Below are positions 1-64,000 of a DNA stretch of 64,000 nt, one piece after another. Origin of the DNA: Clostridia bacterium (GTDB lineage: Bacteria > Bacillota > Clostridia > Christensenellales > Aristaeellaceae); the NCBI GenBank assembly GCA_017512985.1, contig JAFWEJ010000009.1, positions 1-64,000 of the forward strand, given 5' to 3'. The position numbers and the translations under genes were made by a program. Below the pieces are notes generated by a model. It had not been told where the DNA came from. It saw nothing but the letters and a program-made list of their open reading frames with translations, and did not search any database. Numbering within the stretch: the first letter of the stretch is position 1; the number at the start of each line of letters is the position of its first letter.

Positions 1-409
1 GCTCACGTCGCTGTTGTCCGCTACCAGCTGGATCGTCGCTTCGGCGCCGTCCGGCCACGGCAGCTCGGTTCCGTCAGAGTTGACCCACTTCTTCGCAACG
101 CTGACATCCCTCGTGCCTTCCTGGTTCGTCACTACCAGGCTGGTCTCAGCGCTGCCCGTGACATCCACAAAGCTGTATCCGGTTGTTACGTTCGTTTCAC
201 GGACAGTGTACACGATCGGGTCGCCCGCGTCGTTCGTGATCGGCAGGCCCGTGAAGGTGTCCGTCTTCTTGTCCGCGTTCAGCGTCGTGGTCTTGCCGCT
301 CACGTCGCTGTTGTCCGCTACCAGCTGGATCGTCGCTTCGGCGCCGTCCGGCCACGGCAGCTCGGTTCCGTCAGAGTTGACCCACTTCTTCGCAACACTG
401 ACATCCCTC
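1..409 (-). repeat. 297-bp tandem repeat encoding Cna-B domains
   Basis: Bases 1-112 recur at 298-409 with very few differences (one in the first 100 bases). The unit is 99 codons, one Cna-B domain. It may continue to the left of the window. Near-identity at the DNA level points to recent duplication or gene conversion. Confidence 0.9.
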
Positions 410-3400
410 GCACGTTCTTTGTTCGTAACCGTATAACCGCTTTCCGCAGTACCAGTCACGTTCACAAAGCTGTAGCCCGTTGTCACATTCGTCTCGTCTA
501 CAGTGTAATTAATTTTGTTACCACTTGCATTCAGAAGCGGCAGACCTGTAAATGTATGATTCTTCTTGCTTCCACTCAGCGTAACCGTCAGCTGTATCGG
601 ATTTCCATTATCATCCACAGTCATAACCGGTTCACTATCTGCCAGCAGTCTGATTGTTGCCGTTGCACCAGTAGGCCACGGCAACACTGTGCCATTTGCG
701 TTAACCCACTTCTTCTGAACAAATATGCTTGTCTGTTCAGCATTCGTAACTAAAATCTTACCGTTCGTCGGTCCGGTCATACTGGTATCATATCCAGTAA
801 CGCTGATTTCTTTTACGCCATAGGTAATCGGTACCAGAGTGTCACCTACGCTCTGATATTTCGGCAGATATGTAAACTTGTCGCTGGTCTTGCTTGCGGT
901 AAGTGTCAGCGTCTTACCGGACACTTCTGTCGCGTTTTGTTCAGAAGGAAGTTTCTTTGTCAGCTGGAATACTACTGAAACTCCATTCGGCCAATTTGTC
1001 GTATTGTCAGTATGCAGCCAGGACTTATCAACTTCTAATTCGGTAGTTTCTTCATAGTTGATTACAACTGTCTTGTTATTGTCTGCAAGCCGATAAATAT
1101 GATGGTCAACACCATTTGCTTCTGTTTCAATAACATAATAAGTCAGGGTATGGGTTACTGTTTTACCATCATCCGCATACAGATATACGGGGAGTCCCTT
1201 CCAGTCATCTCCGTCATATTTCCAGGTGGGAGCGTTTAGTGTCTTTTCATCAACAATCGCGAACTCAGTGTTTGCGTTGATACTGCTATCAAACTGCTTA
1301 AGCTCATTGATTATGCTATTGTTGCCATTGGATGAGAATTGTGAGTCGCTAACACCAACAGTTGCAATATAACGGACAGCTTTGATCCCTGATGAAGAGA
1401 GAACATATGTGATATAGCTATCATTTTCTACAGAATGCCAACCGTCTTCAACATAAACCGTAGCTGTATCACCAGTTACTGTAAGAGGGAATACTACAGC
1501 TTTGATTTCTTGCCCTTTTGAGAACAATTGTATTCCATTGTATGTTACAGTGACAGGAGCCTGATTCTTTGCTTCATCCTGTCTAAAAGTAACTTGGTAT
1601 TCACGGTCTTGAATCAGAGTTTTAGTTATTGTTCTGCTATTTCCAAAATCGAATGTTACTGTACAAATACTACCGCTTGGTGTCTCGCTAGGTGATGCTG
1701 TAGGTGTCTCACTAGGTGATTCACTGGGCGTCTCAGTAGGCGTCTCGGTAGGTGTATTTGTAGGCTGAGCCGTCGGTTGCGATGTCGGCTGGGGAGCAGG
1801 ATGCAATCCTGCTTCGCGAACCGCAACCAGTGCTACCTTAACGCTGCCGCCGGTATGTTCCGATGTTGTAACGATATAGTCATCGTCACCGGTTCCGGTC
1901 TTTCTCCTCCATTCTTTTTCGACCTGGATATCGGTAAACTGCTTCTTGTAGTTCGTGAATGTGCCAACATTACTATCAAGAGTGTTTTTTTCTACCCAAG
2001 GACCATTTTCACCATCAGTAGAAACAAACAGTTTTAATTCAATCTTGTCTTGCTGATGTCCATGAGCTTCGAGTCTGATATATTCAATATGGTCATCATA
2101 AATAATTGTGGAATCATTATCCGGTACTTCTTCAATTTTTAAGTACCAGTTAATCGTCTGATCTCCGTGTATCTGTCCGCTTTCTCCACTTGTTGTAAAA
2201 TCCGTATTATACACACCAAACGGTGTAAAGCTGAGATCGCCGGCTGGTCCAGAGATGGTTTCATTAAATTTTGTATCTGTAGCTATTTCATTCGTTGGTT
2301 CACCAGGGCCGCCTACTCTCTTCGTTTTATAATAATTTGTGATTTTAAATGAGAACGTTTTGTTTTCATCAGCAGCTGAAACTGCGGAACCATCCTGGTT
2401 TGTAAACACCTTAGAGATGGTTACGCCTTTTTCTTCATAAGCTTCATAATGACGATCGTGGAAATAATAATGCCACTCAGCATCCGAAATGAAATTTTTC
2501 TTTGTAATAACCCATCCTGCACCAGCACCAGCATCGTTTCCCTGATAAACATCCGCTTTGGGAGCAAAGAAAATGCCTGCTGATGACTTAAGTGTCACTT
2601 TTGTTGCGTTATATGCGTTATATACAAAATGCCTGAGTATATAAGTATCAACATATCCGTTATGAACCGGATCAGCATCCAGTTTAGCCGTTTCTGACGT
2701 TAATATGTTTTCATTGTCTTCGTGTTCACCTGTATTGCCAGGAAACGTTACTGGATTTCCATCTACATCTTTTACCTTAAGAATAACCTTACCAAAGGTC
2801 AATTGTCCGGATTGAGGAAAATTGAAAACTAATGTTTGTTTATCAGACTTGCAAATTCTACATGGAAAACGTGTCATGTGGGCTAAAATATCCGGATCTG
2901 AACAATCAACATAGATAGTTCCTGATTGTGGAATAGGATCCCTTGTAAAGTCGAGATAACCATCAATGATATCTCTCTGCCTCGGTATAACAGTAGCATT
3001 TTCACCAACACGTGAACTCATCAGACTAGAATACCTGAGTGCACGAGCAAGAAGTTTTTCAACATCTTTTTTTATTGTATCTTCTGATTGGCGAATGATT
3101 TGCGCTGTCTTACCCGAAGCTCCATTAGCTATATGGATTCTGTCTGTTTGATTTTCATTAATAAAAACATCAACATCAACGTTTGTTTCCTCATCAAGGA
3201 AAAACTGCGAGTTTCCGTTCAGTTTTGCCACCTTGAAAGGAATACGATTGGCGCCACTACCTTTAATTAATATACTCTTGCTTGAACCCTGTTCGTACCT
3301 GTAAACAGCGAAATTGGTTTCAGTATGTTCTGATTGCTTATACTCTTCCGCAATCACACCATACTCTACCGCTTCTCCCAAAATATCACCCGGAAGTAGC

Positions 3401-3549
3401 ATGCGATCCGGTAACGCCGTCGGTAACGTAGCCTGGTATTCAGCAGATGGATCATGAACATCCGCTACTGCTCCTGTAGGTATGACAATGTTCAGCATCA
3501 TTAATACTGCTGCCCAGAATGAGATCACTCTTTTCAAACTGCGTTTCAT
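1..3549 (-). CDS. Cna-B repeat surface adhesin, C-terminal part outside window
   Basis: Secreted adhesin-like protein that runs off the left edge after 1183 codons without a stop. The start follows GAGAGGAG at good spacing. The N-terminus is a signal peptide (basic MKRSLKRV, hydrophobic core, cleavage near TGAVA). A long region of no recognised family (to about residue 580) leads into a Thr/Pro/Ser/Glu linker (PTETPTETPSESP style, about bases 1683-1795), a second unassigned region, then Cna-B/SpaA-like beta-sandwich repeats, each opening KKWVN.DGT.LPWP and closing VTN. The last two units repeat with a 297-bp (99-codon) period and are nearly identical. The gene lies 59 bp downstream of the next large secreted-protein gene, so the two are probably cotranscribed. 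The distal half is AT-richer than the repeats. The anchor (sortase motif or other) is not visible here. Adhesion is inferred from the Cna-B family. Confidence 0.85.
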   Translation of the reverse strand, partial: MKRSLKRVISFWAAVLMMLNIVIPTGAVADVHDPSAEYQATLPTALPDRMLLPGDILGEAVEYGVIAEEYKQSEHTETNFAVYRYEQGSSKSILIKGSGANRIPFKVAKLNGNSQFFLDEETNVDVDVFINENQTDRIHIANGASGKTAQIIRQSEDTIKKDVEKLLARALRYSSLMSSRVGENATVIPRQRDIIDGYLDFTRDPIPQSGTIYVDCSDPDILAHMTRFPCRICKSDKQTLVFNFPQSGQLTFGKVILKVKDVDGNPVTFPGNTGEHEDNENILTSETAKLDADPVHNGYVDTYILRHFVYNAYNATKVTLKSSAGIFFAPKADVYQGNDAGAGAGWVITKKNFISDAEWHYYFHDRHYEAYEEKGVTISKVFTNQDGSAVSAADENKTFSFKITNYYKTKRVGGPGEPTNEIATDTKFNETISGPAGDLSFTPFGVYNTDFTTSGESGQIHGDQTINWYLKIEEVPDNDSTIIYDDHIEYIRLEAHGHQQDKIELKLFVSTDGENGPWVEKNTLDSNVGTFTNYKKQFTDIQVEKEWRRKTGTGDDDYIVTTSEHTGGSVKVALVAVREAGLHPAPQPTSQPTAQPTNTPTETPTETPSESPSETPTASPSETPSGSICTVTFDFGNSRTITKTLIQDREYQVTFRQDEAKNQAPVTVTYNGIQLFSKGQEIKAVVFPLTVTGDTATVYVEDGWHSVENDSYITYVLSSSGIKAVRYIATVGVSDSQFSSNGNNSIINELKQFDSSINANTEFAIVDEKTLNAPTWKYDGDDWKGLPVYLYADDGKTVTHTLTYYVIETEANGVDHHIYRLADNNKTVVINYEETTELEVDKSWLHTDNTTNWPNGVSVVFQLTKKLPSEQNATEVSGKTLTLTASKTSDKFTYLPKYQSVGDTLVPITYGVKEISVTGYDTSMTGPTNGKILVTNAEQTSIFVQKKWVNANGTVLPWPTGATATIRLLADSEPVMTVDDNGNPIQLTVTLSGSKKNHTFTGLPLLNASGNKINYTVDETNVTTGYSFVNVTGTAESGYTVTNKERARDVSVAKKWVNSDGTELPWPDGAEATIQLVADNSDVSGKTTTLNADKKTDTFTGLPITNDAGDPIVYTVRETNVTTGYSFVDVTGSAETSLVVTNQEGTRDVSVAKKWVNSDGTELPWPDGAEATIQLVADNSDVS

Positions 3550-3608
3550 ACTGAAACTCCTCTCTTGGTACGTAAGGTAAATCGTAGTTTGGTTTGTTCT
3601 GTTTTGAT

Positions 3609-6600
3609 TTATTCTTCAGCAGTAATTATGTCTTCTTTTTCTGAAATAAGCTTCACAATAACTTTCCAGATATAGCTGCCATTATCCAGATCAACGATAT
3701 ACTTATACTCTAACTCATTAGCATCAGGAATATCAATATATTCTTCGCCGTCTGCGCTATATTGCCAAATTACTTCATACTGATCGTCTTCTTTAAAGTT
3801 GATCAATTCAGTTGTAAGAACTATTCTTGATCCAACAAAAAGCTTTGTAACCATGCTGTCTTCCAAATTGGAATGAATTTCCAGCATTCTGGTTGGGAGC
3901 TCTTCCATATCTTCCGGTTTCATGGTAGCAATGATATCCACCAGGCTAATATAGCGGACAGGCGCTTCTTCGTCCAGGTTGTAGATCTGGGCACGATCGG
4001 CACCTTCGATCAGCTTCACCCACAGTTCAGTACCAAGATCCAGGTGATCAGCGGGTTCTTCACCTTCGTATTCTACCGAGCTGTCGTAGATGTTCGCGCC
4101 GATGTCGATACCGACATACACCTTGATGTATCCCGCTTCAAGCATTTCCTCATCAGAGGGCATCTGCTTATCGATCTCAGCCAGCTTAATGAACTGCTGG
4201 ACCCCTTCTTCATTGTATACTTCTGCCCAGCCTTCGGTTTCGAGGTCCTTGATCCAGATTTCACTCTCGAAGTCAGCATGGCCAATCACGGCAGCTTCTT
4301 CCTCGATGCTGTCGTAAATATCGGTGCCGTTCTCGTTCAGGATCTGAACCTTGCGGTAGCCCAGGGCTTCCATTTCTTCATCGGTCAGGGGCTGTTTTTC
4401 AATGTCAGCCAGCCTGATGTACTGTTTGGTTTCCTCTTCGGAGAAGATCTCCGCCCAGCCTTCTGTTTCGGCGTCTTTGATCCAGAGTTCGCTTTCAAAA
4501 TCTGCATGGCCGATCACGGCAGCCTCTTCTTCAGTGCTGTCGTAGATGTCTGCGCCGTCCCGGTTCTGGATAAGAACCTTGCGGTAGCCCGATTCTGTCA
4601 GTTTGTCCTCGAATTCTTTCTTTGCCGCGTTTACAGCGTCTTCCATGGAAATGAACTGCGCGGCGGCCTCTTCGTCTTCATTGAAGATCCGGCCCCAGGT
4701 CTGATCCTCGTTCAGGACAACCAGCGCTTCCGCGCCGGCTTCCAGGTGTCCGGTCACTTCGGACTCGCGGCTGGCTTCCGCGTACAGATCCGCGCCTTCT
4801 TCGGCAGTCACGACGATCCGGATGTATTCCGGGGCGGTTTCTTCTTCCGTCTCTTCCGGAATCTCTTCCGCCGCTTCTTCCTCTTCAGGCTCTTCCGCAT
4901 TCACGGAAACATCTTCCATCGCGATGAACTGAGCGGCGGCTTCCTCGTCTTCGGTGAAGATCCGGCCCCAGGTCTGATCCTCGTTCAGGATAACCAGCGC
5001 TTCCGCGCCGGTTTCCAGGTGCCCGGTCACTTCGGATTCGCGGCTGGCTTCCGCGTACAGATCCGCTCCCTCTTCCGCGGTCACGGTGACCCTGGTATAT
5101 GCAGGGGCGGTTTCCTCTTCGCCGGTCTCTTCTTCGCTTTCGGCTTCTTCGTCAGCAGGCTCTTCGGATTCCTCAGCGTTCTCTTCTTCTTTGCTCTCTT
5201 CGCCGTTCTCTTCGTCTGCGGGCGCTTCGGATTCCTCGCCGTTTCCTTCTTCTTTGTTCTCTTCAGCGTTCTCTTCGTCCGCGGGCGCTTCGGCTTCCTC
5301 TCCGTTCTCTTCGCCGTCGGATTCTTCAGCTTCTTCAGCCGGTGCTTCGGATTCTTCAGTCTTCCCTTCCTCGGAGACTTCGGTCTGGTCGGCGCTCTCC
5401 GCGGCGGCTGGTTCTTCTGTTTCTTCCTTATTCAGTACATCAGTTTCGTCGGCGCTTTCCGTGCTCTCTTCAGCAGCGGTTTCTTCCGCGGGCTGTTCCG
5501 TTTCTTCCTTATTGATTTCTTCGTTGATTTCTTCTTCAGTATTGTTTCCTTCGTCGTTGTCTTCTTCGTTCTCTTCGTAAGCGGGAGCTTCCTCAATCTG
5601 GCGCGCTGCGGCCGTCAGGGTAAAGGACAGTTCCTTCTTTGCGGTGATTGTAATGTTGAACTTGCGGAAGGCAACCTCGTCCAGGTCGCAGGTGTATGTT
5701 CCGTTGCCCATATCCGTGAACACAGCAGCCTCGCTGTCGATGGAGACGTTCACATCATCCGGGTTGGCGTTCAGGGTCAGGGTGACGTAGGGGTTCTTTC
5801 CGCACTTGACCTGGATCCTGGCCTTCTGGCCGGCGATCAGGGCGTCGCCGATGCTGCTGCCGACCTTCAGCGCGTTATAGGTTTTTACGGAAGCCTGAAT
5901 GGTGGGGGCAGGCGTTTCAGCGGGAGCGTCAGTCTTTGTTTCGGCAGGAGCCTGGCCTGCGGGGGTCCCGTCAGCGGGAGTTTCATCTGTGTTTTCTCCG
6001 GCAGCCGTATCTTCAGGCGCGGAATTGTTGGTTACGGCGTCATTCGTTTGTTCGTCCGGGGTGTCGGCTTCGTTATCGTTAATCTCTTCAACCTGCTTTA
6101 CAACCGCAGCCAGGCGGAAGGAAACGGTTTCATCATATGTGGTCAGGACGATCTTGTGGTTATGTCCGGCAGCATTGGCCAGTTCGTAGGTATAGAGATT
6201 CATGGAAGGAACATCGCTGTCAGCCGGGGTAAAGCTGACATGCTTTCCGTCCACTTTGGCAGTCACGGAAGCGCCGGCGGGAAGATAGAGCATCAGCTCA
6301 ATGGTGGAAACGTCGCAGCCTTTGAGGGTAACCGTCAGTTCGTCGCAGAAACGGATGGATTCGCTCAGCGTCTCTCCGACATACATCTCGGCGTCGCGAA
6401 GTCCTTTAAGCTCGTCTGTGATGGCAGGCGTGTTCTCCTCGATGACTTCACGGTCAACATAACCGTCGTTGTCATCCAGGTAGTACAGGCCTTCAGAATC
6501 GGTTTCACCGCTCTCGTCGGTTTCCGCTTCTTCATCAGCTTCTTTATCGTCAGAAGTTTCGTCCAGGCCGGGAACCGCGGATTCGTCGCCGGTTTCTTCT

Positions 6601-7121
6601 TCAGCAGCCTGATTCACAGTCTCTTCTTCAGCGGCCTGATTCGCGGCTTCTTCTTCAGCGGCCTTCCGGGCAGCTTCTTCTTCAGCGGCTTTCCTGGCGG
6701 CTTCTTCTTCAGCGGCCTTCCGGGCAGCCTCTTCTTCAGCGGCTTTCCTGGCGGCTTCTTCTTCGGCGGCCTTCCGGGCAGCCTCTTCTTCAGCGGCTTT
6801 CCTGGCGGCTTCTTCTTCGGCGGCCTTCCGGGCGGCTTCTTCTTCAGCGGCTTTCCGGGCAGCCTCTTCTGCAGCAGCCTTCCGGGTAGCCTCTTCTGCA
6901 GCAGCCTTCCGGGTAGCCTCTTCTTCGGCGGCCTTCCGGGCGGCTTCTTCTTCAGCGGCCTTCCTGGCAGCTTCTTCTGCAGCCTGATTGTCAGTCTGCT
7001 GTTCGTTGCTGGTGAACGCGGCTTCTTCATCATTGCTCTCAGACAGCGCGAAGGTCATGCTGGAAATCAGCAGAGCGATCGCGCACAGGATGGAGAGAAC
7101 TTTTTTCAGCTGCTTCATCAT
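3609..7121 (-). CDS. Large secreted Ala/Glu/Lys-repeat protein with SH3-like repeats
   Basis: Extracellular protein of 1170 residues. Residues 1-27 are a signal peptide ([10 protein letters not shown], hydrophobic, FALS). Residues about 47-170 are an 8-residue repeat of the form EEEAARKA, predicted to be one long charged helix. Two beta-rich domains follow, then very acidic Glu/Ala/Pro linkers, then five SH3b-like repeats at about residues 675-1065 (Y.R+.[13 protein letters not shown]...[15 protein letters not shown]; later copies GADIYDS...). The last 90 residues look like an Ig-type beta sandwich (W.YS.DG..Y..I). There is no LPxTG motif or C-terminal membrane anchor. It is first in a pair with the Cna-B adhesin downstream and has its own consensus promoter. 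SH3b modules often bind peptidoglycan or glycans, so a cell-envelope role is inferred. Start: ATGATG after AGAGGGG; either Met is possible. Confidence 0.82.
6614..6990 (-). repeat. 24-bp tandem repeats encoding EEEAARKA helix
   Basis: About fourteen copies of a 24-base unit, each encoding eight residues (EEEAARKA with variants EEATRKAA and EEAANQAA). Alternating third-base variants (GCGGCC versus GCGGCT, CGG versus AGG) form a higher-order 48-base pattern in the centre, a sign of expansion by block duplication. Confidence 0.88.
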
Positions 7122-7257
7122 GTCTTTACCCCTCTTTTCATCGTCCTGGTGATGATTGGTTTCTGATTCTTTTACCCTTCCCCGTTACACGAAAGTTACA
7201 TTTGGGGGGATCCGGAAGTTTTTTGTGAGGTCAAAATGGGTATACGAATCCACGGAA

Positions 7258-7286
7258 ATCATACCATAGAAAAAAAAGGTTTGCAA
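7258..7286 (-). promoter_or_regulatory. Promoter of the secreted-protein pair
   Basis: On the minus strand: -35 TTGCAA (7281-7286), 17-bp spacer with eight T residues, -10 TATGAT (7258-7263). The leader would be about 130 nt long. Confidence 0.65.
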
Positions 7287-7701
7287 GCTTCTTCCGCATT
7301 ATTTTCGAAAATCAAGCGTTTCAACAGGCAAAGAGCCGTTCTGCCTCGATTTTTCAGGCGTTTTTGTGCGCTTCAGCGATATTACGCGCGTATTTCTTGA
7401 GTTGTCTTTCATGTAACCTTTTTGTCATTTTTTTGACCCAAAAACAGTCTTCGGCCTGATCCTGTTTTGTCCCAAAACTTGAAAATCTGGTATGTGAAAA
7501 TGCCATATCTCACTTTTTTGGAGCATGTAACATTTTCCTGTAACCGTGGCATTTCGGCTCTGAACCGCATAAACCTTGAATTGGTATCGGTTTCAGTATA
7601 TTTGCGGCCGGCTTTTTGCGAAAAACCTTATATTTTTGTCTTTTTTGTTGCATCCGTCTCCAGATATTGCATGTCGCATATATTGGAAAAAGACAAAATT
7701 A

Positions 7702-7741
7702 AAAAAAGTGCGGACATTTTTTTCTGTTCGCACTTTTCTTT
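7702..7741 (-). terminator. Terminator after the ROK kinase gene
   Basis: Minus-strand hairpin with arms AAAAGTGCG and CGCACTTTT followed by a T run; the T-rich flanks on both sides make it potentially bidirectional. Confidence 0.75.
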
Positions 7742-7791
7742 TCATTTTTGGTTCTGTTTCTGCTTTTTATGTTGTTATTATGAACATTTTT

Positions 7792-8679
7792 TTATTTCAT
7801 CGTTTCTTCGTATGCCTGTTGTGCCAGCAGCAACGCGCCGGTCGCGCCGCTTTTTGTACCGAGTCCCGGCTCTGCAATAAATGAATCAATATGGTTCAGG
7901 ATTTCCTCCGCCTGGACATAACCGTTCAGGAGTTCCAACGTCTTCCGGCGGATCATGGGGAACAGATGCTTCTGCTGCATCACGCCGCCGCCGAGAATAA
8001 TCTTCTCCGGTGAAAAAGCGCAGACGGCATTCATGCACATCTGGCCCAGATAAGCGGCTTCCAGCTTCCATGCGTCATGATCCGGTGAAAGATACTGTGC
8101 TTTCATGCCCCATCGCTTCTCAATCGCCGGGCCGGAAGCCAGTCCCTCCAGGCATCCTTTATGATAGGGACAGAAGCCGTCCGGTGCGGGATCGCCCGGT
8201 TCCTGCCGGAGTATCATATGGCCCAGTTCCGGATGAACAAGGCCGTGTACCAGCTTTCCTTCGATCACCAGGCCCGCGCCGACACCGGTTCCGACAGTGA
8301 CATACAGGCAGCTGTCCAACCCCCTGGCGGCGCCCAGCTTCCACTCTGCCAGCGCGGCGGCGTTCACGTCCGTATCGATCAGGGCGGGCACGCCGAGCTC
8401 ATCCCGCATTGGCGGAAGAAGGGGCTTGTTGCTCCAGCCCGGCTTGGGAGTTTTCGTGATCCAGCCATAGGTGGGAGATTCGGAATTCAGGTCCACCGGC
8501 CCGAAGGTTCCTATCCCCAGGGAGACGATATTTTTGTCTTTGAACCAGTTGATCATTGCCGGGATGGTTATCTCCGGAGCTTCCGTCGGTATACTGGTCT
8601 GCTCAAGCAGTTCATTCTGTTCATTGCCGACGGAAAGCACCATCTTGGTGCCGCCCGCTTCCAGCGTTCCGAATCGCAT
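7792..8679 (-). CDS. scrK: ROK-family fructokinase-type sugar kinase
   Basis: Cytosolic sugar kinase of 295 residues, most like the fructokinase branch of the ROK family (ScrK/GmuE/YdhR type), phosphorylating fructose or a related hexose at C6. Visible: N-terminal phosphate-binding motif GTLEAGGTKM (residues 4-13), the DTDVNAAALAEW segment with the catalytic Asp, GTGVGAGLV, and the ROK zinc motif HPELGH...FCPYHKGCLEG with the His and three Cys/His ligands. GGGV.QQ near residue 240 is also typical. It follows the isomerase gene by 12 bp and ends the transcript before a strong terminator. Pairing with a sugar isomerase/epimerase suggests that the two process one incoming sugar. The substrate is not provable from sequence. 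Confidence 0.85.
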   Translation of the reverse strand: MRFGTLEAGGTKMVLSVGNEQNELLEQTSIPTEAPEITIPAMINWFKDKNIVSLGIGTFGPVDLNSESPTYGWITKTPKPGWSNKPLLPPMRDELGVPALIDTDVNAAALAEWKLGAARGLDSCLYVTVGTGVGAGLVIEGKLVHGLVHPELGHMILRQEPGDPAPDGFCPYHKGCLEGLASGPAIEKRWGMKAQYLSPDHDAWKLEAAYLGQMCMNAVCAFSPEKIILGGGVMQQKHLFPMIRRKTLELLNGYVQAEEILNHIDSFIAEPGLGTKSGATGALLLAQQAYEETMK

Positions 8680-8691
8680 AAATAAACCTCC

Positions 8692-9513
8692 TTACCCTGA
8701 AATGTATTTCCGGGCCAGTGCAAACTGTTCGTTCAGGTCCTGTATGCCGACCCGGCCCGTCTGGTCAAAGGCGGTTCCTTCCAGCGTGAAATCGCCGGTA
8801 TACTTTATTTCTTTGATAAACCGGAAAAACCGGCCAAAATCAATATGTCCCTTCCCCAGCTGCAGGACCTTCAGGTTGCTCCAGTCCATGTAAGATCCGC
8901 CGTAGTCGTTCACATGGTAATGCAGGATATGGTTTTCCCGCCAGAGCCAGGCGTATTCAGGGGCATAGAGCAGTTCCAGCTGGGCATGAAAATCCGCCAT
9001 CTTGGTGTCAAAGACAAATTTGATGTCCGGATAACTGCGGTACAGTTCCGCCCAGTGGCTCATGGGATCCTTGTGGCAGACCACGTTTTCAACAAGAAGC
9101 GTCAGTCCGTGATTCTCCGTTATCCTGTTGAGTTCGGGCCAGGCCCGCAGGTTGTTCCCGAAATAATCGTCGGAGATCCTGCCGTTCCACAGGTGCAGGA
9201 CCATCTTTTCTGCGCCGATGGCCTCAGCCAGGACGCAGTTCTTCTCAAAAAGGTCGTATGCTTTTTTCAGTTCCTCTTTCCCGCCCCGGCTGATATGCTC
9301 CGCCATGCTCTTTTCACAGTGCATAACCGGAATATTCAGCTTCAGTTCCCGGAGGAAATCGGCAAGCGCGTCAATCTGGTCATACCAGGAATCATACATG
9401 AGCAGTTCAAAGCCGTCGCAGTCCAGCTGCGGGCAGAACTGTTCCAGCAAATGGTAATCCCTGCCGTTCGGCCGGCCAAGCAGTGCCCCGGTGGAGCAAA
9501 GGATTCTGTTCAT
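8692..9513 (-). CDS. Sugar phosphate isomerase/epimerase (xylose isomerase-like TIM barrel)
   Basis: Protein of about 273 residues of the AP-endonuclease-2/xylose-isomerase-like TIM-barrel superfamily. Visible barrel landmarks are GFELLMYDSWYD near the N-terminus, VMHCEKS, MVLHLWNG, LLVENVV (metal-binding Glu), FVFDTKMADFH (Asp and His), HYHVNDY and FTLEGT (Glu), the usual metal-ligand spacing. I chose the ATG at 9511-9513: a GTG two codons upstream would overlap the ribosome site AAGGGG. It directly precedes the ROK kinase. Because a terminator-like hairpin sits 13 bp upstream and leaves no room for a promoter, it is probably transcribed by partial readthrough from the solute-binding protein gene. 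Substrate unknown. Confidence 0.75.
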   Translation of the reverse strand: MNRILCSTGALLGRPNGRDYHLLEQFCPQLDCDGFELLMYDSWYDQIDALADFLRELKLNIPVMHCEKSMAEHISRGGKEELKKAYDLFEKNCVLAEAIGAEKMVLHLWNGRISDDYFGNNLRAWPELNRITENHGLTLLVENVVCHKDPMSHWAELYRSYPDIKFVFDTKMADFHAQLELLYAPEYAWLWRENHILHYHVNDYGGSYMDWSNLKVLQLGKGHIDFGRFFRFIKEIKYTGDFTLEGTAFDQTGRVGIQDLNEQFALARKYISG

Positions 9514-9525
9514 GGTCACCCCTTG

Positions 9526-9554
9526 AAAAAGCCGGGCGCTTTACAGCGCCCGGC
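9526..9554 (-). terminator. Hairpin with T-run between solute-binding protein and isomerase genes
   Basis: Minus strand GCCGGGCGCTGT/AAAGCGCCCGGC hairpin followed by TTTTT. As the isomerase starts only 13 bp later, it probably acts as a partial terminator, giving more transcript of the upstream binding protein. Confidence 0.75.
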
Positions 9555-9568
9555 AGGATCTGTTTCCG

Positions 9569-11944
9569 TCAGTCGAGTGTTTCAAAACCGTCGTCGCCGT
9601 CTTCTTCATCGGACTGCTGCTGCGCCTGGCGGCTGGCAGCGTCATAATCCTCCAGTGCGAAATAGGCGGGCAGGATCGCCTGGGACCACGTCACCTGGCC
9701 GGTGATCCAGTAGTTCTGGAGATTGGAGTTCAGGAAGTCGAAGTAAATGTTGGAATAGATCGGGATGGTGGGCAGCACTTCGTTGTAGCGTTCCTGGAAG
9801 GAAATCCACTTGGACACATATTCGAAGACGTCTCCGGGCTCGGTCTTCCGCATGTTCACGGCGCGGTACCAGAGGTCCTCGTCGTCGGAATAGGTGTTGT
9901 TCCAGATCTCATGGTTCTTGGTCTTGTCGGTGGAATAGGTGATGGACGGGTCAACGATCACGTGGAAGTTCGTGGCCAGATAGATCATGTCGGTGGTGCG
10001 TTCCGTCTGGCGGTAGTAGGACTTCAGCAGGTCTTCCATCTTCTCGGGCACCAGCGTCAGTTTGATGCCGATCTCGGCCAGGTTGCCCACAAAGGTGGTG
10101 GCATTGGGATCGGGTTTCACTTCGTTGCGAAGCGCCGGATACGGAGCCGGATCGTTCTCTGTGCGGACGTCGTTCTGCATGATCTCAGCCATATGGTTGC
10201 CTTCGGGATACATCATCTTCAGGTCAAGGGCAACCAAGGTGCCGTCTATTTCCTTGCAGCGGACATCATCCACGCCCTTCTGATAGTCTTCGCCGTTCCG
10301 GTTGAGGGTCCAGCCGGCTTTGATCAGCAGGTCTTCCGCTTTCTTCAGGTCCACGGTGTATTCCACCAGGGTGTCCTTCCACTCTTCGGCAAGCACTTCC
10401 CAGGCGGCGATTGCTTTCTCATAGTCCGCTTCGTAGACATAGAGATACTTGTACTTTTTAACCAGTTCCTCCCGTTTTTCCTTGTCCGCTTCCGGATCGT
10501 CCGAATCCGGTACAACCCGTTCGACGATATTGACCGGGAAGCCGCCGTACTGGCCGTTCACCAGCTTGTATTCCCACTGTTCGATACCGAAATAGCCGTC
10601 AACCCGGGTGCCGAAGCTGGCGAAGGTGCCGGTCGTATCGTTCGTATAGCCGCAGTAGTGGCTGGTCATCAGGTCGCGGTCCATGCACCAGGCGATCGCC
10701 TGCCGGACCTCCTTGTCGTGGACGGTCGGCCAGTCATAGGTAAATGTCAGGAAGGAAAGTCCGATACGCGGATAGTTCTGTGCCGGGGCGATTTCTCCGC
10801 TACCGACAGCCTGCAGGCCTTCCGCGATCGTCGGGCCGTAGGTCACCTTGTTGATCAGGTGCAGTTCGCCGTCAACGAGCTGCTGAATCATGGTGTCGTT
10901 ATCCGCCACCACAAAAGCGATTTTCTCGATGGTGGGTTTCACCAGCCAGAGTTCCCCGCCGCTGGCGGTCTTCATCGGATTGCCTGCGTCGTCCTTCACC
11001 TGGATATACTGGACGGGACCGGAATAATCCGGGCCGGGCAGGTCGTTCTGCATCCATGCGCCCTTGAAATAGGGATTGATCTCATAATGGCCTTCACCGG
11101 TTTCCGCGTCCCAGGATACCATTTTATAGGGGCCGGAAACCACAGACGGATGGGAATTGTACCCGGTTTCCGGATCCAGGATCGTCTTCTTCAGCAGTTC
11201 GGGCGTAAATTTGGTGTACTTGTACTCGTCGTCCTCGTCCGCCAGGTAGATGCCACCGCCGGGCATCTGATATACCTTGTTCCCGGGTGCGATCACGCTG
11301 ATCGGATACGGAACGGTCATCAGCAGGCCGGTCTCAAAGAAGTACGGCAGGAATTCATTGTCCAGCGTGAACCAGATCTCATAATCATTGTGTACTTCCA
11401 CGCCGCCCAGGCTGAGAACATCGTTGTCTGTCAGTTCTTCGCCCGCCAGGATCTTTTTCCGGGTAGCGATGTATTCGTCATAGCCAAGCAGATGCTCCGC
11501 GCGGTAGATCTTGCCGCCGATCGCTTCCACTTCGGGGCTCATCATCAGCAGGATGGAAAAAGCATAATCCCAGGCTGTGATGGGCGTTCCGTCAGAATAG
11601 AACAGATTGTCCCACAGCAGGATCTGATAAACCTTGTTCCCATACTCGTCTACCGCAACCTTGAACTCTTTTACGACACTGGGATCCATGACGTATGTGC
11701 CCTGGCTCTGGTCCCAGTTGACCAGGTTGTAGCCGTGAATCAGCGCGCGGACGTCAATATCCGCCGTATCGTTGCCGAACAGCTCGGTAAAGAAGTCGCC
11801 CTTTGTGACCGTGGGATGCCCGACGATCAGTTCATCCGGGAATTCAGTTTCTTCCGTCTCGCCTTCCGCCAGTGCGGCAAAGGGCGCCTGGCCCAAAAGG
11901 AGCAGGGAGAGAAGCAGGCAGAGAAGCTTTTGCAGTTTGTTCAC
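9569..11944 (-). CDS. Extracellular solute-binding protein family 5 (oligopeptide type), orphan
   Basis: Secreted binding protein of the OppA/DppA family (SBP_bac_5), 791 residues and so larger than the usual 520-600. Signal peptide MNKLQKLLCLLLSLLLLGQAP ending AALAE; no lipobox Cys, so release into the medium or another anchor is likely. Family traits: YSDGTPITAWDYAFSI (the family signature), VVSGPYKMVSWD, a VRQAIAWCMDRD segment (about residues 405-416) and the late DMIYLATNFHV. Start is GTG with AAGGAAGGA upstream. No permease or ATPase gene lies nearby, so it must work with transporter parts encoded elsewhere or have another role. Downstream are an isomerase and a ROK kinase, hinting at a sugar-type ligand; the family itself mostly binds peptides. 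Confidence 0.82.
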   Translation of the reverse strand: MNKLQKLLCLLLSLLLLGQAPFAALAEGETEETEFPDELIVGHPTVTKGDFFTELFGNDTADIDVRALIHGYNLVNWDQSQGTYVMDPSVVKEFKVAVDEYGNKVYQILLWDNLFYSDGTPITAWDYAFSILLMMSPEVEAIGGKIYRAEHLLGYDEYIATRKKILAGEELTDNDVLSLGGVEVHNDYEIWFTLDNEFLPYFFETGLLMTVPYPISVIAPGNKVYQMPGGGIYLADEDDEYKYTKFTPELLKKTILDPETGYNSHPSVVSGPYKMVSWDAETGEGHYEINPYFKGAWMQNDLPGPDYSGPVQYIQVKDDAGNPMKTASGGELWLVKPTIEKIAFVVADNDTMIQQLVDGELHLINKVTYGPTIAEGLQAVGSGEIAPAQNYPRIGLSFLTFTYDWPTVHDKEVRQAIAWCMDRDLMTSHYCGYTNDTTGTFASFGTRVDGYFGIEQWEYKLVNGQYGGFPVNIVERVVPDSDDPEADKEKREELVKKYKYLYVYEADYEKAIAAWEVLAEEWKDTLVEYTVDLKKAEDLLIKAGWTLNRNGEDYQKGVDDVRCKEIDGTLVALDLKMMYPEGNHMAEIMQNDVRTENDPAPYPALRNEVKPDPNATTFVGNLAEIGIKLTLVPEKMEDLLKSYYRQTERTTDMIYLATNFHVIVDPSITYSTDKTKNHEIWNNTYSDDEDLWYRAVNMRKTEPGDVFEYVSKWISFQERYNEVLPTIPIYSNIYFDFLNSNLQNYWITGQVTWSQAILPAYFALEDYDAASRQAQQQSDEEDGDDGFETLD

Positions 11945-11989
11945 GTTGATCAGATCCTTCCTTCATATTCCATCCGGTAATTCTATCCT

Positions 11990-12009
11990 GATGCGCCGGC
12001 TGCTCCGGC
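11990..12009 (-). other. GC-rich hairpin between the Cna-B protein and binding-protein genes
   Basis: GCGCCGG AGCAG CCGGCGC on the minus strand, without a T run after it. Either a weak terminator or a transcript-stabilising hairpin at the 3' end of the Cna-B gene. Confidence 0.45.
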
Positions 12010-12022
12010 GCGTATCGGTATA

Positions 12023-14029
12023 TTAATCGAAGCAGTCGCCCACGTGGTTGATGATGACTTCCACGCCCAGCGGGGTATCATAATCTTCCAGCGGTACAGT
12101 CTTCTTTCCGCGGGTCTTTCCCTTGCCGCCCTTGGGCGGTTCGTCCGGGGTTTCCCACAGCGTGTTGGTAAATGTCATCGTATTGCCCTGCTCCGTCGCT
12201 CCGGTAAGCACATAACCGATGACTGCATGCTCCGTCCAGGAGTATTCAGGCTCTTTTCCGTCCACAACAGCGGGCACATCCTTCACCGTTGCGCTCCATC
12301 CGTTTTCACTGTTCAGCTCGACAGTTTTATATTTCTCGCCGTTGATGTTCAGGGTCATATAAATGCTGGTCGGCCGGGTTCCCTGGGCGTTGTTGTTGTC
12401 CTTCCATACTTTGACAACCGTCAGTTCCTTCGTCCGGCCCTGGTAGTGGTTCACAAGGTTGTAGCCGTTGATTTCCTTGGCGTACATCTTGACCTCGTCC
12501 TCATTGACGGAATAGACGATCTCCGTCCTGTTGTCATCCTGATAGCGGTGTTTTTCTGTAAAGGTGTACTTCCAGCCTTCGGCGGCCGTGATTACATGGC
12601 TGTCCACTTCCACGCCGTCGGCATACAGCCGCACCGTGATGTCCCCGGGACGGTTCTTGTCCTTGTTGTTGTTGTCATTCCAGGTCTTGGTAACCGGAAT
12701 ATCCACAAACTCGGCGTCCGGTTCGGGCGTCACGGCAGGCGCGTACTGGTCGAACAGTCTGGCCGTCGCCGTATTGTCTTCCCCTGCGGTAACAACCAGC
12801 TTTACCGCGGTCTTGCTGTTGCTGGTCAGCGTATAATACTTCACCAGGGTTTCAGCGTTCAGTTCCACCACGGTATAGACGCCGGGAGTCAGGTTGTCCA
12901 GGATGGAGTCGGAGTATTTGTATACTCCGCCGTCCTTATCAAAGTTCTCCAGCTTGACCGTAACGGGCATCCGGGGATCCGGTCCCAGGATCCGGAACTC
13001 CAGGCTGCTGAGGTTCGCCTCGGGGTTGTAGTTATTCATTTCTTCCAGCGTCGCGCCGTAATCTTCCGCTTCCTTATAGGTAAACTTCCAGGTCAGCGTA
13101 CCCTCGCCGCTGTCGATATACACAGCGTCGCATACATGGCAGTTCGCCGTGTCCATGACGTAGTAGGTTTTTTTCTCGTCTGTCTCCTGCGCCTCCAGGG
13201 CTGCGTTGTACTGATCCGCGAGGTATGCGGCATTGATATCCCGGATCAGGTACGCGCCGGGCAGCAGGTCATTGATAACAACGGCACTGCCTGTTTCCCC
13301 GTATGTCAGCGTTCTGGGCATGCTGGGATCGGGGCCGTCCACAATCAACGCTATGTTATTGATGTCTATGCCTTCCGGAGCGCCGGAAACGGAGAGCTTC
13401 AGGGTCAGGTTAACGGTATTCAGGGAGAGCTTCACCGTGGTCCCGGAATAGGTTGCGGTATAGCCTTCCGGAACCTGCAGGAGCTTCACGCTGTAATTAA
13501 TCTGCTGGTTGTTGTCGGGATGGACAGTGGGCATATTGTCCCAGCTCACCGCAACGCTTCCCGCTTGCGGTTTTGCGCAGGGCTGTCCGTCCGCGTACAG
13601 CGCCAGCGTAACGGTATCCGGACGGATTCCCTTCCGGTTGTTGTCGTCGTCCCAGTCGATCGAGGCGGTCACAGGTTCCCGGATAACAGGTGTGTAAACG
13701 AGCTTGGCCACGGTAATGCTGCCCGGAACCTTTACGCATGCGTAATGTTCCACGCTGTCCAGGTCCAGGGTCCAGTCCGAGTTCTGCGTGCTGGCGGGAA
13801 CAACGACCTCCCCGCTCCAGCCGTTCCCGGCATTCAGCTCGGCTTTCTTGCCGTCAAGCCAGGCGTTGATTGTTCCTGTCGGGCGAAGCCCGTCAATATT
13901 GTCCCCGTCTTCCCATCTGATCTGGATAATCCGGGATTCGGTCTCTTCTTCCGCCAGGGCGGCGTTGATTCCGAACGCCAGGGCCAGGATACACAGCATG
14001 GCCAGAATGAGCTGAAGGTGCTTTTTCAT
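12023..14029 (-). CDS. Secreted Cna-B repeat protein with unusual C-terminus
   Basis: Secreted protein of 668 residues. I place the start at the ATG of MKKHLQL (14027-14029), 9 bases after AGAGGGGG; an ATG 11 codons earlier lacks a ribosome site. Signal peptide to about ALAEEE. Several Cna-B-like sandwiches with the signature W.DNNN..G.RP...T..LYADG occur near residues 40, 115, 445 and 540, separated by SpaA-like segments. The C-terminus shows neither LPxTG nor a hydrophobic anchor; after a basic linker (GKGKTRGKK) it ends with LEDYDTPLG and INHVGDCFD. It has its own promoter. A surface or extracellular matrix role is inferred from Cna-B domains; how it is retained is unknown. Confidence 0.82.
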   Translation of the reverse strand: MKKHLQLILAMLCILALAFGINAALAEEETESRIIQIRWEDGDNIDGLRPTGTINAWLDGKKAELNAGNGWSGEVVVPASTQNSDWTLDLDSVEHYACVKVPGSITVAKLVYTPVIREPVTASIDWDDDNNRKGIRPDTVTLALYADGQPCAKPQAGSVAVSWDNMPTVHPDNNQQINYSVKLLQVPEGYTATYSGTTVKLSLNTVNLTLKLSVSGAPEGIDINNIALIVDGPDPSMPRTLTYGETGSAVVINDLLPGAYLIRDINAAYLADQYNAALEAQETDEKKTYYVMDTANCHVCDAVYIDSGEGTLTWKFTYKEAEDYGATLEEMNNYNPEANLSSLEFRILGPDPRMPVTVKLENFDKDGGVYKYSDSILDNLTPGVYTVVELNAETLVKYYTLTSNSKTAVKLVVTAGEDNTATARLFDQYAPAVTPEPDAEFVDIPVTKTWNDNNNKDKNRPGDITVRLYADGVEVDSHVITAAEGWKYTFTEKHRYQDDNRTEIVYSVNEDEVKMYAKEINGYNLVNHYQGRTKELTVVKVWKDNNNAQGTRPTSIYMTLNINGEKYKTVELNSENGWSATVKDVPAVVDGKEPEYSWTEHAVIGYVLTGATEQGNTMTFTNTLWETPDEPPKGGKGKTRGKKTVPLEDYDTPLGVEVIINHVGDCFD

Positions 14030-14145
14030 GAGTATGTTTCCCCCTCTGATTTTCCCCATCGGTTTTCCGCTGTAAAAATATATAACGCAATCAGACCCAT
14101 GGATTTGGTAAATATTTCCTTCATGGGTGCACTTCTACAGAATTG

Positions 14146-14174
14146 ATTATAGGGCTCCGATGCCCAAAAAGCAA
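14146..14174 (-). promoter_or_regulatory. Promoter of the Cna-B protein gene
   Basis: Minus strand: -35 TTGCTT (14169-14174), 17-bp spacer, -10 TATAAT (14146-14151), giving a leader of about 110 nt. Confidence 0.65.
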
Positions 14175-14313
14175 GCCGTAAAGGCTCTTTTTCGGTCAGA
14201 ACGGAAAAAAACTGACCGGAAAGTCCGTATTTGACTATATCCGGCCAAAATTGTTTTTATATTGTTTTTTGGATTCCATCGTGCCGGTAACGATTCCGGA
14301 AAATTCAGGAATT

Positions 14314-15336
14314 TCAGGGACTGCAAGTTTTGTCTGCCGGATCGGATGAATCGTCCTCAATATAGCGCCGGGTCTCCGGCTCCCATGTCCTCGCGGAGAT
14401 AATATAGCGGGGACGGTGTTTCGTCTCCAGATAGGTTTTTCCGATATACTGGCCCAGGATGCCCAGGCTGATCAGCTGGATGCCGCCCAGCAGGCAGATG
14501 ATGCAGACCGTGGACGCCCAGCCGGCAACGGTGTTGCCGAGGATCGCCTCTGCCACGGCCCAGATCATGAAAACCAGGCCGATCAGGCTGAATCCGATGC
14601 CGAAGGTTGTGATCAGGGTAATCGGCTTCACGGAAAGGCTCGTGATGCCGTTGAACGCCAGCGCCAGCATCTTTCTCAGGGGATAATGGCTTTTTCCGGC
14701 CAGCCGCTCCGCGCGGTCATAGGAGACCGTTGCGCTGGGGAAACCGACCAGCGGGACCATGCCGCGCAGGTAGATATTCACTTCCTCAAAATCCGCGAAA
14801 TGCTGCAGCACCCGGGCGGAAATGAGGCGGTAATCCGCATGGTTATACACCACTTCCGCCCCCATGCCCTTCAGCAGTTTATAGAAACTCTCCGCGGTGA
14901 AGCGCTTGAAGAAGGAATCCGTCTCCCGCTTCGCGCGCACGCCGTAAACGACCTCCGCGCCGTTCAGGTATTCCTCCACCATCCGGTCCATGGCGCCTAT
15001 GTCGTCCTGCCCGTCGCAGTCGATGGAGATCGTGATGTCGCAGCGGTCCTTCGCTTCCATCAGGCCTGCGAGCACCGCGTTCTGATGGCCCCGGTTGCGG
15101 CTCTGGCAGATGCCGAGATAATGCTCATCCTGCGCGGCCAGTTCCCGGATAATCTCCCATGTCCTGTCCGAGGATCCGTCGTTGACAAACAGCACGCGGC
15201 TGTTTCCGCTGATCTGCCCGCGTCCGGCCAGGTCCTGCAGCTTCTGCAGGAACATCGGCGCGGTCAGCGGCAGCACCTGCTCTTCGTTATAGCACGGAAC
15301 CACGATCCACAGGATCGGTTTTGCGTTCGTTCCCAT
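14314..15336 (-). CDS. GtrB-like family 2 glycosyltransferase with two membrane helices
   Basis: Membrane-associated glycosyltransferase of 340 residues, GT2 family, DPM1/GtrB type, which moves a sugar from a nucleotide donor to undecaprenyl phosphate at the inner face of the membrane. Seen: PCYNEEQVLP (residues 13-22), VNDGSSDRTW, SRNRGHQNAVLAGL, the D.DGQDD metal site, YGVRAKRETD and the lipid-site segment RLAGKSHYPLRKM, then two C-terminal hydrophobic helices (about 230-260 and 265-295) and LGILGQYIGKTYLE.K.RPRYII. The start lies 4 bp after the ktrA stop, so it is cotranscribed with the potassium uptake genes; no functional link to potassium is evident. The sugar is unknown. Confidence 0.85.
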   Translation of the reverse strand: MGTNAKPILWIVVPCYNEEQVLPLTAPMFLQKLQDLAGRGQISGNSRVLFVNDGSSDRTWEIIRELAAQDEHYLGICQSRNRGHQNAVLAGLMEAKDRCDITISIDCDGQDDIGAMDRMVEEYLNGAEVVYGVRAKRETDSFFKRFTAESFYKLLKGMGAEVVYNHADYRLISARVLQHFADFEEVNIYLRGMVPLVGFPSATVSYDRAERLAGKSHYPLRKMLALAFNGITSLSVKPITLITTFGIGFSLIGLVFMIWAVAEAILGNTVAGWASTVCIICLLGGIQLISLGILGQYIGKTYLETKHRPRYIISARTWEPETRRYIEDDSSDPADKTCSP

Positions 15337-15340
15337 TCGG

Positions 15341-15991
15341 TCAGTTCCTCTTCAGTTTCTCAAACATGGCATAGCTGCCCAGGATAACCATTCCGGCCGC
15401 CTCCGGAATAGGCGTATCGATATCCGGCGGAATCTGGATCGTATCGTCGTCGACGCGGACGGCGATCACGTTCATTCCGTAGCGGGTCCGCAGCCCCAGT
15501 TCCCGGATGGTCTTCCCTATCCATTCCGCGGCGGGCTTCACTTCCACAATGCCGTATTCCTGGCTGAGCTCGATGTATTCCATCACGCCGGCGTGCGTCA
15601 TGCCCAGGGCCAGTTTGTCCGCCATTTCCCATTCCGGGATAATCACCTTGCTGGCGCCCAGTTTTTCCAGGATCGCTTTATAGGTATTGTCCTGCGCCTT
15701 GCAGATGATATCCGGAACGTTCAGGCTCTTCAGGTTCATGGTAATCAGCGCGGAGGAGCCAAGGTCTGAGCCCACCGCGACGATGGCGCAGTCAAAATTC
15801 CCCACGCCCAGCTTCCGGAGCACGTCCACGTCGCGGGCGTCTGCCGCCACGGCGCGGGTCACCCGGTCTGCGATCTTGTCGATCAGCAGTTCATCCGTGT
15901 CGATGGCCATGACCTCTTCCCCGCAGGCGTACAGTCTCGTCGCGAGCTCTGTTCCGAAACGGCCCAGGCCGATTACAACATAGGACTTCAT
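15341..15991 (-). CDS. ktrA: Ktr/Trk potassium uptake regulatory subunit (RCK)
   Basis: Cytosolic gating ring subunit of the Ktr potassium channel, 216 residues as in KtrA. RCK_N Rossmann domain with GLGRFGTELA (residues 8-17), acidic MAIDTDE at the end of strand 2 that contacts adenosine ribose, and VAVGSDLGSS. RCK_C domain follows from about residue 135 (EYGIVEVKPAAEWIGKTIREL). ATP/ADP and c-di-AMP binding are known in the family. It lies 16 bp downstream of the ktrB pore gene, confirming the pair. Confidence 0.92.
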   Translation of the reverse strand: MKSYVVIGLGRFGTELATRLYACGEEVMAIDTDELLIDKIADRVTRAVAADARDVDVLRKLGVGNFDCAIVAVGSDLGSSALITMNLKSLNVPDIICKAQDNTYKAILEKLGASKVIIPEWEMADKLALGMTHAGVMEYIELSQEYGIVEVKPAAEWIGKTIRELGLRTRYGMNVIAVRVDDDTIQIPPDIDTPIPEAAGMVILGSYAMFEKLKRN

Positions 15992-16007
15992 AGGGCGCTC
16001 CCTCCTG

Positions 16008-17381
16008 TTATCCGATCAGCAGATCGGTATTCGCGTATTTGTACTGTTCCCCGGAAGGCTTGTTCCGCAGGAAGCCGAAGCTGATCGTCAGCAAGCCCAC
16101 CCTTCCGAAGTACATGAACAGGATAATCATGAATTTGGATACCAGGCTCAGCCGCGGCGTCGCCCCGGCCGTCAGGCCGACCGTGCCGATCGCGGAAACC
16201 GTCTCAAACAGGCTGTCCGCGAAGCCCACCGGCGACGTGGCGCAGATGACCGCGGCGCCGGAAAACGCCAGCAGCACCATCAGCATAAAGATCGTAATGG
16301 CGTTCAGCACATGGTCGTTGGAAATCGTGCGCTGGAACACGCTCACGGTACGGCGTCCGCGCATCCGGTTCCACAGGAACATCAGCAGCACCACAAACGT
16401 GACCGTTTTCAGGCCGCCGGCCGTGGAACCGGAAGATCCGCCGATCAGCATCAGGAAAATGGAAACCGCCTTGCCGGCGGGCGTCAGCAGCCCCTGGTCC
16501 ACGCCGGCAAATCCGGCGGTACGCAGCGTCATGCTCTGGAAGAACGCGGCCAGGATCTTCTGCGGCACGGTCATCGGTCCCAGCGTGGAAGGATTCCTCC
16601 ACTCCAGCAGGCAGGTCAGCACCGTTCCGGCCAGCAGCAGCGCCCCGGTCGTGATCAGCACAAGCCGGGTATATACGCTCCATGTCTTCGGCGTCCTTTT
16701 TTCCTTCAGCAGCTCGTCCCAGACCAGGAATCCCAGGCCGCCGAGGATGACCAGCGCGCTCAGCGTCAGGCAGATGACCGGATCCGTCTGGTAGATGATC
16801 AGGCTCGCGCCGGGTTCCCTGAACCCCAGCACGTCAAATCCCGCGTTGCAGAAAGCGGAGACCGAGTGGAATACGCCCAGCTTCACCGCCAGGTGAAGCG
16901 GATATTCAAACAGGAAACGGACCGTCAGGATCAGCGCGCCGATCCCCTCGATCGTAAACGCGCGGATGAGCAGGTGCTTCTGGTGGTTTACCGCCTCATC
17001 CATATCCGCCCCGATGGCTTCCGCGATAACCAGCTGCTGCTGGATGGAAATCCGGCGCCGCAGGCTGAAATATGCCAGCGAGGCCGCGGACATGAAACCC
17101 AGGCCGCCGACCTGGATCATCGCCAGGATGACCGCCTGGCCGAAGTTGCTCCACTGGCTCCAGGTATCCGCCAGCACCAGTCCCGTCACGCAGGTGGCGG
17201 AAGTGGCGGTAAAAAGGGCCGTAACCGGCCCCGCGCTCTGTCCGTTGCGGGAAGCGGGCGGCAGCATCAGCAGCAGCGTGCCGGACAGTATGATCCCCAG
17301 GAACGTGAGGGCCATGATCCGGCTGATGCTGACAGCGCGGCGCATCTTTCTCGGCCGCGCGGCCGTCTTCGGAGTTGTCAT
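16008..17381 (-). CDS. ktrB: Ktr/Trk potassium uptake pore subunit
   Basis: Integral membrane potassium translocating subunit of the TrkH/KtrB family, 457 residues. The four pore loops show the selectivity-filter glycines: TSATCVTGLV, SAFCNAGFDVLG, LRTAGFAGVD and SAIGTVGLTAG, with membrane helices between them. I chose the ATG preceding TTPKT (17379-17381) because AGAAGGGA lies just upstream; the open frame extends seven codons further to a TTG. A promoter lies immediately upstream. First gene of ktrB-ktrA-glycosyltransferase. Confidence 0.92.
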   Translation of the reverse strand: MTTPKTAARPRKMRRAVSISRIMALTFLGIILSGTLLLMLPPASRNGQSAGPVTALFTATSATCVTGLVLADTWSQWSNFGQAVILAMIQVGGLGFMSAASLAYFSLRRRISIQQQLVIAEAIGADMDEAVNHQKHLLIRAFTIEGIGALILTVRFLFEYPLHLAVKLGVFHSVSAFCNAGFDVLGFREPGASLIIYQTDPVICLTLSALVILGGLGFLVWDELLKEKRTPKTWSVYTRLVLITTGALLLAGTVLTCLLEWRNPSTLGPMTVPQKILAAFFQSMTLRTAGFAGVDQGLLTPAGKAVSIFLMLIGGSSGSTAGGLKTVTFVVLLMFLWNRMRGRRTVSVFQRTISNDHVLNAITIFMLMVLLAFSGAAVICATSPVGFADSLFETVSAIGTVGLTAGATPRLSLVSKFMIILFMYFGRVGLLTISFGFLRNKPSGEQYKYANTDLLIG

Positions 17382-17404
17382 CTGCTTCCCTTCTTTCGGC
17401 AATG

Positions 17405-17434
17405 AGTATACACCATACCGGCGCGCGGGATCAA
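17405..17434 (-). promoter_or_regulatory. Promoter of the ktrB operon
   Basis: Minus strand: -35 TTGATC (17429-17434), 18-bp spacer, -10 TATACT (17405-17410). The transcript would start only about 15-20 nt before the chosen ktrB start. Confidence 0.55.
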
Positions 17435-17444
17435 TACGCCCGCC

Positions 17445-17924
17445 TTACGCGCCGTCCTCCAGGTCGATCCGTTCCACCGCCGTAATCTTTCCGCCGCGGA
17501 TCGTCAGCTTCGCCATCGTCACGTCCCCGCCGAAACGCGCCCGGCCGCAGCTTCCCGGGTTCAGCCAGAGCCGCCCGTCGATCCATTCCTCGCTGTAGCG
17601 GTGGGAATGCCCGCAGATGATCGCGTCCACCCCGTCCAGGCTGTGGGGAACGTCCCAGCGGTCATGCGTCATGTAAAAGGAAACTCCGCCGATCTGAAAC
17701 CGCAGGAAACCGGCCAGGTCCTTCACGCCCCGCTGCCACACGTCGTTGTTGCCGCGTACGGCGTACAGGCTGCCGTAGAGCGCCAGCTCGTCCAGGTCGC
17801 TCTCATGGATGATGTCCCCGGCGTGCAGGATGCAGGAGCAGTCCTGCACCTCCTGCACCACGCTGCGGCGCAGCAGGCCGTGGGTGTCGGAGATCACCGC
17901 CACGCGGATCCGGTCCCTGTCCAT
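17445..17924 (-). CDS. YfcE/MJ0936-family metallophosphoesterase
   Basis: Small calcineurin-like phosphoesterase of about 159 residues, the YfcE branch, which hydrolyses phosphodiesters in vitro with Mn. All metal motifs are present: SDTHG near the N-terminus, HAGDII, VRGNND, MTHD, GHSHR and NPGS. The frame extends into the upstream terminator hairpin, so I take the ATG at 17922-17924 (MDRDRIRV); an ATG three codons earlier is also possible. The ribosome site is weak. No separate promoter is visible between the terminator and the start, so expression may depend on readthrough. Physiological substrate unknown. Confidence 0.85.
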   Translation of the reverse strand: MDRDRIRVAVISDTHGLLRRSVVQEVQDCSCILHAGDIIHESDLDELALYGSLYAVRGNNDVWQRGVKDLAGFLRFQIGGVSFYMTHDRWDVPHSLDGVDAIICGHSHRYSEEWIDGRLWLNPGSCGRARFGGDVTMAKLTIRGGKITAVERIDLEDGA

Positions 17925-17935
17925 CTGTTTCATCC

Positions 17936-17963
17936 AAAAATGGACTGCCGTCAAGGCAGTCCA
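17936..17963 (-). terminator. Terminator after the CD1247-like gene
   Basis: Minus strand TGGACTGCC TTGAC GGCAGTCCA hairpin followed by TTTTT. It ends only about 10 bp before the phosphoesterase start. Confidence 0.85.
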
Positions 17964-17982
17964 TAATCAACGCGTTGGAATC

Positions 17983-18408
17983 TTATTCTTCGGGCTCGCC
18001 GTCAGGGCCTTCCTCCGGCAGCTCCGGGAAAAGCTCCTTGCCGCACTGGGGGCAGAGCGCGTCCTCGTCAAAATCCACTTCGTCCGGATCGATCTCGACC
18101 GTGGCGCCGCAGTGCGGGCACTCGTACTCGATCGAGCCTTCAAAAACCTGGTCCTCGTCGTCTCCGGCCAGGTCTTCGTCCTCGTCGTCATAGAGGTCGG
18201 CTTCCAGGTCCGCCAGGTCCTCGTCAATGCTCTCGACGTAGTCGCTCAGTTCTCCGTGGGACGCTGCCAGCGCCTCAAAGGACTCGCCGACTTCGCCCAG
18301 CACTTCCAGGATGCCGAGAATCAGCTTGTGGGAATCCTTCTCGGGGTTCAGCTTCATGCCTTCCGCAAGGCCCTGAAGGTAACTGATCCTGTCCGTCAGT
18401 CTGCTCAT
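17983..18408 (-). CDS. CD1247-type zinc-ribbon protein
   Basis: Cytosolic protein of 141 residues. The N-terminal helical part (MSRLTDRISYLQGLAEGMKL) matches the small clostridial family named after C. difficile CD1247. A very acidic linker (Asp/Glu run, about residues 62-92) and a zinc ribbon with CPHCG...CPQCGKELFPELPEE follow. Start is supported by AAGGAGG. It lies downstream of efp across a 144-bp spacer and ends in a strong terminator. Function unknown; the zinc ribbon and acidic tail suggest a protein or nucleic-acid contact role, which is inference. Confidence 0.8.
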   Translation of the reverse strand: MSRLTDRISYLQGLAEGMKLNPEKDSHKLILGILEVLGEVGESFEALAASHGELSDYVESIDEDLADLEADLYDDEDEDLAGDDEDQVFEGSIEYECPHCGATVEIDPDEVDFDEDALCPQCGKELFPELPEEGPDGEPEE

Positions 18409-18552
18409 GCGATCCTCCTTAAACTTGTGACCGTCGCAAATCGCTCTTCCTTCGCCTTTGGCTTATCAGCCGCGGGCTCGTTCCAGAACCGTCCGGAACC
18501 TGTTTCGGGTAACGGTTCATGTGCACCATGCTGAAGCATGGACGGTTCCTCA

Positions 18553-19110
18553 TTAAGCGCGCTTGAGGTACTCGCCGCTGCGGGTATCGATCTGGATCTT
18601 GTCGCCGGTGTTGATGAACAGCGGCACCTGCAGGCTGAAGCCTGTCTCCAGCGTGGCGGGCTTGTAGGTGTTGGAAGCGGTATCGCCGGCGAAACCGGGT
18701 TCGGTGTCGGTCACCTCGAGCACCACGAAGTTGGGCGCTTCAACAGAGAAGGCGCTGCCCTTGAAGAAGCGGACCGTCACATTGGTGCCTTCCTTCACGA
18801 AGGGAATGGCGTCCTCCACCTGGTCCTTGCTCAGCGGCAGCTGCTCATAGGTTTCCACGTCCATGAAGTAGTACAGGTCGCCGTCGTTGTAGACGTACTG
18901 CATTTCCTTGGTCTCGATGATGGCCTTGGGCATCTTGTCGGTGGGGTTGAAGCTGCGTTCAACGACCGCGCCGGTCATCACGTTCTTGATCTTGGTGCGG
19001 ACAAAGGCCGCGCCCTTGCCGGGTTTCACGTGCTGGAAGTCAACGATGTTCCAGACGCCTCCGTCCCATTCAATCGTAATGCCCTTTTTGAAATCGCCAG
19101 CGGTAATCAT
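18553..19110 (-). CDS. efp: Translation elongation factor P
   Basis: EF-P, 185 residues, the usual length; relieves ribosome stalling at consecutive prolines. Three beta-barrel domains: KOW-like N-terminus ([39 protein letters not shown]), where the KPGKGAA loop carries the conserved Lys (residue 32) at the tip, then the central OB fold and the C-terminal OB fold ending [17 protein letters not shown]. pepP lies 39 bp upstream on the same strand, an arrangement common in Firmicutes. Confidence 0.97.
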
Positions 19111-19149
19111 TGTGTCATTCCTCCGTTCGTTCTTTCTGGGGTTCCTATA

Positions 19150-20223
19150 TTACAGGATGATAAGCTGCTTGTCCGCCGTTGTCAGCGGCACACAGCCGTT
19201 TTCCTTAACCAGGCAGGTGTTCTCGATCCGCACGCCGCCCACGCCGGGCAGGTAGATGCCGGGTTCCACGGTAATCACGACTCCGGCTTTCATCACTTCA
19301 TTGCAGTTCGGGCTCAGGTTCGGGCTTTCGTGGATGTCGATGCCCACCGAATGTCCCAGCCCGTGGCCGAAGCGTCCGGCATATCCCCGCGCGTCGATAT
19401 AATCCCGGGCGAGCCTGTCGATCTCAGCGCCGGTTTTCCCGGCCATGAGCGCGTCCTCGCACATTGACTGCGCCCGCAGTACGGTTTCATATACCTTGCG
19501 CATTTCGTCCGACGGCTGCCCCAGGGCGACCGTGCGCGTCATGTCGCTGCAGTATTTCCCGACCTTCGCGCCGAAGTCCATCGTGATCATGTCGCCGGCC
19601 TTCAGCCTGCGCTGCCCCGGAATCGCGTGGGGAAGGCTGCCGTTCTCGCCGGAGGCGATGATCGTGTCGAAAGCGAACTCGTCCGCACCCAGGCGGAGCA
19701 TTGTGAAGTCCAGCTCGATCTGCAGTTCCTTCTCGGTCATGCCGGGACGTATCTTCGGCAGGATCGCGTCAAAGGCTTCGGAAGTGATATCGCAGGCCTT
19801 GCGGATCGCCACAACTTCTGCGGGGGTTTTGATCTCCCGCAGCTTCTGGGGCGCCTTGTTCAGCGGTACGCAGGAGATCTCTTCTCCCAGCGCGCCGCGC
19901 ATGGCCTCAAAATCGTCCACGGAAAGGTAGTTCGTTTCCGCCCGCAGCTCGGTAACGCCTTCCGCCTGTGCCAGCTCAGCCAGGATTTTATTGTGGCCCC
20001 GGCCCCTTTCGGTCATCTCCACCCGGAATCCGGGGGCCTGGCGCTCTGCCTGCTCCGTATAGCGGAAGTCTGTGATGATCACCCGGCTGTTTTCCGAGAT
20101 ATACACTACGCCTTCGCCGGTATATCCCTCGGTCAGGTAGAACATATTGGACGGATCATGGATCGCCACGGCCGTATGGGACCCCTGGCGGAACTGGTCC
20201 ATCAGCCGCTCTGCTGCGGTCAC
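19150..20223 (-). CDS. pepP: Xaa-Pro aminopeptidase/dipeptidase (M24)
   Basis: Cytosolic proline-specific peptidase of about 357 residues with creatinase-like N-terminal domain and pita-bread catalytic domain. The five metal ligands are visible: MDFGAKVGKYCSD (two Asp), GHGLGHSVGIDIHE (His), VTVEPGIY (Glu) and GGVRIENT (Glu). I chose GTG at 20221-20223 (VTAAERLMDQF) with AAAGG 10 bases upstream; the frame is open 16 codons further without a ribosome site. Next to efp, both serving proline-rich protein turnover and translation. Confidence 0.92.
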   Translation of the reverse strand: MTAAERLMDQFRQGSHTAVAIHDPSNMFYLTEGYTGEGVVYISENSRVIITDFRYTEQAERQAPGFRVEMTERGRGHNKILAELAQAEGVTELRAETNYLSVDDFEAMRGALGEEISCVPLNKAPQKLREIKTPAEVVAIRKACDITSEAFDAILPKIRPGMTEKELQIELDFTMLRLGADEFAFDTIIASGENGSLPHAIPGQRRLKAGDMITMDFGAKVGKYCSDMTRTVALGQPSDEMRKVYETVLRAQSMCEDALMAGKTGAEIDRLARDYIDARGYAGRFGHGLGHSVGIDIHESPNLSPNCNEVMKAGVVITVEPGIYLPGVGGVRIENTCLVKENGCVPLTTADKQLIIL

Positions 20224-20316
20224 TTGGATCACGCCTTTCCGGATCGTGCCCTCCTGCGGGCATATCCACATATTAGTTTACCATATCTCAAGCCGTTTGA
20301 AAAGAAAAAAATAGTA

Positions 20317-20342
20317 AGGAGCTGTGATATTTCACAGCTCCT
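20317..20342 (-). terminator. Terminator after thrC
   Basis: Minus strand AGGAGCTGTGA/TCACAGCTCCT hairpin followed by TTACTATTTTTTTC. It is separated from the thrC stop by a heptamer array. Confidence 0.85.
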
Positions 20343-20357
20343 CAGGCGACATTCCAT

Positions 20358-20396
20358 CATTGTGCATTGTGCATTGCGCATTGTGCATTGTTCATT
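20358..20396. repeat. CATTGTG heptamer array at the thrC 3' end
   Basis: Five to six tandem degenerate copies of CATTGTG. The thrC stop codon (20392-20394) lies inside the last copy, and a terminator hairpin follows on the minus strand. Confidence 0.85.
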
Positions 20397-21885
20397 CGAA
20401 CTCTTTCAGCACCGCTTCGCCCATCGCGTCGCGTTTGCAGACTGCCTTATGCCTGACAGGCAGTTCCTTCAGCGCTTTCACCTGTGCAGGCATCGGTATG
20501 CCCGTCAGTTTCTCCAGCTCCTCGCTGCAGGCGAAGGCGTCTTTCCCTTCCGCCGCGTCCGGCCCCGCGATCCCGCGCAGCACGTCCGCCGCGAACTTGT
20601 AGGGGCTTGCCGTGGCAAGAAGCACCGTCGGCGTGGAGTCGTTCGCCGCAAGCCGGTACTGGCGCAGCACATGGCCGCCCACTGCCGTATGCGGATCCAT
20701 CAGGTAGTGGTCTTCCCGGAAGCGCCTGCGGATCTCGGCCAGCGTATCCTTGTTGTCCGCGCAGTCTCCCCAGAACACGTCCAGCATCCAGTCCCTGCGC
20801 TGTTCACCGATGGAATAGCTTCCGCATTCCTTCAGCTGCTCCATCCAGGTTTTCACCAGCGCGCCGTCCCGGTCCGCCGCCTCATACAGCAGCCGCTCCA
20901 GGTTGGAGGACACCAGGATATCCATGCTGGGGCTCATCGTCTTGAAGAAAGTACGGTGCGTGGAATAAATGCCGCTGGAGAAGAAGTCCGTCAGCACGTT
21001 GTTCCGGTTGCTCGCGCAGATGAGCTTGTTCACCGGCAGGCCCATGTTCCGGGCGTAATAACCAGCCAGGATATCGCCGAAGTTGCCTGTCGGCACACAG
21101 AAGTTGACCGGATCCCCGGGCGCGATCGCGTGGCTGTTGACCAGGTCCGCGTAGGCGGAGAAATAGTAGACGATCTGCGGCACCAGCCGGCCGAAATTGA
21201 TCGAGTTGGCGGAGGACAGCGTCTTTCCCCGCGCGTTCATCTGTTCTCTGAACGCCTCGGAAGCGAACAGTTCCTTCACGCCGGTCTGGGCGTCGTCAAA
21301 GTTCCCTTCGACCGCGATCACATGCGTATTGCTGCCTCCGGTGGTCACCATCTGCAGCTTCTGAACGTCGCTCACGCCGTCCAGGGGATAGAACACGGTG
21401 CAGCTTGTACCCGGAACATCCCGGAATCCCTCCAGCGCCGCCTTGCCGGTATCACCGCTGGTCGCCACCAGGATGCTGATCTCCCGGTTCTCGCCGTTCT
21501 TCTGCGCGGACATGCGGATCAGGTGCGGCAGAAGCTGCAGCGCCATATCCTTGAAAGCCAGCGTCGGCCCGTGGAACAGTTCCAGCACCCAGGTTGCGTC
21601 GTCAATCTGCTTCACCGGGGCGATCTCAGGCGTATCAAAACGTTCTGCCGAATAAGCGGCCCGGACCGCCTGTTCAATCTCCGGAATGGAGAAATCTTCC
21701 AGGTAGCGTTTCAGGATGGAAACGGCGCGGGTGGGATAATCCCATTCGCAGAAGGAAGAGATCCGCTGCATCGGGACAGCCGGGAACATGGCGGGCACAT
21801 ACAGTCCGCCGTCCGGCGCGAGGCCGTGCAGGATCGCCTGGCTGGCTGTGACGCAGCTTTCACCGCGGGTGGAAAAGAAAGACAC
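20392..21885 (-). CDS. thrC: Threonine synthase
   Basis: PLP enzyme of 497 residues converting O-phosphohomoserine to threonine in the cytosol. It is the long (type I) form: N-terminal FFSTRGES and GLAPDGGLYVP, the PLP lysine in GPTLAFKDMALQ (near residue 115), ATSGDTGKAALEGF, NSINFGRLVPQIVYYF and VPTGNFGDILAGYYA. It appears monocistronic, with the terminator behind it and no hom or thrB nearby. Confidence 0.96.
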   Translation of the reverse strand: MSFFSTRGESCVTASQAILHGLAPDGGLYVPAMFPAVPMQRISSFCEWDYPTRAVSILKRYLEDFSIPEIEQAVRAAYSAERFDTPEIAPVKQIDDATWVLELFHGPTLAFKDMALQLLPHLIRMSAQKNGENREISILVATSGDTGKAALEGFRDVPGTSCTVFYPLDGVSDVQKLQMVTTGGSNTHVIAVEGNFDDAQTGVKELFASEAFREQMNARGKTLSSANSINFGRLVPQIVYYFSAYADLVNSHAIAPGDPVNFCVPTGNFGDILAGYYARNMGLPVNKLICASNRNNVLTDFFSSGIYSTHRTFFKTMSPSMDILVSSNLERLLYEAADRDGALVKTWMEQLKECGSYSIGEQRRDWMLDVFWGDCADNKDTLAEIRRRFREDHYLMDPHTAVGGHVLRQYRLAANDSTPTVLLATASPYKFAADVLRGIAGPDAAEGKDAFACSEELEKLTGIPMPAQVKALKELPVRHKAVCKRDAMGEAVLKEFE

Positions 21886-21931
21886 GGATTGATCACACTC
21901 CGGTTTCAGATTGGGCGACCGCCCTGAAAGA

Positions 21932-21961
21932 AAGAGGCGCCGGTGATTGGCCGTCGCCTCT
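21932..21961 (-). terminator. Terminator after the small P-loop gene
   Basis: Minus strand AGAGGCGACGGCC/CCGGCGCCTCT hairpin with a short loop followed by TTCTTTC; the arms pair imperfectly. Confidence 0.7.
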
Positions 21962-21985
21962 GTATATCACTCGTCTGCCGCTTTG

Positions 21986-22396
21986 TCAAATCATGTACTG
22001 GCGGAAGAAAACCGGGATCTCCTCCGGATCGGCACTCAGGCTCAGCACAAAGTCCACATTGTGCTTCGCGCCCAGCTCCGCCAGGACCTTCACGATGGGT
22101 TCCGTATCCGCCAGCTCGGTCCGGCAGAGCTTCAGGAACGCGTCGATGAAAATCGTGCCGACGTCGAAGTTGGAGGAAAGGATGCCGCACAGGAAGCCGA
22201 TGAACATATCAGCGTTGTGAATATGATAATCTTCGGCGTTGATGAAACGGACCTTGTGGTCAACGTCGAACATGTAACGGTTGTCGTCGTCCAGGAAAAT
22301 GACGTCGTGAACCGCGTCACGGGCAGTGGTATTGGTCAGGTCAATCAGCCGCTTCGTCTTGCCGGAGCCCTTTTTGCCTGCAATTACCTGTATCAT
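21986..22396 (-). CDS. Small P-loop ATP-binding protein
   Basis: Cytosolic protein of 136 residues with a clear N-terminal Walker A motif (AGKKGSGKT, residues 6-14) and a hydrophobic strand ending in Asp that could be Walker B (TIFIDAFLKLC). Clostridial relatives are often labelled PilT-like, but secretion-ATPase domains are absent and the length is far too short, so that label is not supported. Good ribosome site AAAGGAGG. It follows addB by 16 bp and ends the transcript, so a nucleotide-dependent helper role is possible but unproven. Confidence 0.7.
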   Translation of the reverse strand: MIQVIAGKKGSGKTKRLIDLTNTTARDAVHDVIFLDDDNRYMFDVDHKVRFINAEDYHIHNADMFIGFLCGILSSNFDVGTIFIDAFLKLCRTELADTEPIVKVLAELGAKHNVDFVLSLSADPEEIPVFFRQYMI

Positions 22397-22412
22397 GGGA
22401 ATCAGCCTCCTT

Positions 22413-25400
22413 TTATGGGGTTTTCTCTGAGGACATTATATCCTGTTTTTCGTTTTCGCGCAACGTGTTTTTCCCTGCGATCTGCTCCCAGGTGATCCCC
22501 TCGTCCCGCTCCCGGCCTTTTTTCGTTCCGGCGCGGCAGATTGCGTGATAATCGCAGTAGCGGCACACCGGTCCGGCGGCGTCCTCTCCCGGGGAGGCTT
22601 CAATCTCGCCGCTGCGCATCCGCCCGCACAGTTCGCCCGCTTTTTCCACCGCCGCGTCCATGAGGCCCCGGAGCGTTTTCTCCTCCACCGCCCAGGACGC
22701 GCTTTTCGATACGGTACCGTTCTGGTTGAACACCTTGTCCACCGAATAGGGGCGGATATCCCGGTCCATCGCGTTCAGCACGTCCTCCCGGGCGGTTACC
22801 AGGCCCTTCATGCGCGCTGTGCTCAGCCGGTCCTCCTCAATCCGGTCCGGATTGTCCACGGCGGTGCTGACCTCCCGGTCGATCACCGGGAAATACATCG
22901 CGCCGGCCAGCCGGGCGTCCGGTATGCTGTCCGCCGCCGCTTTCAGGTAGATCATCAGCTGCAGCTGCTCCCCGGCCGCCATCCGGGCCGGATCCGGCTT
23001 CTTTTCCCGGCTCTTGTTGTCCACAATGCGCAGCCACACGCCTTCCCCGTTCTCCCATGTGTCGATCCGGTCGATCTTTCCCCGGATCGCGGCCTTGCTG
23101 CCGTCGGCAAGGGTCATCACGATGGGCGGCAGGCCCTCCGCTTCACCAAAGGACTGCTCCAGCGCGACCGTCCGGAACCCGCTGTTGGCGGCAAAGCGGG
23201 TCAGTACCTGCGCCGCCCGGCGGACGCGGCGCAGGTATCCCTCGCCCGTCCATTCGCCGATCGCGTCGTCCCGCAGCGGGCTGTCCGCCCATTCCTCCGT
23301 CAGTTCAGCGCACACCGCGTCCATGTATCCGTCTACCTGTTCCGGAGTGAAATCCGGCCAGGCGTCGTCCGCGCCGGCACGCTTCATGTACCGCTCCAGC
23401 GCCGCGTGGAAGAAGGTTCCCGCGTCGTTCGATTCAAATTCAAACGTTTCCTGTTTCACAGGACGCAGGCCGTAATCGATATAGTGCCGGTACGGGCAGG
23501 AGGCAAACTGCTCCAGCCGGCTGACAGACAGCCGGTCGGTCATGAACAGCTTCCGCGCGGTATCCGCCTCCAGTTTCTGCTCCCTGTTCTCCGGACGGAT
23601 CTCATCAATAATCCGCCGGGCGGTTCCGCCCCAGCGTCCGCTGTGCAGCAGGCTGATCAGCGCCGTTTTCCACGCTGCGGGCATATCGTCCGCCCTGCCG
23701 TCCTTCATATCGTTCAGCCACGGGCCGATGCCGTCCAGCGCCGCCCGGGGAGTCACAGGTTCCATCCGCCGGTCGCTCTCCTGCATGCCGCCCCGTTCCG
23801 TGATTTTGGGGAAAAGCTCCTTTATCTGCGTCACCAGGCCGTCCGGCTGCAGCGCGCCGCCGTCCTCGCCCCGCAGGCTCCAGCTGACCATCAGTTTTTT
23901 CAGCGGCAGGGTCAGCGTCCGGTAAAAGTCGTATTTGCGGATCTGGCAGCCCCTTTCCCGGCTGATCCCGATCTGTTTTCCCGTGGCTTCCTCCAGTTTC
24001 CGCCGTTCCGGATCTGTCAGCCATCCGCTCTCCGGCGCTGTCAGCATGCCATCCTGCGCCCGGGGCAGAATCAGCGCGTCGATCCGGCCAGCCAGCAGGT
24101 GCCCGGCTTCACCGACAGCCACGCCGCCTTCCTGCTCCGGCAGGGCCGCCAGGTCTGCCGTTTCCAGCGCGCTCTCCAGCATATGCTCCAGGTCCCGGAT
24201 CAGCGCGCGGCGCGTGCCCATCAGCGTCCACAGCTGTTCCAGCAGGTCCGTCGCCAGTTTCCAGACCTGGCGGTTGATCACCGCTTCCCGGTACATCTCA
24301 TGCTTCAGCAGGAGCTCTTCCTCCTCCTGAAGCCTGTTCCACACCTGTTCCGTTTCCAGGAAATGCACAATGGCTTCCACGGAAGCCGCGGCGCTGCGCG
24401 CGTCCTTCAGTTCTGCCCTCAGCGCCTCAATCGGGGCGAGCAGCTTTTCCCGCAGCGGCTCGATCCTTTCCGCTTCTTTTCCCGCGGTGAACGGTTTCTG
24501 CCAGCGCCGGCCGTCAATCCCGTGCGCTTCGGCGTACATCGTCAGCAGCAGGCCTTCTTCCTCCGTCAGCGTGCAGTATCCGCTCCGCGCGACCGTAATC
24601 ACCTGTTCCGTCCGGTATCCGTCGCTCAGGCAGGAAAGCGCGCCGAGCAGCATCCGGCACACCGGATGATCCGCCGCCCGGTCCTTCTGCTGCCACACGC
24701 AGGGAATCCCGTTGATCTTCAGTCCAGCCCGCAGCATGCCTTCGCCGGCGGCGCCGGCCGGCAGTGCGACCGCCATATTGCTCCAGGCGATGCCTTCCGC
24801 GTGCCACCTGCGCAGCGTCGCGGCGATCATCTCCGTTTCGTCCCAGGGCGTGCTTCCCGCATACAGGGAGACGGTATCCCCGGTTGCCCCTGTCCACGGC
24901 GCGGGGTTGAGCGCGAAGAGGTTTTTGTCCAGCCACTTCAGTTCTTCCGCGCAGCCGGCGCGCTCCCCTTTGGGCCGGATTGTCTCCGATATATGGCCCG
25001 CTTCCGCCAGTGCGGTTTCCAGCCGGCTCACACTCTCCCGCTGCTGGATGAAGATCCGCCCGTCCGGCGCTTCCTCCCCGTCCATGGTCAGGAAAACCGC
25101 CGCGCTGTTGACCCGTCCGCACAGGCGGACCAGCAGTTCCCGCAGGTCAGGACGTACGGTATCAAAGCCGTAGACCGCCAGATCCGCCCCGTCCCACAGC
25201 CCGCTGCGTTCCAGGCGGTTCACCGTATCGGTCCAGACCGTTTTTTCTTCTTCAAATTGTTCCGTGATCAGTTCCTGGTATCCGTCCCAGATTCGCTGCA
25301 GATCGCCGAGCTTTGCCCGCTCCGCGCCGGTCACAGCGCCCGCGGCGTAGTCCGCCAGCTCCTCCGGCGTAATCTCGCTCTCCCGCAGTTCGTCCAGTGC

Positions 25401-25766
25401 CCCGCCCACGCGTTTCACCGCGCCGGGCAGGTCTGTCATGTTCTTATAGTACGCAAGGTTCCCCGCCTGTTCGGTCATCACCCGGTGAACCGCCATCGCG
25501 CGGCCCATCTCGTTCAGGGGGCGTTTCACCCCGGTGCCCATCCGCTCCCTGACCTGCTGCCTCAGTTTCCGGGGACTGATCACCTGCATCTCCAGCAGGC
25601 CGGGCAGATCCAGTCCCGCAATCAGGTCGCGCTCCGCCTGCAGGGTCATCTGCTCGGGTACATACAGGACCAGCCTGCGCCCGGCCTCCCGGCTCTCCTG
25701 CGCCGTGCGGAGCACCAGCGGCCATACCCTGCCGCTCCGGTCCCCGATGATCTTCACCCTGCCCAT
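22413..25766 (-). CDS. addB: AddB-like helicase-exonuclease subunit with degenerate Walker A
   Basis: Protein of 1117 residues, the size of AddB, which with AddA processes double-strand breaks. The C-terminal nuclease domain is intact: SRLEQFASCPYRHYIDYG (first Fe-S cysteine), GKIDRID, VDNKS (catalytic Asp-x-Lys) and the last three cysteines CRYCDYHAIC. The N-terminus reads VKIIGDRSGRVWPL where AddB normally has GxxGSGKT, so the phosphate-binding Lys and Thr are missing. I place the start at MGRVK (25764-25766) with AAAGGAG upstream and a consensus promoter before it; the frame stays open 204 codons further without signals. addA is not adjacent; a P-loop protein gene follows instead. Confidence 0.82.
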   Translation of the reverse strand: MGRVKIIGDRSGRVWPLVLRTAQESREAGRRLVLYVPEQMTLQAERDLIAGLDLPGLLEMQVISPRKLRQQVRERMGTGVKRPLNEMGRAMAVHRVMTEQAGNLAYYKNMTDLPGAVKRVGGALDELRESEITPEELADYAAGAVTGAERAKLGDLQRIWDGYQELITEQFEEEKTVWTDTVNRLERSGLWDGADLAVYGFDTVRPDLRELLVRLCGRVNSAAVFLTMDGEEAPDGRIFIQQRESVSRLETALAEAGHISETIRPKGERAGCAEELKWLDKNLFALNPAPWTGATGDTVSLYAGSTPWDETEMIAATLRRWHAEGIAWSNMAVALPAGAAGEGMLRAGLKINGIPCVWQQKDRAADHPVCRMLLGALSCLSDGYRTEQVITVARSGYCTLTEEEGLLLTMYAEAHGIDGRRWQKPFTAGKEAERIEPLREKLLAPIEALRAELKDARSAAASVEAIVHFLETEQVWNRLQEEEELLLKHEMYREAVINRQVWKLATDLLEQLWTLMGTRRALIRDLEHMLESALETADLAALPEQEGGVAVGEAGHLLAGRIDALILPRAQDGMLTAPESGWLTDPERRKLEEATGKQIGISRERGCQIRKYDFYRTLTLPLKKLMVSWSLRGEDGGALQPDGLVTQIKELFPKITERGGMQESDRRMEPVTPRAALDGIGPWLNDMKDGRADDMPAAWKTALISLLHSGRWGGTARRIIDEIRPENREQKLEADTARKLFMTDRLSVSRLEQFASCPYRHYIDYGLRPVKQETFEFESNDAGTFFHAALERYMKRAGADDAWPDFTPEQVDGYMDAVCAELTEEWADSPLRDDAIGEWTGEGYLRRVRRAAQVLTRFAANSGFRTVALEQSFGEAEGLPPIVMTLADGSKAAIRGKIDRIDTWENGEGVWLRIVDNKSREKKPDPARMAAGEQLQLMIYLKAAADSIPDARLAGAMYFPVIDREVSTAVDNPDRIEEDRLSTARMKGLVTAREDVLNAMDRDIRPYSVDKVFNQNGTVSKSASWAVEEKTLRGLMDAAVEKAGELCGRMRSGEIEASPGEDAAGPVCRYCDYHAICRAGTKKGRERDEGITWEQIAGKNTLRENEKQDIMSSEKTP

Positions 25767-25805
25767 TACAGTTTTCCGTCTCCTTTTTCCCTTTTCACTG
25801 ACTAG

Positions 25806-25834
25806 ATTATACCCTGCATCTGCCGTCTGCACAA
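25806..25834 (-). promoter_or_regulatory. Promoter of addB
   Basis: Minus strand: -35 TTGTGC (25829-25834), 17-bp spacer, -10 TATAAT (25806-25811). Divergent from the YitT promoter. Confidence 0.7.
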
Positions 25835-25860
25835 GGCGAACAAAGGATCCCTTCCGCATC

Positions 25861-25890
25861 TTGCCATCGCCCTGCCGGATGTGATACATT
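25861..25890 (+). promoter_or_regulatory. Promoter of the YitT-family gene
   Basis: -35 TTGCCA (25861-25866), 18-bp spacer, -10 TACATT (25885-25890). Confidence 0.5.
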
Positions 25891-25925
25891 GTGCATGAAC
25901 CTGTTGCCCGGAAGGGGTGTTTTTC

Positions 25926-26816
25926 ATGTTTCAGTCTCTTCGTTCTGTATTCCGGAAGAAACCGGCGGCTGCCGAGCGCTTCTTTTCCTATGCCCAGATC
26001 CTCCTCGGCGCGCTGATCGGCGGTGCGGCCTATCCGCTGTTTCTTACGCCCAACCGGATCGCCCCGGGCGGTATCACGGGTGTCGCCACAATCCTGAACC
26101 AGCTGCTGCACTGGCCGGTCGGCACCGTGTCGCTGGTCCTGAATATCCCTCTCTTCCTGATCGGCTACCGCTCCATGGGCAAAATCTTTGCCTTCCGGAG
26201 CCTGGTCGCCACCGTCCTTTTTTCCGTCTTCATCGATGTGCTGCCCCTGCAGCCGATGACCACGGATCCCCTGCTTGGCGCGCTCTACGGCGGCGTCCTG
26301 CTGGGCACCGGCCTGGGCCTGATTATGCGCGGCGGCGCCACCACCGGCGGGTCCGATATGATTGCCCGCATGGTCCACAAGCGCTTCCCGTTCATCTCCA
26401 CCGGCGCTTTCCTCTTTGCGATCGACTTTGCCGTCGTGCTGGCCGCCGGATTCCTGATCGGCACCACCGAAGCGCTCTATGCGCTGATCAACATTTTCCT
26501 CGTCGCAAAGGTGATGGACGTAGTCATCATCGGCTTCTCCTCAAACAAAGCCTGTTTTGTCATTTCCTCACGCTGGCAGGAAATATCCGAACGCATCATG
26601 CGTGACATGGACCGCGGCGTTACGCAGCTGACCGCCCGCGGCGCTTATACCGGCGCGGAGCGGCCGACCCTGCTGTGCGTCATCAGCCGCAGCGAGATCA
26701 CCGCATTCAAGCGCATCCTCCGCGAGGAGGACGAGAGTGCCTTCGTCATCATCGTCGAAGCCCACGAAGCCATCGGCGACGGATTCACGATGCTCTCGGA
26801 ATCCGAAAAGAAATAA
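25926..26816 (+). CDS. YitT family membrane protein (DUF161/DUF2179)
   Basis: Membrane protein of 296 residues. Five to six hydrophobic helices (DUF161/YitT) with family motifs FLTPNRIAPGGITGVATIL and MRGGATTGGSDMIAR, then a cytosolic DUF2179 domain from about residue 215 (GVTQLTARGAYTGAERPTLLCVISRSEI). Start is the ATG at 25926 after GGAAGGGG; an earlier in-frame Met lacks spacing. The transported or sensed molecule is unknown for the family. Monocistronic, with a bidirectional terminator. Confidence 0.9.
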   Translation: MFQSLRSVFRKKPAAAERFFSYAQILLGALIGGAAYPLFLTPNRIAPGGITGVATILNQLLHWPVGTVSLVLNIPLFLIGYRSMGKIFAFRSLVATVLFSVFIDVLPLQPMTTDPLLGALYGGVLLGTGLGLIMRGGATTGGSDMIARMVHKRFPFISTGAFLFAIDFAVVLAAGFLIGTTEALYALINIFLVAKVMDVVIIGFSSNKACFVISSRWQEISERIMRDMDRGVTQLTARGAYTGAERPTLLCVISRSEITAFKRILREEDESAFVIIVEAHEAIGDGFTMLSESEKK

Positions 26817-26829
26817 CTCCTCCAGCGCA

Positions 26830-26866
26830 AAAAGTCCCGTACCGCCCTCCGCAGTACGGGACTTTT
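26830..26866. terminator. Bidirectional terminator between YitT and SPFH genes
   Basis: Perfect 13-bp inverted repeat AAAAGTCCCGTAC/GTACGGGACTTTT, T runs on both strands, serving two convergent genes. Confidence 0.9.
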
Positions 26867-26870
26867 CTGT

Positions 26871-26918
26871 CATTGCGCATTGTGCATTATGCATTATGCA
26901 TTCTGCATTGTGCATTAT
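26871..26918. repeat. CATTGTG/CATTATG heptamer array at the SPFH gene 3' end
   Basis: Seven tandem degenerate heptamers. The stop codon of the SPFH gene (26915-26917) falls in the last unit, and the array fills the space to the terminator hairpin. Confidence 0.88.
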
Positions 26919-27775
26919 TCCTTGTTTTCCATGTTCAGGATCGGCAGCGTCGTCGCACCCTGGCCAGCCATATAGGCGGGCAGTTTGCCGTCCCAGGCCT
27001 TGACCTCGTTGAACCGGATCAGGTTCTCGGTCAGGGACTCGGCAATCTTCTTGTTCGCTTCCGCCTCGGCTTCGCTGCGGACCTGCAGCGCATAGGCATC
27101 CGCGTCCGCGTTGATCTTCGCCACGTTGGCTTCCGCTTCGGCGTTAATGCGTTTCCGCTCCGCCTGCTGCTGGGTTTCCATGGTCATCTGGCCCTGCTCG
27201 ATCTCAGCCTGCAGTTTCTTCTGCGCGGCAACCTGCTTGGCCTCAACCGCGTCGGTGAACGCGTCGGTAAAGTCCAGGTTCTCAATGCTCACGCTGATCA
27301 CGTTGATGCCGTAATCGTCCAGTTCCTCATGCAGGCCTTCGCGGATCGCTTCGCTCAGGCGCTGCCGGTTGGCCACCAGGTTCTCAGCCGTGTATTTGCT
27401 GAATACGCCCTTGGTGATCTCCAGCATCCGGGGATACACCAGCTTGTTGAAATAATCCGTACCGACTTCCTTGAACAGGTTCATCGCCGTGCTCTTGTTG
27501 ATCGCGTAGTTGATCGAACCGGTAATATCCACCTGCTGGATATCGCTGGAGAACGCCTCCGTGGTGAAAGTGCTCTTCTGCTCACGGTTATCCATGGAGA
27601 TAATCCTCTGGAACGGGCTCTTGAAGTGCAGCCCTGCCTCCAGCGTCACATCCTCCACGCGGCCGAAGGTTGTCACAATGCCCGTATATCCGGTCTGCAC
27701 CGTAGCGGTGCAGGTCAGCGCCGCGATCAGCACCAGCACGACGGCTGCAATCAGAATAATAAGTCCCTTCTTCAT
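26915..27775 (-). CDS. SPFH/prohibitin-family membrane protein
   Basis: Protein of 286 residues. N-terminal membrane anchor (MKKGLIILIAAVVLVLIAALT), SPFH domain (GYTGIVTTFGRVEDVTLEAGLHFKSPF, about residues 30-200), then a long Ala/Glu-rich coiled coil (EIEQGQMTMETQQQAERKRINAEAEANVAKI) as in prohibitin and stomatin relatives that assemble into membrane rings. The start after GGAAGGACA is preferred over a Met four codons upstream. No NfeD partner is adjacent. A scaffold role in membrane organisation is inferred from the family. Confidence 0.88.
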   Translation of the reverse strand: MKKGLIILIAAVVLVLIAALTCTATVQTGYTGIVTTFGRVEDVTLEAGLHFKSPFQRIISMDNREQKSTFTTEAFSSDIQQVDITGSINYAINKSTAMNLFKEVGTDYFNKLVYPRMLEITKGVFSKYTAENLVANRQRLSEAIREGLHEELDDYGINVISVSIENLDFTDAFTDAVEAKQVAAQKKLQAEIEQGQMTMETQQQAERKRINAEAEANVAKINADADAYALQVRSEAEAEANKKIAESLTENLIRFNEVKAWDGKLPAYMAGQGATTLPILNMENKE

Positions 27776-27842
27776 TGTCCTTCCCATCCTTTCCCGGACG
27801 ATCTGTTTTCGTCCATGCTCATAATATACTGCATATAATAAA

Positions 27843-27875
27843 CCCGATAAATGACGTTCTCCGCCATTTACCGGG
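27843..27875 (-). terminator. Terminator after the DegV gene
   Basis: Minus strand CCCGGTAAATGGCG GAGAA CGTCATTTATCGGG followed by TTTATT; one internal mismatch. Confidence 0.7.
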
Positions 27876-27902
27876 ACTTATTTTTCTATATCGGAAAAGT
27901 AT

Positions 27903-27936
27903 TAATTGTTCATTATACATTATTAATTATTCATTA
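27903..27936. repeat. AT-rich heptamer array at the DegV gene 3' end
   Basis: Degenerate copies of the heptamer (TTCATTA, TACATTA, TTCATTA) begin at the DegV stop codon and end before the terminator. More decayed than the other arrays. Confidence 0.6.
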
Positions 27937-28797
27937 CCGTTCTTTCCCTCTGAAGAACAGCGCCAGCGTTCCGGGGCCGGAATGCGCGCCGATGACCGAA
28001 CCGACATGGGTGATCAGCTGAACCTCTTTGCCGTATTCGTTCTTCAGGATGTCCCGCAGCATCTCCGCGTCTTCGATGCAGTCGCCGTGGGAAATAAACA
28101 CCGGGGAATCCGGCAGGATCGTCTCGCCCAGCTTCTCCGCCATCTTGCGGATGGACTTTTTCCGGCCGTGCACCTGGGTGATCTTGATCAGGTGGCCTTC
28201 ATTATCCACATGCAGCACCGGCTTGATGTTCAGGGCGCCGCCCAGAACCGCCGCAGCCGCGCTGACGCGGCCGCCCCGCTTCAGGTAAACCAGGTCGTCC
28301 ACCGTAAACCAGTGGCAGATGTGCAGCTTGTCGTTTTCCAGCGCGTCCGCATTCTCGTCCAGCGTCATGCCGGCGTCACGGTTCTTCACGCCCAGGTACA
28401 GAAGCAGGCCCTGTCCCGCAGAAGCCGCCAGGGAATCCACCACCCGGATCTTCCGGTCCGGGTATTTCTTCGCCAGGGAAGCGGCGACCTTCCTGCCGTT
28501 CTCGCAGGTAGCGCTCAGGCCGCTGGAGAAGCCCAGGTAAAGGATATCCTTTCCTTCTTCCAGAAGGGGTTTGAAGATATCGACAAACGCGTCCTCGTTC
28601 ACGCAGGAGGTCTTGGCCACCCGCCCGGCCCGCATGGCCGCATAGAATTCCCGGATAGGTTCTTCATGATCCTTCTGTTCTTTGCCGGTATCCGTGAACA
28701 GGAATGCCAGCGGGATCATCTGAACGTTCCACTCCGCCAGTTTGTCCGGAAGGATGTCGCAAGCGGAATCCGTAATCAGAACATAATTGTCAGCCAT
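27934..28797 (-). CDS. DegV family fatty-acid-binding protein
   Basis: Protein of 287 residues of the DegV (FakB-like) family, which binds a fatty acid for phosphorylation by FakA. Seen: TDSACDILPDKLAEW near the N-terminus, KTSCVNEDAF, FSSGLSATCENGR (SSGLSGT-like loop), VDSLAASAGQGLLL, and the late ISHGDCIEDAEML and HVGSVIGAHSGPGTLALFF. The start ATG has a strong AGGAGGAACAG site. Its promoter diverges from that of the Phe-leader transcript. No fakA gene is visible. Confidence 0.92.
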   Translation of the reverse strand: MADNYVLITDSACDILPDKLAEWNVQMIPLAFLFTDTGKEQKDHEEPIREFYAAMRAGRVAKTSCVNEDAFVDIFKPLLEEGKDILYLGFSSGLSATCENGRKVAASLAKKYPDRKIRVVDSLAASAGQGLLLYLGVKNRDAGMTLDENADALENDKLHICHWFTVDDLVYLKRGGRVSAAAAVLGGALNIKPVLHVDNEGHLIKITQVHGRKKSIRKMAEKLGETILPDSPVFISHGDCIEDAEMLRDILKNEYGKEVQLITHVGSVIGAHSGPGTLALFFRGKER

Positions 28798-28847
28798 GTC
28801 TGTTCCTCCTGCCTTACACTGCCGCCGGCCATGCCGGCAACAAAGGA

Positions 28848-28877
28848 AATATATCATTCCATACCAATTACTGTCAA
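28848..28877 (-). promoter_or_regulatory. Promoter of the DegV gene
   Basis: Minus strand: consensus -35 TTGACA (28872-28877), 18-bp spacer, -10 TATATT (28848-28853). Confidence 0.7.
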
Positions 28878-28915
28878 TGTTTCCGGGAAATACAATCAGA
28901 AAACAAACAAAAGAG

Positions 28916-28945
28916 TTGACAAGGTTCCCCGAACAGGAATATATT
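28916..28945 (+). promoter_or_regulatory. Promoter of the Phe leader/paaK transcript
   Basis: Consensus -35 TTGACA (28916-28921), 18-bp spacer, -10 TATATT (28940-28945). The transcript would begin near 28952, about 40 nt before the leader peptide start. Confidence 0.75.
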
Positions 28946-28991
28946 TTTCGCAACGGCAGAACTGCCGGATGCATGAAAGGAGATTTCAGCA

Positions 28992-29042
28992 ATGAAATCG
29001 TACGCGACCATCTTCTTCTTTAGCAGGTCAGCGATGGATTAA
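28992..29042 (+). CDS. Phe-rich leader peptide of a putative attenuator
   Basis: Sixteen-codon open frame MKSYATIFFFSRSAMD with AAGGAG nine bases before ATG. Three consecutive Phe codons (TTC TTC TTT, 29013-29021) are followed by the stop TAA at 29040-29042. The last codons overlap the segment that can pair with the terminator's left arm. Position between a consensus promoter and a strong terminator upstream of paaK matches a ribosome-mediated attenuator leader such as pheL. The ORF is read directly; the regulatory role is inference. Confidence 0.75.
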   Translation: MKSYATIFFFSRSAMD

Positions 29043-29104
29043 TACAGACGCGAACAGCGCTTTGAATCCACCGCCTTTTGAGTATGAAAAGGCGGTGGTT
29101 TTTT
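29008..29104 (+). promoter_or_regulatory. Candidate phenylalanine attenuator (mutually exclusive hairpins)
   Basis: Four segments can be traced. Segment 1 CCATC (29008-29012) can pair with GATGG in segment 2. Segment 2 GCGATGGATT (29031-29040) can pair at 9 of 10 positions with segment 3 AATCCACCGC (29065-29074). Segment 3 is also the left arm of the terminator with segment 4. A ribosome stalled on the Phe codons would cover segment 1, freeing 2 to pair with 3 and prevent termination; a ribosome that reaches the stop codon covers 2 and lets the terminator form. Confidence 0.72.
29068..29104 (+). terminator. Attenuator terminator upstream of paaK
   Basis: Perfect 12-bp stem CCACCGCCTTTT/AAAAGGCGGTGG with a 7-nt loop, followed by six T residues; no gene with a normal-sized product precedes it on this strand, so it is a leader terminator. 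Confidence 0.88.
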
Positions 29105-29184
29105 CATAGTCGCGGCCATCGTTGACAGAAAAAAACCGCGCGTCATATTGATTCCCTCTGAATGATCGCAAAGGAGATATAATT

Positions 29185-30489
29185 ATGAAAAAGTATTACC
29201 AGCCGGAGATCGAAACGGCTCCGCGCGAGAAGATCCTGGAGATCCAGAATGAAAAGCTCGTCAAACAGGTGAAGCACGTATGGGACAACGTGCCCTATTA
29301 CCGCCGCCTGATGGAGGAAAAAGGCCTCACCCCGGACGATATCAAGTCCGTGGATGACATCTATAAGCTTCCCTTCCTCAGCAAGGCCGACCTGCGGGAT
29401 ACCTATCCCTACGGCATGCTGGGCACGGACCTGAAGGACTGCGTCCGCATCCATTCCACTTCCGGCACCACCGGCAAACGCGTGGTTGCCTTCTATACCC
29501 AGCATGACCTTGACCTCTGGTCCGACTGCTGCGCCCGCGCCATCGTCGCGGCCGGCGGAAGCGAAGAGGACGTCGTCCAGGTCTGCTACGGCTACGGCCT
29601 GTTCACCGGCGGTTCCGGTCTCCATGACGGTTCCCACAAGGTGGGCTGCCTGACCCTGCCGATGTCCTCCGGCAACACAGAGCGCCAGATCCAGTTCATG
29701 ATGGACCTGGAATCCACCATCATCTGCTGCACCCCCTCCTACGCCGCCTATATCGGAGAATCCCTGAAGGAAATGGGATACAAACCCGAGGATAACAAAC
29801 TCAAGGCCGGCATCTTCGGCGCGGAACCCTGGACGGAGGAAATGCGGCAGGAGATCGAAAAGAGCCTGGGAATCAAAGCTTACGATATCTACGGCCTGAC
29901 CGAAACAAGCGGCCCCGGGGTGGCCTATGAATGCGAAGAGCAGAAGGGCATGCACATCAACGAGGACCATTTCTACGCCGAGATCATCGACCCGGATACG
30001 GGCGAGGTCCTGCCGGAAGGCTCCGTCGGTGAACTGGTCTTCACCGCCCTGGACAAGGAAGCCTTCCCGCTCCTGCGCTACCGTACCCGCGACCTGTGTG
30101 TCCTGAGCCGCAAACCCTGTTCCTGCGGACGTACCCATGTACGGATGGCCAAGCCCATGGGCCGCAGCGACGATATGCTGATCATCCGCGGCGTCAACGT
30201 CTTCCCGAGCCAGATCGAGACCGTCCTGCTCAAGGAAGGCTATACGCCCAATTACCAGATTGTCCTTGACCGCGAACGCAACACTGACACCTTCGATATC
30301 TACGTCGAAGTCGCTCCGGACCAGTTCTCCGACCTGATGGGCCAGATCCAGAAGATGGAGAAGGGACTCGAGTCCGCCATGCGCACCATGCTCGGCATCG
30401 GGCCGAAGATCCACCTCGTACCGCCCAAGACCATCACCCGCAGCGAAGGCAAAGCTGTCCGCGTCATCGACAAACGCAAACTGCACTGA
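29185..30489 (+). CDS. paaK: Phenylacetate-CoA ligase
   Basis: AMP-forming ligase of 434 residues making phenylacetyl-CoA (or an aryl-acetyl-CoA such as indoleacetyl-CoA) in the cytosol. Adenylate-forming motifs: HSTSGTTGK (residues 90-98), YGLTETSGPGVAYECE, RTRDL and the C-terminal subdomain GRSDDMLIIRGVNVFPSQIE. Strong AAAGGAG site. It is followed by an ACT-domain protein, as in other anaerobes, where the pair often accompanies indolepyruvate ferredoxin oxidoreductase. Under a Phe-type leader, the likely role is biosynthetic: phenylacetate to phenylacetyl-CoA, then reductive carboxylation to phenylpyruvate and Phe, a route known from rumen bacteria. The oxidoreductase genes are not in this window. 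Confidence 0.93.
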   Translation: MKKYYQPEIETAPREKILEIQNEKLVKQVKHVWDNVPYYRRLMEEKGLTPDDIKSVDDIYKLPFLSKADLRDTYPYGMLGTDLKDCVRIHSTSGTTGKRVVAFYTQHDLDLWSDCCARAIVAAGGSEEDVVQVCYGYGLFTGGSGLHDGSHKVGCLTLPMSSGNTERQIQFMMDLESTIICCTPSYAAYIGESLKEMGYKPEDNKLKAGIFGAEPWTEEMRQEIEKSLGIKAYDIYGLTETSGPGVAYECEEQKGMHINEDHFYAEIIDPDTGEVLPEGSVGELVFTALDKEAFPLLRYRTRDLCVLSRKPCSCGRTHVRMAKPMGRSDDMLIIRGVNVFPSQIETVLLKEGYTPNYQIVLDRERNTDTFDIYVEVAPDQFSDLMGQIQKMEKGLESAMRTMLGIGPKIHLVPPKTITRSEGKAVRVIDKRKLH

Positions 30490-30540
30490 TATAATTGTTT
30501 ACAGATTTGATTATTTATCGAAAACCATCTTGCTTTAATC

Positions 30541-30617
30541 ATTCATCGTGTATTCTTCATTGGTTTCTGCGTTGTACATTATAAAATTATTCATTGTTCA
30601 TTATTCATTATTCATTG
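30541..30617. repeat. Heptamer array between paaK and the ACT gene
   Basis: Degenerate units (TTCATTG, TTCATTA) repeated up to the ribosome site of the ACT gene, with a more decayed left half. Lies inside the presumed paaK-ACT transcript. Confidence 0.75.
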
Positions 30618-30631
30618 AACAGGAGGTTCCT

Positions 30632-31057
30632 ATGGCTATTACGCAATTGTCCGTCTTTCTGATGAACCAGCCCGGCGCCCTGGTGGACGCCATCAAATCC
30701 ATCTCCGAAGCGGGGATCAACATCCGCGCCATGAGCATCGCCGAAGCCAACGATTTCGGAATCCTCCGGATCATCGTTTCCGACAGCGACGCGGTGGGCA
30801 GGCTTCTGAGCGAGCAGTACCTCTTCTCCAGGACGGAAGTCGTGGCCGCGCAAATGAATGACCGCAGCGGCGCGCTCTACCCGATCCTTGTTGTCCTCAA
30901 CGAGGCAAACATCAACATCGAATACATGTATGCCTTCACCGGTTCCGGCCCGGAAGAAGCCTATGTGGTCTTCCGCGTCAACGACGTGAAAACCGCTGAG
31001 GAAGTGCTCAATGCCAACGGCATCCGGACGCTTTCCGACGAAAACCTGAAAATCTGA
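30632..31057 (+). CDS. Tandem ACT-domain amino-acid-binding protein
   Basis: Protein of 141 residues made of two ACT domains (MAITQLSVFLMNQPGALVDAIKSISEAGINIRAM and the second from about residue 70, AALYPILVVLNEANINIEYMYAF-like), a fold that binds small ligands, usually amino acids. Start chosen at ATG 30632 after AGGAGG; the frame is open further upstream through the heptamer array without signals. Paired with phenylacetate-CoA ligase; it may sense Phe or another aromatic amino acid and adjust the ligase, which is inference. Confidence 0.88.
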   Translation: MAITQLSVFLMNQPGALVDAIKSISEAGINIRAMSIAEANDFGILRIIVSDSDAVGRLLSEQYLFSRTEVVAAQMNDRSGALYPILVVLNEANINIEYMYAFTGSGPEEAYVVFRVNDVKTAEEVLNANGIRTLSDENLKI

Positions 31058-31143
31058 TTGTATTTTCCCCGTATTTTGTGTCCAAATGAACTGCAAACGT
31101 TTGAATTTGCAAATTCTGGTTATTTATCGCCCATTGCAGTCCA

Positions 31144-31172
31144 TTGTTGCCCAAACCCTTTTGTGCTATAGT
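31144..31172 (+). promoter_or_regulatory. Promoter of the 75-residue protein gene
   Basis: -35 TTGTTG (31144-31149), 17-bp spacer, -10 TATAGT (31167-31172). Confidence 0.55.
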
Positions 31173-31237
31173 ATGCGGCAAGCGGAGAGATCCGCAATCT
31201 CCAGTATCAGGCGCATCTGCGCGAAAGGAAGAGTAAC

Positions 31238-31465
31238 ATGAAGAAGGTTATCTGCAAGATCGAGTACGATACCGACGCTTCCGAACTGATCCAGAAGAAA
31301 GTTTTCGGCGTATTCGGCGATCCCAAGGGCTACGAAGAGTCCCTGTACAAGACCAAGGACGGCAAGTTCTTCCTGTACGGCTTCGGCGGCAGCGAGTCTC
31401 CCTACACTGAAGAGACCATCACCCGCCTGGCTGCCAACAAGGTTAAGGCCTGGCAGGAAAAGTAA
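31238..31465 (+). CDS. Small conserved-looking protein of unknown function
   Basis: 75-residue soluble protein with ribosome site AAAGGAAGAG, its own promoter and its own terminator, so it is clearly a gene. Begins MKKVICKIEYDTDASELIQKK, includes GVFGDPKGYEESLYKTKDGKFFLYGFGG and ends in a Lys-rich helix. I do not recognise the family. No signal peptide, membrane segment or metal motif. Mixed alpha/beta composition suggests a compact fold. Confidence 0.8.
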   Translation: MKKVICKIEYDTDASELIQKKVFGVFGDPKGYEESLYKTKDGKFFLYGFGGSESPYTEETITRLAANKVKAWQEK

Positions 31466-31476
31466 GCCCTTCGGCA

Positions 31477-31513
31477 AAAACCGCCCGGTTCATCAGAACC
31501 GAGGCGGTTTTTT
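31477..31513 (+). terminator. Terminator of the 75-residue protein gene
   Basis: AAAACCGCC...GGCGGTTTT stem with an inner CGGTT/AACCG helix, followed by a T run. Confidence 0.85.
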
Positions 31514-31520
31514 CAGTGTA

Positions 31521-31546
31521 AAATGCACAATTCACAATGCACAATG
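31521..31546. repeat. Heptamer array in inverted orientation
   Basis: Copies of CACAATG/CACAATT read on the plus strand, the reverse complement of the array at 31632-31664, just after the terminator of the 75-residue gene. Confidence 0.75.
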
Positions 31547-31596
31547 TTTTCTTCTTCCCGAAACAGCTCGCTCTTATGGCCATATATTTATACGAT

Positions 31597-31631
31597 AAAA
31601 GACGGCACAGCATAAACTGTACCGTCCTTTT
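31597..31631 (-). terminator. Terminator after gdhA
   Basis: Minus strand AAAAGGACGGTACAG/CTGTGCCGTCTTTT hairpin ending in T residues, with two mismatches; lies beyond the heptamer array that follows the gdhA stop. Confidence 0.75.
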
Positions 31632-31664
31632 CATTGTGCATTATGCATTATGAATTGTGCATTG
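31632..31664. repeat. Heptamer array at the gdhA 3' end
   Basis: Four to five units of CATTGTG/CATTATG between the gdhA stop codon and its terminator hairpin. Confidence 0.85.
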
Positions 31665-31665
31665 T

Positions 31666-33069
<1,404 letters not shown>

Positions 33070-33092
33070 ACGCCCTTGCCTTTACGGGTGAA

Positions 33093-33121
33093 ACTATATG
33101 CCCGCCCGGTGCCTTTGTCAA
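33093..33121 (-). promoter_or_regulatory. Promoter of gdhA
   Basis: Minus strand: -35 TTGACA (33116-33121), 17-bp spacer, -10 TATAGT (33093-33098). The spacer contains one arm of a 10-bp GCCCGCCCGG/CCGGGCGGGC inverted repeat spanning 33101-33136. Confidence 0.75.
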
Positions 33122-33161
33122 TGCGCCGGGCGGGCAATTTCAGTATTAATAATGTTTTTTG

Positions 33162-34859
33162 TCAGTCCGCGTCCGTAACCTGTTCCGTCGTGTAGTATCC
33201 GTTCATCCAGGCCGTCCGTTCGGTGATCCATGTCCGCAGGTATTCCACCGCGCGGTCAAAGTTCACACCGGCCTCTTTCTTGGTCGCCTTGTCGCTGACG
33301 CCCCACCTTTTGGCATTCATCTGTGCCGAAGCGCTGATCCGTTCCTTGTACCCGTCCAGCGAGCGGACGATCCCGCCCGGTTTCGCTTCCCGTGTGCCCA
33401 GCAGAACCTCCGCAAGCGGCCTGAAGTCCCGCTGCCAGATCAGTCCGGTCAGTTCCCGGAACGCTTCGTGCTGATACAGCAGCCAGTACAGGTTGGCGTT
33501 CCTCCTGTATGTTGTCACATAGGGCGTATCTGTAGTCACTCCCCGGTCCTTCATGTTCCCGAAGGAAAGGTCATAGTCCCATGCCGGCCCGGCGTAGATC
33601 AGCGGGTCCACCAGGTCGGAATCCTTATACATGAACTGGCTTCCCCCGGCAAGGTCATAGTTTTTGCAGAAATCTTCAATCAGCAGCTTCTGCGCAAACG
33701 AGGTCACGTCCAGGTACTCCCCATAGGTTTTCCCCGTCGTCGGATTAATCCCGTCGGCCGCCATGACCGCCTGCTGCATTTCCGAAATCCGGCCTGCCAG
33801 GTATTCGGCCTGTCCCCTGCTGGGACAGGTCGGTTCCTTGATCCGGATACTGAGCTCTTTCTTTGTCCTGAATCCCGGCAGCTGATAATCTCTCAGCCGC
33901 GCGTATTTTTCAACGGTAAAGATATACCCGCCGGTAATATCCTCCGGATCCGCAACCGACGGATAGCTCCGCATCAGCGGCACGCCTTCCGCCCTGCCCT
34001 GGCGCAGCGTCCCGGCGTCGAACGGTTCAGGGTTTACCTTCTCCGTCGCTTTTTCCAGGTTCGTGATGTCGATCCTGCCCTTGCCGATCTGGATCTTCTC
34101 CGTCATCAGGTACAGGCCGTTGTAAATCCCGTTGATCCATACGTCAGCCTGCACACAGCCGGCCGCGTTCTTCAGGCCGGCTTCCCGGCTCAGGTCCAGC
34201 ATAATCTGGTTCCGCAGCAGGCTCACATCCACCCAGTTTGCCAGCAGCACCCATGTCTTTCCTTTGCCCATGCCGCTCAGGGACGCTTTTTCCGCCAGTT
34301 TCAGCTGGTACGGTTTCTTGGAATACAGGAAGGTGTTGTTGCCCCGGCATCTCAGCTGTTCCAGCGCGCCGTCGTAGCTCACCGATCCGTCTGCCTCTTC
34401 ATAGACGGCGCGGCCTTCCGTAATCCTGTGTTTCTTGCTGCTGTTGACATCGCTCAGCTGTTTCCTGTCCACTTCCAGGAACAGCGCGGGGATCTCTGAA
34501 CCCTGCATGATCAGCAGGTATCCGCGGTCCTGTCCCTGCCCGTTCCGGACAACAACTGTCTGATCCTTTATTCCGCTCAGGTCAACCGGTTCGCCGGGCA
34601 CGGCCCGGATCTGCTCTTTACCCAGCAGCAGTACTTCCGTGCATTCCATTTCCAGCGTGATCTGTGTCAGGTCCCAGCAGCCCGGCAGGCTGAGGACCAT
34701 CGTGTTGTCCTTCCACCGGGCGGTAACTCTGGCCCCGCACCGGGAAGGGCATCCTGCGTACAGCGCCCGCTGCGAAACCGCATATGCCTTACCGGAAAGC
34801 AGCAGAAACAGGATCCCCGTTACGGCGATCCTGATCAGCCATTTCCCCTTTTCACGCAT
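33162..34859 (-). CDS. CotH kinase family protein, secreted or membrane-anchored
   Basis: Protein of 565 residues. Signal or anchor MREKGKWLIRIAVTGILFLLLSGKAYA, then a beta domain, then the CotH kinase-like domain (RCRGNNTFLYSKKPYQLKLAEKASL, WVLLANWVDVSLLRNQIMLDLSREAG, VDVWINGIYNGLYLMTEKI, EDFCKNYDLAGGSQFMYKD, PAWDYDLSFGN with the DxD-like Asp residues). Family members phosphorylate surface proteins or bind polymers. Start at ATG 34857-34859 with GAGAAGG upstream. It is the last gene of a seven-gene operon, 16 bp after the ABC ATPase gene; why a CotH protein travels with thiol-redox and transport genes is unclear. Confidence 0.88.
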   Translation of the reverse strand: MREKGKWLIRIAVTGILFLLLSGKAYAVSQRALYAGCPSRCGARVTARWKDNTMVLSLPGCWDLTQITLEMECTEVLLLGKEQIRAVPGEPVDLSGIKDQTVVVRNGQGQDRGYLLIMQGSEIPALFLEVDRKQLSDVNSSKKHRITEGRAVYEEADGSVSYDGALEQLRCRGNNTFLYSKKPYQLKLAEKASLSGMGKGKTWVLLANWVDVSLLRNQIMLDLSREAGLKNAAGCVQADVWINGIYNGLYLMTEKIQIGKGRIDITNLEKATEKVNPEPFDAGTLRQGRAEGVPLMRSYPSVADPEDITGGYIFTVEKYARLRDYQLPGFRTKKELSIRIKEPTCPSRGQAEYLAGRISEMQQAVMAADGINPTTGKTYGEYLDVTSFAQKLLIEDFCKNYDLAGGSQFMYKDSDLVDPLIYAGPAWDYDLSFGNMKDRGVTTDTPYVTTYRRNANLYWLLYQHEAFRELTGLIWQRDFRPLAEVLLGTREAKPGGIVRSLDGYKERISASAQMNAKRWGVSDKATKKEAGVNFDRAVEYLRTWITERTAWMNGYYTTEQVTDAD

Positions 34860-34875
34860 TGCCGGCGCCTTCTCT

Positions 34876-35619
34876 TTATTCGTTGTTCTGGATCTTCCGG
34901 ATGAATTCCCGCGCGCGGGCTTCCGCCGGATGTTCAAAGAACTGTTTCGACGGTGCGGCCTCAACTACCTTCCCGCCTTCCATGAACATCACCTTGTTGG
35001 ACACGTTCCGTGCGAAATCCATCTCGTGTGTTACCACAAGCATTGTCATTCCGTCTTCCGCCAGGTCGCGCATCACGGACAGCACTTCACCGATCAGTTC
35101 CGGGTCAAGCGCGCTGGTCGGCTCGTCAAAATAGATGATCTCCGGATCCGCCGCCATCGCCCGGGCAATCGCCACGCGCTGCTGCTGGCCGCCGGAAAGC
35201 TGGGAAGGATAACTCTTCAGTTTATCGGACATTCCGACTTTTCCCAGTACCCGCAGGGCAGTTTCCTCCGCCTGCTTCTTTTCCATGCCTCTTCCGGATG
35301 TCAGTCCGAGCGTCACGTTCTGCAGTACTGTTTTGTTCTGGAACAGGTTATAGTTCTGGAACACAAAACCCGTCTTCCGCCGCAGCCGGGCGATATCCTT
35401 CTTATCCGTGCTGTGGAGATCGAAGTGTTCCCCGTCAAAAACGAGGCTGCCGCTGTCCGCGGTCTCCAGGAAATTGAGGCAGCGCAGGAATGTCGTTTTG
35501 CCGGAACCGCTCGGCCCGAGGATTGCCACCACGTCGCCCTTTTCCACATCCAGGCTGATGCCGTCCAGAACGGTCTGTCCGTCAAAGCTTTTCTTTACAT
35601 CCCGTATCTCAAGCATCAT
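34876..35619 (-). CDS. Polar amino acid ABC transporter ATPase
   Basis: 247-residue ATPase of the GlnQ/TcyC class. Walker A GPSGSGKTT (residues 35-43), Q-loop FQNYNLF, signature LSGGQQQR, Walker B IIYFDEPTSALD, switch His in VTHE. Start overlaps the permease stop (ATGA). With the permease and binding protein upstream it forms a complete importer. Sequence class suits cystine, glutamine or another polar amino acid; operon context with thioredoxin favours cystine (inference). Confidence 0.93.
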   Translation of the reverse strand: MMLEIRDVKKSFDGQTVLDGISLDVEKGDVVAILGPSGSGKTTFLRCLNFLETADSGSLVFDGEHFDLHSTDKKDIARLRRKTGFVFQNYNLFQNKTVLQNVTLGLTSGRGMEKKQAEETALRVLGKVGMSDKLKSYPSQLSGGQQQRVAIARAMAADPEIIYFDEPTSALDPELIGEVLSVMRDLAEDGMTMLVVTHEMDFARNVSNKVMFMEGGKVVEAAPSKQFFEHPAEARAREFIRKIQNNE

Positions 35620-36290
35620 GTGCGGACACCTCCGTAGCTCGCCAGCCGCTTCTCGCCTTTACGCTGAATCCAGCTCAGGATCGTGCAGAACGCCAGGTAG
35701 ATCAGCGCAACCTCGACGTACAGAAGCAGTGTTTCATATCTCCTGCCGTTGAAATTCTGGGCTTGCTTGAGCATCTCGACCACTGTGATGGTGGCCGCCA
35801 GGCTGGTGCCCTTCAGCATGGAGATCAGGGAATTGCTCAGCGCGGGAAATGCCATGCGCAGCGCCTGCGGCAGCACAACATGCCACATGGTTTGTCCGTA
35901 ACTCATACCGACGCAGTAACCGGCCTCCATCTGGCCCACGTTCACGCCTTCCAGCGTTCCCCGGATCGCCTCTGCCATATAGGCGCCTTCGTTGAAGCCG
36001 AACACCAGCACTGCTGCCGGAAACGCGTCAAACACAATGCCTACGCTTGGGAGGCCGTAGAACACAAGATACAGCTGCACCAGCAGCGGTGTTCCCCGGA
36101 TGACCCAGATATAGAAGCGGCATACCTGTTGCAGCCCGCTGATCTTTGCGTACTGAATCAGCGCGACAATTACAGCGATGATCAGCGCGAGAGCAAAAGA
36201 AAGCACGGTCAGGGGGATCGTAACCTCTATTCCGGTTATCAGAAGTTTGGGGAAAGTTTCTTTGATGATCCCCCACAGCCGGTCATCCAT
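35616..36290 (-). CDS. Polar amino acid ABC transporter permease
   Basis: 224-residue inner-membrane permease of the HisM/GlnP type with about five helices and the ATPase-contact loop EAIRGTLEGVNVGQMEAGYCVGMSYGQTMWHVVLPQALRMAFPALSNSLISMLKG-type segment (EAA motif, about residues 105-160). Alone it would function as a homodimer. Lies 25 bp after the binding-protein gene and overlaps the ATPase gene by 4 bp. Confidence 0.92.
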   Translation of the reverse strand: MDDRLWGIIKETFPKLLITGIEVTIPLTVLSFALALIIAVIVALIQYAKISGLQQVCRFYIWVIRGTPLLVQLYLVFYGLPSVGIVFDAFPAAVLVFGFNEGAYMAEAIRGTLEGVNVGQMEAGYCVGMSYGQTMWHVVLPQALRMAFPALSNSLISMLKGTSLAATITVVEMLKQAQNFNGRRYETLLLYVEVALIYLAFCTILSWIQRKGEKRLASYGGVRT

Positions 36291-36315
36291 AATGATCTTC
36301 CTTCCGAATGGTTCG

Positions 36316-37116
36316 TTATTCCGCCTTGGTCATGTCCACGCCGAAATACTTCATGCTGATTTCAGCCAGCCGTCCGTCCTTACGGGCCGCTTCCAGGATC
36401 TCATTGATCGCGTCCACCAGGGCCTGGTATTCTTCGCCTTTGTGGATCGGATAGGCAACCGGGTCGCCGGCCAGCACCTGCACGGTCTTGATCTTCGCGT
36501 CCGGATGCTCCTTAAGATAGTCCGCGATGGATACCTGGGCGTTGATCGTTGCGTCCACCCGGCCCTGCACCAGCATGTCCATGGTTTCTCCCAGGGTGTC
36601 CACCGGCACCAGCGTCGCGCCGTATTCCTCCGCCAGCGCAGCGTAGGTGCTGGAAGAACTGTTGGCGGTTTTCTTTCCCTTCAGGTCATCCACGGTTTTG
36701 ATCTCTTCGTTGTTTTCCGCCACCACCAGTACCTTGTTGGAATATACGTAGGGGGTGGTGAAGCTGTAGCTCTGCGCCCGCTCTTCCGTATAACCCACGC
36801 CGTTGCAGATGATGTCAAACCGTCCGGCGTTCACGCCGGCAAGCAGCGCGTCCCAGGGCGCTTCCTTGAATTCCGCCTTCACGCCCAGGCCGTCGGCAAT
36901 CAGATTGGCGATATCAACCTCCAGGCCGGTCAGTTCGCCGTCGTCTCCATGGTAGGTCCAGGGGCTCCAGTTGCCTTCCATGCCGATCACCAGTTTACCG
37001 CTCTTTTTGATCTCCTCCAGCGTCCGTTTCTGCGGTGCGTTGTTCAGCAGCAGCGCGGCAACGCCGGCAGCAATCAGCACCAGAACCAGGATGATGATCC
37101 ATACCTTTTTCTTCAT
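36316..37116 (-). CDS. Polar amino acid ABC transporter substrate-binding protein
   Basis: 266-residue family-3 binding protein held by an uncleaved-looking N-terminal helix (MKKKVWIIILVLVLIAAGVA); no lipobox. Binding-fold landmarks: KLVIGMEGNWSPWTY, ELTGLEVDIANLIADGLGVKAEF, WDALLAGVNAGRFDIICNGVGYTEERA, YVYSNKVLVV, and DLKGKKTANSSSSTYAALAEEYGA. Lies 20 bp after the OhrR-like gene in the trx operon. Likely ligand cystine or another polar amino acid; the ligand pocket cannot be assigned by eye. Confidence 0.92.
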   Translation of the reverse strand: MKKKVWIIILVLVLIAAGVAALLLNNAPQKRTLEEIKKSGKLVIGMEGNWSPWTYHGDDGELTGLEVDIANLIADGLGVKAEFKEAPWDALLAGVNAGRFDIICNGVGYTEERAQSYSFTTPYVYSNKVLVVAENNEEIKTVDDLKGKKTANSSSSTYAALAEEYGATLVPVDTLGETMDMLVQGRVDATINAQVSIADYLKEHPDAKIKTVQVLAGDPVAYPIHKGEEYQALVDAINEILEAARKDGRLAEISMKYFGVDMTKAE

Positions 37117-37136
37117 AATTTCTCTCTCCTGTTTAA

Positions 37137-37586
37137 TTATTCTTCAATGGAATCCAGCAGTTTATGCAGGAGCCTGTACAGTTCGTACGAATCCTCCTGC
37201 GAAAGGGATACGCATGACGCCACCTGCTGCGGGATATCCTTTGCCTGCTCCCGCAGCGCACGGCCCTTTTCGGTCAGCGCGACATAAACCACCCGCTCGT
37301 CCACCTTGCAGCGGCAGCGGGTCAGCCAGCCGCACTCCTCCATTTTCTTGAGCATCGGCGTAACCGTGCCGCAGTCCAGGTACAGCCGGTGGCAGAGATC
37401 CCCGACTTTTTCCTTTTCCTTCTCCCACAGTTCCAGCAGCACAATGTACTGGGTATAGGTCAGCCCCAGGGGCTTCAGCAGCGGGGTATACGCGCCGATT
37501 ACCTTCCGGGCGCAGGCGTACAGCGGAAAACAGATCTGGTTGTCCAGCTTCAGCTGGGGATATTCCGTTCCGTTCTGTTCGCGCAT
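37137..37586 (-). CDS. ohrR: OhrR-like MarR family thiol-redox regulator
   Basis: 149-residue winged-helix regulator, close to OhrR/SarZ: LDNQICFPLYACARKVIGAYTPLLKPLGLTYTQYIVLLELWE, then YLDCGTVTPMLKKMEECGWLTR (recognition helix) and the wing DERVVYVALTEKG. The Cys in NQICFPLY corresponds to the peroxide-sensing Cys of OhrR. Start after GGAGGAG at ATG 37584-37586. It sits between trxA and the ABC importer, so it probably controls its own operon; no ohr gene is nearby. The palindromes at the operon promoter are candidate sites. Confidence 0.85.
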   Translation of the reverse strand: MREQNGTEYPQLKLDNQICFPLYACARKVIGAYTPLLKPLGLTYTQYIVLLELWEKEKEKVGDLCHRLYLDCGTVTPMLKKMEECGWLTRCRCKVDERVVYVALTEKGRALREQAKDIPQQVASCVSLSQEDSYELYRLLHKLLDSIEE

Positions 37587-37603
37587 TGTCTGCTCCTCCG
37601 TCC

Positions 37604-37921
37604 TCACTTCAGGTTGCTGTCAATCCATGCGGTCAGCTGGGGTTCCGGCCGGAATCCGACGGACTGGTCGGCGAATTCGCCGTTCTTCAGCAGCACCAGG
37701 CAGGGTACGGAGTTCACGCGGTACTGCATGGCCAGTCCCGGGGCCTCGTCCACGTCCACGCTGAAGAAACTGACTTTTCCTTCGTATTTTTCGGAAATGT
37801 CCTCCAGCACCGGCGCCAGCATACGGCAGGGGCCGCACCAGGTCGCGTTGAAATCCACCACAGCCACAGGGGCCTTCATCGCTTCCGCCGCAAATTCCTG
37901 ACCATTGATCTTCTTAACCAT
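37604..37921 (-). CDS. trxA: Thioredoxin
   Basis: 105-residue thioredoxin, cytosolic disulfide reductase. Active site ATWCGPCRML (Cys near residues 29 and 32), VDVDEAPGLAMQYRVNSVPCLVLLKNG with the cis-Pro. Six bp after the reductase gene, so enzyme and substrate are cotranscribed. Confidence 0.95.
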   Translation of the reverse strand: MVKKINGQEFAAEAMKAPVAVVDFNATWCGPCRMLAPVLEDISEKYEGKVSFFSVDVDEAPGLAMQYRVNSVPCLVLLKNGEFADQSVGFRPEPQLTAWIDSNLK

Positions 37922-37927
37922 TTTTCT

Positions 37928-38797
37928 TTACTCCTTTCTGTTCTCTCTCCGGTCCAGGTACGCCGCCGCGCTGATCGCCGCGACGTTCCCCTCTCCGGCA
38001 GCTTTGACATACTGATACGGTGTTCCTGTGATATCCCCGCAGGCGAACACGCCCGGCAGGTTTGTTTCCATTCTCCGGTTCACCTTCACATGAGCGCCGT
38101 CCGTTTCCAGTCCGGGCACCAGCTGTGCCGGCGCCACGGCCTCCCGCAGGACGAACACCCCGTCGGCGGGATACTTTCCCGCTGCGGTCACCACTGTCGG
38201 CCCGTCCTCCGTCTTCAGGATCTCCGCCGGCTTTTCCCGGATCACTTCAACCTTGTCCGGCAGCACCGGTCCCTCCGGATACATCGGAAAATACATCACC
38301 CGGCTGCACACTTCGCTGAGGAAGGCGGCTTCGCTTTCCTCCCGGGGGCTGTAGCCGATTACCGCCGCGGTTCTCCCGCGGTAGAGCGGCGCGTCGCAGG
38401 TGGCGCAGTAGCTGACGCCCCGGCCCAGCAGCGCTTCCTCTCCCGGCAGCGTCTTTGCGGACGCCACGCCGGTCGCGAGGATCACCGCCTTCGCCTCCGG
38501 CATCTCTTCTCCCGCCTGCAGGGCAAAATAATCTCCCATGGCATACACAGCGCCGATCCGCTTCTCCGTAATTTCGATCTCCATCCGGTCCAGCTGATCC
38601 CGGAAAGCCGCGGCCAGCTCCTCTCCCTTTACAAAGGGCAGTCCCGGATAATTCCGGATCTCGTGCGCCTTTTCAACCTTTTCGCTCATCTGCCGGCTGC
38701 CCAGGAGAAGAATGCGCTTGTTCCGGTTTTTTGCCGTCAGCGCGGCGGACACTCCCGCGGGGCCTGTGCCGATGATGGCGATGTCATAACGTTCCAC
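37928..38797 (-). CDS. Thioredoxin reductase-like flavoprotein of the ferredoxin-linked (FFTR) type
   Basis: 289-residue flavoprotein. FAD motif IGTGPAG (residues 9-15) and redox motif CATC (131-134) are intact, and GVFACGD is the late FAD contact. Where NADPH-dependent TrxB has GGGxSA, this protein reads IGYSPREES (147-155), and the HRRxxxR motif is replaced by a YFPMYPE segment. Loss of both pyridine-nucleotide motifs is the mark of the ferredoxin-dependent flavin thioredoxin reductases described in clostridia; the N-terminus MERYDIAIIG and KNRNK also resemble them. GTG start after GGAGGAG. First gene of trx reductase-trxA-ohrR-ABC-cotH. It would let reduced ferredoxin feed disulfide reduction. 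Confidence 0.85.
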   Translation of the reverse strand: MERYDIAIIGTGPAGVSAALTAKNRNKRILLLGSRQMSEKVEKAHEIRNYPGLPFVKGEELAAAFRDQLDRMEIEITEKRIGAVYAMGDYFALQAGEEMPEAKAVILATGVASAKTLPGEEALLGRGVSYCATCDAPLYRGRTAAVIGYSPREESEAAFLSEVCSRVMYFPMYPEGPVLPDKVEVIREKPAEILKTEDGPTVVTAAGKYPADGVFVLREAVAPAQLVPGLETDGAHVKVNRRMETNLPGVFACGDITGTPYQYVKAAGEGNVAAISAAAYLDRRENRKE

Positions 38798-38829
38798 CGG
38801 TTCTCTCCTCCTCCCGTTTTTTCAATTAT

Positions 38830-38872
38830 ATTTTATCAAAGATATTTTGAATGTCAATACCTTTGATAAAAT
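38830..38872 (-). promoter_or_regulatory. Promoter and paired palindromes of the trx operon
   Basis: Minus strand -35 TTGACA (38852-38857) and -10 TAAAAT (38830-38835), 16-bp spacer. Two palindromes, TCAAA GATAT TTTGA (38836-38850) and TCAA TACCT TTGA (38854-38866), cover the spacer and the -35; outer 12-bp arms ATTTTATCAAAG (38830-38841) and CTTTGATAAAAT (38861-38872) are also exact inverted repeats. Good candidate site for the OhrR-like repressor encoded in the operon. Confidence 0.65.
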
Positions 38873-38912
38873 ATTCTTGCCAGGAACAAGGGGACGGTCC
38901 CCGCCGTTCCCC

Positions 38913-38945
38913 GCATTGTGATTTATGCATTCTTCATTTATAATG
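38913..38945. repeat. Decayed heptamer array upstream of the HAD gene
   Basis: CATTGTG, a degenerate unit, TGCATTC, TTCATTT: three to four eroded copies in the divergent space between the trx operon and the HAD gene. Confidence 0.55.
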
Positions 38946-38973
38946 TTTCCATCACTGAATTGGGGGAATGCAG

Positions 38974-39624
38974 ATGGATACCCTGCTGCTCTTTGATCTC
39001 GACGGAACGCTCTGGGACTCCGCCCCGGCCGTCGCCGAAGCCTGGAACGAGATCTTCGGGCGGGAATGCCCCGGCCTGAAGCCACTGACCGTGGACGATA
39101 TCCACGGCGTCATGGGCATGACGATGAAAGAAATCAGCCTCGCCCTGTATCCGGATGTCGATATACCCCGCCGGGATGAGATTTTTGATCTCTGCTGCAG
39201 GTATGAGGTGGAATACCTCTACTCACACTGCGGCACCCTCTACCCGGATTTCCGGTCCGTTATGGAATCCCTGAAAGCGGAAGGCTATGAACTGGCTGTG
39301 GTCAGCAACTGCCAGGAAGGCTATGTAAAGGCTTTTCTCACTTCCTCCGGCGCCTCGGACCTCTTCCTGGACTATGAGGAGTGGGAGCGCACCGGCCTGG
39401 CCAAGGGCGAGAACATCCGCCTCGTTATGGAGCGCAACGGTTACGCCAAAGGCGTCTATATCGGTGACACAAAAAAAGACCGGGAGGCCGCCCTTCTGGC
39501 CCGTATCCCGTTCATTCACGCCGCCTACGGATTCGGCGCCGTTGATTCCCCGGACGGCGTCATCCATTCCCTCTCCGAACTCCCCGCAGTCATCTCCGGG
39601 CTGATCTCTTCATCCAAAGTTTGA
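38974..39624 (+). CDS. HAD-family phosphatase (phosphoglycolate phosphatase-like)
   Basis: 216-residue HAD hydrolase, subfamily I. Motif I FDLDGTLWDS (nucleophile Asp and acid Asp), a helical cap (residues 18-85), motif II VVSNC, motif III Lys near KG, motif IV YIGDTKKDREAAL. Start is ATG 38974 after GGGGGA; an ATG two codons before is too close to the site. Monocistronic with a strong terminator. Substrate unknown; phosphoglycolate or a sugar phosphate is plausible. Confidence 0.88.
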   Translation: MDTLLLFDLDGTLWDSAPAVAEAWNEIFGRECPGLKPLTVDDIHGVMGMTMKEISLALYPDVDIPRRDEIFDLCCRYEVEYLYSHCGTLYPDFRSVMESLKAEGYELAVVSNCQEGYVKAFLTSSGASDLFLDYEEWERTGLAKGENIRLVMERNGYAKGVYIGDTKKDREAALLARIPFIHAAYGFGAVDSPDGVIHSLSELPAVISGLISSSKV

Positions 39625-39660
39625 AAGCCTGATCCGGAACATTTCCGGATCAGGCTTTTT
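39625..39660. terminator. Terminator after the HAD gene
   Basis: Perfect 15-bp stem AAGCCTGATCCGGAA/TTCCGGATCAGGCTT with a CAT loop and following T run; could also stop the convergent diguanylate cyclase transcript. Confidence 0.9.
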
Positions 39661-39681
39661 GTATGCTTGTGCGTTCTATGT

Positions 39682-41358
39682 TTATTCTGTGATTTCCTCC
39701 TGTGCTTTTCCGGTTTCCTTCAGGCGCTGTTTGTCCGCATACATCTCCGTGTCCGCGCGCCGGAAGACCGAAGCCACGTCCGCATCATCATCCCTGAATC
39801 TTGCCATACCGCAGGCAATCACAATGCCGCCGCTGCTGATGCTGTTCCGGTTATGTTCTTTTATCTTAAGCATCAGTTCCCCGATCTGTTCATAATCGTG
39901 TCCCTGCGCAATCACCGCAAACTCGTCCCCGCCGATGCGGAAAACAGGACTGCGTTTGAATATCTGGCAGATAATCCGGCTGGCGTCATACAGATACCGG
40001 TCTCCCGCCTGGTGTCCTGATGTATCGTTAACTTTTTTCAGGTCGTTCACGTCCAGCACAATGACAGCGAAGGCCGGCCGGATCCGCTTTTCAAGCTGAT
40101 GATTCAGCTGTTCTTCCGCTTCCATGTAAGCATACTTGCTTTTTACGCCTGTCAGCGCGTCAATTGCCGCCTTTTTCTGCGCCTCTGACAGGAGCCTTTC
40201 ATATTCCTGCTCCTGTTTAACCTGTGCGTCTACATCGTTGATTCCGACAATCAGGCGGTGGCTTTCCGCCTCCTCCACCATCGCACACCGAAGCCGGATA
40301 TAGACCGGTTTCTCCTGAACCACAAGGCGGTATGTCAGCACGAACAACCCGGTACGCTCAATCTCAGAAAGCACGTTTTCCTTGGTAAATGCATGCATAA
40401 ACCGGTTCAGGTCTTTCGGATAAACAAGTTTCTGGCTTAACTCTCTTGTTATACGGAAGAAGTCTTCGCCTTCATCCGGCAATCCGAGGGATTTATATGC
40501 CGCGTTTGAGTTGTATTCAAGATAATGCTCTGTTTCCGGATCAACAATATGGATGGATAAGTATTCACCGCTCAGCGCACTGATACGCGCATAGGCAATA
40601 TGCTCTTCCATCGTCCGCTCTTCAGCCAGGCGTTTTTCCATCATTCTGTCGGCTTCCTGCAGCCTGATCCGGTAATCTTCCTTCTCATCCCCGATGACGG
40701 AAGACCGCAGCAGGCATGTTCCCAGCATGTAGGCAACCGTGTACAGGGGCAGGTACGGATACCACAGCTGCGCAGTCAGGAAGGCCGCCATAATCACACC
40801 GAACAGTCCCAGCGTGCGGTATCTTTTCTGTTTTTCCGCCGCATGGCGTTTCCGGACAATTGACGTAAACGTATAGGCGGATATCAGGAGAAGCAGAATG
40901 ATCTGAACGCCCAGAATAACATACCGGGTGGAAAGTGCTTTATAGACGCAGTCCTGATCCACCGTGAAAAGGACCGGCATGAACACATTGACGACAGACA
41001 GGGCTGTTACGCCCAGGGCAAAAACCCGGCCGCTCTGCAGCAGGAAGCGCCCGAAAAAGTATCTTTCTTCTTCCAGATAGGTAACAGTGTATTTTGTCCA
41101 GTACATCACGCCTGCCGCCATGGCGATAAAGTATATCGTCGTATCGGCAAACAGGAGGGTGGACAGCTTGCAGCTTTCCAGAAATCCCCAGGCAATATCC
41201 GTCAGGTAATACGCTATGATCACAAACAGGTATTTCCTGTATACCTTCCATGCCGGAACGGCGAAACTCTCGTTCCGGCTCAGCAGAATATCCTGATTCT
41301 CAATCAGAAGAATCAGGAGCGCCAGAATCACGATGGCCGAATAATAATTCAGAATCAT
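39682..41358 (-). CDS. Membrane-bound diguanylate cyclase (GGDEF)
   Basis: 558-residue membrane enzyme making c-di-GMP. N-terminal part has about six hydrophobic helices (residues 1-225), then a PAS-like segment (about 250-380, YLEYNSNAAYKSLGLPDEGEDFFRITREL) and a GGDEF domain (DALTGVKSKYAYMEAEEQ, VLDVNDLKKVNDTSGHQAGDRYL, then the active-site loop FRIGGDEFAVIA). The I-site RxxD motif five residues before GGDEF is not evident. Stands alone; no EAL partner in view. Confidence 0.92.
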   Translation of the reverse strand: MILNYYSAIVILALLILLIENQDILLSRNESFAVPAWKVYRKYLFVIIAYYLTDIAWGFLESCKLSTLLFADTTIYFIAMAAGVMYWTKYTVTYLEEERYFFGRFLLQSGRVFALGVTALSVVNVFMPVLFTVDQDCVYKALSTRYVILGVQIILLLLISAYTFTSIVRKRHAAEKQKRYRTLGLFGVIMAAFLTAQLWYPYLPLYTVAYMLGTCLLRSSVIGDEKEDYRIRLQEADRMMEKRLAEERTMEEHIAYARISALSGEYLSIHIVDPETEHYLEYNSNAAYKSLGLPDEGEDFFRITRELSQKLVYPKDLNRFMHAFTKENVLSEIERTGLFVLTYRLVVQEKPVYIRLRCAMVEEAESHRLIVGINDVDAQVKQEQEYERLLSEAQKKAAIDALTGVKSKYAYMEAEEQLNHQLEKRIRPAFAVIVLDVNDLKKVNDTSGHQAGDRYLYDASRIICQIFKRSPVFRIGGDEFAVIAQGHDYEQIGELMLKIKEHNRNSISSGGIVIACGMARFRDDDADVASVFRRADTEMYADKQRLKETGKAQEEITE

Positions 41359-41565
41359 ATGCTGTATCCCCGCCGCCTCTCATGCGGCTGATGTCATCCC
41401 TGTCCGGATACTGATCCTTCAACTCCGGGAACAGGGATCAACGGTATACATCTTTCACCCGGATTCACAGTCTTATTTTACCAGTAGCCGCAGGATGAAT
41501 ACAAGGAGAATTTCCGGAATGTCACACCCTGTTCTTCTCCGCGCCTGATTTGTTGAGAGCCGTTC

Positions 41566-42510
41566 CTATTCCACACAGTACAGAATATGCTGGTTTCGCA
41601 CATTCCCGTCCCTGATCCCGTCGTTCACGGAATACGCGTGCTTCTCCAGGTCGCCGCAGGTTGCCTCCGTCAGCCCCTGCTCCTGCAGCAGGTCGATCAC
41701 CTGTGACGCGATCCCTTCCATGCAGAAATACTTATCTTCCGCGATATCCTCTCCGTTGCCCGTCGTCAGCAGCCATTCCAGGCTCCTGTCCAGGTCTTCC
41801 CCTCCGGGCAGCGCCCGCAGCGCGCGGAAGCTCCATTTGTAATACGGCATATACGCCCTGTTCAGCAGAAACACCGCTGACAGGGTGTTTTTCACGAACT
41901 CCCCTGCCGCCAGCTGCGCCGCGCCGGCCTCTCCGTGCTTCAGGCACCGCCGGTAGTTATACTGCCCGCTCTGGGCCATCAGCAGCAGCCGCCCGGCCAG
42001 GCGCTTCCGCCGGGCGTCCTCCGGCATGTCCCGCAGGGTCTTCCGGCAGTCCGTCAGCAACCCCGCGCCGTCCCGGAACACTTCGCCGTTCACAGCCTCC
42101 GCCAGCGCGTATTCCGGCAGTTTCAGCCACTGTTCCATGCCCATCTGTTCCGCCGGGCAGCCGATCTTTTCCGTAAAATACTCATCGATCCGGAACACGC
42201 CGTGCCGCTGTCCGCCCACCGGCTGCAGCTTCTGCCGCCGGAAACCCTCAAACTCCGCCGGCAGTTTCGCGTACGCGCGCTCCAGCCGGAACGCCGTGCG
42301 GCGGTCCACAATCTCCTCCCCGGGAATGAACAGGCAGAAGCCCGGTTCAAAATCATGGTCCCGGGAAATCCCGTCGTCAAACCCGTAGCATTCCGATCCG
42401 CTGCCGGTCAGCGCCGCGGCGATGATCTCCTCATACTCCGGAAACTGTTCCCGGATCATCGGAACGCCGTACTTTTCCCAGTATCTCCGCGCCAGTTCAA
42501 GCCCTGTCAT
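41566..42510 (-). CDS. DUF4037 nucleotidyltransferase-like protein
   Basis: 314-residue cytosolic protein of the DUF4037 family. TGSGSECYGFDDGISRDHDFEPGFC near residue 35 resembles the nucleotidyltransferase fold (GS motif followed by DxD), and the C-terminal half is helical. Catalytic activity is unproven. Its start overlaps the end of the TPR gene by 14 bp, so the two are translationally coupled and probably act together. Confidence 0.85.
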   Translation of the reverse strand: MTGLELARRYWEKYGVPMIREQFPEYEEIIAAALTGSGSECYGFDDGISRDHDFEPGFCLFIPGEEIVDRRTAFRLERAYAKLPAEFEGFRRQKLQPVGGQRHGVFRIDEYFTEKIGCPAEQMGMEQWLKLPEYALAEAVNGEVFRDGAGLLTDCRKTLRDMPEDARRKRLAGRLLLMAQSGQYNYRRCLKHGEAGAAQLAAGEFVKNTLSAVFLLNRAYMPYYKWSFRALRALPGGEDLDRSLEWLLTTGNGEDIAEDKYFCMEGIASQVIDLLQEQGLTEATCGDLEKHAYSVNDGIRDGNVRNQHILYCVE

Positions 42511-43321
42511 TGATCTCTTCCGCTCTCCTTTTCAGCTCCGCTTCCGTCACAAACCAGCCGTAATGGCCGAACACCGGCGCGCATTTTTCGCATACAAAGG
42601 CATAGTATCCGTTTCGCGGCAGGCTTTCCGTATTCAGCAGCTCCTCCGCCCTCTCCAGGTATTCCTCCGTTTCCTCTTCGGCGTTCTCCGCGCCCAGCGC
42701 GGCTTCCGCCGCGTCCGCCATGTTCAGCCAGGTGATTGCCTGTTCCAGCTCTCCGTTCTCCTGTTTCTTCATGACCTCAATGGCTTTGCGGAACCTGTCC
42801 ATGGCTTCCTCATACCGGCCGCATACCGCCAGGGACAGCGCCATGTTGTTGTACAGGCCGCCGAGCCTTCCGTCGCCTTCCAGCAGGTTCTTCTCATAGT
42901 TCTCCCGCGCCTGCTCAAAGTATACCAGTCCGCCCACGGGGTCCCCGAACGCTTCGCGCACCGTGCCCGCGTTCACCCAGGTCGTCCCGGCTGTCACGGT
43001 ATCCTCCATGCCCAGCTTTTCCACAAGGGCCGCAGCCTTCTCCGCGTGCGCGAAAGCTTCGTCCTTCTTTCCCTGTTTCCGGTAATACCCCATGAGCTCG
43101 TTGTTCAGCATCAGCTGCCCGCGCTCGTCCCGGTTTGCTTCCGCCTCCGCCAGCCAGTATTTCAGATGGCGTTCCACGGCCGGCCAGTCGTTCCGGTCCT
43201 CATATTCCCGGAGCTTGTCCATGATCCGTCCCGCCGGCACCGGCTGCGCGGATTCCTCCTCGCCCGGCTTGCCGCACAGCACGCACCGCGGATCGATGTA
43301 ATCCTCTTTCTCCAGTTTCAT
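42497..43321 (-). CDS. Tetratricopeptide-repeat protein with N-terminal CxxC
   Basis: 274-residue soluble protein. Cysteine pair CVLCGKP near the N-terminus, at least four TPR units between residues 35 and 225 (for example AFAHAEKAAALVEKLG, GLVYFEQARENYEKN, GLYNNMALSLAVCGRYEEAMDRFRKAIEVM), then FVCEKCAPVFGHYGWF, which gives a second CxxC that could complete a zinc site. First of a coupled pair with the DUF4037 gene. Function unknown; protein-protein scaffold inferred. Confidence 0.85.
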   Translation of the reverse strand: MKLEKEDYIDPRCVLCGKPGEEESAQPVPAGRIMDKLREYEDRNDWPAVERHLKYWLAEAEANRDERGQLMLNNELMGYYRKQGKKDEAFAHAEKAAALVEKLGMEDTVTAGTTWVNAGTVREAFGDPVGGLVYFEQARENYEKNLLEGDGRLGGLYNNMALSLAVCGRYEEAMDRFRKAIEVMKKQENGELEQAITWLNMADAAEAALGAENAEEETEEYLERAEELLNTESLPRNGYYAFVCEKCAPVFGHYGWFVTEAELKRRAEEINDRA

Positions 43322-43364
43322 GGATATGCCTCCTGCCCCGAAAAATTGTTTCCGCAGTATCCTT

Positions 43365-43397
43365 CATTGTGCATTGTACATTATGCATTGTGCATTG
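43365..43397. repeat. Heptamer array at the tyrosine phosphatase gene 3' end
   Basis: Four to five CATTGTG/CATTATG units. The last codons of the phosphatase gene (MHNA and stop) are themselves made of array units. Confidence 0.85.
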
Positions 43398-43845
43398 ATC
43401 TGATGCTCCGCATCAGCCCTTCGCAGCCTTCCTCAATCTGCCCCAGCACGCCGGTGAAGTCCCGTGTATACCACGGATCGTCGATCTCCCGCCCGGGCTG
43501 TCCCGCCCAGGAAAGCAGCAGCGACAGCTTTCCGTCCGGGTCCCCGCCGTAGATCCGTTTCATATCCCATATGTTTTCGTCATCCATCCCGATGATGTAA
43601 TCCCACTGGCCATAGTCCGCCCGCGTGGTCTGCCGGGCCGAATGCGGCTCGCATACATATCCGGCCGCGAGCAGCGCTCTTTTCATCGGCGGATAAACGT
43701 CATTCCCGATTTCTTCCCGCGTTGCCGCGGCGGAATCGATCCGCAGATCCTTCCTGCCCGCTTCCCGCGCCATCTGCTTCAGTACCATCTCCGCCGCGGC
43801 GCTCCGGCAGATATTGCCATGGCAGATAAATAAGATTTTAGTCAC
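43381..43845 (-). CDS. Low-molecular-weight protein-tyrosine phosphatase
   Basis: 154-residue cytosolic phosphatase. P-loop CHGNICRSAAAE (residues 9-20) with Cys and Arg in place, and the general-acid loop DDPWYTRDF near residue 125. The C-terminus has been extended or replaced by a heptamer array that supplies its last residues and stop. Monocistronic. Partner kinase not visible. Confidence 0.92.
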   Translation of the reverse strand: MTKILFICHGNICRSAAAEMVLKQMAREAGRKDLRIDSAAATREEIGNDVYPPMKRALLAAGYVCEPHSARQTTRADYGQWDYIIGMDDENIWDMKRIYGGDPDGKLSLLLSWAGQPGREIDDPWYTRDFTGVLGQIEEGCEGLMRSIRSMHNA

Positions 43846-43979
43846 TGGTACAAGATGCCCCCTTATGCCGCAGGATGCCGCATTTTGCGCAGTTCTCTGC
43901 GGGTCAAATCTGTCCCGCTCTTCCCAAAATGAAATTCATCACTCGGCAAAACGCGGCAAAACGCGGCAAATCGAGGCCG

Positions 43980-44126
43980 CCAAAAGTAGTAGAAAAGTAG
44001 TAAAACAGAGATTTTCTACTACCCGGATTTCTGCTTCAAGAATACCATATGCATAGCTCGCCGGGCAACAAAAAAACCGGCCACTTTTCGCAGCCGGAGT
44101 CAAATTCATTATTCACATATCCTATT
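43980..44126. other. Integration scar R1, left edge of the accessory zone
   Basis: Contains the inverted repeat GTAGTAGAAAA (43986-43996)/TTTTCTACTAC (44012-44022), a GGGCAAC A-run, and a hairpin flanked by CCGG arms. The same order recurs, diverged, at 52318-52450; the right half recurs at 51846-51910 and partly at 50470-50515. Just left of it is a short CGGCAAAACG tandem repeat (43935-43970). Probably remains of attachment sites and integrase 3' ends. Confidence 0.6.
44069..44098 (-). terminator. Terminator of the GH127 operon
   Basis: Minus strand CCGGC TGCGAAAAGTG GCCGG followed by TTTTTTT, inside scar R1 and 24 bp after the GH127 stop. Confidence 0.75.
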
Positions 44127-46023
44127 GTTCCCGAATCCATACATTCATGTTGCCGGGAGAACGGTTTGCCCAGGCGTAATATGGGATTGCTTTTAGCTGA
44201 CAGGGCCTCCTCCTGATCAAATCAGGACTGTACTGCATATCAGGAGAGACATCCGTCTTCCCTTCCATAGACAAGCAGACCATTCCCTCCGGCAATCCGG
44301 AAAGTGAAGACACCGTATCTATTTTCACTTCAGGAGACAATGAGACGGACGATAATTGTTCTTCCTGATCTACTTCCTCAAAACAATAAATAAACGGACC
44401 CCGGGCCAATGCAGTTTTTCCGGCACAGCTGCGCACCCGGATATCGGCGTGAAGTCTCCGGACAGGCATATCAAAGTTCAATGAAACGGTATCCCCTGCA
44501 TTCCAGATTCGTCTTATGTATACATATCCGTTCCGCACCGGATATTCTTCTAAATGCCGGTTGACTCGCATTGTATAGCTTGCCGCATGTCCCGGAATAT
44601 GGATTGCCAGGGTAAAATCTCCGCCGTCCGCGACAGTATAGCAGGCATCCCCCTGCCATGGGTATCCACTTTCCATGCGAATACGGCCAAAGCGTGTCGT
44701 AGCTTCGCTTCCAATCAGCAAATGGCTGTAAACTGTGTCATCATCCTCGCTCCAGAGATATCTGCCCAGGGATGCAATCAGCCTGGTAAGATTAGGCGGG
44801 CAGCAGGCGCAGTCATGCCATGGCGGGCGTTTGGGCAGGACATGTTCATATCCCGGAGCCTTGCCGGACACCCGCATATCCACTTCCAGAGGATTCACAT
44901 AAAAGAACCGTTTCCCGTCCAACTGCATTCCCGCCAGAGCCGCATTGTATAATTCCAGCTCCATCAGGTCGGCAAACCGTCCGTCCGGATGGTTTTTGAG
45001 CATATTATGAGCAAAAAACACCATTGCGACTGAAGCGCAGGTCTCCCCGTAGCATCTGTCCGGCGGAAGGTCATAATCCACTGTGAATGCCTCATGATAT
45101 GCGGATGAACCAACCGCACCGGTCACATACATCTGCTTTTGCGTAATGTCATCAAACAGGCGCTGACATGCATTCAACATTTCCCGGTCCCCTGTTTCCG
45201 CTGCGGCATCAGCCATTGCCGCGAGCAAATACAATTGCCGTACAGCATGTCCGCGGGCCACGGTCTGCTCACGCACGGGAACATCGGACTGGTTGTATAT
45301 CGTATCTGACGGTTCAATATCATATCCGCCGTAATGGATCCCCGGATGGGGTGGTGTGTGTTTGATAAACCATTCCGGATCCCGGCCCCTCAGTTCTAGA
45401 AATCGCAGCGCCATATCCCGGTAACGCTTCTTTCCTGTTACATGGAACAGGCGAAGCAGACCGATCTCAATCTCCTGATGTCCGGGAATGCCCTCTTCCT
45501 TTTCAAACCGGTCACAGATATGATCAGCCAGACGGATACAAATATGGAGCAGATCATCTTTCCCGGCGGCCTCATGCAACGCGGCACCGGCTTCCATCAT
45601 ATGCCCAGCGCAGTAAAGTTCATGACATTCCAGCAGGTTTGTCCAGCGGTTCCCGGGTTCTTTTACCGTAAAATAGGTATTCAGATAACCATCTTCCTGC
45701 TGGCAGCGGCCTATGAGCGCTACCAGTTCATCCACCCGTTCCGACAATTCATGATCCGGTTTCAGAAGCAGGGAATAGGCAGCCGCTTCCAGCCATTTAG
45801 CCACGTCACTGTCCTGAAAGACCATTCCGTAGAATGCTCCAGATTCTTCACCTGCAGCCATGCGAAAATTGCTGATGGCGTGAGATTTTTTTGCTTCAGG
45901 CACTTCATCCCGCAGGATTTTTTCCATATACGGAATGGTCACGTCTGTTATAAGTTCCTGGCGAGGTGACCAGAAATGATCGAAGATCGTTACATTCCGC
46001 AAGGACACTTCCTGTATCGGCAT
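44122..46023 (-). CDS. GH127 family beta-L-arabinofuranosidase
   Basis: 633-residue cytosolic glycoside hydrolase of family GH127 (HypBA1-like), removing beta-L-arabinofuranose from arabino-oligosaccharides of plant glycoproteins. (alpha/alpha)6 barrel N-terminal part (FWSPRQELITDVTIPYMEKIL, ARGHAVRQLYLLAAMADAAAETGD) and the zinc/catalytic residues: GETC (Glu near 325, Cys near 327) and CACCPPN (Cys near 404-406). No signal peptide, matching uptake of oligosaccharides by the upstream ABC transporter. ATG 46021-46023 follows GGAGGGAAG. Last gene of the SBP-permease-permease-GH127 operon under LacI control. Confidence 0.9.
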   Translation of the reverse strand: MPIQEVSLRNVTIFDHFWSPRQELITDVTIPYMEKILRDEVPEAKKSHAISNFRMAAGEESGAFYGMVFQDSDVAKWLEAAAYSLLLKPDHELSERVDELVALIGRCQQEDGYLNTYFTVKEPGNRWTNLLECHELYCAGHMMEAGAALHEAAGKDDLLHICIRLADHICDRFEKEEGIPGHQEIEIGLLRLFHVTGKKRYRDMALRFLELRGRDPEWFIKHTPPHPGIHYGGYDIEPSDTIYNQSDVPVREQTVARGHAVRQLYLLAAMADAAAETGDREMLNACQRLFDDITQKQMYVTGAVGSSAYHEAFTVDYDLPPDRCYGETCASVAMVFFAHNMLKNHPDGRFADLMELELYNAALAGMQLDGKRFFYVNPLEVDMRVSGKAPGYEHVLPKRPPWHDCACCPPNLTRLIASLGRYLWSEDDDTVYSHLLIGSEATTRFGRIRMESGYPWQGDACYTVADGGDFTLAIHIPGHAASYTMRVNRHLEEYPVRNGYVYIRRIWNAGDTVSLNFDMPVRRLHADIRVRSCAGKTALARGPFIYCFEEVDQEEQLSSVSLSPEVKIDTVSSLSGLPEGMVCLSMEGKTDVSPDMQYSPDLIRRRPCQLKAIPYYAWANRSPGNMNVWIREQ

Positions 46024-46040
46024 GAACTTCCCTCCTCCCG

Positions 46041-46922
46041 TCAGTTCTTCATCCCGGTCATCACTATGCCTTCCACAAAGTATTTCTGTCCGATCAGGTA
46101 AAATACAATGCCGGGTATAAAGGAAAGGCAGGTTGCGCACATAATGCTGGACCAGTCGTCATTAAAGGACCCCCGGAAAATGTTCAGTCCCAGTGCCAGG
46201 GTATACCGGTCCCTGCGGGTGATATAGGTTACCTGCTGAAGCAGGTCATTCCACAGCTCAATGAATTTCAGAAGGCCCACCACAATCATTGCCGACTTGA
46301 TCGCCGGAACAATGATAAAAATCAGGATCCTGAAATAGCCGCAGCCGTCAATTGTAGCCGCTTCGTCCAGTTCACGGGGCACCGTTTTCACAAACTGTCG
46401 GATCAGAAAAATATTAAAGGCGCCGCCTCCGCAAAAATGCGGCAGAATCAACGGCCAGTAAGTATTGACCAGGCCAATCTTGGACCACGCAAAGAAAATC
46501 GGGATCAGCGTGACCATGCTCGGAAGCAACATGGAGCCCACGCACAGTGTAAAGAGGAATTTCTTTCCGCGAAAACGGAGCCTTGCAAAGGCATAACCGC
46601 CCATCGTAGCAGTGACTACTGCTCCCAAAACCGCAGGGATCAGTATGGTCATCGTATTCCCCAGGAATTTCAGATACTCAAAGGATTTCAGTGTTTCCGG
46701 ATAGTTTTCAAATCGCCATGCAGGCGGTGTAAAAGCCGGTGGATAAGCATACAGCTCCCCGTTCGACATGAGAGACGATCGGAAAATCCAATAGATCGGG
46801 AACATCACAACCAAAGCAAGAACAATCAGCAGGATCAGGCAAAGGATACTTGCCGTTTTTTCCCGCCTTGATTTGGACAGAACACGCCCCTTGTGTTTTT
46901 GTAATGCTGTATACACACTCAT
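46041..46922 (-). CDS. Carbohydrate ABC transporter permease, MalG type
   Basis: 293-residue permease with six helices; EAA loop ELDEAATIDGCGYFRILIFIIVPAIKSAM near residue 195. CUT1 family sugar importer. Start overlaps the upstream permease stop (ATGA). Pairs with the MalF-type permease and the family-1 binding protein; ATPase likely a shared MsmX-type encoded elsewhere. Confidence 0.93.
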   Translation of the reverse strand: MSVYTALQKHKGRVLSKSRREKTASILCLILLIVLALVVMFPIYWIFRSSLMSNGELYAYPPAFTPPAWRFENYPETLKSFEYLKFLGNTMTILIPAVLGAVVTATMGGYAFARLRFRGKKFLFTLCVGSMLLPSMVTLIPIFFAWSKIGLVNTYWPLILPHFCGGGAFNIFLIRQFVKTVPRELDEAATIDGCGYFRILIFIIVPAIKSAMIVVGLLKFIELWNDLLQQVTYITRRDRYTLALGLNIFRGSFNDDWSSIMCATCLSFIPGIVFYLIGQKYFVEGIVMTGMKN

Positions 46923-47836
46923 TCCTTCTCATCTCCTTCATAGAAGATCCAGCCTTTGCTGGTAGCAAACAGAATACCGGTAAAAACAGCGATGATCAGG
47001 AACAGGATAACAGCAATCGCGCTGCCATATCCGTATTTATGAGACTTGAAGGCCTGGGTATAGAGCATATAACACATAAAATAGCTTCCGGTTCCGGGAC
47101 CGCCCTGGGTCAGTGAAAGTGCCGGAGTAATCACCTGCAGATTAGTTACCAGACTCATCAGCAGGTTGTAGAAAATAATGGGAGTCATACAGGGAATGGT
47201 AATCTTCCAGAAGCGGTGCCATGCATTGGCCCCGTCAATTTCTGCTGCCTCATGGTAGGTACGGGGTACGTTCTGCAGACCGGCCAGAAAGATCACGATC
47301 AGGTTGCCGCTGAGCCATACGGCAATCAGCGCCAGGGAAGGAGTGACCATAGTGCTCGAGTCCAGGAATTTGACCGATGTACCGCCGTTCAGCTTAATCA
47401 GGTAGTTAAACAATCCGTGATTATAGTCAAAGAGCCATTTCCACCCGAGATAAACAGCCAGTACCGGCAGTACGTAAGGCAGATAGAATACTGCGCGGAA
47501 AAAACCGCGTGCCGGTACTTTTCTGTTCAGTAGCATTGCTATAATCATGGAATAGATGATGCTACCGATTACAGAGAGGCATGCGTATTCCAGCGTCGTC
47601 AGTAATGACCCGTAGAATTTCGTATCTCTGGTGAACAGGCGGATATAATTGTCGAGGCCGATGTACTTCATCTCTCCGAGGCCGTTCCAGTTAAACAGGC
47701 TCAGGGTAAAGGAAGCGATCATCGGAATATAGGTGATGCAGACCAGGCCGATCACCGACGGCAGCAGGCAGATCCATGCCGCCCGGGTCTCTCCCCGGTT
47801 ATAACGGATCATATGTCTCTTTGGCAACGCCGTCAT
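46919..47836 (-). CDS. Carbohydrate ABC transporter permease, MalF type
   Basis: 305-residue CUT1 permease with six helices. EAA loop YHEAAEIDGANAWHRFWKITIPCM near residue 205. GGAGGAATGATGC precedes the ATG. Second gene of the arabinoside uptake operon, 79 bp after the binding protein. Confidence 0.93.
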   Translation of the reverse strand: MTALPKRHMIRYNRGETRAAWICLLPSVIGLVCITYIPMIASFTLSLFNWNGLGEMKYIGLDNYIRLFTRDTKFYGSLLTTLEYACLSVIGSIIYSMIIAMLLNRKVPARGFFRAVFYLPYVLPVLAVYLGWKWLFDYNHGLFNYLIKLNGGTSVKFLDSSTMVTPSLALIAVWLSGNLIVIFLAGLQNVPRTYHEAAEIDGANAWHRFWKITIPCMTPIIFYNLLMSLVTNLQVITPALSLTQGGPGTGSYFMCYMLYTQAFKSHKYGYGSAIAVILFLIIAVFTGILFATSKGWIFYEGDEKE

Positions 47837-47915
47837 GCATCATTCCTCCAGTCTTTCTTCCCTTTTGAAGATGGGGGAACGCATCTGCGTCCCCCCCATC
47901 CAACAGAACCATGGT

Positions 47916-49235
47916 TTAATCGATCAGAATCGCTTCGCACAGATCCGGATAGATTTCATTAATGACATCCTCTGCTGTGCGTTCGCCGCTCCATACGCTC
48001 TGCAGGGCGGTGAACAGAATTTCGTTGGTTGTGATCTGTGTATTGGGTGTGTAGTACCAGCAGGCAGGTTTTGCGTTGTTCATGGTATATTCCACCAGCA
48101 CCTTTTTGCCGGTTTCCATGTCCTTGTTGTAAGGATACTTTTCATTGCCCAGCCACTTGCTGATGCCTTCCTCAGTCTTATAGTAATATTCGCTCTTGGG
48201 CAGCCAGATACCTGTCAGCACAAGGGATTCCCAGTTGCTTTCCTCACGGGTATACCATTTGACAAAATCATAGGCTTCCTGCTGGTGCTTGCCCTTAAAC
48301 ACGCCGGTCAGGCCAGAAGTACAGAGCGTGACGTTTTCCTTCATCATGGGCAGCGGCGCAATGCCGTAATTTATATCCAGGTTCGGGAAATCAGTACCCA
48401 GACGCCAGGTGCCGTCCGTTGTCATGGCCACAGTCTTGCTGCCGATGCCAACGCCCACGCCGTTGTCTTCAGGAATAACATTGAGGGGAGCCACATGCTC
48501 CACCAGGGCCAGGTCAGCCACCTTCTGGATGGACTCAATGGCTTCAGGACTGTTAATCAGGCATTGTTTACCGTCGTCGGAGAACCAGGCGCCGCCATTG
48601 GACAAGGCCCATACTTCCATCTGCCAGGTCCAGTTATTCACGAAAGCACCATACTGCACGATCTTTTCGGGGTTGAACCCATCTTCACCGGGATGCTTTC
48701 CGGCTTCGTCAAAAGTGAGCCGTTTTGCCACTTCCACAAACTCATCCCAGGTATAGGGCTTGTCAGCAGAAGGATAAGGTTCACCGGCAGCATCAAACAT
48801 ATCCTTGTTGTAGTACATAATGAGGATTTCGTTGCAGCTGGAGTAGCCGACCGGAGTCCCATCATCTTTGAAGGTAATGCAGTCCATAGGCTGGAGTTCT
48901 TCACCGGCATACATGTCGGATACGTCAGCCATGACACCGTTCCGGGCGAAGAAAAGCACGGAGTTTTCATTCACCATGCCGCAGTCCGGCAGCTGATCCG
49001 CAATTGCGTAATTGACCAGCGTTTCCGTATACTGTTCATTAGGAATCTGCATGGGCTCTACAAATACCTTGTCCTGCATCTGGTTGTATTCATCCAGAAC
49101 TTTCTGCACGCTTTCAAATTCAGTCTGATCACCCCAGAAAGAATAGGTGATATGGACCCGTCCGTCACCTTCTGCCAATGCGATCACCGGGAGCATCAAC
49201 GCCAGGCAAAGTACAATTGCCAACAGTTTCTTCAT
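47916..49235 (-). CDS. Carbohydrate ABC transporter substrate-binding protein, family 1
   Basis: 439-residue extracellular binding protein. Signal peptide MKKLLAIVLCLALMLPVIALA; the Cys lies in the hydrophobic core and is not a lipobox, so anchoring is uncertain. Typical features: HITYSFWGDQTEFESVQKVLDEYN, CGMVNENSVLFFARNGVMADVSDMY, PYTWDEFVEVAKRL and the conserved GTWRLGTDFPN. ATG 49233-49235 follows AGGAGG. First gene after a promoter with a LacI-type operator at its start site. Ligand presumably an arabinose-containing oligosaccharide, because the operon ends with GH127. Confidence 0.92.
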   Translation of the reverse strand: MKKLLAIVLCLALMLPVIALAEGDGRVHITYSFWGDQTEFESVQKVLDEYNQMQDKVFVEPMQIPNEQYTETLVNYAIADQLPDCGMVNENSVLFFARNGVMADVSDMYAGEELQPMDCITFKDDGTPVGYSSCNEILIMYYNKDMFDAAGEPYPSADKPYTWDEFVEVAKRLTFDEAGKHPGEDGFNPEKIVQYGAFVNNWTWQMEVWALSNGGAWFSDDGKQCLINSPEAIESIQKVADLALVEHVAPLNVIPEDNGVGVGIGSKTVAMTTDGTWRLGTDFPNLDINYGIAPLPMMKENVTLCTSGLTGVFKGKHQQEAYDFVKWYTREESNWESLVLTGIWLPKSEYYYKTEEGISKWLGNEKYPYNKDMETGKKVLVEYTMNNAKPACWYYTPNTQITTNEILFTALQSVWSGERTAEDVINEIYPDLCEAILID

Positions 49236-49263
49236 AAATAGCATCCTCCTGTTTTCATTTTTT

Positions 49264-49283
49264 GTGGTTATACGTTTAACCAC
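49264..49283. promoter_or_regulatory. LacI-type operator O1
   Basis: Perfect palindrome with arms GTGGTTA and TAACCAC around TACGTT. It lies 13 bp downstream of the -10 of the transporter promoter, where a repressor would block initiation. Confidence 0.7.
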
Positions 49284-49295
49284 TCGTTTGATCAT

Positions 49296-49324
49296 AAAAT
49301 ATCACTCTCCCAGACAATTGTCAA
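49296..49324 (-). promoter_or_regulatory. Promoter of the arabinoside uptake operon
   Basis: Minus strand: -35 TTGACA (49319-49324), 17-bp spacer, -10 TATTTT (49296-49301). Confidence 0.75.
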
Positions 49325-49345
49325 TAGCGCCAGCGCCGAAAAATA

Positions 49346-49365
49346 AAGGTTAATTTGTTAACCTT
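49346..49365. promoter_or_regulatory. LacI-type operator O2
   Basis: Perfect palindrome AAGGTTAA TTTG TTAACCTT between the two divergent promoters; arms share GGTTAA with O1. Confidence 0.6.
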
Positions 49366-49371
49366 CAAGGC

Positions 49372-49400
49372 TTGACTGTTTTTGTTTTATACGATATATT
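49372..49400 (+). promoter_or_regulatory. Promoter of the lacI-family gene
   Basis: -35 TTGACT (49372-49377), 17-bp spacer, -10 TATATT (49395-49400). A third, imperfect operator-like element (CAATCGATTAACCAC, 49408-49422) lies over the start region. Confidence 0.7.
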
Positions 49401-49433
49401 TATTTCAATCGATTAACCACAAGAAAGCCGGTG

Positions 49434-50462
49434 ATGAATTTGGCAACCATGCGTGATGTGGCAAGCCTTGCAGGCGTTTCCACCGCAACGGTATCACATG
49501 TGGTAAACGGAACAAAAAAGATTTCTCCGGAAACTGTTGAGAAAGTCCTCATGGCTATATCCAAAGTCAATTACCAGCCCAACACTGTAGCAAAGTCACT
49601 GCGTATGGGACAAACGCATACTATCGGTGTCCTTGTGGAAGATATACGAGGCCTGCCGGTTGCTTCCATTGTCAGCGGCATCAGCGAAACCCTTTCAAGG
49701 AATGGATTCAGAACGATTTTTCACGATCTTCATCTGCTTGAAAAACTGTATAACCAATACGAACAGATCGGAACATACCGGCAACGCATCAATTCGGGAC
49801 TTTCCCTGCTGCAATCCTCCAATGTGGACGGGATCATCTATGTGGCTATGCACGACCGCCATCTGGATTATCTACTGGATCCGATGGACAAACCTTTGGT
49901 GTTTGCATATTCTCACGGAACTGAAAATGACACCTATGTAACATATTCCAACAGAGATTCTGCCGCAGACATGATACGCCATCTGATACAGAAGGGGCAT
50001 ACCCGGATTGCGGTTATTGCAGGCCATCCTCATTCTTATCCTACAGCCCAGCGTCTGCTCGGAATCCAAATGGCCATGCAGCAGGCGGGACTGGTTATTC
50101 CATCTGAATACATTAAGTACGGAGACTGGGAATATGAATCCGGTATTACACAAACCAGGGAATTGTTGAAACTCCCGGAACGGCCCACTGCCATTTTTGC
50201 AATGAATGACCTGATGGCCGCCGGATGTATATCCATGCTTCAAACAGTAGGATTACAGATACCGAAAGATTTAGCGGTTGTCGGCTTTGACAACCGGGAA
50301 ATATCCGGATACCTTCAGCCTCCGCTGACTACCGTTGCCCTGCCGACAGCCGAAATCGGAACAAAAGCCGCACTGCACATTATCGACATGATACAGAATC
50401 CCCGCACATTGCCTACACGGGAAATTATTCATTGCTCAATCATCGAAAGGCAATCTGTATAA
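49434..50462 (+). CDS. LacI family transcriptional repressor
   Basis: 342-residue regulator. HTH at residues 4-50 (TMRDVASLAGVSTATVSHVVNGTKKISPETVEKVL) with hinge YQPNTVAKSLR, then a periplasmic-binding-like ligand domain (IGVLVEDIRGLPVASIVSGISETL, AIFAMNDLMAAGCISMLQTVG, VVGFDNREISGYLQPPLTTV). ATG 49434 is preferred to an adjacent GTG. Divergent from the arabinoside operon with three operator-like palindromes in between, so it probably represses both itself and the operon. Confidence 0.93.
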   Translation: MNLATMRDVASLAGVSTATVSHVVNGTKKISPETVEKVLMAISKVNYQPNTVAKSLRMGQTHTIGVLVEDIRGLPVASIVSGISETLSRNGFRTIFHDLHLLEKLYNQYEQIGTYRQRINSGLSLLQSSNVDGIIYVAMHDRHLDYLLDPMDKPLVFAYSHGTENDTYVTYSNRDSAADMIRHLIQKGHTRIAVIAGHPHSYPTAQRLLGIQMAMQQAGLVIPSEYIKYGDWEYESGITQTRELLKLPERPTAIFAMNDLMAAGCISMLQTVGLQIPKDLAVVGFDNREISGYLQPPLTTVALPTAEIGTKAALHIIDMIQNPRTLPTREIIHCSIIERQSV

Positions 50463-50480
50463 AGAAAACCCGGGCAAACA

Positions 50481-50511
50481 AAAAAGTCGGCTGGAGCGCT
50501 CCAACCGGCTT
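50481..50511 (-). terminator. Terminator in scar R2
   Basis: Minus strand GCCGGTTGGAGC/GCTCCAGCCGAC hairpin followed by TTTTTT, serving the integrase remnant; on the plus strand it may also end the lacI-type transcript. Confidence 0.75.
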
Positions 50512-50526
50512 CGTTTCTTCCCGGGA

Positions 50527-50799
50527 TCATCCTGCCCGGAACATCCTCTTGCTCACCTTGGTTTCTTCCTTCTTGCCTGCCAGTTTCTCCTGCTCTTTTC
50601 GGGCATTTTCCAGCTCCTGCATCCGCCCCACTTCCTTAAGCGCATCCTCCAGTCCTAGGTGCGTGTACGTGTTCATCGTCACCCCGATGTCACTATGGCC
50701 CATCAGGTACTGCAACGTCTTCGGGTACATACCTGCCCGTGCCTGAATGCTGCAGTAAGTGTGGCGACATGTTTCCCAGCTGAAGCGCGGCATGGCGGT
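50527..50799 (-). pseudogene. int: Phage tyrosine integrase, C-terminal remnant
   Basis: Only about 91 C-terminal codons resemble an integrase: CRHTYCSIQARAG, PKTLQYLMGHSDIGVT and NTYTHL hold the second catalytic Arg, the His residues and the nucleophile Tyr. The catalytic N-terminal half is missing; upstream of about 50,800 the frame is merely the reverse strand of the lysin remnant. Ends in MFRAG. The terminator in scar R2 follows. Confidence 0.85.
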
Positions 50800-51346
50800 A
50801 TTCAAATGGAACCCGATTACCCCAGAGAAGTTCAATGACGGTCTTGGTGACTTCCAGCATATCGGCCTTGTTACCAGCGTAAATCCGCTCCGAATCGTGC
50901 ATGCTTCCTCAGCAGTGGGTTGTGTCACGACGGATTCAAAACTGGGCAAATGGGCCTACTGGGGCTGGCTGAAAGATGTAGCAAAGCAGGAAAGCTTGCC
51001 TGTTGAAACAGCAGAACCTGTGGAAGGAGATGAGGAACCTGTGGTTGAAGCAGAATTCGCCATTGTGATCGCGGACAGTGGTTCGACGGTGAATATGCGC
51101 ACCAAAGCAAAATCCAGCGCCCCACTGGTGGAGCGTGTCCCCCTCGGTGCACGGGTGGAGGTGCTGGGAACCTGCGGATCTTGGACAAAGGTGAAGTTCG
51201 GTTCTCGGACCGGGTATATGATGACAAAGTTCCTGACCGCCGAACAAGAGCAGGAACCGGATGAAGACCTTACGCTTGAGGAACGGGTTGCCCGTCTGGA
51301 ACGGCGTGTTGCCCTGCTTGAAGCAAGTGATGGCGCGGTCGGTTGA
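50783..51346 (+). pseudogene. Phage lysin remnant: NlpC/P60-like tail plus SH3 domain
   Basis: Plus-strand frame whose recognisable part starts near base 50,783 (GMAVFKW, then DGLGDFQHIGLVTSV and WAYWGWLKDV, resembling the end of a phage NlpC/P60-like cell-wall hydrolase), followed by an acidic linker, a bacterial SH3 domain (TVNMRTKAKSSAPLVERVPLGARVEVL...WTKVKFGSRTGYM) and a coiled-coil tail (LEERVARLERRVALLE). The N-terminal catalytic part with the Cys is absent, and the 5' cut coincides with that of the integrase remnant. A start at 50,759 would add residues from the integrase side. Ends in a good terminator. Confidence 0.75.
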
Positions 51347-51351
51347 CCGCC

Positions 51352-51388
51352 GGCCCTGTGGAGTTATTCTCCATAGGGCCTCTTTTTT
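51352..51388 (+). terminator. Terminator after the lysin remnant
   Basis: GGCCCTGTGGAG TTATT CTCCATAGGGCC followed by TCTTTTTT; one G-T pair. Confidence 0.88.
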
Positions 51389-51401
51389 ATTTCTGAAGAT
51401 A

Positions 51402-51716
51402 TCAAGCAACATGACTTTGTATAAATAGCGCCAAAAAGTCAGAATCGCAGGATTCCTCCTGCGCCACGACTTGAAACTTGGGCTTTTTAGCTACCAGAAT
51501 ATCCTCAATTGACACCTCAAAAAAATAGCTCAGGGCAAAGAGGTTATCTGTGCTTGGAAGCGATTTTCCGGATTGCCACTTATAAATTGCCTGCGGTGCC
51601 TCAAATCCGAGGAATTCTTGCAGGTCAGCTACAGAGTATCCCTGTGCCTTCCTTAACCGCAGAATATTCTTTCCAGTAGCAATCACATCAATCACCGGAT
51701 AGTACTTGGTACCCAT
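51402..51716 (-). CDS. XRE-family helix-turn-helix protein
   Basis: 104-residue DNA-binding protein with one HTH_3 domain (residues 8-62: GKNILRLRKAQGYSVADLQEFLGFEAPQAIYKWQSGKSLPS) and a short tail. ATG 51714-51716 follows GAAGGAGG, so translation is well supported. Lies in the collapsed prophage zone; a phage repressor-type regulator or a host regulator caught between scars are both possible. Confidence 0.85.
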   Translation of the reverse strand: MGTKYYPVIDVIATGKNILRLRKAQGYSVADLQEFLGFEAPQAIYKWQSGKSLPSTDNLFALSYFFEVSIEDILVAKKPKFQVVAQEESCDSDFLALFIQSHVA

Positions 51717-52467
51717 AAGATCAACCTCCTTCAATCAAGTCGTTTTTTACACACCATCTGCGTGTCCTCAGGCTCTAGGAGGATAACCAATACCAGAAGT
51801 ACATTTCCCAAATGGGAAGGATAGTATTTGTATCCAGAGCTTTTCGGGCAATAAAAAATCCGGCCACTGTCGCAGCCGGAGTCAAATTCGCTGTCCACTT
51901 ATCCTGCCCGAAACATCTTCTTGTCTATCATTATTGTAGAAGCTGATCCATCACCTTCTTAGGTTGTATGCTTCTTATCCCTCTTAGTCCGTTTTCCTGC
52001 GAATTTCTGGATAATTCATTGTTTTTCTCAGGATTTGCATTTGCAGATATTTTTGTCTCAAAATTCAATGCTCTGATTTTTCTACTGGAAGTAATCACTC
52101 TGTTTCCGAATAAAGCCAACTGTAAAACCGTTTTCAGGCTTGCCAGGTTAATCTAAGCCATCGATGAATCGAAAGCGCCACCCCTTTTAAGCCAGCGTTT
52201 CTTCATGTGACACTGATATTCATATTTTCAGCGATATTTTACCAGTAGCAGTAAAACAGCTGTTTTTCCTCTTTGACTGCTGCGTTTTGGTAAGTCCTGC
52301 CAACCCCTTAATATACGAATCAAGACTACCAAAAGCAGTAAAAAAGCAGTAAAACGGGATTATTCTGCTACTCAGTTTTCTGGCCAAAGGATACGATATA
52401 TTGAACTCCACGGGCAATAAAAAGACCGGAACCTGTTTCAGTTCCGGTTCTCTTTCCGCAGGGAATC
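51717..52467. other. Gene-free zone with two integration scars
   Basis: Low-GC stretch. Scar R3 (51846-51924) carries a CCGG hairpin and, on the minus strand, the codons for KKMFRAG plus stop, the same end as the integrase remnant at 50,527, so it is the 3' tip of a second integrase copy. Scar R4 (52318-52450) repeats the left half of scar R1. Between them are short frames without ribosome sites and AGCAGTAAAA-type repeats (52240-52260, 52331-52355). Confidence 0.6.
52418..52450 (-). terminator. Terminator after the kdgK-type gene
   Basis: Minus strand GAACCGGAACTG AAA CAGGTTCCGGTC followed by a T run, inside scar R4. Confidence 0.8.
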
Positions 52468-53493
52468 TCAGCGCTGCACTCGTCCCGAAGCGTTTCCGCC
52501 TGCCAGCGCGAGCACTTCCTTTTCGGAAGCCAGGTTGAAGTCATATTCCGTTGCCTGCTTCAGACAGCTTGCGGCTACCGCAAACTCAATGATCTTCTGC
52601 CGGTCGTCCGGCCATTTGCGCATGGCATGGATCAGCCCGCCTCCGAAACTGTCGCCGCCGCCGACCCTGTCCACCAGATGGATCAGATAGTTCTTCGCGA
52701 AGAATGCCTTTCCATCCGTGTACAGCATACCGCTCCAGTTGTTGTCACTGGCGGAAATACTGCCCCTCAGCGTAATCGCCACCGCTTTGAAGTTAAACTG
52801 TTCCGTCAGCTGGCGGGCCACGGAAACATAGCCTTCCTTATCCAGTTTTCCGGAATTGATATCCGTGTTTTCCGCTTCGATTCCGAAAACGTCCTTTGCG
52901 TCTTCCTCATTTGCGATGCAGACATCCACAAAAGGCATCAGCTGGCTCATCACCTCTCCGGCCTTTTCCCGTGTCCATAACTTGCCCCGGTAGTTCAGGT
53001 CACAGCTGATTGTAACTCCCTTTTCCCTGGCTGCCCTGCATGCATTCAGGCAGATTTCCGGCAGATCGCCGCCGAGGGCTGGGGTGATACCTGTAAAATG
53101 AAACCAGTCTGCTCCGTCAAAAATCCTGTTCCAGTTGAATTCTCCGCAGTGCGCCAGCGCAACAGAGGAGCCGGCCCGGTCATAAATCACCTTGCTGCCC
53201 CGCTGTGAAGCGCCTTTCTCGCAGAAATAGATGCCCAGCCGGGGACCTCCCCGCAGCATCAGGCTCGTGTCCACGCCATAGTGGCGCAGGGCGTTCACGG
53301 CGTTCTGGCCGATTTCGTGCTCCGGCACCTTGCTGACAAAAGCAGCGTCGTTTCCGTAGTTTGCGAGGGAAACCGCCACATTGGCCTCGCCGCCCGCGTA
53401 GGTTGCCTCAAAGACGCTTGTCTGTAAAAAGCGCTGATATCCCGGAGGGTTCAGTCTCATCATGATTTCCCCGAACGTAATGACCTTGCTCAT
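52468..53493 (-). CDS. kdgK: PfkB-family 2-keto-3-deoxygluconate (or galactonate) kinase
   Basis: 341-residue sugar kinase. N-terminal ITFGEIMMRLNPPGYQRFLQ and YAGGEANVAVSLANYG (substrate site), DLNYRGKLWTREKA, NEEDAKDVFG, and the PfkB signature DRVGGGDSFGGGLIHA with the catalytic Asp near residue 285. It phosphorylates 2-keto-3-deoxy sugar acids before aldol cleavage. Last gene of the sugar-acid operon; start overlaps the aldolase stop by 4 bp. Given dgoD upstream, the substrate may be the galacto epimer. Confidence 0.9.
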   Translation of the reverse strand: MSKVITFGEIMMRLNPPGYQRFLQTSVFEATYAGGEANVAVSLANYGNDAAFVSKVPEHEIGQNAVNALRHYGVDTSLMLRGGPRLGIYFCEKGASQRGSKVIYDRAGSSVALAHCGEFNWNRIFDGADWFHFTGITPALGGDLPEICLNACRAAREKGVTISCDLNYRGKLWTREKAGEVMSQLMPFVDVCIANEEDAKDVFGIEAENTDINSGKLDKEGYVSVARQLTEQFNFKAVAITLRGSISASDNNWSGMLYTDGKAFFAKNYLIHLVDRVGGGDSFGGGLIHAMRKWPDDRQKIIEFAVAASCLKQATEYDFNLASEKEVLALAGGNASGRVQR

Positions 53494-54137
53494 TCTTCAC
53501 TCACCGCCTTCATAAATTCACGGGCAAGTGCAGTAACCTTGTCCCATTCACCGTTTTCAATCCATTCCCGGTTGACCAGGTTTCCGCCCGCTCCGATGCC
53601 GACGCAGCCTGCCTTCATATATTCCGCTGCGTTCTTTTCGTTTACGCCGCCGACCGCCATCAGGGGGATATGTCCCAGGGGTGCGCGTACCGCCTTAATG
53701 TATCCGGGTCCAAGGCTGCCGGCCGGAAACACCTTGACCGCATCTGCGCCGGCGTTCCAGGCTTCCAAGATTTCAGAAGGTGAGAACGCGCCGGGATACA
53801 GCCCCATGCCCAGGGCTTTCCCCATCCGTATGATTTCCGGCTGGGTCGTAGGGGTAACCAGATAATGGCCGCCGGCGTTATAGGTCATGCTGACCTGTTC
53901 AGGCGTAATCACCGTCCCAGCCCCGACCAGCACCCGGTCGCCGAATTCCTTCTCAATGGCTTCGATCGCGGCTGCCGTGTTCTTCCATGTTTCAGGCGCC
54001 TTCTGGTCATAGGTGACCTCCATCAAGCCGATTCCGCCCTCCTCAAATGCATGGCCGAGACGAACGATATATTCCGGCTTCAGTCCGCGCACAATCGCCA
54101 CGATTTTCCGCTGTTGTACATATTCCAGAGGTGTCAT
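53490..54137 (-). CDS. eda: KDPG/KDPGal aldolase
   Basis: 215-residue class I aldolase cleaving 2-keto-3-deoxy-6-phosphogluconate or -galactonate to pyruvate and glyceraldehyde 3-phosphate. KIVAIVRGL near the N-terminus, EVTYDQ, VGAGTVITPEQ, TPTTQPEII and the Schiff-base Lys in ADAVKVFPAG, then VGGVNEKNAAEYMKAG. ATG 54135-54137 follows AAAGGAG. Between dgoD and the kinase, so pathway order matches galactonate breakdown. Confidence 0.93.
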   Translation of the reverse strand: MTPLEYVQQRKIVAIVRGLKPEYIVRLGHAFEEGGIGLMEVTYDQKAPETWKNTAAAIEAIEKEFGDRVLVGAGTVITPEQVSMTYNAGGHYLVTPTTQPEIIRMGKALGMGLYPGAFSPSEILEAWNAGADAVKVFPAGSLGPGYIKAVRAPLGHIPLMAVGGVNEKNAAEYMKAGCVGIGAGGNLVNREWIENGEWDKVTALAREFMKAVSEE

Positions 54138-54151
54138 ACTTTCTTCTCCTT

Positions 54152-55297
54152 TTACCACTCGGCGATAACGCCGTCGCTGTCCCGCCAGATCGGGTTATGC
54201 CAGTCATGGCCTTCCGCTGCCATCTTGCGGACATATTCCTCATTGACCTCGATTCCCAGGCCGGGTTTGTCCATCAGGTCACACATCCCGTCCTTCCAGG
54301 TGAAAACTTCCGGATTGCTCAGGTAGTTCAGCAGGTCGTATCCGGCATTGTAATGAATACCGGCGCTCTGTTCCTGGATAAAAGCGTTTGGTGTGCAGAA
54401 ATCCACCTGGAGGCAGGCGGCCAGGGCGATCGGGCCCAACGGGCAGTGAAGGGCGACCGACACGTCGAACGCTTCCGCCATTGCGCTGATCTTCCGGGCT
54501 TCCAGGATTCCGCCGCAGTGGCTCACGTCCGGCTGCAGGATGTCCACTCCGCCCCGCGTCAGCATGTGTTTGAATCCCCACCGGGTAAAATTACGCTCAC
54601 CGGTGGCAATCGGCGTATGGCATGTCCGGGCAAACTCCAGGAATTCATCCTCGTTCTCGCACAGGACGGGTTCCTCAACAAACATCAGATGATAAGGCTC
54701 CAGCAGGTGAATCAGTTGTTTGGCCATCGTCTTATGGATCCGTCCGTGAAAATCCACAGCGATTCTCATACCGGGTACCGCTTCCTGAATTGCCGCCACC
54801 CGTTCTACTGTCGCGTCCAGTTTGTCATAGGTGTCGATCCACCGCAGCTCGTCTGTTCCGTTCATCTTGACGGCCTTGTATCCCTGTGCCGCCGCTTCCT
54901 TTGCCGCCTCTCCGGTGTCCCGCGGATGATCGCCGCCGATCCAGCGGTAAACCTCTATGCGGTCCCGGCATTTCCCACCGAGCAGATCATAAACCGGTAC
55001 GCCCAGGGCCTTTCCCTTGATGTCCCACATTGCCTGCTCAATGCCGGAAATGGCGCTTGTCAGAATAGGACCGCCCCGGTAAAACCCAGTCCGGTACATT
55101 TGCTGGAAAGCGTCTTCGACATCCGTTGCGCTATGACCGATCAGCTGCGCGCCCAGTTCCTTCACGGCAGCTGCCACACTGTCCGCCTTTCCCTCGCAGA
55201 CCGGTTCACCCCAGCCGACCAGGCCGTCGTCCGTTGTCATTTTCAGAAACAACCATCTCGGGGGAACCTTGAAAAGCTCCAGCTTTGCAATTTTCAT
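54152..55297 (-). CDS. dgoD: D-galactonate dehydratase
   Basis: 381-residue enolase-superfamily enzyme. Strong resemblance to E. coli DgoD: PPRWLFLKMTTDDGLVGWGEPV, YRTGFYRGGPILTSAISGIEQAMWDIKGKALG, the metal ligands in VDFHGR, FVEEPVL and ATGERN, then ILQPDVSHCGGI and ALHCPLGPIALAACLQVDF with the catalytic His. ATG 55295-55297 follows GGAGGAGAAAAGG. Makes 2-keto-3-deoxygalactonate for the kinase and aldolase downstream. Some relatives act on other sugar acids, so gluconate-type activity cannot be excluded. Confidence 0.9.
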   Translation of the reverse strand: MKIAKLELFKVPPRWLFLKMTTDDGLVGWGEPVCEGKADSVAAAVKELGAQLIGHSATDVEDAFQQMYRTGFYRGGPILTSAISGIEQAMWDIKGKALGVPVYDLLGGKCRDRIEVYRWIGGDHPRDTGEAAKEAAAQGYKAVKMNGTDELRWIDTYDKLDATVERVAAIQEAVPGMRIAVDFHGRIHKTMAKQLIHLLEPYHLMFVEEPVLCENEDEFLEFARTCHTPIATGERNFTRWGFKHMLTRGGVDILQPDVSHCGGILEARKISAMAEAFDVSVALHCPLGPIALAACLQVDFCTPNAFIQEQSAGIHYNAGYDLLNYLSNPEVFTWKDGMCDLMDKPGLGIEVNEEYVRKMAAEGHDWHNPIWRDSDGVIAEW

Positions 55298-55327
55298 GTC
55301 CTTTTCTCCTCCGTCACAGTTTGTCTT

Positions 55328-55690
55328 ATTACATGATTCTGTATCGTTCAAAGGCCTCCCTTGCGCTCATTCCGCTTCGGACAGCATCGCCGGTGGTCTT
55401 CTCACCGGTTGCCTTGGCCCATGCCCGTTCAATGACTTCCCTCTCCATGCGCACAGCAGATCATCCGGATCGATATATACGCCATGGAGTTTGGCCGGTA
55501 CCCGGTAGTCCGTAACACGGCTCCGCGGCGCCCGGTCCTGGAGCAGGTTCAGATTCGCATGTCCTGGGTTTGCGTTTGTATAGGAACTGACCGCCGCAGC
55601 AAGCAGTTCCCCCAGGGTATCATCGGTGAATCCCATCGCTTTGTTCAGGGTGCGTTTCAGTGCACCGCTGTCTCCTTGCGTCGGGGGATT
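55328..55690 (-). pseudogene. Frameshifted gene remnant with an RraA-like C-terminus
   Basis: Between tctA and dgoD on the operon strand. One frame reads DSGALKRTLNKAMGFTDD... to VTDYRVPAKLHGVYIDPDD, then a shift near base 55,450 is needed to continue as MEREVIERAWAKATGE and AVRSGMSAREAFERYRIM, ending at TAA 55328-55330. The last part resembles the C-terminus of RraA/HMG-aldolase-like proteins, common companions of sugar-acid genes. No intact start or ribosome site is visible, so it is broken, possibly with a deletion as well. The first part I do not recognise. Confidence 0.6.
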
Positions 55691-55715
55691 GTCATACGTC
55701 GGATTGCTGTCCGTC

Positions 55716-57233
55716 TCAGGCTTTCACCTGTGTCTCCTGCAGATCTTTTGTGGCTTTTGCCTCCCGTTTCAGCAGTCTTGGTGCCAGAACCAGGGAAAGA
55801 ATCGTCAGGGCGATCAGGATGATGGAGGGAGTATTCGAGACCAGCGGCAGGAGTTCGCCTTTGCTGAGCATCAGCGCACGGCGCAGGTTTGTTTCTGCCA
55901 GCGGACCCAGGATAAAGCCGAGGATAATCGGCGTGATCGGAAATTCCAGCCTGTTCATGATGATTCCGACAATACCGAAGATCAGCACGATCCAGGCGTC
56001 AAAGATCCGGTTATTGATCGCGATGGAGCCGACCAGGGACAGCACCATGATGACAGGCAGCAGGATATGCTTCGGTACTGCCAGCATCCGCACGAAGAGC
56101 TTGATGCCGAAATACTGCAGGATAACGCAGAAAATGTTGGCCAGCATCAGGGCGACAAAAATCCCGTAAATGAAGTCGGCGTTCTTGGTCATGACCAAGG
56201 GACCGGGCTGCAGGCCGTGTACCATCATCACGCCCAGCATGACGGCGGTAAAGGTGTCACCGGGAATGCCTAGCGCAAACAGCGGAATCATTGCGCCGCC
56301 CACGCAGGCGTTGTTTGCAGTTTCGGAAGCCACGACGCCGCCCATATATCCGGTTCCGTATTTCTCGGGATGTTTTGAAGTGGATTTTGAGATGGAATAT
56401 GCAACCAGGTTTGCTGTCATGCCGCCGATGCCGGGCAGGATCCCGATAAAGGCGCCGACAATACCGGATGTCAGCATATTGCCGATCTGCTCCTTGAATT
56501 CCTTAAGGGTGAAGCCGAAGCCTTTGATCTTGTAGTTTGTTTCAATCGTGGTTTTCTTGCTGAAGGATTTGGATGCGTTAATCAGCTCGCCCACGGCATA
56601 GATACCGATCAGAGCAGGGATCAGATTGATGCCGGCGTCCAGAGCATGCTCACCCAGCGTCATCCGCGTCGTGCCGTCAACCTCGGAGGCGCCGATGAAA
56701 GAGCACAGCAGGCCGAGGCACGCGACGGCAAGTCCTTTCCACAGGTTCTTGCTGGAAAGGGATATCACCATCGTCAGCGCGAAGAAAGCCATCCAGAAAT
56801 AGTCTGCCTTCCCAAAGTTGATCGCGATGCTCGCGACCGGGCCGGACAGGAAAAACAGCGCGAGGAAGCCGATAATGGATCCGATGAATGAGTAGAAGAT
56901 ACCCGTGCCCAGCGCTTTTCCGGCTTCACCTTTCCGGGCCATCGGCGAACCGTCGAACTGGGTGGCGACATTGGAAGCCGCACCGGGGATGTTCAGCAGG
57001 ATCGCCGAGATCAGTCCGCCTGAACAGGATCCGATATAGATGCCCATGATCAGGGAAAACGCCGCCATCCGGGGCAGCTTATATGTCAGGGGAAGCACCA
57101 GCACCAGGGCTGTGTTTCCGTTCAGTCCCGGCACGCAGCCGAACATGACGCCGAGAAACACGCCGAACGCCACCATGGCGATCGCCAGCAAATCGCCCAT
57201 TTGCTGGAATCCCTGCGCAAATAAATCGAACAT
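55716..57233 (-). CDS. tctA: Tripartite tricarboxylate transporter large membrane subunit
   Basis: 505-residue permease with about twelve helices. Family signatures: FGCVPGLNGNTALVLVLPLTYKL near the N-terminus, GIYIGSCSGGLISAILLNIPGAASNVATQFDG, VGAFIGILPGIGGMTANLVAY and ALGIPGDTFTAVMLG. AAAGGAG precedes ATG. With TctB and TctC it forms a sodium- or proton-driven importer of organic acids; the operon suggests galactonate or a similar sugar acid. Confidence 0.95.
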   Translation of the reverse strand: MFDLFAQGFQQMGDLLAIAMVAFGVFLGVMFGCVPGLNGNTALVLVLPLTYKLPRMAAFSLIMGIYIGSCSGGLISAILLNIPGAASNVATQFDGSPMARKGEAGKALGTGIFYSFIGSIIGFLALFFLSGPVASIAINFGKADYFWMAFFALTMVISLSSKNLWKGLAVACLGLLCSFIGASEVDGTTRMTLGEHALDAGINLIPALIGIYAVGELINASKSFSKKTTIETNYKIKGFGFTLKEFKEQIGNMLTSGIVGAFIGILPGIGGMTANLVAYSISKSTSKHPEKYGTGYMGGVVASETANNACVGGAMIPLFALGIPGDTFTAVMLGVMMVHGLQPGPLVMTKNADFIYGIFVALMLANIFCVILQYFGIKLFVRMLAVPKHILLPVIMVLSLVGSIAINNRIFDAWIVLIFGIVGIIMNRLEFPITPIILGFILGPLAETNLRRALMLSKGELLPLVSNTPSIILIALTILSLVLAPRLLKREAKATKDLQETQVKA

Positions 57234-57267
57234 AGCTTGTCTCCTTTCTTCTTGAATAACCGGCAGG

Positions 57268-57858
57268 TCAGCCGAAAATGCTGCGGTACAGGCTGCTCAG
57301 GCCCAGGTCGATGAAGGAGACCTTTGGCACCGCCAGGCCGAAAGCACAACCGAAAATAATATAAATTCCAACAGATGCCACCAGCGCAATCAGGAGACTC
57401 TTCAGCCAGCTTTTTGCGGAGAGGTCTGTGGAAAGCAGTGTAATCTGCAGCGTGAGGAAAAAGAAGGTGGCGATTGTGAAACCGATCTCCGGCATCAGAA
57501 GAATGTACAGGAAAATCAGCACCAGTGTGCAGGGCAGGGTAATCTTCTGGAACAGCCGGCGGTTTTTGATCTGTTCCTCCGTCATTCCTTCCGTGTTTGC
57601 ACTGTCATCTTCCTTCTCAGCAGGCGCGATCTTCCCCTGCTTCGTATTGATCAGCCATTTTACAATGATGATGACACCCAGCGCGAACATAGCGATTGCC
57701 ACGGCTTTCGGAACCGTGTCCGGAGCCAGGCGTCCCTTTCCGGCCTTCATAAAGGATTTGGTGCCGATCGTGGTCCAGTAGAAGAATGCAGCCAGCGCCA
57801 TCACCACAATGCCGGAAATCAGGTCCGTAAAATTCTTTTTTGGCTTATTGTTCTGCAT
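57268..57858 (-). CDS. tctB: Tripartite tricarboxylate transporter small membrane subunit
   Basis: 196-residue TctB with four helices (IVVMALAAFFYWTTIG, AVAIAMFALGVIIIVKWL, TLVLIFLYILLMPEIGFTIATFFFL, SLLIALVASVGIYIIFGCAFGLAVP). ATG 57856-57858 follows GGAGGAAAG. A charged cytosolic loop (about residues 75-105) is longer than usual. Confidence 0.9.
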   Translation of the reverse strand: MQNNKPKKNFTDLISGIVVMALAAFFYWTTIGTKSFMKAGKGRLAPDTVPKAVAIAMFALGVIIIVKWLINTKQGKIAPAEKEDDSANTEGMTEEQIKNRRLFQKITLPCTLVLIFLYILLMPEIGFTIATFFFLTLQITLLSTDLSAKSWLKSLLIALVASVGIYIIFGCAFGLAVPKVSFIDLGLSSLYRSIFG

Positions 57859-57949
57859 AAGCTTTCCTCCAGTTGAAAAGTGCGGCAGGTATACTTGGAT
57901 GCCTGCCGCGCGCGCACGTCTCAAACAGGCGTATCAGCAGATTCAGCCG

Positions 57950-58918
57950 TTATTCGCTCATCAGGACTTCCGCCATGGGAGCATAGACGTCTTCAATGCC
58001 CTTCATGAAGGCTACGCCGGCTTCACCGGGCTGGAAGTTGGCATGGAAGTTGTAAAGTCCCAGCGCGTTGGAGTAGGGCTCCATGGTAACCGCCTGCTCA
58101 ACCGCCGCGGTGAAGGTCTTTACGATTTCCGGATCGGTGCCCTTCTTGAAGCCGAAGTAGTAGAACCATTCCGCCGCGAAGGAGAATCCGAGTTCTCCGG
58201 AGCAGGGAATATCGGCAAAGTTTTCGTTGCGCTCGTTGCCCAGCACGCAGACAGGAATGAAATCACCGGTTTCGATGTACTCTTTGCCCTGGCTGTACAG
58301 GCCTTCAAGGATATCGCACTGTCCGCCCAGGAAGGCAACGGTACGGTCCGATGCGGCGCCCAGGTCGATGCAGTCCACTTCGATACCCAGTGCCTGCATC
58401 ATGGCGATCGCGTGCATATGCAGCGTTCCGCCCATTTCCACCGCGTAGGAGAGCTCGCCGGGATGCTCTTTGGCGTAGTTGACGATGTCTTCAAAGGTAT
58501 TCAGGCCTTTGTCGTTGTCCTTGCGGACGAACAGGCAATAGGTGTTGCCGCCGCCGGTCACAGCCGCCAGGTCCAGCGCATCCGCCCAGTCCCAGCCTTC
58601 ATCCATGCGGCCCAGCAGCTTCAGCAGCAGGGTATCCACATGATGATAGAACACGGTATAGCCGTCGGCATCACGGTTCAGCAGTTCATTCATGGCAACG
58701 GTTCCGGCTCCTCCGGGCATGTTCGTCACGACGACAGGCTGTCCAAGGATCTCCGTCAGGGACTGGGCGATGGCACGAACAGTCGTGTCGGTATCACCGC
58801 CGGGGCTTGCCGGGATCAGAACTTCAATGGCCTTCTCGGGATAATCGGCCAGTGCGGAGGCGCAGCCGAACACCATCATGGCAACCAGCAGGAGCGCAAG
58901 AATTTTGGAATGCTTCAT
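57950..58918 (-). CDS. tctC: Tripartite tricarboxylate transporter binding protein
   Basis: 322-residue Bug/TctC-type binding protein. Signal MKHSKILALLLVAMMVFGC, where VFGC may be a lipobox giving a lipoprotein. Bug motifs: YPEKAIEVLIPASPGGDTDTTVRAIAQ, VVTNMPGGAGTVAMNELL and ADGYTVFY. First transport gene, 42 bp after the GntR gene. Confidence 0.93.
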   Translation of the reverse strand: MKHSKILALLLVAMMVFGCASALADYPEKAIEVLIPASPGGDTDTTVRAIAQSLTEILGQPVVVTNMPGGAGTVAMNELLNRDADGYTVFYHHVDTLLLKLLGRMDEGWDWADALDLAAVTGGGNTYCLFVRKDNDKGLNTFEDIVNYAKEHPGELSYAVEMGGTLHMHAIAMMQALGIEVDCIDLGAASDRTVAFLGGQCDILEGLYSQGKEYIETGDFIPVCVLGNERNENFADIPCSGELGFSFAAEWFYYFGFKKGTDPEIVKTFTAAVEQAVTMEPYSNALGLYNFHANFQPGEAGVAFMKGIEDVYAPMAEVLMSE

Positions 58919-58960
58919 GTGACAACTCTCCTTTTCTAAAATAGTTTATTTTCAACAATC

Positions 58961-59689
58961 TTAACCGATTGCTGATTCCTTGTCGCGGTTTTCTGCTTCT
59001 TCCTTCCTGAAAAACCTGTTCAGCCGGGTCAGATTATATTTCCCCATGTCTCTGTAGGCGGCAACTACCTTGCTGACTTCCCCGGACTTGATATTCTCCA
59101 TAATCATCCGGTGGGACGGAACCGCAAAGCTCCGGGAATCAGGCACCGCGTTCATTGCGGTGAAAATGCTGATGATGGATGCTTCATTGGCTGCCATGGC
59201 CTGAATCAGCATGTCGTTATGGGACGCAAGCACGACAGCGTAGTGGAAATTGTAATCCGCCAGATTGTATCGGTCGTTGTCGTCTTCCGCGTCGCTCATT
59301 TCCTGCAGGCATTCCTCCATGCGGCGGTAATCCGCTTCGGTAGCCCTTTTGCTTCCCAGCTTCACCGCTGCAATTTCCACTGCGTTCCGGAAATCCAGGA
59401 AATTACGGTAGCTCTCCTCACTCAGATTGAAGACCTGGTTTGTCGGAAGAAAGTTACCGGGATTTGCCGCGAAGGTTCCCATACCATGCCGCGTCACGAT
59501 CAGTTTCTCCGCCCGGAGCATCTGGAGCGCTTCCCGCACCACCACACGGCTGACGGAAAACTCCTTGCAAAGGGTGTTTTCGCTGGGAATTCTTGTTCCT
59601 TCTGTCCATTCGCCCGTCAGCAGGCTTCTTTTCAGCTGCGAATATACCTGATCCGTCAGATTGATTTTTTTGACCCGCATGATTGCCAT
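58961..59689 (-). CDS. GntR/FadR-subfamily regulator of the sugar-acid operon
   Basis: 242-residue regulator. Winged HTH at residues 10-75 (VYSQLKRSLLTGEWTEGTRIPSENTLCKEFSVSRVVVREALQMLRAEKLIVTRHGMGTFA), then an all-helical FCD domain (FRNAVEIAAVKLGSKRA, FHYAVVLASHNDMLIQAM) whose His/Asp residues bind metal and sugar acids in relatives. It is the first gene of the operon and has a palindrome at its own transcription start, so autoregulation with the transport and catabolic genes is likely. Confidence 0.92.
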   Translation of the reverse strand: MAIMRVKKINLTDQVYSQLKRSLLTGEWTEGTRIPSENTLCKEFSVSRVVVREALQMLRAEKLIVTRHGMGTFAANPGNFLPTNQVFNLSEESYRNFLDFRNAVEIAAVKLGSKRATEADYRRMEECLQEMSDAEDDNDRYNLADYNFHYAVVLASHNDMLIQAMAANEASIISIFTAMNAVPDSRSFAVPSHRMIMENIKSGEVSKVVAAYRDMGKYNLTRLNRFFRKEEAENRDKESAIG

Positions 59690-59721
59690 CCAGATTCCCT
59701 CCGATCACGGTTGTGGGATGT

Positions 59722-59738
59722 AACATGTCATACAAGTT
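59722..59738 (-). promoter_or_regulatory. GntR/FadR-type operator
   Basis: Gapped palindrome AAC N TGT N3 ACA N GTT, containing the GT-N3-AC core typical of FadR-subfamily sites, placed 7-23 bases after the -10. Confidence 0.65.
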
Positions 59739-59744
59739 AATTTC

Positions 59745-59773
59745 ATTATATCGAAGGTTCCTCACCCTGTCAA
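59745..59773 (-). promoter_or_regulatory. Promoter of the sugar-acid operon
   Basis: Minus strand: full consensus -35 TTGACA (59768-59773), 17-bp spacer, -10 TATAAT (59745-59750). Confidence 0.85.
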
Positions 59774-59875
59774 GCCTGTTTTTGTATTTTTCTTGACATT
59801 TTTTTCCCATTTTATTATTGTTTTTTGTAGAAACACATGCTTGGTCAACCGGCATGAATTCCGGAGGCTTCAAAG

Positions 59876-60718
59876 ATGAAAGAACAAACCCTGTCCGGCT
59901 TATCAAAACTGCATTCAATCGTCCGCCTGTGCCTGCTGGCCTCTCTGGTTTTTTTCCTGATCGGCCTGTTCGCTCTGGTCTCCAGGTGGGATTCCGCAAT
60001 TCCGATCATCGTCTTTGCCTGTGTATTCCGGCTGGCTGCGGTCGGACTGGCCCGCCGGAAGTATAATGCCGCCTGGATGCAGGCATCAACGACTGCTGCC
60101 GCTGAAAGTAAATATGGTCCTGTCACCTACAATGCCCGTGAGACCGCTCCGCAGACCCTGGTAACCGATCTCGGATTCGCGCCTGATGTGCTGCTTGCTC
60201 CCGGCACCTTCCTGTTCCACGTCTTGCGCGGAACTCTGGAAGGCCACCCCTTCCGGCTTGCTGAAACCGCTTTTGTCAGGTTGTCGGAAAATGGAAAAAA
60301 AGCACAGGGCAGGTCGGTCGCCGGCACCCTGATCACCGTGGAAAACGCACTCCCCGCATCCGAGAAATGGGTGCTTCTGAAGGATCACGCGCTGGACGGC
60401 TTCTGCCCCCTGACCGAGTATAGCCGCAGCGCGTGGAAGCCTGCCGGGGCGCTGATCAGCGGCGCTGCGTGCTTTACAGACGGTGAGGAAACTGAAAGTC
60501 CCGTAATCGCCGCGGAAGTCCTCCGCAGAATGCTGGACCGGCAGGGCGCCGTGCTGGCAGCGACGGACGGAAATCTGTCCCTGCTGATTCCCGGAAGCTT
60601 CTATGCATGCAAGCCCGAGCTGGCGAAAGCGCCGACGGAAGAGGCACTGAACCGCACGGTTCTCCCTGCGCCGGGAATCATGCAGGATATCCTGGCGGCA
60701 CTCCGGAGCCGGAAATAG
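59876..60718 (+). CDS. Membrane protein of unknown function
   Basis: 280-residue protein with two N-terminal hydrophobic helices (residues 15-36 and 42-58) and a large soluble domain. Hydrophobic pair plus a beta-rich domain (LFHVLRGTLEGHPFRLAETAFVRL, GTLITVENALPASEKWVLL) recalls DUF3137-type proteins, but I cannot place it firmly. Ribosome site GGAGG is about 9 bases before ATG. Stands alone, divergent from the GntR operon. Confidence 0.75.
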   Translation: MKEQTLSGLSKLHSIVRLCLLASLVFFLIGLFALVSRWDSAIPIIVFACVFRLAAVGLARRKYNAAWMQASTTAAAESKYGPVTYNARETAPQTLVTDLGFAPDVLLAPGTFLFHVLRGTLEGHPFRLAETAFVRLSENGKKAQGRSVAGTLITVENALPASEKWVLLKDHALDGFCPLTEYSRSAWKPAGALISGAACFTDGEETESPVIAAEVLRRMLDRQGAVLAATDGNLSLLIPGSFYACKPELAKAPTEEALNRTVLPAPGIMQDILAALRSRK

Positions 60719-60946
60719 CTGTGCAAATCTTCACCGAGCTTCTATATATGTATTTTTTGTATAAAGAACTTGGTGTTCTATTCATGATCTTAATGCCGAT
60801 TTTATGCCGCTTTGACTAACGTTACTCATAAATGCGAGCACTACACACCAACGTTAATGACGAGTGGATTATTATAAACGCGTTCCGGGTAATATCGTGA
60901 TGATTAAACATGATTCTTCTCCATCTATGTGCTCACAATATGCAGA

Positions 60947-61849
60947 TCAAGGAATCATCTTGCTGAGGGGACGGGAAGATAACCGTTCCTTCTCTGCTTC
61001 AATCTCTGCTTTTAGTTGAATCATATCATTGTCAGCAGTTTTTTCGTCATAGCAGCGGGAAATCAATTCACTTTGTTTGCTGATGATCGTATTCTTGATC
61101 ATTCCTGAAGGTTCAAGGGTATCAATCACCTTTTTTTCGGCTTCCTGGCGCAGGCGCTCCGCCTCTGCCTTTACAGCGGCAATTCTGGCATTAATGCGGT
61201 TTGTTGTATAGATCACTTCAGGATAAGCTTCCGCAAACCGCCTGTGGAAAACAGACCGGTCTGACAGAAGCAGCCGGATCTCCCGGTTGATTTCCTCCGT
61301 ATTGTCCGCTTCACTTTTCTCCACACCAATCCTGACCAGCTTCAGGATAAAATGGGTCATTATGTAATCCACGGCAAAAATCCCAAGCAAAACAATAGAG
61401 AGAATTCCCTTTGCAGTTATTGGTATTTTGCTGATTATGGAATACAGGAACGGATTGATCAGATGGATAATGGCAACTCCGCCGATTCCGAACAGGATCA
61501 GGTTTCCGATCCAGACCCGTCCGTGCAGGTTCATCGGCTTCGTACTGTAATCCCACCACCTGGCATGAAACCGTTTTTCCATGAACCAGCTTGTAAAATA
61601 CTCGATCAGTCCGCACAGTAGAAAAGAAATCAAAAATGTAGTTCCGTATGCAGATTCATAAGGGGTCAGGATTTCAACCGTGATGGTAATCAGTACCGCT
61701 CCCGATCCGTAAATCGGGCAGATCGGCCCGGTAAAGAAGCCACGGTTAATAAACCGGTGGTACTGAATGAACTTGAGGATTACCTCAATACACCAGCCGG
61801 CAAAAGAATATGCGAAAAACAGAAGTACGAGCCGAATCAGGTATTCCAC
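60947..61849 (-). CDS. CmpB-family putative ABC transporter permease (PF06541 type)
   Basis: 300-residue membrane protein. FFAYSFAGWCIEVILKFIQYHRFINRGFFTGPICPIYGSGAV is the family signature; about five helices to residue 180, with WWDYS..PMNLHGRVWIGN between them, then a long cytosolic helical tail rich in Lys/Glu. The transport label is historic; function unknown. Followed upstream, 28 bp away, by the DUF1836 gene, a frequent neighbour of this family. Confidence 0.88.
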   Translation of the reverse strand: MEYLIRLVLLFFAYSFAGWCIEVILKFIQYHRFINRGFFTGPICPIYGSGAVLITITVEILTPYESAYGTTFLISFLLCGLIEYFTSWFMEKRFHARWWDYSTKPMNLHGRVWIGNLILFGIGGVAIIHLINPFLYSIISKIPITAKGILSIVLLGIFAVDYIMTHFILKLVRIGVEKSEADNTEEINREIRLLLSDRSVFHRRFAEAYPEVIYTTNRINARIAAVKAEAERLRQEAEKKVIDTLEPSGMIKNTIISKQSELISRCYDEKTADNDMIQLKAEIEAEKERLSSRPLSKMIP

Positions 61850-61877
61850 AGGTAATATCCCCCGTTCGATGCTTTGA

Positions 61878-62330
61878 TTAGTCTGTCAGCAAACGCAAAG
61901 CAAGTTGCAGTGAAGCGGACTCAAGCGCATAATCCAGGGCAGGAATGTTTCCTTTTGCGATGATCTCATTTTTAACACGCCTTTGTGTGGCTACAAAGGA
62001 ACAGTACATCTCTTTCGTTTCTGTTCCGCTTTCCGGATGCAGGATCTTATTCATCACATCAAGTGGTGTGGATACTTTCATCAGGCTGATCATCAACAGC
62101 TGTGCCAGTGCTTCCCGGCTGTATTTTTTCCCGGTCGGCTTGTCGATCAAGCCTGCTTTGACATAGTTGTTGATCATGCTGGACGTCAGGTCGAGCCTTC
62201 CGCTGATACCGGGGAAAGACCTCGCCACATAGGTTACCAACTGATCCATATATAGACCGAAATCCGGAAGCTCATCCCACTCCGGAAGGCGGCAGCCTTC
62301 CAGCCGTTTCAGAATTTCATCATGCGTCAT
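61878..62330 (-). CDS. DUF1836 domain protein
   Basis: 150-residue protein of the DUF1836 family, MerR-like in architecture: LPDFGLYMDQLVTYVARSF, LTSSMINNYVKAGLIDKPTGKKYSREALAQLLMI (HTH-like), then a helical tail. ATG 62328-62330 follows ACGGAGG. Probably a regulator in the transcript with the CmpB-family gene; ligand unknown. Confidence 0.88.
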   Translation of the reverse strand: MTHDEILKRLEGCRLPEWDELPDFGLYMDQLVTYVARSFPGISGRLDLTSSMINNYVKAGLIDKPTGKKYSREALAQLLMISLMKVSTPLDVMNKILHPESGTETKEMYCSFVATQRRVKNEIIAKGNIPALDYALESASLQLALRLLTD

Positions 62331-62356
62331 GGAACAGTTCCTCCGTTTTTTTCTCC

Positions 62357-62385
62357 AAGATATCACAAACGAACAAGCAAATCAA
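62357..62385 (-). promoter_or_regulatory. Promoter of the DUF1836-CmpB pair
   Basis: Minus strand: -35 TTGATT (62380-62385), 17-bp spacer, -10 TATCTT (62357-62362). Confidence 0.55.
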
Positions 62386-62394
62386 TAATACTGC

Positions 62395-62423
62395 TTGACA
62401 AATTATTATAAACGTTTTAATCT
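62395..62423 (+). promoter_or_regulatory. Promoter of the SGNH hydrolase gene
   Basis: -35 TTGACA (62395-62400), 17-bp spacer, -10 TAATCT (62418-62423). Confidence 0.6.
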
Positions 62424-62466
62424 GGTTTTGATTACTAGATTAAATGATATCGGAGATAAGAATCCA

Positions 62467-63138
62467 ATGAACGAGATCTGTCTTTTCGGTGATTCCGCGG
62501 CGCAGGGGATTGTCCTGGATGAATCAGAAAACTACAGGGTTTCCAGGGCAGGATGCATCCGGCTGATGAAACGCGGCGGATATCCCATTCGTAATTACGC
62601 GGTTCACGGATATACGGTCAGCCAGGGACTGGAATGCTTCCGTAACACGAAGACTGACCCCGGAAATCCATGCGTTATTGAATTCGGCGGCAATGACTGT
62701 GATCTGGATTGGGACGCGGTTTCACAGGATCCGGATCATTTCCATGACGGTAAAACTCCGTTGGCTGAGTTCAGGAATCTTCTGAAGCAGTTCATCCGGG
62801 AAGCTAGGGACCGGGATCTTGATCCGATTCTTGTCACACCGCTGCCGCTTATGTCAGGCCGGTATTACCGCTGGGTTTCAAAGGGACGGGATGCTGACCG
62901 GATCCTGAAGTATCTTCGGAACGATCCGGAGAGCATTTCCAGATGGCAGGAACGATACGCGATTGCCGTACGAAATACCGCGGCAGAATGCGGCTGCCAT
63001 CTGGCAGACGCCAGAGCCTGGATGCTGGAAGAACTGAACTATCCGTCCCTGATCTGTGAAGACGGGATTCATCCCAATGAAGCAGGTCATGAGATCATTG
63101 CCCGGAAAGCGATGGAACACTTTCCTCGTAAAGGATAA
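62467..63138 (+). CDS. SGNH/GDSL-family hydrolase
   Basis: 223-residue esterase-like enzyme. Block I LFGDSAAQG (Ser nucleophile), block III FGGNDCDLDW (Gly, Asn), block V DGIHPNEAGHE (Asp and His). No signal peptide, so cytosolic; removal of acetyl or other acyl groups from sugars is a typical role. ATG 62467 follows GGAGATAAG; an upstream in-frame Met lies inside the promoter. Ends before a 170-bp spacer in which I see nothing definite. Confidence 0.88.
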   Translation: MNEICLFGDSAAQGIVLDESENYRVSRAGCIRLMKRGGYPIRNYAVHGYTVSQGLECFRNTKTDPGNPCVIEFGGNDCDLDWDAVSQDPDHFHDGKTPLAEFRNLLKQFIREARDRDLDPILVTPLPLMSGRYYRWVSKGRDADRILKYLRNDPESISRWQERYAIAVRNTAAECGCHLADARAWMLEELNYPSLICEDGIHPNEAGHEIIARKAMEHFPRKG

Positions 63139-63307
63139 TGCACCGCAAAGCATCAGAAACCGCTTACCGGCAGGTTTTCATAAACTAGCTTTATTGGACG
63201 ATTTTCAGCTGTCAAGGTACGCATTTAAATTTGCAATCTACATGAACTGCTTAAGGAGTAGCCAATAATGGATATGAGGATTATGCTAACCCCTGAAATC
63301 CGAAAGA

Positions 63308-64000
63308 TCAATTGCGTTCCGTTCCGCTGTCTTGTTTAAGATTCTGATCATCAGCATTCAGGATGCTCATAAACTCTTCACCGGTAATTGTTTCTTTGTT
63401 TAGAAGGTATGCTGCCAGTTCATGGAGTTTATCTTCATGTTCCCGCAAAATACCGTCTGCTTTCTTCCGGGCTTCTTCTACCAGCGCGACCACCTGTTCA
63501 TCAACCTTTTCCGCAAAAGCAGGACTACATGCCAGGGAGGTATCCTGACCCAGATACTGACTGTTCAGTGTTTCCAGTGCCACCATGCCGAAATCACCCA
63601 TGCCATAGCGGGTAATCATCCCGCGTGCCAGCCGGGTAGCCTTTTCAATATCGTTGCTCGCACCCGTGGTGATGGAATGGAAAACCAGTTGTTCAGCCGC
63701 CTGCCCGCCTGTCAGGGTAACAATCTTATTATACAGTTCTTCACGGGACATCAGATAATGCTCATCTTCATCCACCTGCATGGTATATCCAAGAGCGCCG
63801 GATGTTCTGGGGATAATCGTGATCTTTGTCACAGGTGCTGAATTGGTCTGCAGAGATGCCACCAGTGCGTGACCGATCTCGTGATAGGAAACAATCTTTT
63901 TCTCACTCTCAGACAAGACTGCATTTTTACGCTGATAACCGGCGATAACCGTTTCCACACTTTCCATCAGGTCGTCCTGTGTTACAGTATCGCGGCCCAG
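63308..64000 (-). CDS. ftsH: FtsH membrane protease, C-terminal part only
   Basis: The C-terminal 230 codons of FtsH; the membrane helices and most of the AAA+ ATPase lie beyond the right edge. Residues begin LGRDTVTQDDLM. The M41 peptidase zinc site is HEIGHALVA, where most homologues have HEAGH; the third ligand Asp is in TTGASNDIEKATRLARGMITRYGMGDFG. The tail is short and ends after TITGEEFMSIL. It belongs to the hexameric ATP-dependent protease that degrades membrane and regulatory proteins. Confidence 0.93.
   Translation of the reverse strand: MGRDTVTQDDLMESVETVIAGYQRKNAVLSESEKKIVSYHEIGHALVASLQTNSAPVTKITIIPRTSGALGYTMQVDEDEHYLMSREELYNKIVTLTGGQAAEQLVFHSITTGASNDIEKATRLARGMITRYGMGDFGMVALETLNSQYLGQDTSLACSPAFAEKVDEQVVALVEEARKKADGILREHEDKLHELAAYLLNKETITGEEFMSILNADDQNLKQDSGTERN

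Follow-up and report, generated by a model that had tools for sequence, protein, structure and literature searches.

We consider it very probable that the element upstream of the paaK-like gene in this Clostridia genome is a transcription attenuator in which a translating ribosome monitors the charging of tRNA-Phe, and that PaaK feeds phenylalanine synthesis. The stretch of DNA analysed, here called the window, is 64,000 nucleotides long. The features of the locus within it are the following.

28916–28945, plus strand: sigma-70-type promoter P1, with TTGACA at 28916–28921, an 18-nt spacer and TATATT at 28940–28945; scores 11/12
28976–28982, plus strand: ribosome-binding site for the leader, AAAGGAG, read from the sequence
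28992–29042, plus strand: leader peptide MKSYATIFFFSRSAMD, 16 codons, from ATG at 28992 to TAA at 29040–29042, read from the sequence; homologous leaders in 21/26 close orthologs
29013–29021, plus strand: putative sensor Phe codons TTC TTC TTT, the first lying 18 nt 5' of segment 2, as in 21/21 leaders
29031–29040, plus strand: segment 2, the 5' strand of the antiterminator, GCGATGGATT, overlapping the leader stop codon; first eight bases conserved
29065–29074, plus strand: segment 3, the 3' strand of the antiterminator, AATCCACCGC, overlapping the left terminator arm and pairing with segment 2
29068–29104, plus strand: intrinsic terminator, with a 12-bp stem at 29068–29098, a 7-nt loop and TTTTTT at 29099–29104, from sequence and folding
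29185–30489, plus strand: paaK-like aryl-acid CoA ligase, 434 aa, ATG at 29185, from matches to TIGR02155 and PDB 2y27
30632–31057, plus strand: two-ACT-domain protein, from a match to Pfam ACT_8 ('ACT domain pair', E 9e-21)

The promoter, leader, pairing segment and terminator that the first-pass annotation had listed are all present where it had placed them. Segments 2 and 3 of the window locus are paired at 9/10 positions, with a single A.C mismatch. Folding of the leader region, which the same annotation had proposed as a check, gave a very stable structure for the RNA from 28955 to 29110 (-54.7 kcal/mol, z -4.3, with 0/200 shuffles equally stable). From its orientation, the two-ACT-domain gene is likely to be co-transcribed with paaK. 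The divergent neighbour of the leader-paaK locus is a DegV family gene.

A search of 45 genomes of the genus found a PaaK relative in 40. The close ortholog set consists of 26 loci with upstream DNA (84–100% identity); a 27th close ortholog (G022, 90%) was left out because a contig end cuts its upstream DNA. The leader element is found in 21 of the 26, with a terminator in each of the 21, and the order of elements is shared: a TTGACA promoter, a short FFF or FAF leader peptide, a pairing segment at or just before the stop codon, and the terminator. P1 retains TTGACA in all 21 of these loci and scores 10–11/12. The leader peptides themselves vary, from MKSFAAIFFFTKSAMD to MYSAAFFFSSIAMD and MKYSAAFAFRSSAMDE, and the codon run encodes FFF in 18 and FAF in 3, the middle codon of those 3 being Ala. 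The Phe codons swap synonymously between TTC and TTT with Phe kept. The distance from the first Phe codon to segment 2 (GCGATG) is exactly 18 nt in every one of the 21 paaK leaders, and the first eight bases of segment 2, GCGATGGA, are likewise identical throughout. The five close orthologs without a leader (L013, L016, L022, L025 and L027) have a promoter-like site (8–10/12) 28–58 nt 5' of the gene. In a PaaK tree of 30 rows, which held these five and four iorAB-linked proteins besides, the 21 leader-bearing proteins form one clade (support 86/50), which fits a single gain of the leader. Judged by its conservation in sequence, the leader element is confirmed to go beyond chance.

The same leader family is also found before genes of aromatic biosynthesis. 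We built a covariance model, R1, from 20 paaK leaders, which therefore match it by construction. Within the genus it gave strong full-length matches upstream of all 21 paaK genes, at a contig end in G024, and at an additional copy in G019; this second copy, MRPYVSGFFFSRSAMD, precedes genes for prephenate dehydratase and DAHP synthase (pheA-aroF). Weaker matches in the genus precede chorismate mutase-prephenate dehydratase (CM-PDT) and aroB (MFAYSYFYFYSIAMDS and MFANSYYYFYSPAMDG) as well as aroB-aroC (MFAYAYYYFTGAMDGRG). The three genus leaders on CM-PDT or aroB genes have mixed Tyr/Phe runs, unlike the Phe-only paaK leaders. Across the order, 13/396 genomes match R1, namely six of the genus, six of one genus in another family and one by chance. 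In the other-family genus the leader stands before prephenate dehydratase in 6/6, and DAHP synthase follows in the two tested. The order match L138 was rejected as a leader, being attributed to chance.

A class-wide search with a second model, R2 (E <= 0.05), gave matches in 44/391 genomes. Eleven of these loci were read and contain one real leader, MNKYSTKNFFFFRHAMDRSI at L256, which precedes CM-PDT in one genome elsewhere in the class; the ten others were rejected, having no ATG leader before an aromatic gene, and further leaders may lie among the rest of the 44. Against the window's own genome, R2 found no second clear copy. A scan of named genomes returned 83 stretches that match by pattern only, many of them in unrelated taxa such as Streptomyces, where the matches are probably due to chance; Clostridia MAGs from rumen, omasum and reticulum are also among them. 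The aroF-tyrA-pheA operon of the window genome has a different aromatic leader, followed by a strong hairpin with a short T tract only.

G000:C6, L289 reversed, from 5181, outside the window: leader MREAYVFYYFTFPRSV of the aroF-tyrA-pheA operon

The aromatic leader of this operon in the relative G001 is MRQAFVYYYYYFTFTKTV. Leader control therefore seems to extend to the de novo route as well as to paaK, whose leader has a Phe-only run.

Covariation was assessed in 32 leaders: the 21 of paaK, four on aromatic-pathway genes of the genus, the one at the contig end and the six from the other family. Seven positions of the antiterminator are paired in 32/32 leaders, two more in 30/32 and 26/32, and one position is A.C in 32/32. 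In the six pheA leaders of the other family, position 6 changes from G-C to T-A or T-G, and position 7 from A-T to G-C, and both remain paired. The terminator arms differ between the families (CCACCGCCTTTT vs ACCGCTACTTTT), yet the stem still forms. Furthermore, two of the six have a Phe-to-segment distance of 19 nt, which puts the segment in a different frame, so that the RNA, not the peptide tail, seems to be the conserved thing. The small hairpin between segments 2 and 3 gives a weak signal (139 pairs vs 116 in shuffles). The constant A.C mismatch leaves the antiterminator as the weaker of the two structures, and our guess is that it tunes the switch in this way.

A possible objection is that the locus is incidental, an upstream terminator that happens to stand beside a chance Phe-rich ORF, and terminators and short ORFs are indeed common in intergenic DNA. 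Given the presence of the element in 21/26 orthologs, its constant spacing, the covariation and the synonymous Phe codon changes, we find this explanation scarcely credible. Returning to the attenuator, we find at this locus a short ORF with a ribosome-binding site and a run of regulating codons, an intrinsic terminator 5' of the first structural gene, a mutually exclusive antiterminator that is conserved and covaries, and regulating codons at stalling distance (18 nt, 21/21). The first-pass annotation had read the locus as a Phe leader-peptide attenuator and had expected leaders and alternative stems to covary in relatives. The covariation is positive for the antiterminator, with compensatory changes at two pairs, and together with the 21/26 orthologs, the 18-nt geometry and the pheA, aroF and aroB leaders it argues for that reading. 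Comparison of sequences thus establishes the anatomy of the element, its conservation, its covariation and its association with Phe biosynthesis genes, while ribosome stalling and readthrough are what we infer from them.

The switch would work as follows. When Phe is plentiful, the ribosome would pass the FFF run, reach the stop codon and cover GCGATGGATT, leaving AATCCACCGCC free for the terminator, and transcription would halt before paaK. When Phe-tRNA is scarce, the ribosome would stall at the first or second Phe codon with GCGATGGATT exposed just downstream, and this strand would pair with AATCCACCGC while the right terminator arm has yet to be transcribed. With the antiterminator formed, RNA polymerase would continue into paaK and the two-ACT-domain gene.

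For the fold calculations we assumed that the ribosome covers 15 nt, counted from the start of the codon at which it stalls, or 12 nt, counted from the stop codon. In pre-terminator RNA the antiterminator is predicted to form with p 0.80–0.83 in 21/21 leaders if the ribosome occupies Phe codon 1 or 2, and with only p 0.18–0.29 if it occupies Phe codon 3; a ribosome on the stop codon gives the terminator with p 0.83–1.0, again in 21/21. When the whole transcript is folded with a ribosome on Phe codon 1, equilibrium still favours the terminator (p 0.78–1.0, 21/21). Since the terminator beats the antiterminator at equilibrium, control must be kinetic, with escape of the polymerase before strand exchange. 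The ribosome-free full RNA prefers the antiterminator in 2/21 (L015 and L018). Segment 2 is paired upstream in the minimum free energy fold of 23/31, with energies mostly no better than those of shuffles, and a protecting hairpin upstream of segment 2, being no better than shuffles, finds no support.

Turning to the regulated enzyme, PaaK matches the TIGR02155 equivalog over the whole profile with 528.4 bits, below the cut-off of 646.3, and its best solved structures are phenylacetate-CoA ligases (PDB 2y27, E 3e-128). Due to the score below the equivalog cut-off, we class the protein as a PaaK-family aryl-acid ligase, with phenylacetate as its presumed substrate. A gene that is induced by shortage of Phe-tRNA should supply Phe, and the regulation suggests that PaaK would be used to make Phe from phenylacetate, not to degrade phenylacetate. 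PaaK would provide an arylacetyl-CoA, of which phenylacetyl-CoA is the most likely, to a ferredoxin-dependent indolepyruvate ferredoxin oxidoreductase (IOR) for carboxylation to phenylpyruvate, from which a transaminase would then yield Phe. A counterpoint is that the window genome also holds the aroF-tyrA-pheA operon for the de novo route. According to PMC7356843, Phe can come from phenylacetate, by a route named there for rumen cultures. Carboxylation of arylacetyl-CoA by IOR is put forward for methanogens and Bacteroides in PMC13285125, which also places the Bacteroides IOR next to an arylacetate-CoA ligase of the AMP-forming type and gives the synthesis of aromatic amino acids as its possible role.

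The same pair of enzymes might run in the oxidative direction, fermenting Phe to phenylacetate, with the leader put to some other use; the IOR of Bacteroides thetaiotaomicron is reported to take part in the conversion of Phe to phenylacetate (cited in PMC13285125). The logic that we deduce for the switch is the opposite, with expression rising as Phe-tRNA runs low; for AMP-forming ligases the favoured direction is typically towards acyl-CoA (PMC13285125); and the same leader family precedes Phe synthesis genes. We are therefore strongly sceptical of an oxidative role, and retain synthesis of Phe from phenylacetate as the preferred reading.

The genomic context of paaK bears on this synthetic role. 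IOR is present above the family cut-off in 41/45 genomes of the genus. In the window genome, the iorAB operon, whose iorA lies at C4, has its own acyl-CoA ligase gene on the upstream side; another iorA adjoins a second PaaK-like gene (42% identity; G000:C10:87473-91117), with no aromatic leader flagged before this second iorA. We also surveyed the DNA upstream of paaK at 60 more loci of the order and the genus, a few of these regions being short or cut by contig ends. Within the fetched stretch, iorB-like sequence lies upstream of paaK in 4/30 genus loci and in 27/60 of the further regions; the iorB of L028 scores above the NCBIfam equivalog cut-off (265 vs 230 bits). A scan of 40 iorA loci (20 iorA1, 10 paaK-linked and 10 iorA2) for aromatic short ORFs recognised no leader, nor was a leader-like ORF flagged upstream of the ligase gene of the iorAB operon in four genomes. 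Since no leader could be made out immediately in front of iorA or of that ligase gene, Phe control is visible for the PaaK step alone. Some aromatic short ORFs before iorA do exist, for example MKPTGLFLFFR at L082 (G041:C2), 256 nt upstream, with paaK downstream.

Among the 60 further regions, two (L292 and L301) have a T-box directly before paaK. The Rfam alignments of both place UUC at the specifier position, between GAA or GAAG and A, which by the specifier rule we take to be a Phe reading. An unrelated aromatic leader, MEVRFYAYFYFYFFGFFANRTQRKPALA, with a terminator precedes paaK in L296, and L339 has a weaker one. These two were the only regions to pass a strict leader-plus-terminator test, 2/58 against 0.05 expected in first-order shuffles, L330 and L346 having been excluded as too short. 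L307 and L329 have candidate leaders before paaK by eye, and failed this test. In most of the 60 regions no Phe sensor was visible to the T-box and leader tests used.

These data also bear on a further explanation, in which the attenuator is real and the substrate of PaaK is a different aryl acid (indoleacetate or 4-hydroxyphenylacetate, for instance), or PaaK serves in aryl-acid salvage at large, with Phe as a proxy for aromatic starvation. The score of PaaK under the phenylacetate equivalog cut-off would be compatible with this, as would the one further Tyr or Phe codon found upstream in each of the 21 leaders. Set against it are the paaK leader runs, which are Phe only (FFF/FAF) where the three related genus leaders are mixed Tyr/Phe, and the UUC read by the two T-boxes before paaK. 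We regard such a substrate as unlikely, and continue to favour phenylacetate.

The recurrence of paaK under Phe-tRNA control is what would be expected if PaaK feeds phenylacetyl-CoA into reductive carboxylation to Phe. The part in Phe synthesis that the first-pass annotation had given to PaaK is thus supported indirectly, by the shared leader family, the adjacency of iorB, the IOR of 41/45 genomes, and the T-boxes and aromatic leader before paaK. On balance, we favour the view that the aryl-acid route to Phe came under the control of tRNA-Phe charging on more than one occasion, through a captured pheA-type leader, Phe T-boxes and unrelated aromatic leaders. Under the same view, held with the same reserve, in one clade paaK separated from an iorAB-paaK arrangement and came to respond to Phe starvation, so that reductive carboxylation of phenylacetate would be a regulated form of amino acid biosynthesis in this order, rumen species included.

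The pheL-pheA and pheM-pheST attenuators of Enterobacteria are represented in Rfam by Phe_leader. The element described here resembles them in its Phe-rich leader peptide, its antiterminator opposed to a terminator, its proposed logic of ribosome stalling and its place in a Phe regulon. It is unlike them in that the target is an aryl-acid CoA ligase, the host belongs to the Clostridia, the antiterminator strand overlaps the leader stop codon, and the protecting hairpin is without support. Five leader loci gave no match to the Rfam Phe leader even at an E-value limit of 5. The Phe T-box (RF00230), which binds tRNA directly and without a leader peptide, would likewise report on the charging of tRNA-Phe, and one precedes paaK in each of two genomes of the order (L292 and L301); the difference is that none is present in the window, which matches no Rfam family, T-box included, at gathering score. 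The mechanism is of a known kind; what appears to be new is its target, its lineage and the RNA family. The first-pass annotation knew of no described Phe attenuator of paaK, and in the titles and abstract starts that we searched, most subscription papers lying outside this scope, we likewise found neither a Phe attenuator nor T-box control of paaK.

The IOR and AMP-forming arylacetate-CoA ligase of Bacteroides and the anabolic IOR of methanogens are the same kind of enzyme pair, proposed to make aromatic amino acids from aryl acids (PMC13285125). The available text of that source describes no regulation of these systems, whereas here the regulation points to a direction. The same source treats it as an open question whether, in gut bacteria, IOR and arylacetate-CoA ligases serve the synthesis or the breakdown of aromatic amino acids (PMC13285125), and a Phe-starvation switch on the ligase would be independent evidence for synthesis. 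The switch would also offer a genetic handle on the phenylacetate-to-Phe route of rumen cultures (PMC7356843). If our reading is true, phenylacetate from other microbes would be a cross-fed precursor of Phe. The element adds a Clostridia family of leader-peptide attenuators without an Rfam match.

Several minor observations concern the locus itself. No plasmid match was found. A second promoter-like site (10/12) lies at 29122–29149, between the terminator and paaK in the window genome, and could serve as a bypass of the attenuator; at its place in 20 relatives the score is at most 8 or there is no candidate. The hairpin GATTTCA-GCAA-TGAAATC, at 28982–28999, surrounds the start codon of the leader and might tune leader translation; similar hairpins occur in at least six close relatives. 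Finally, a long open frame runs antisense to paaK on the minus strand (29143–30486), and similar frames are seen in relatives.
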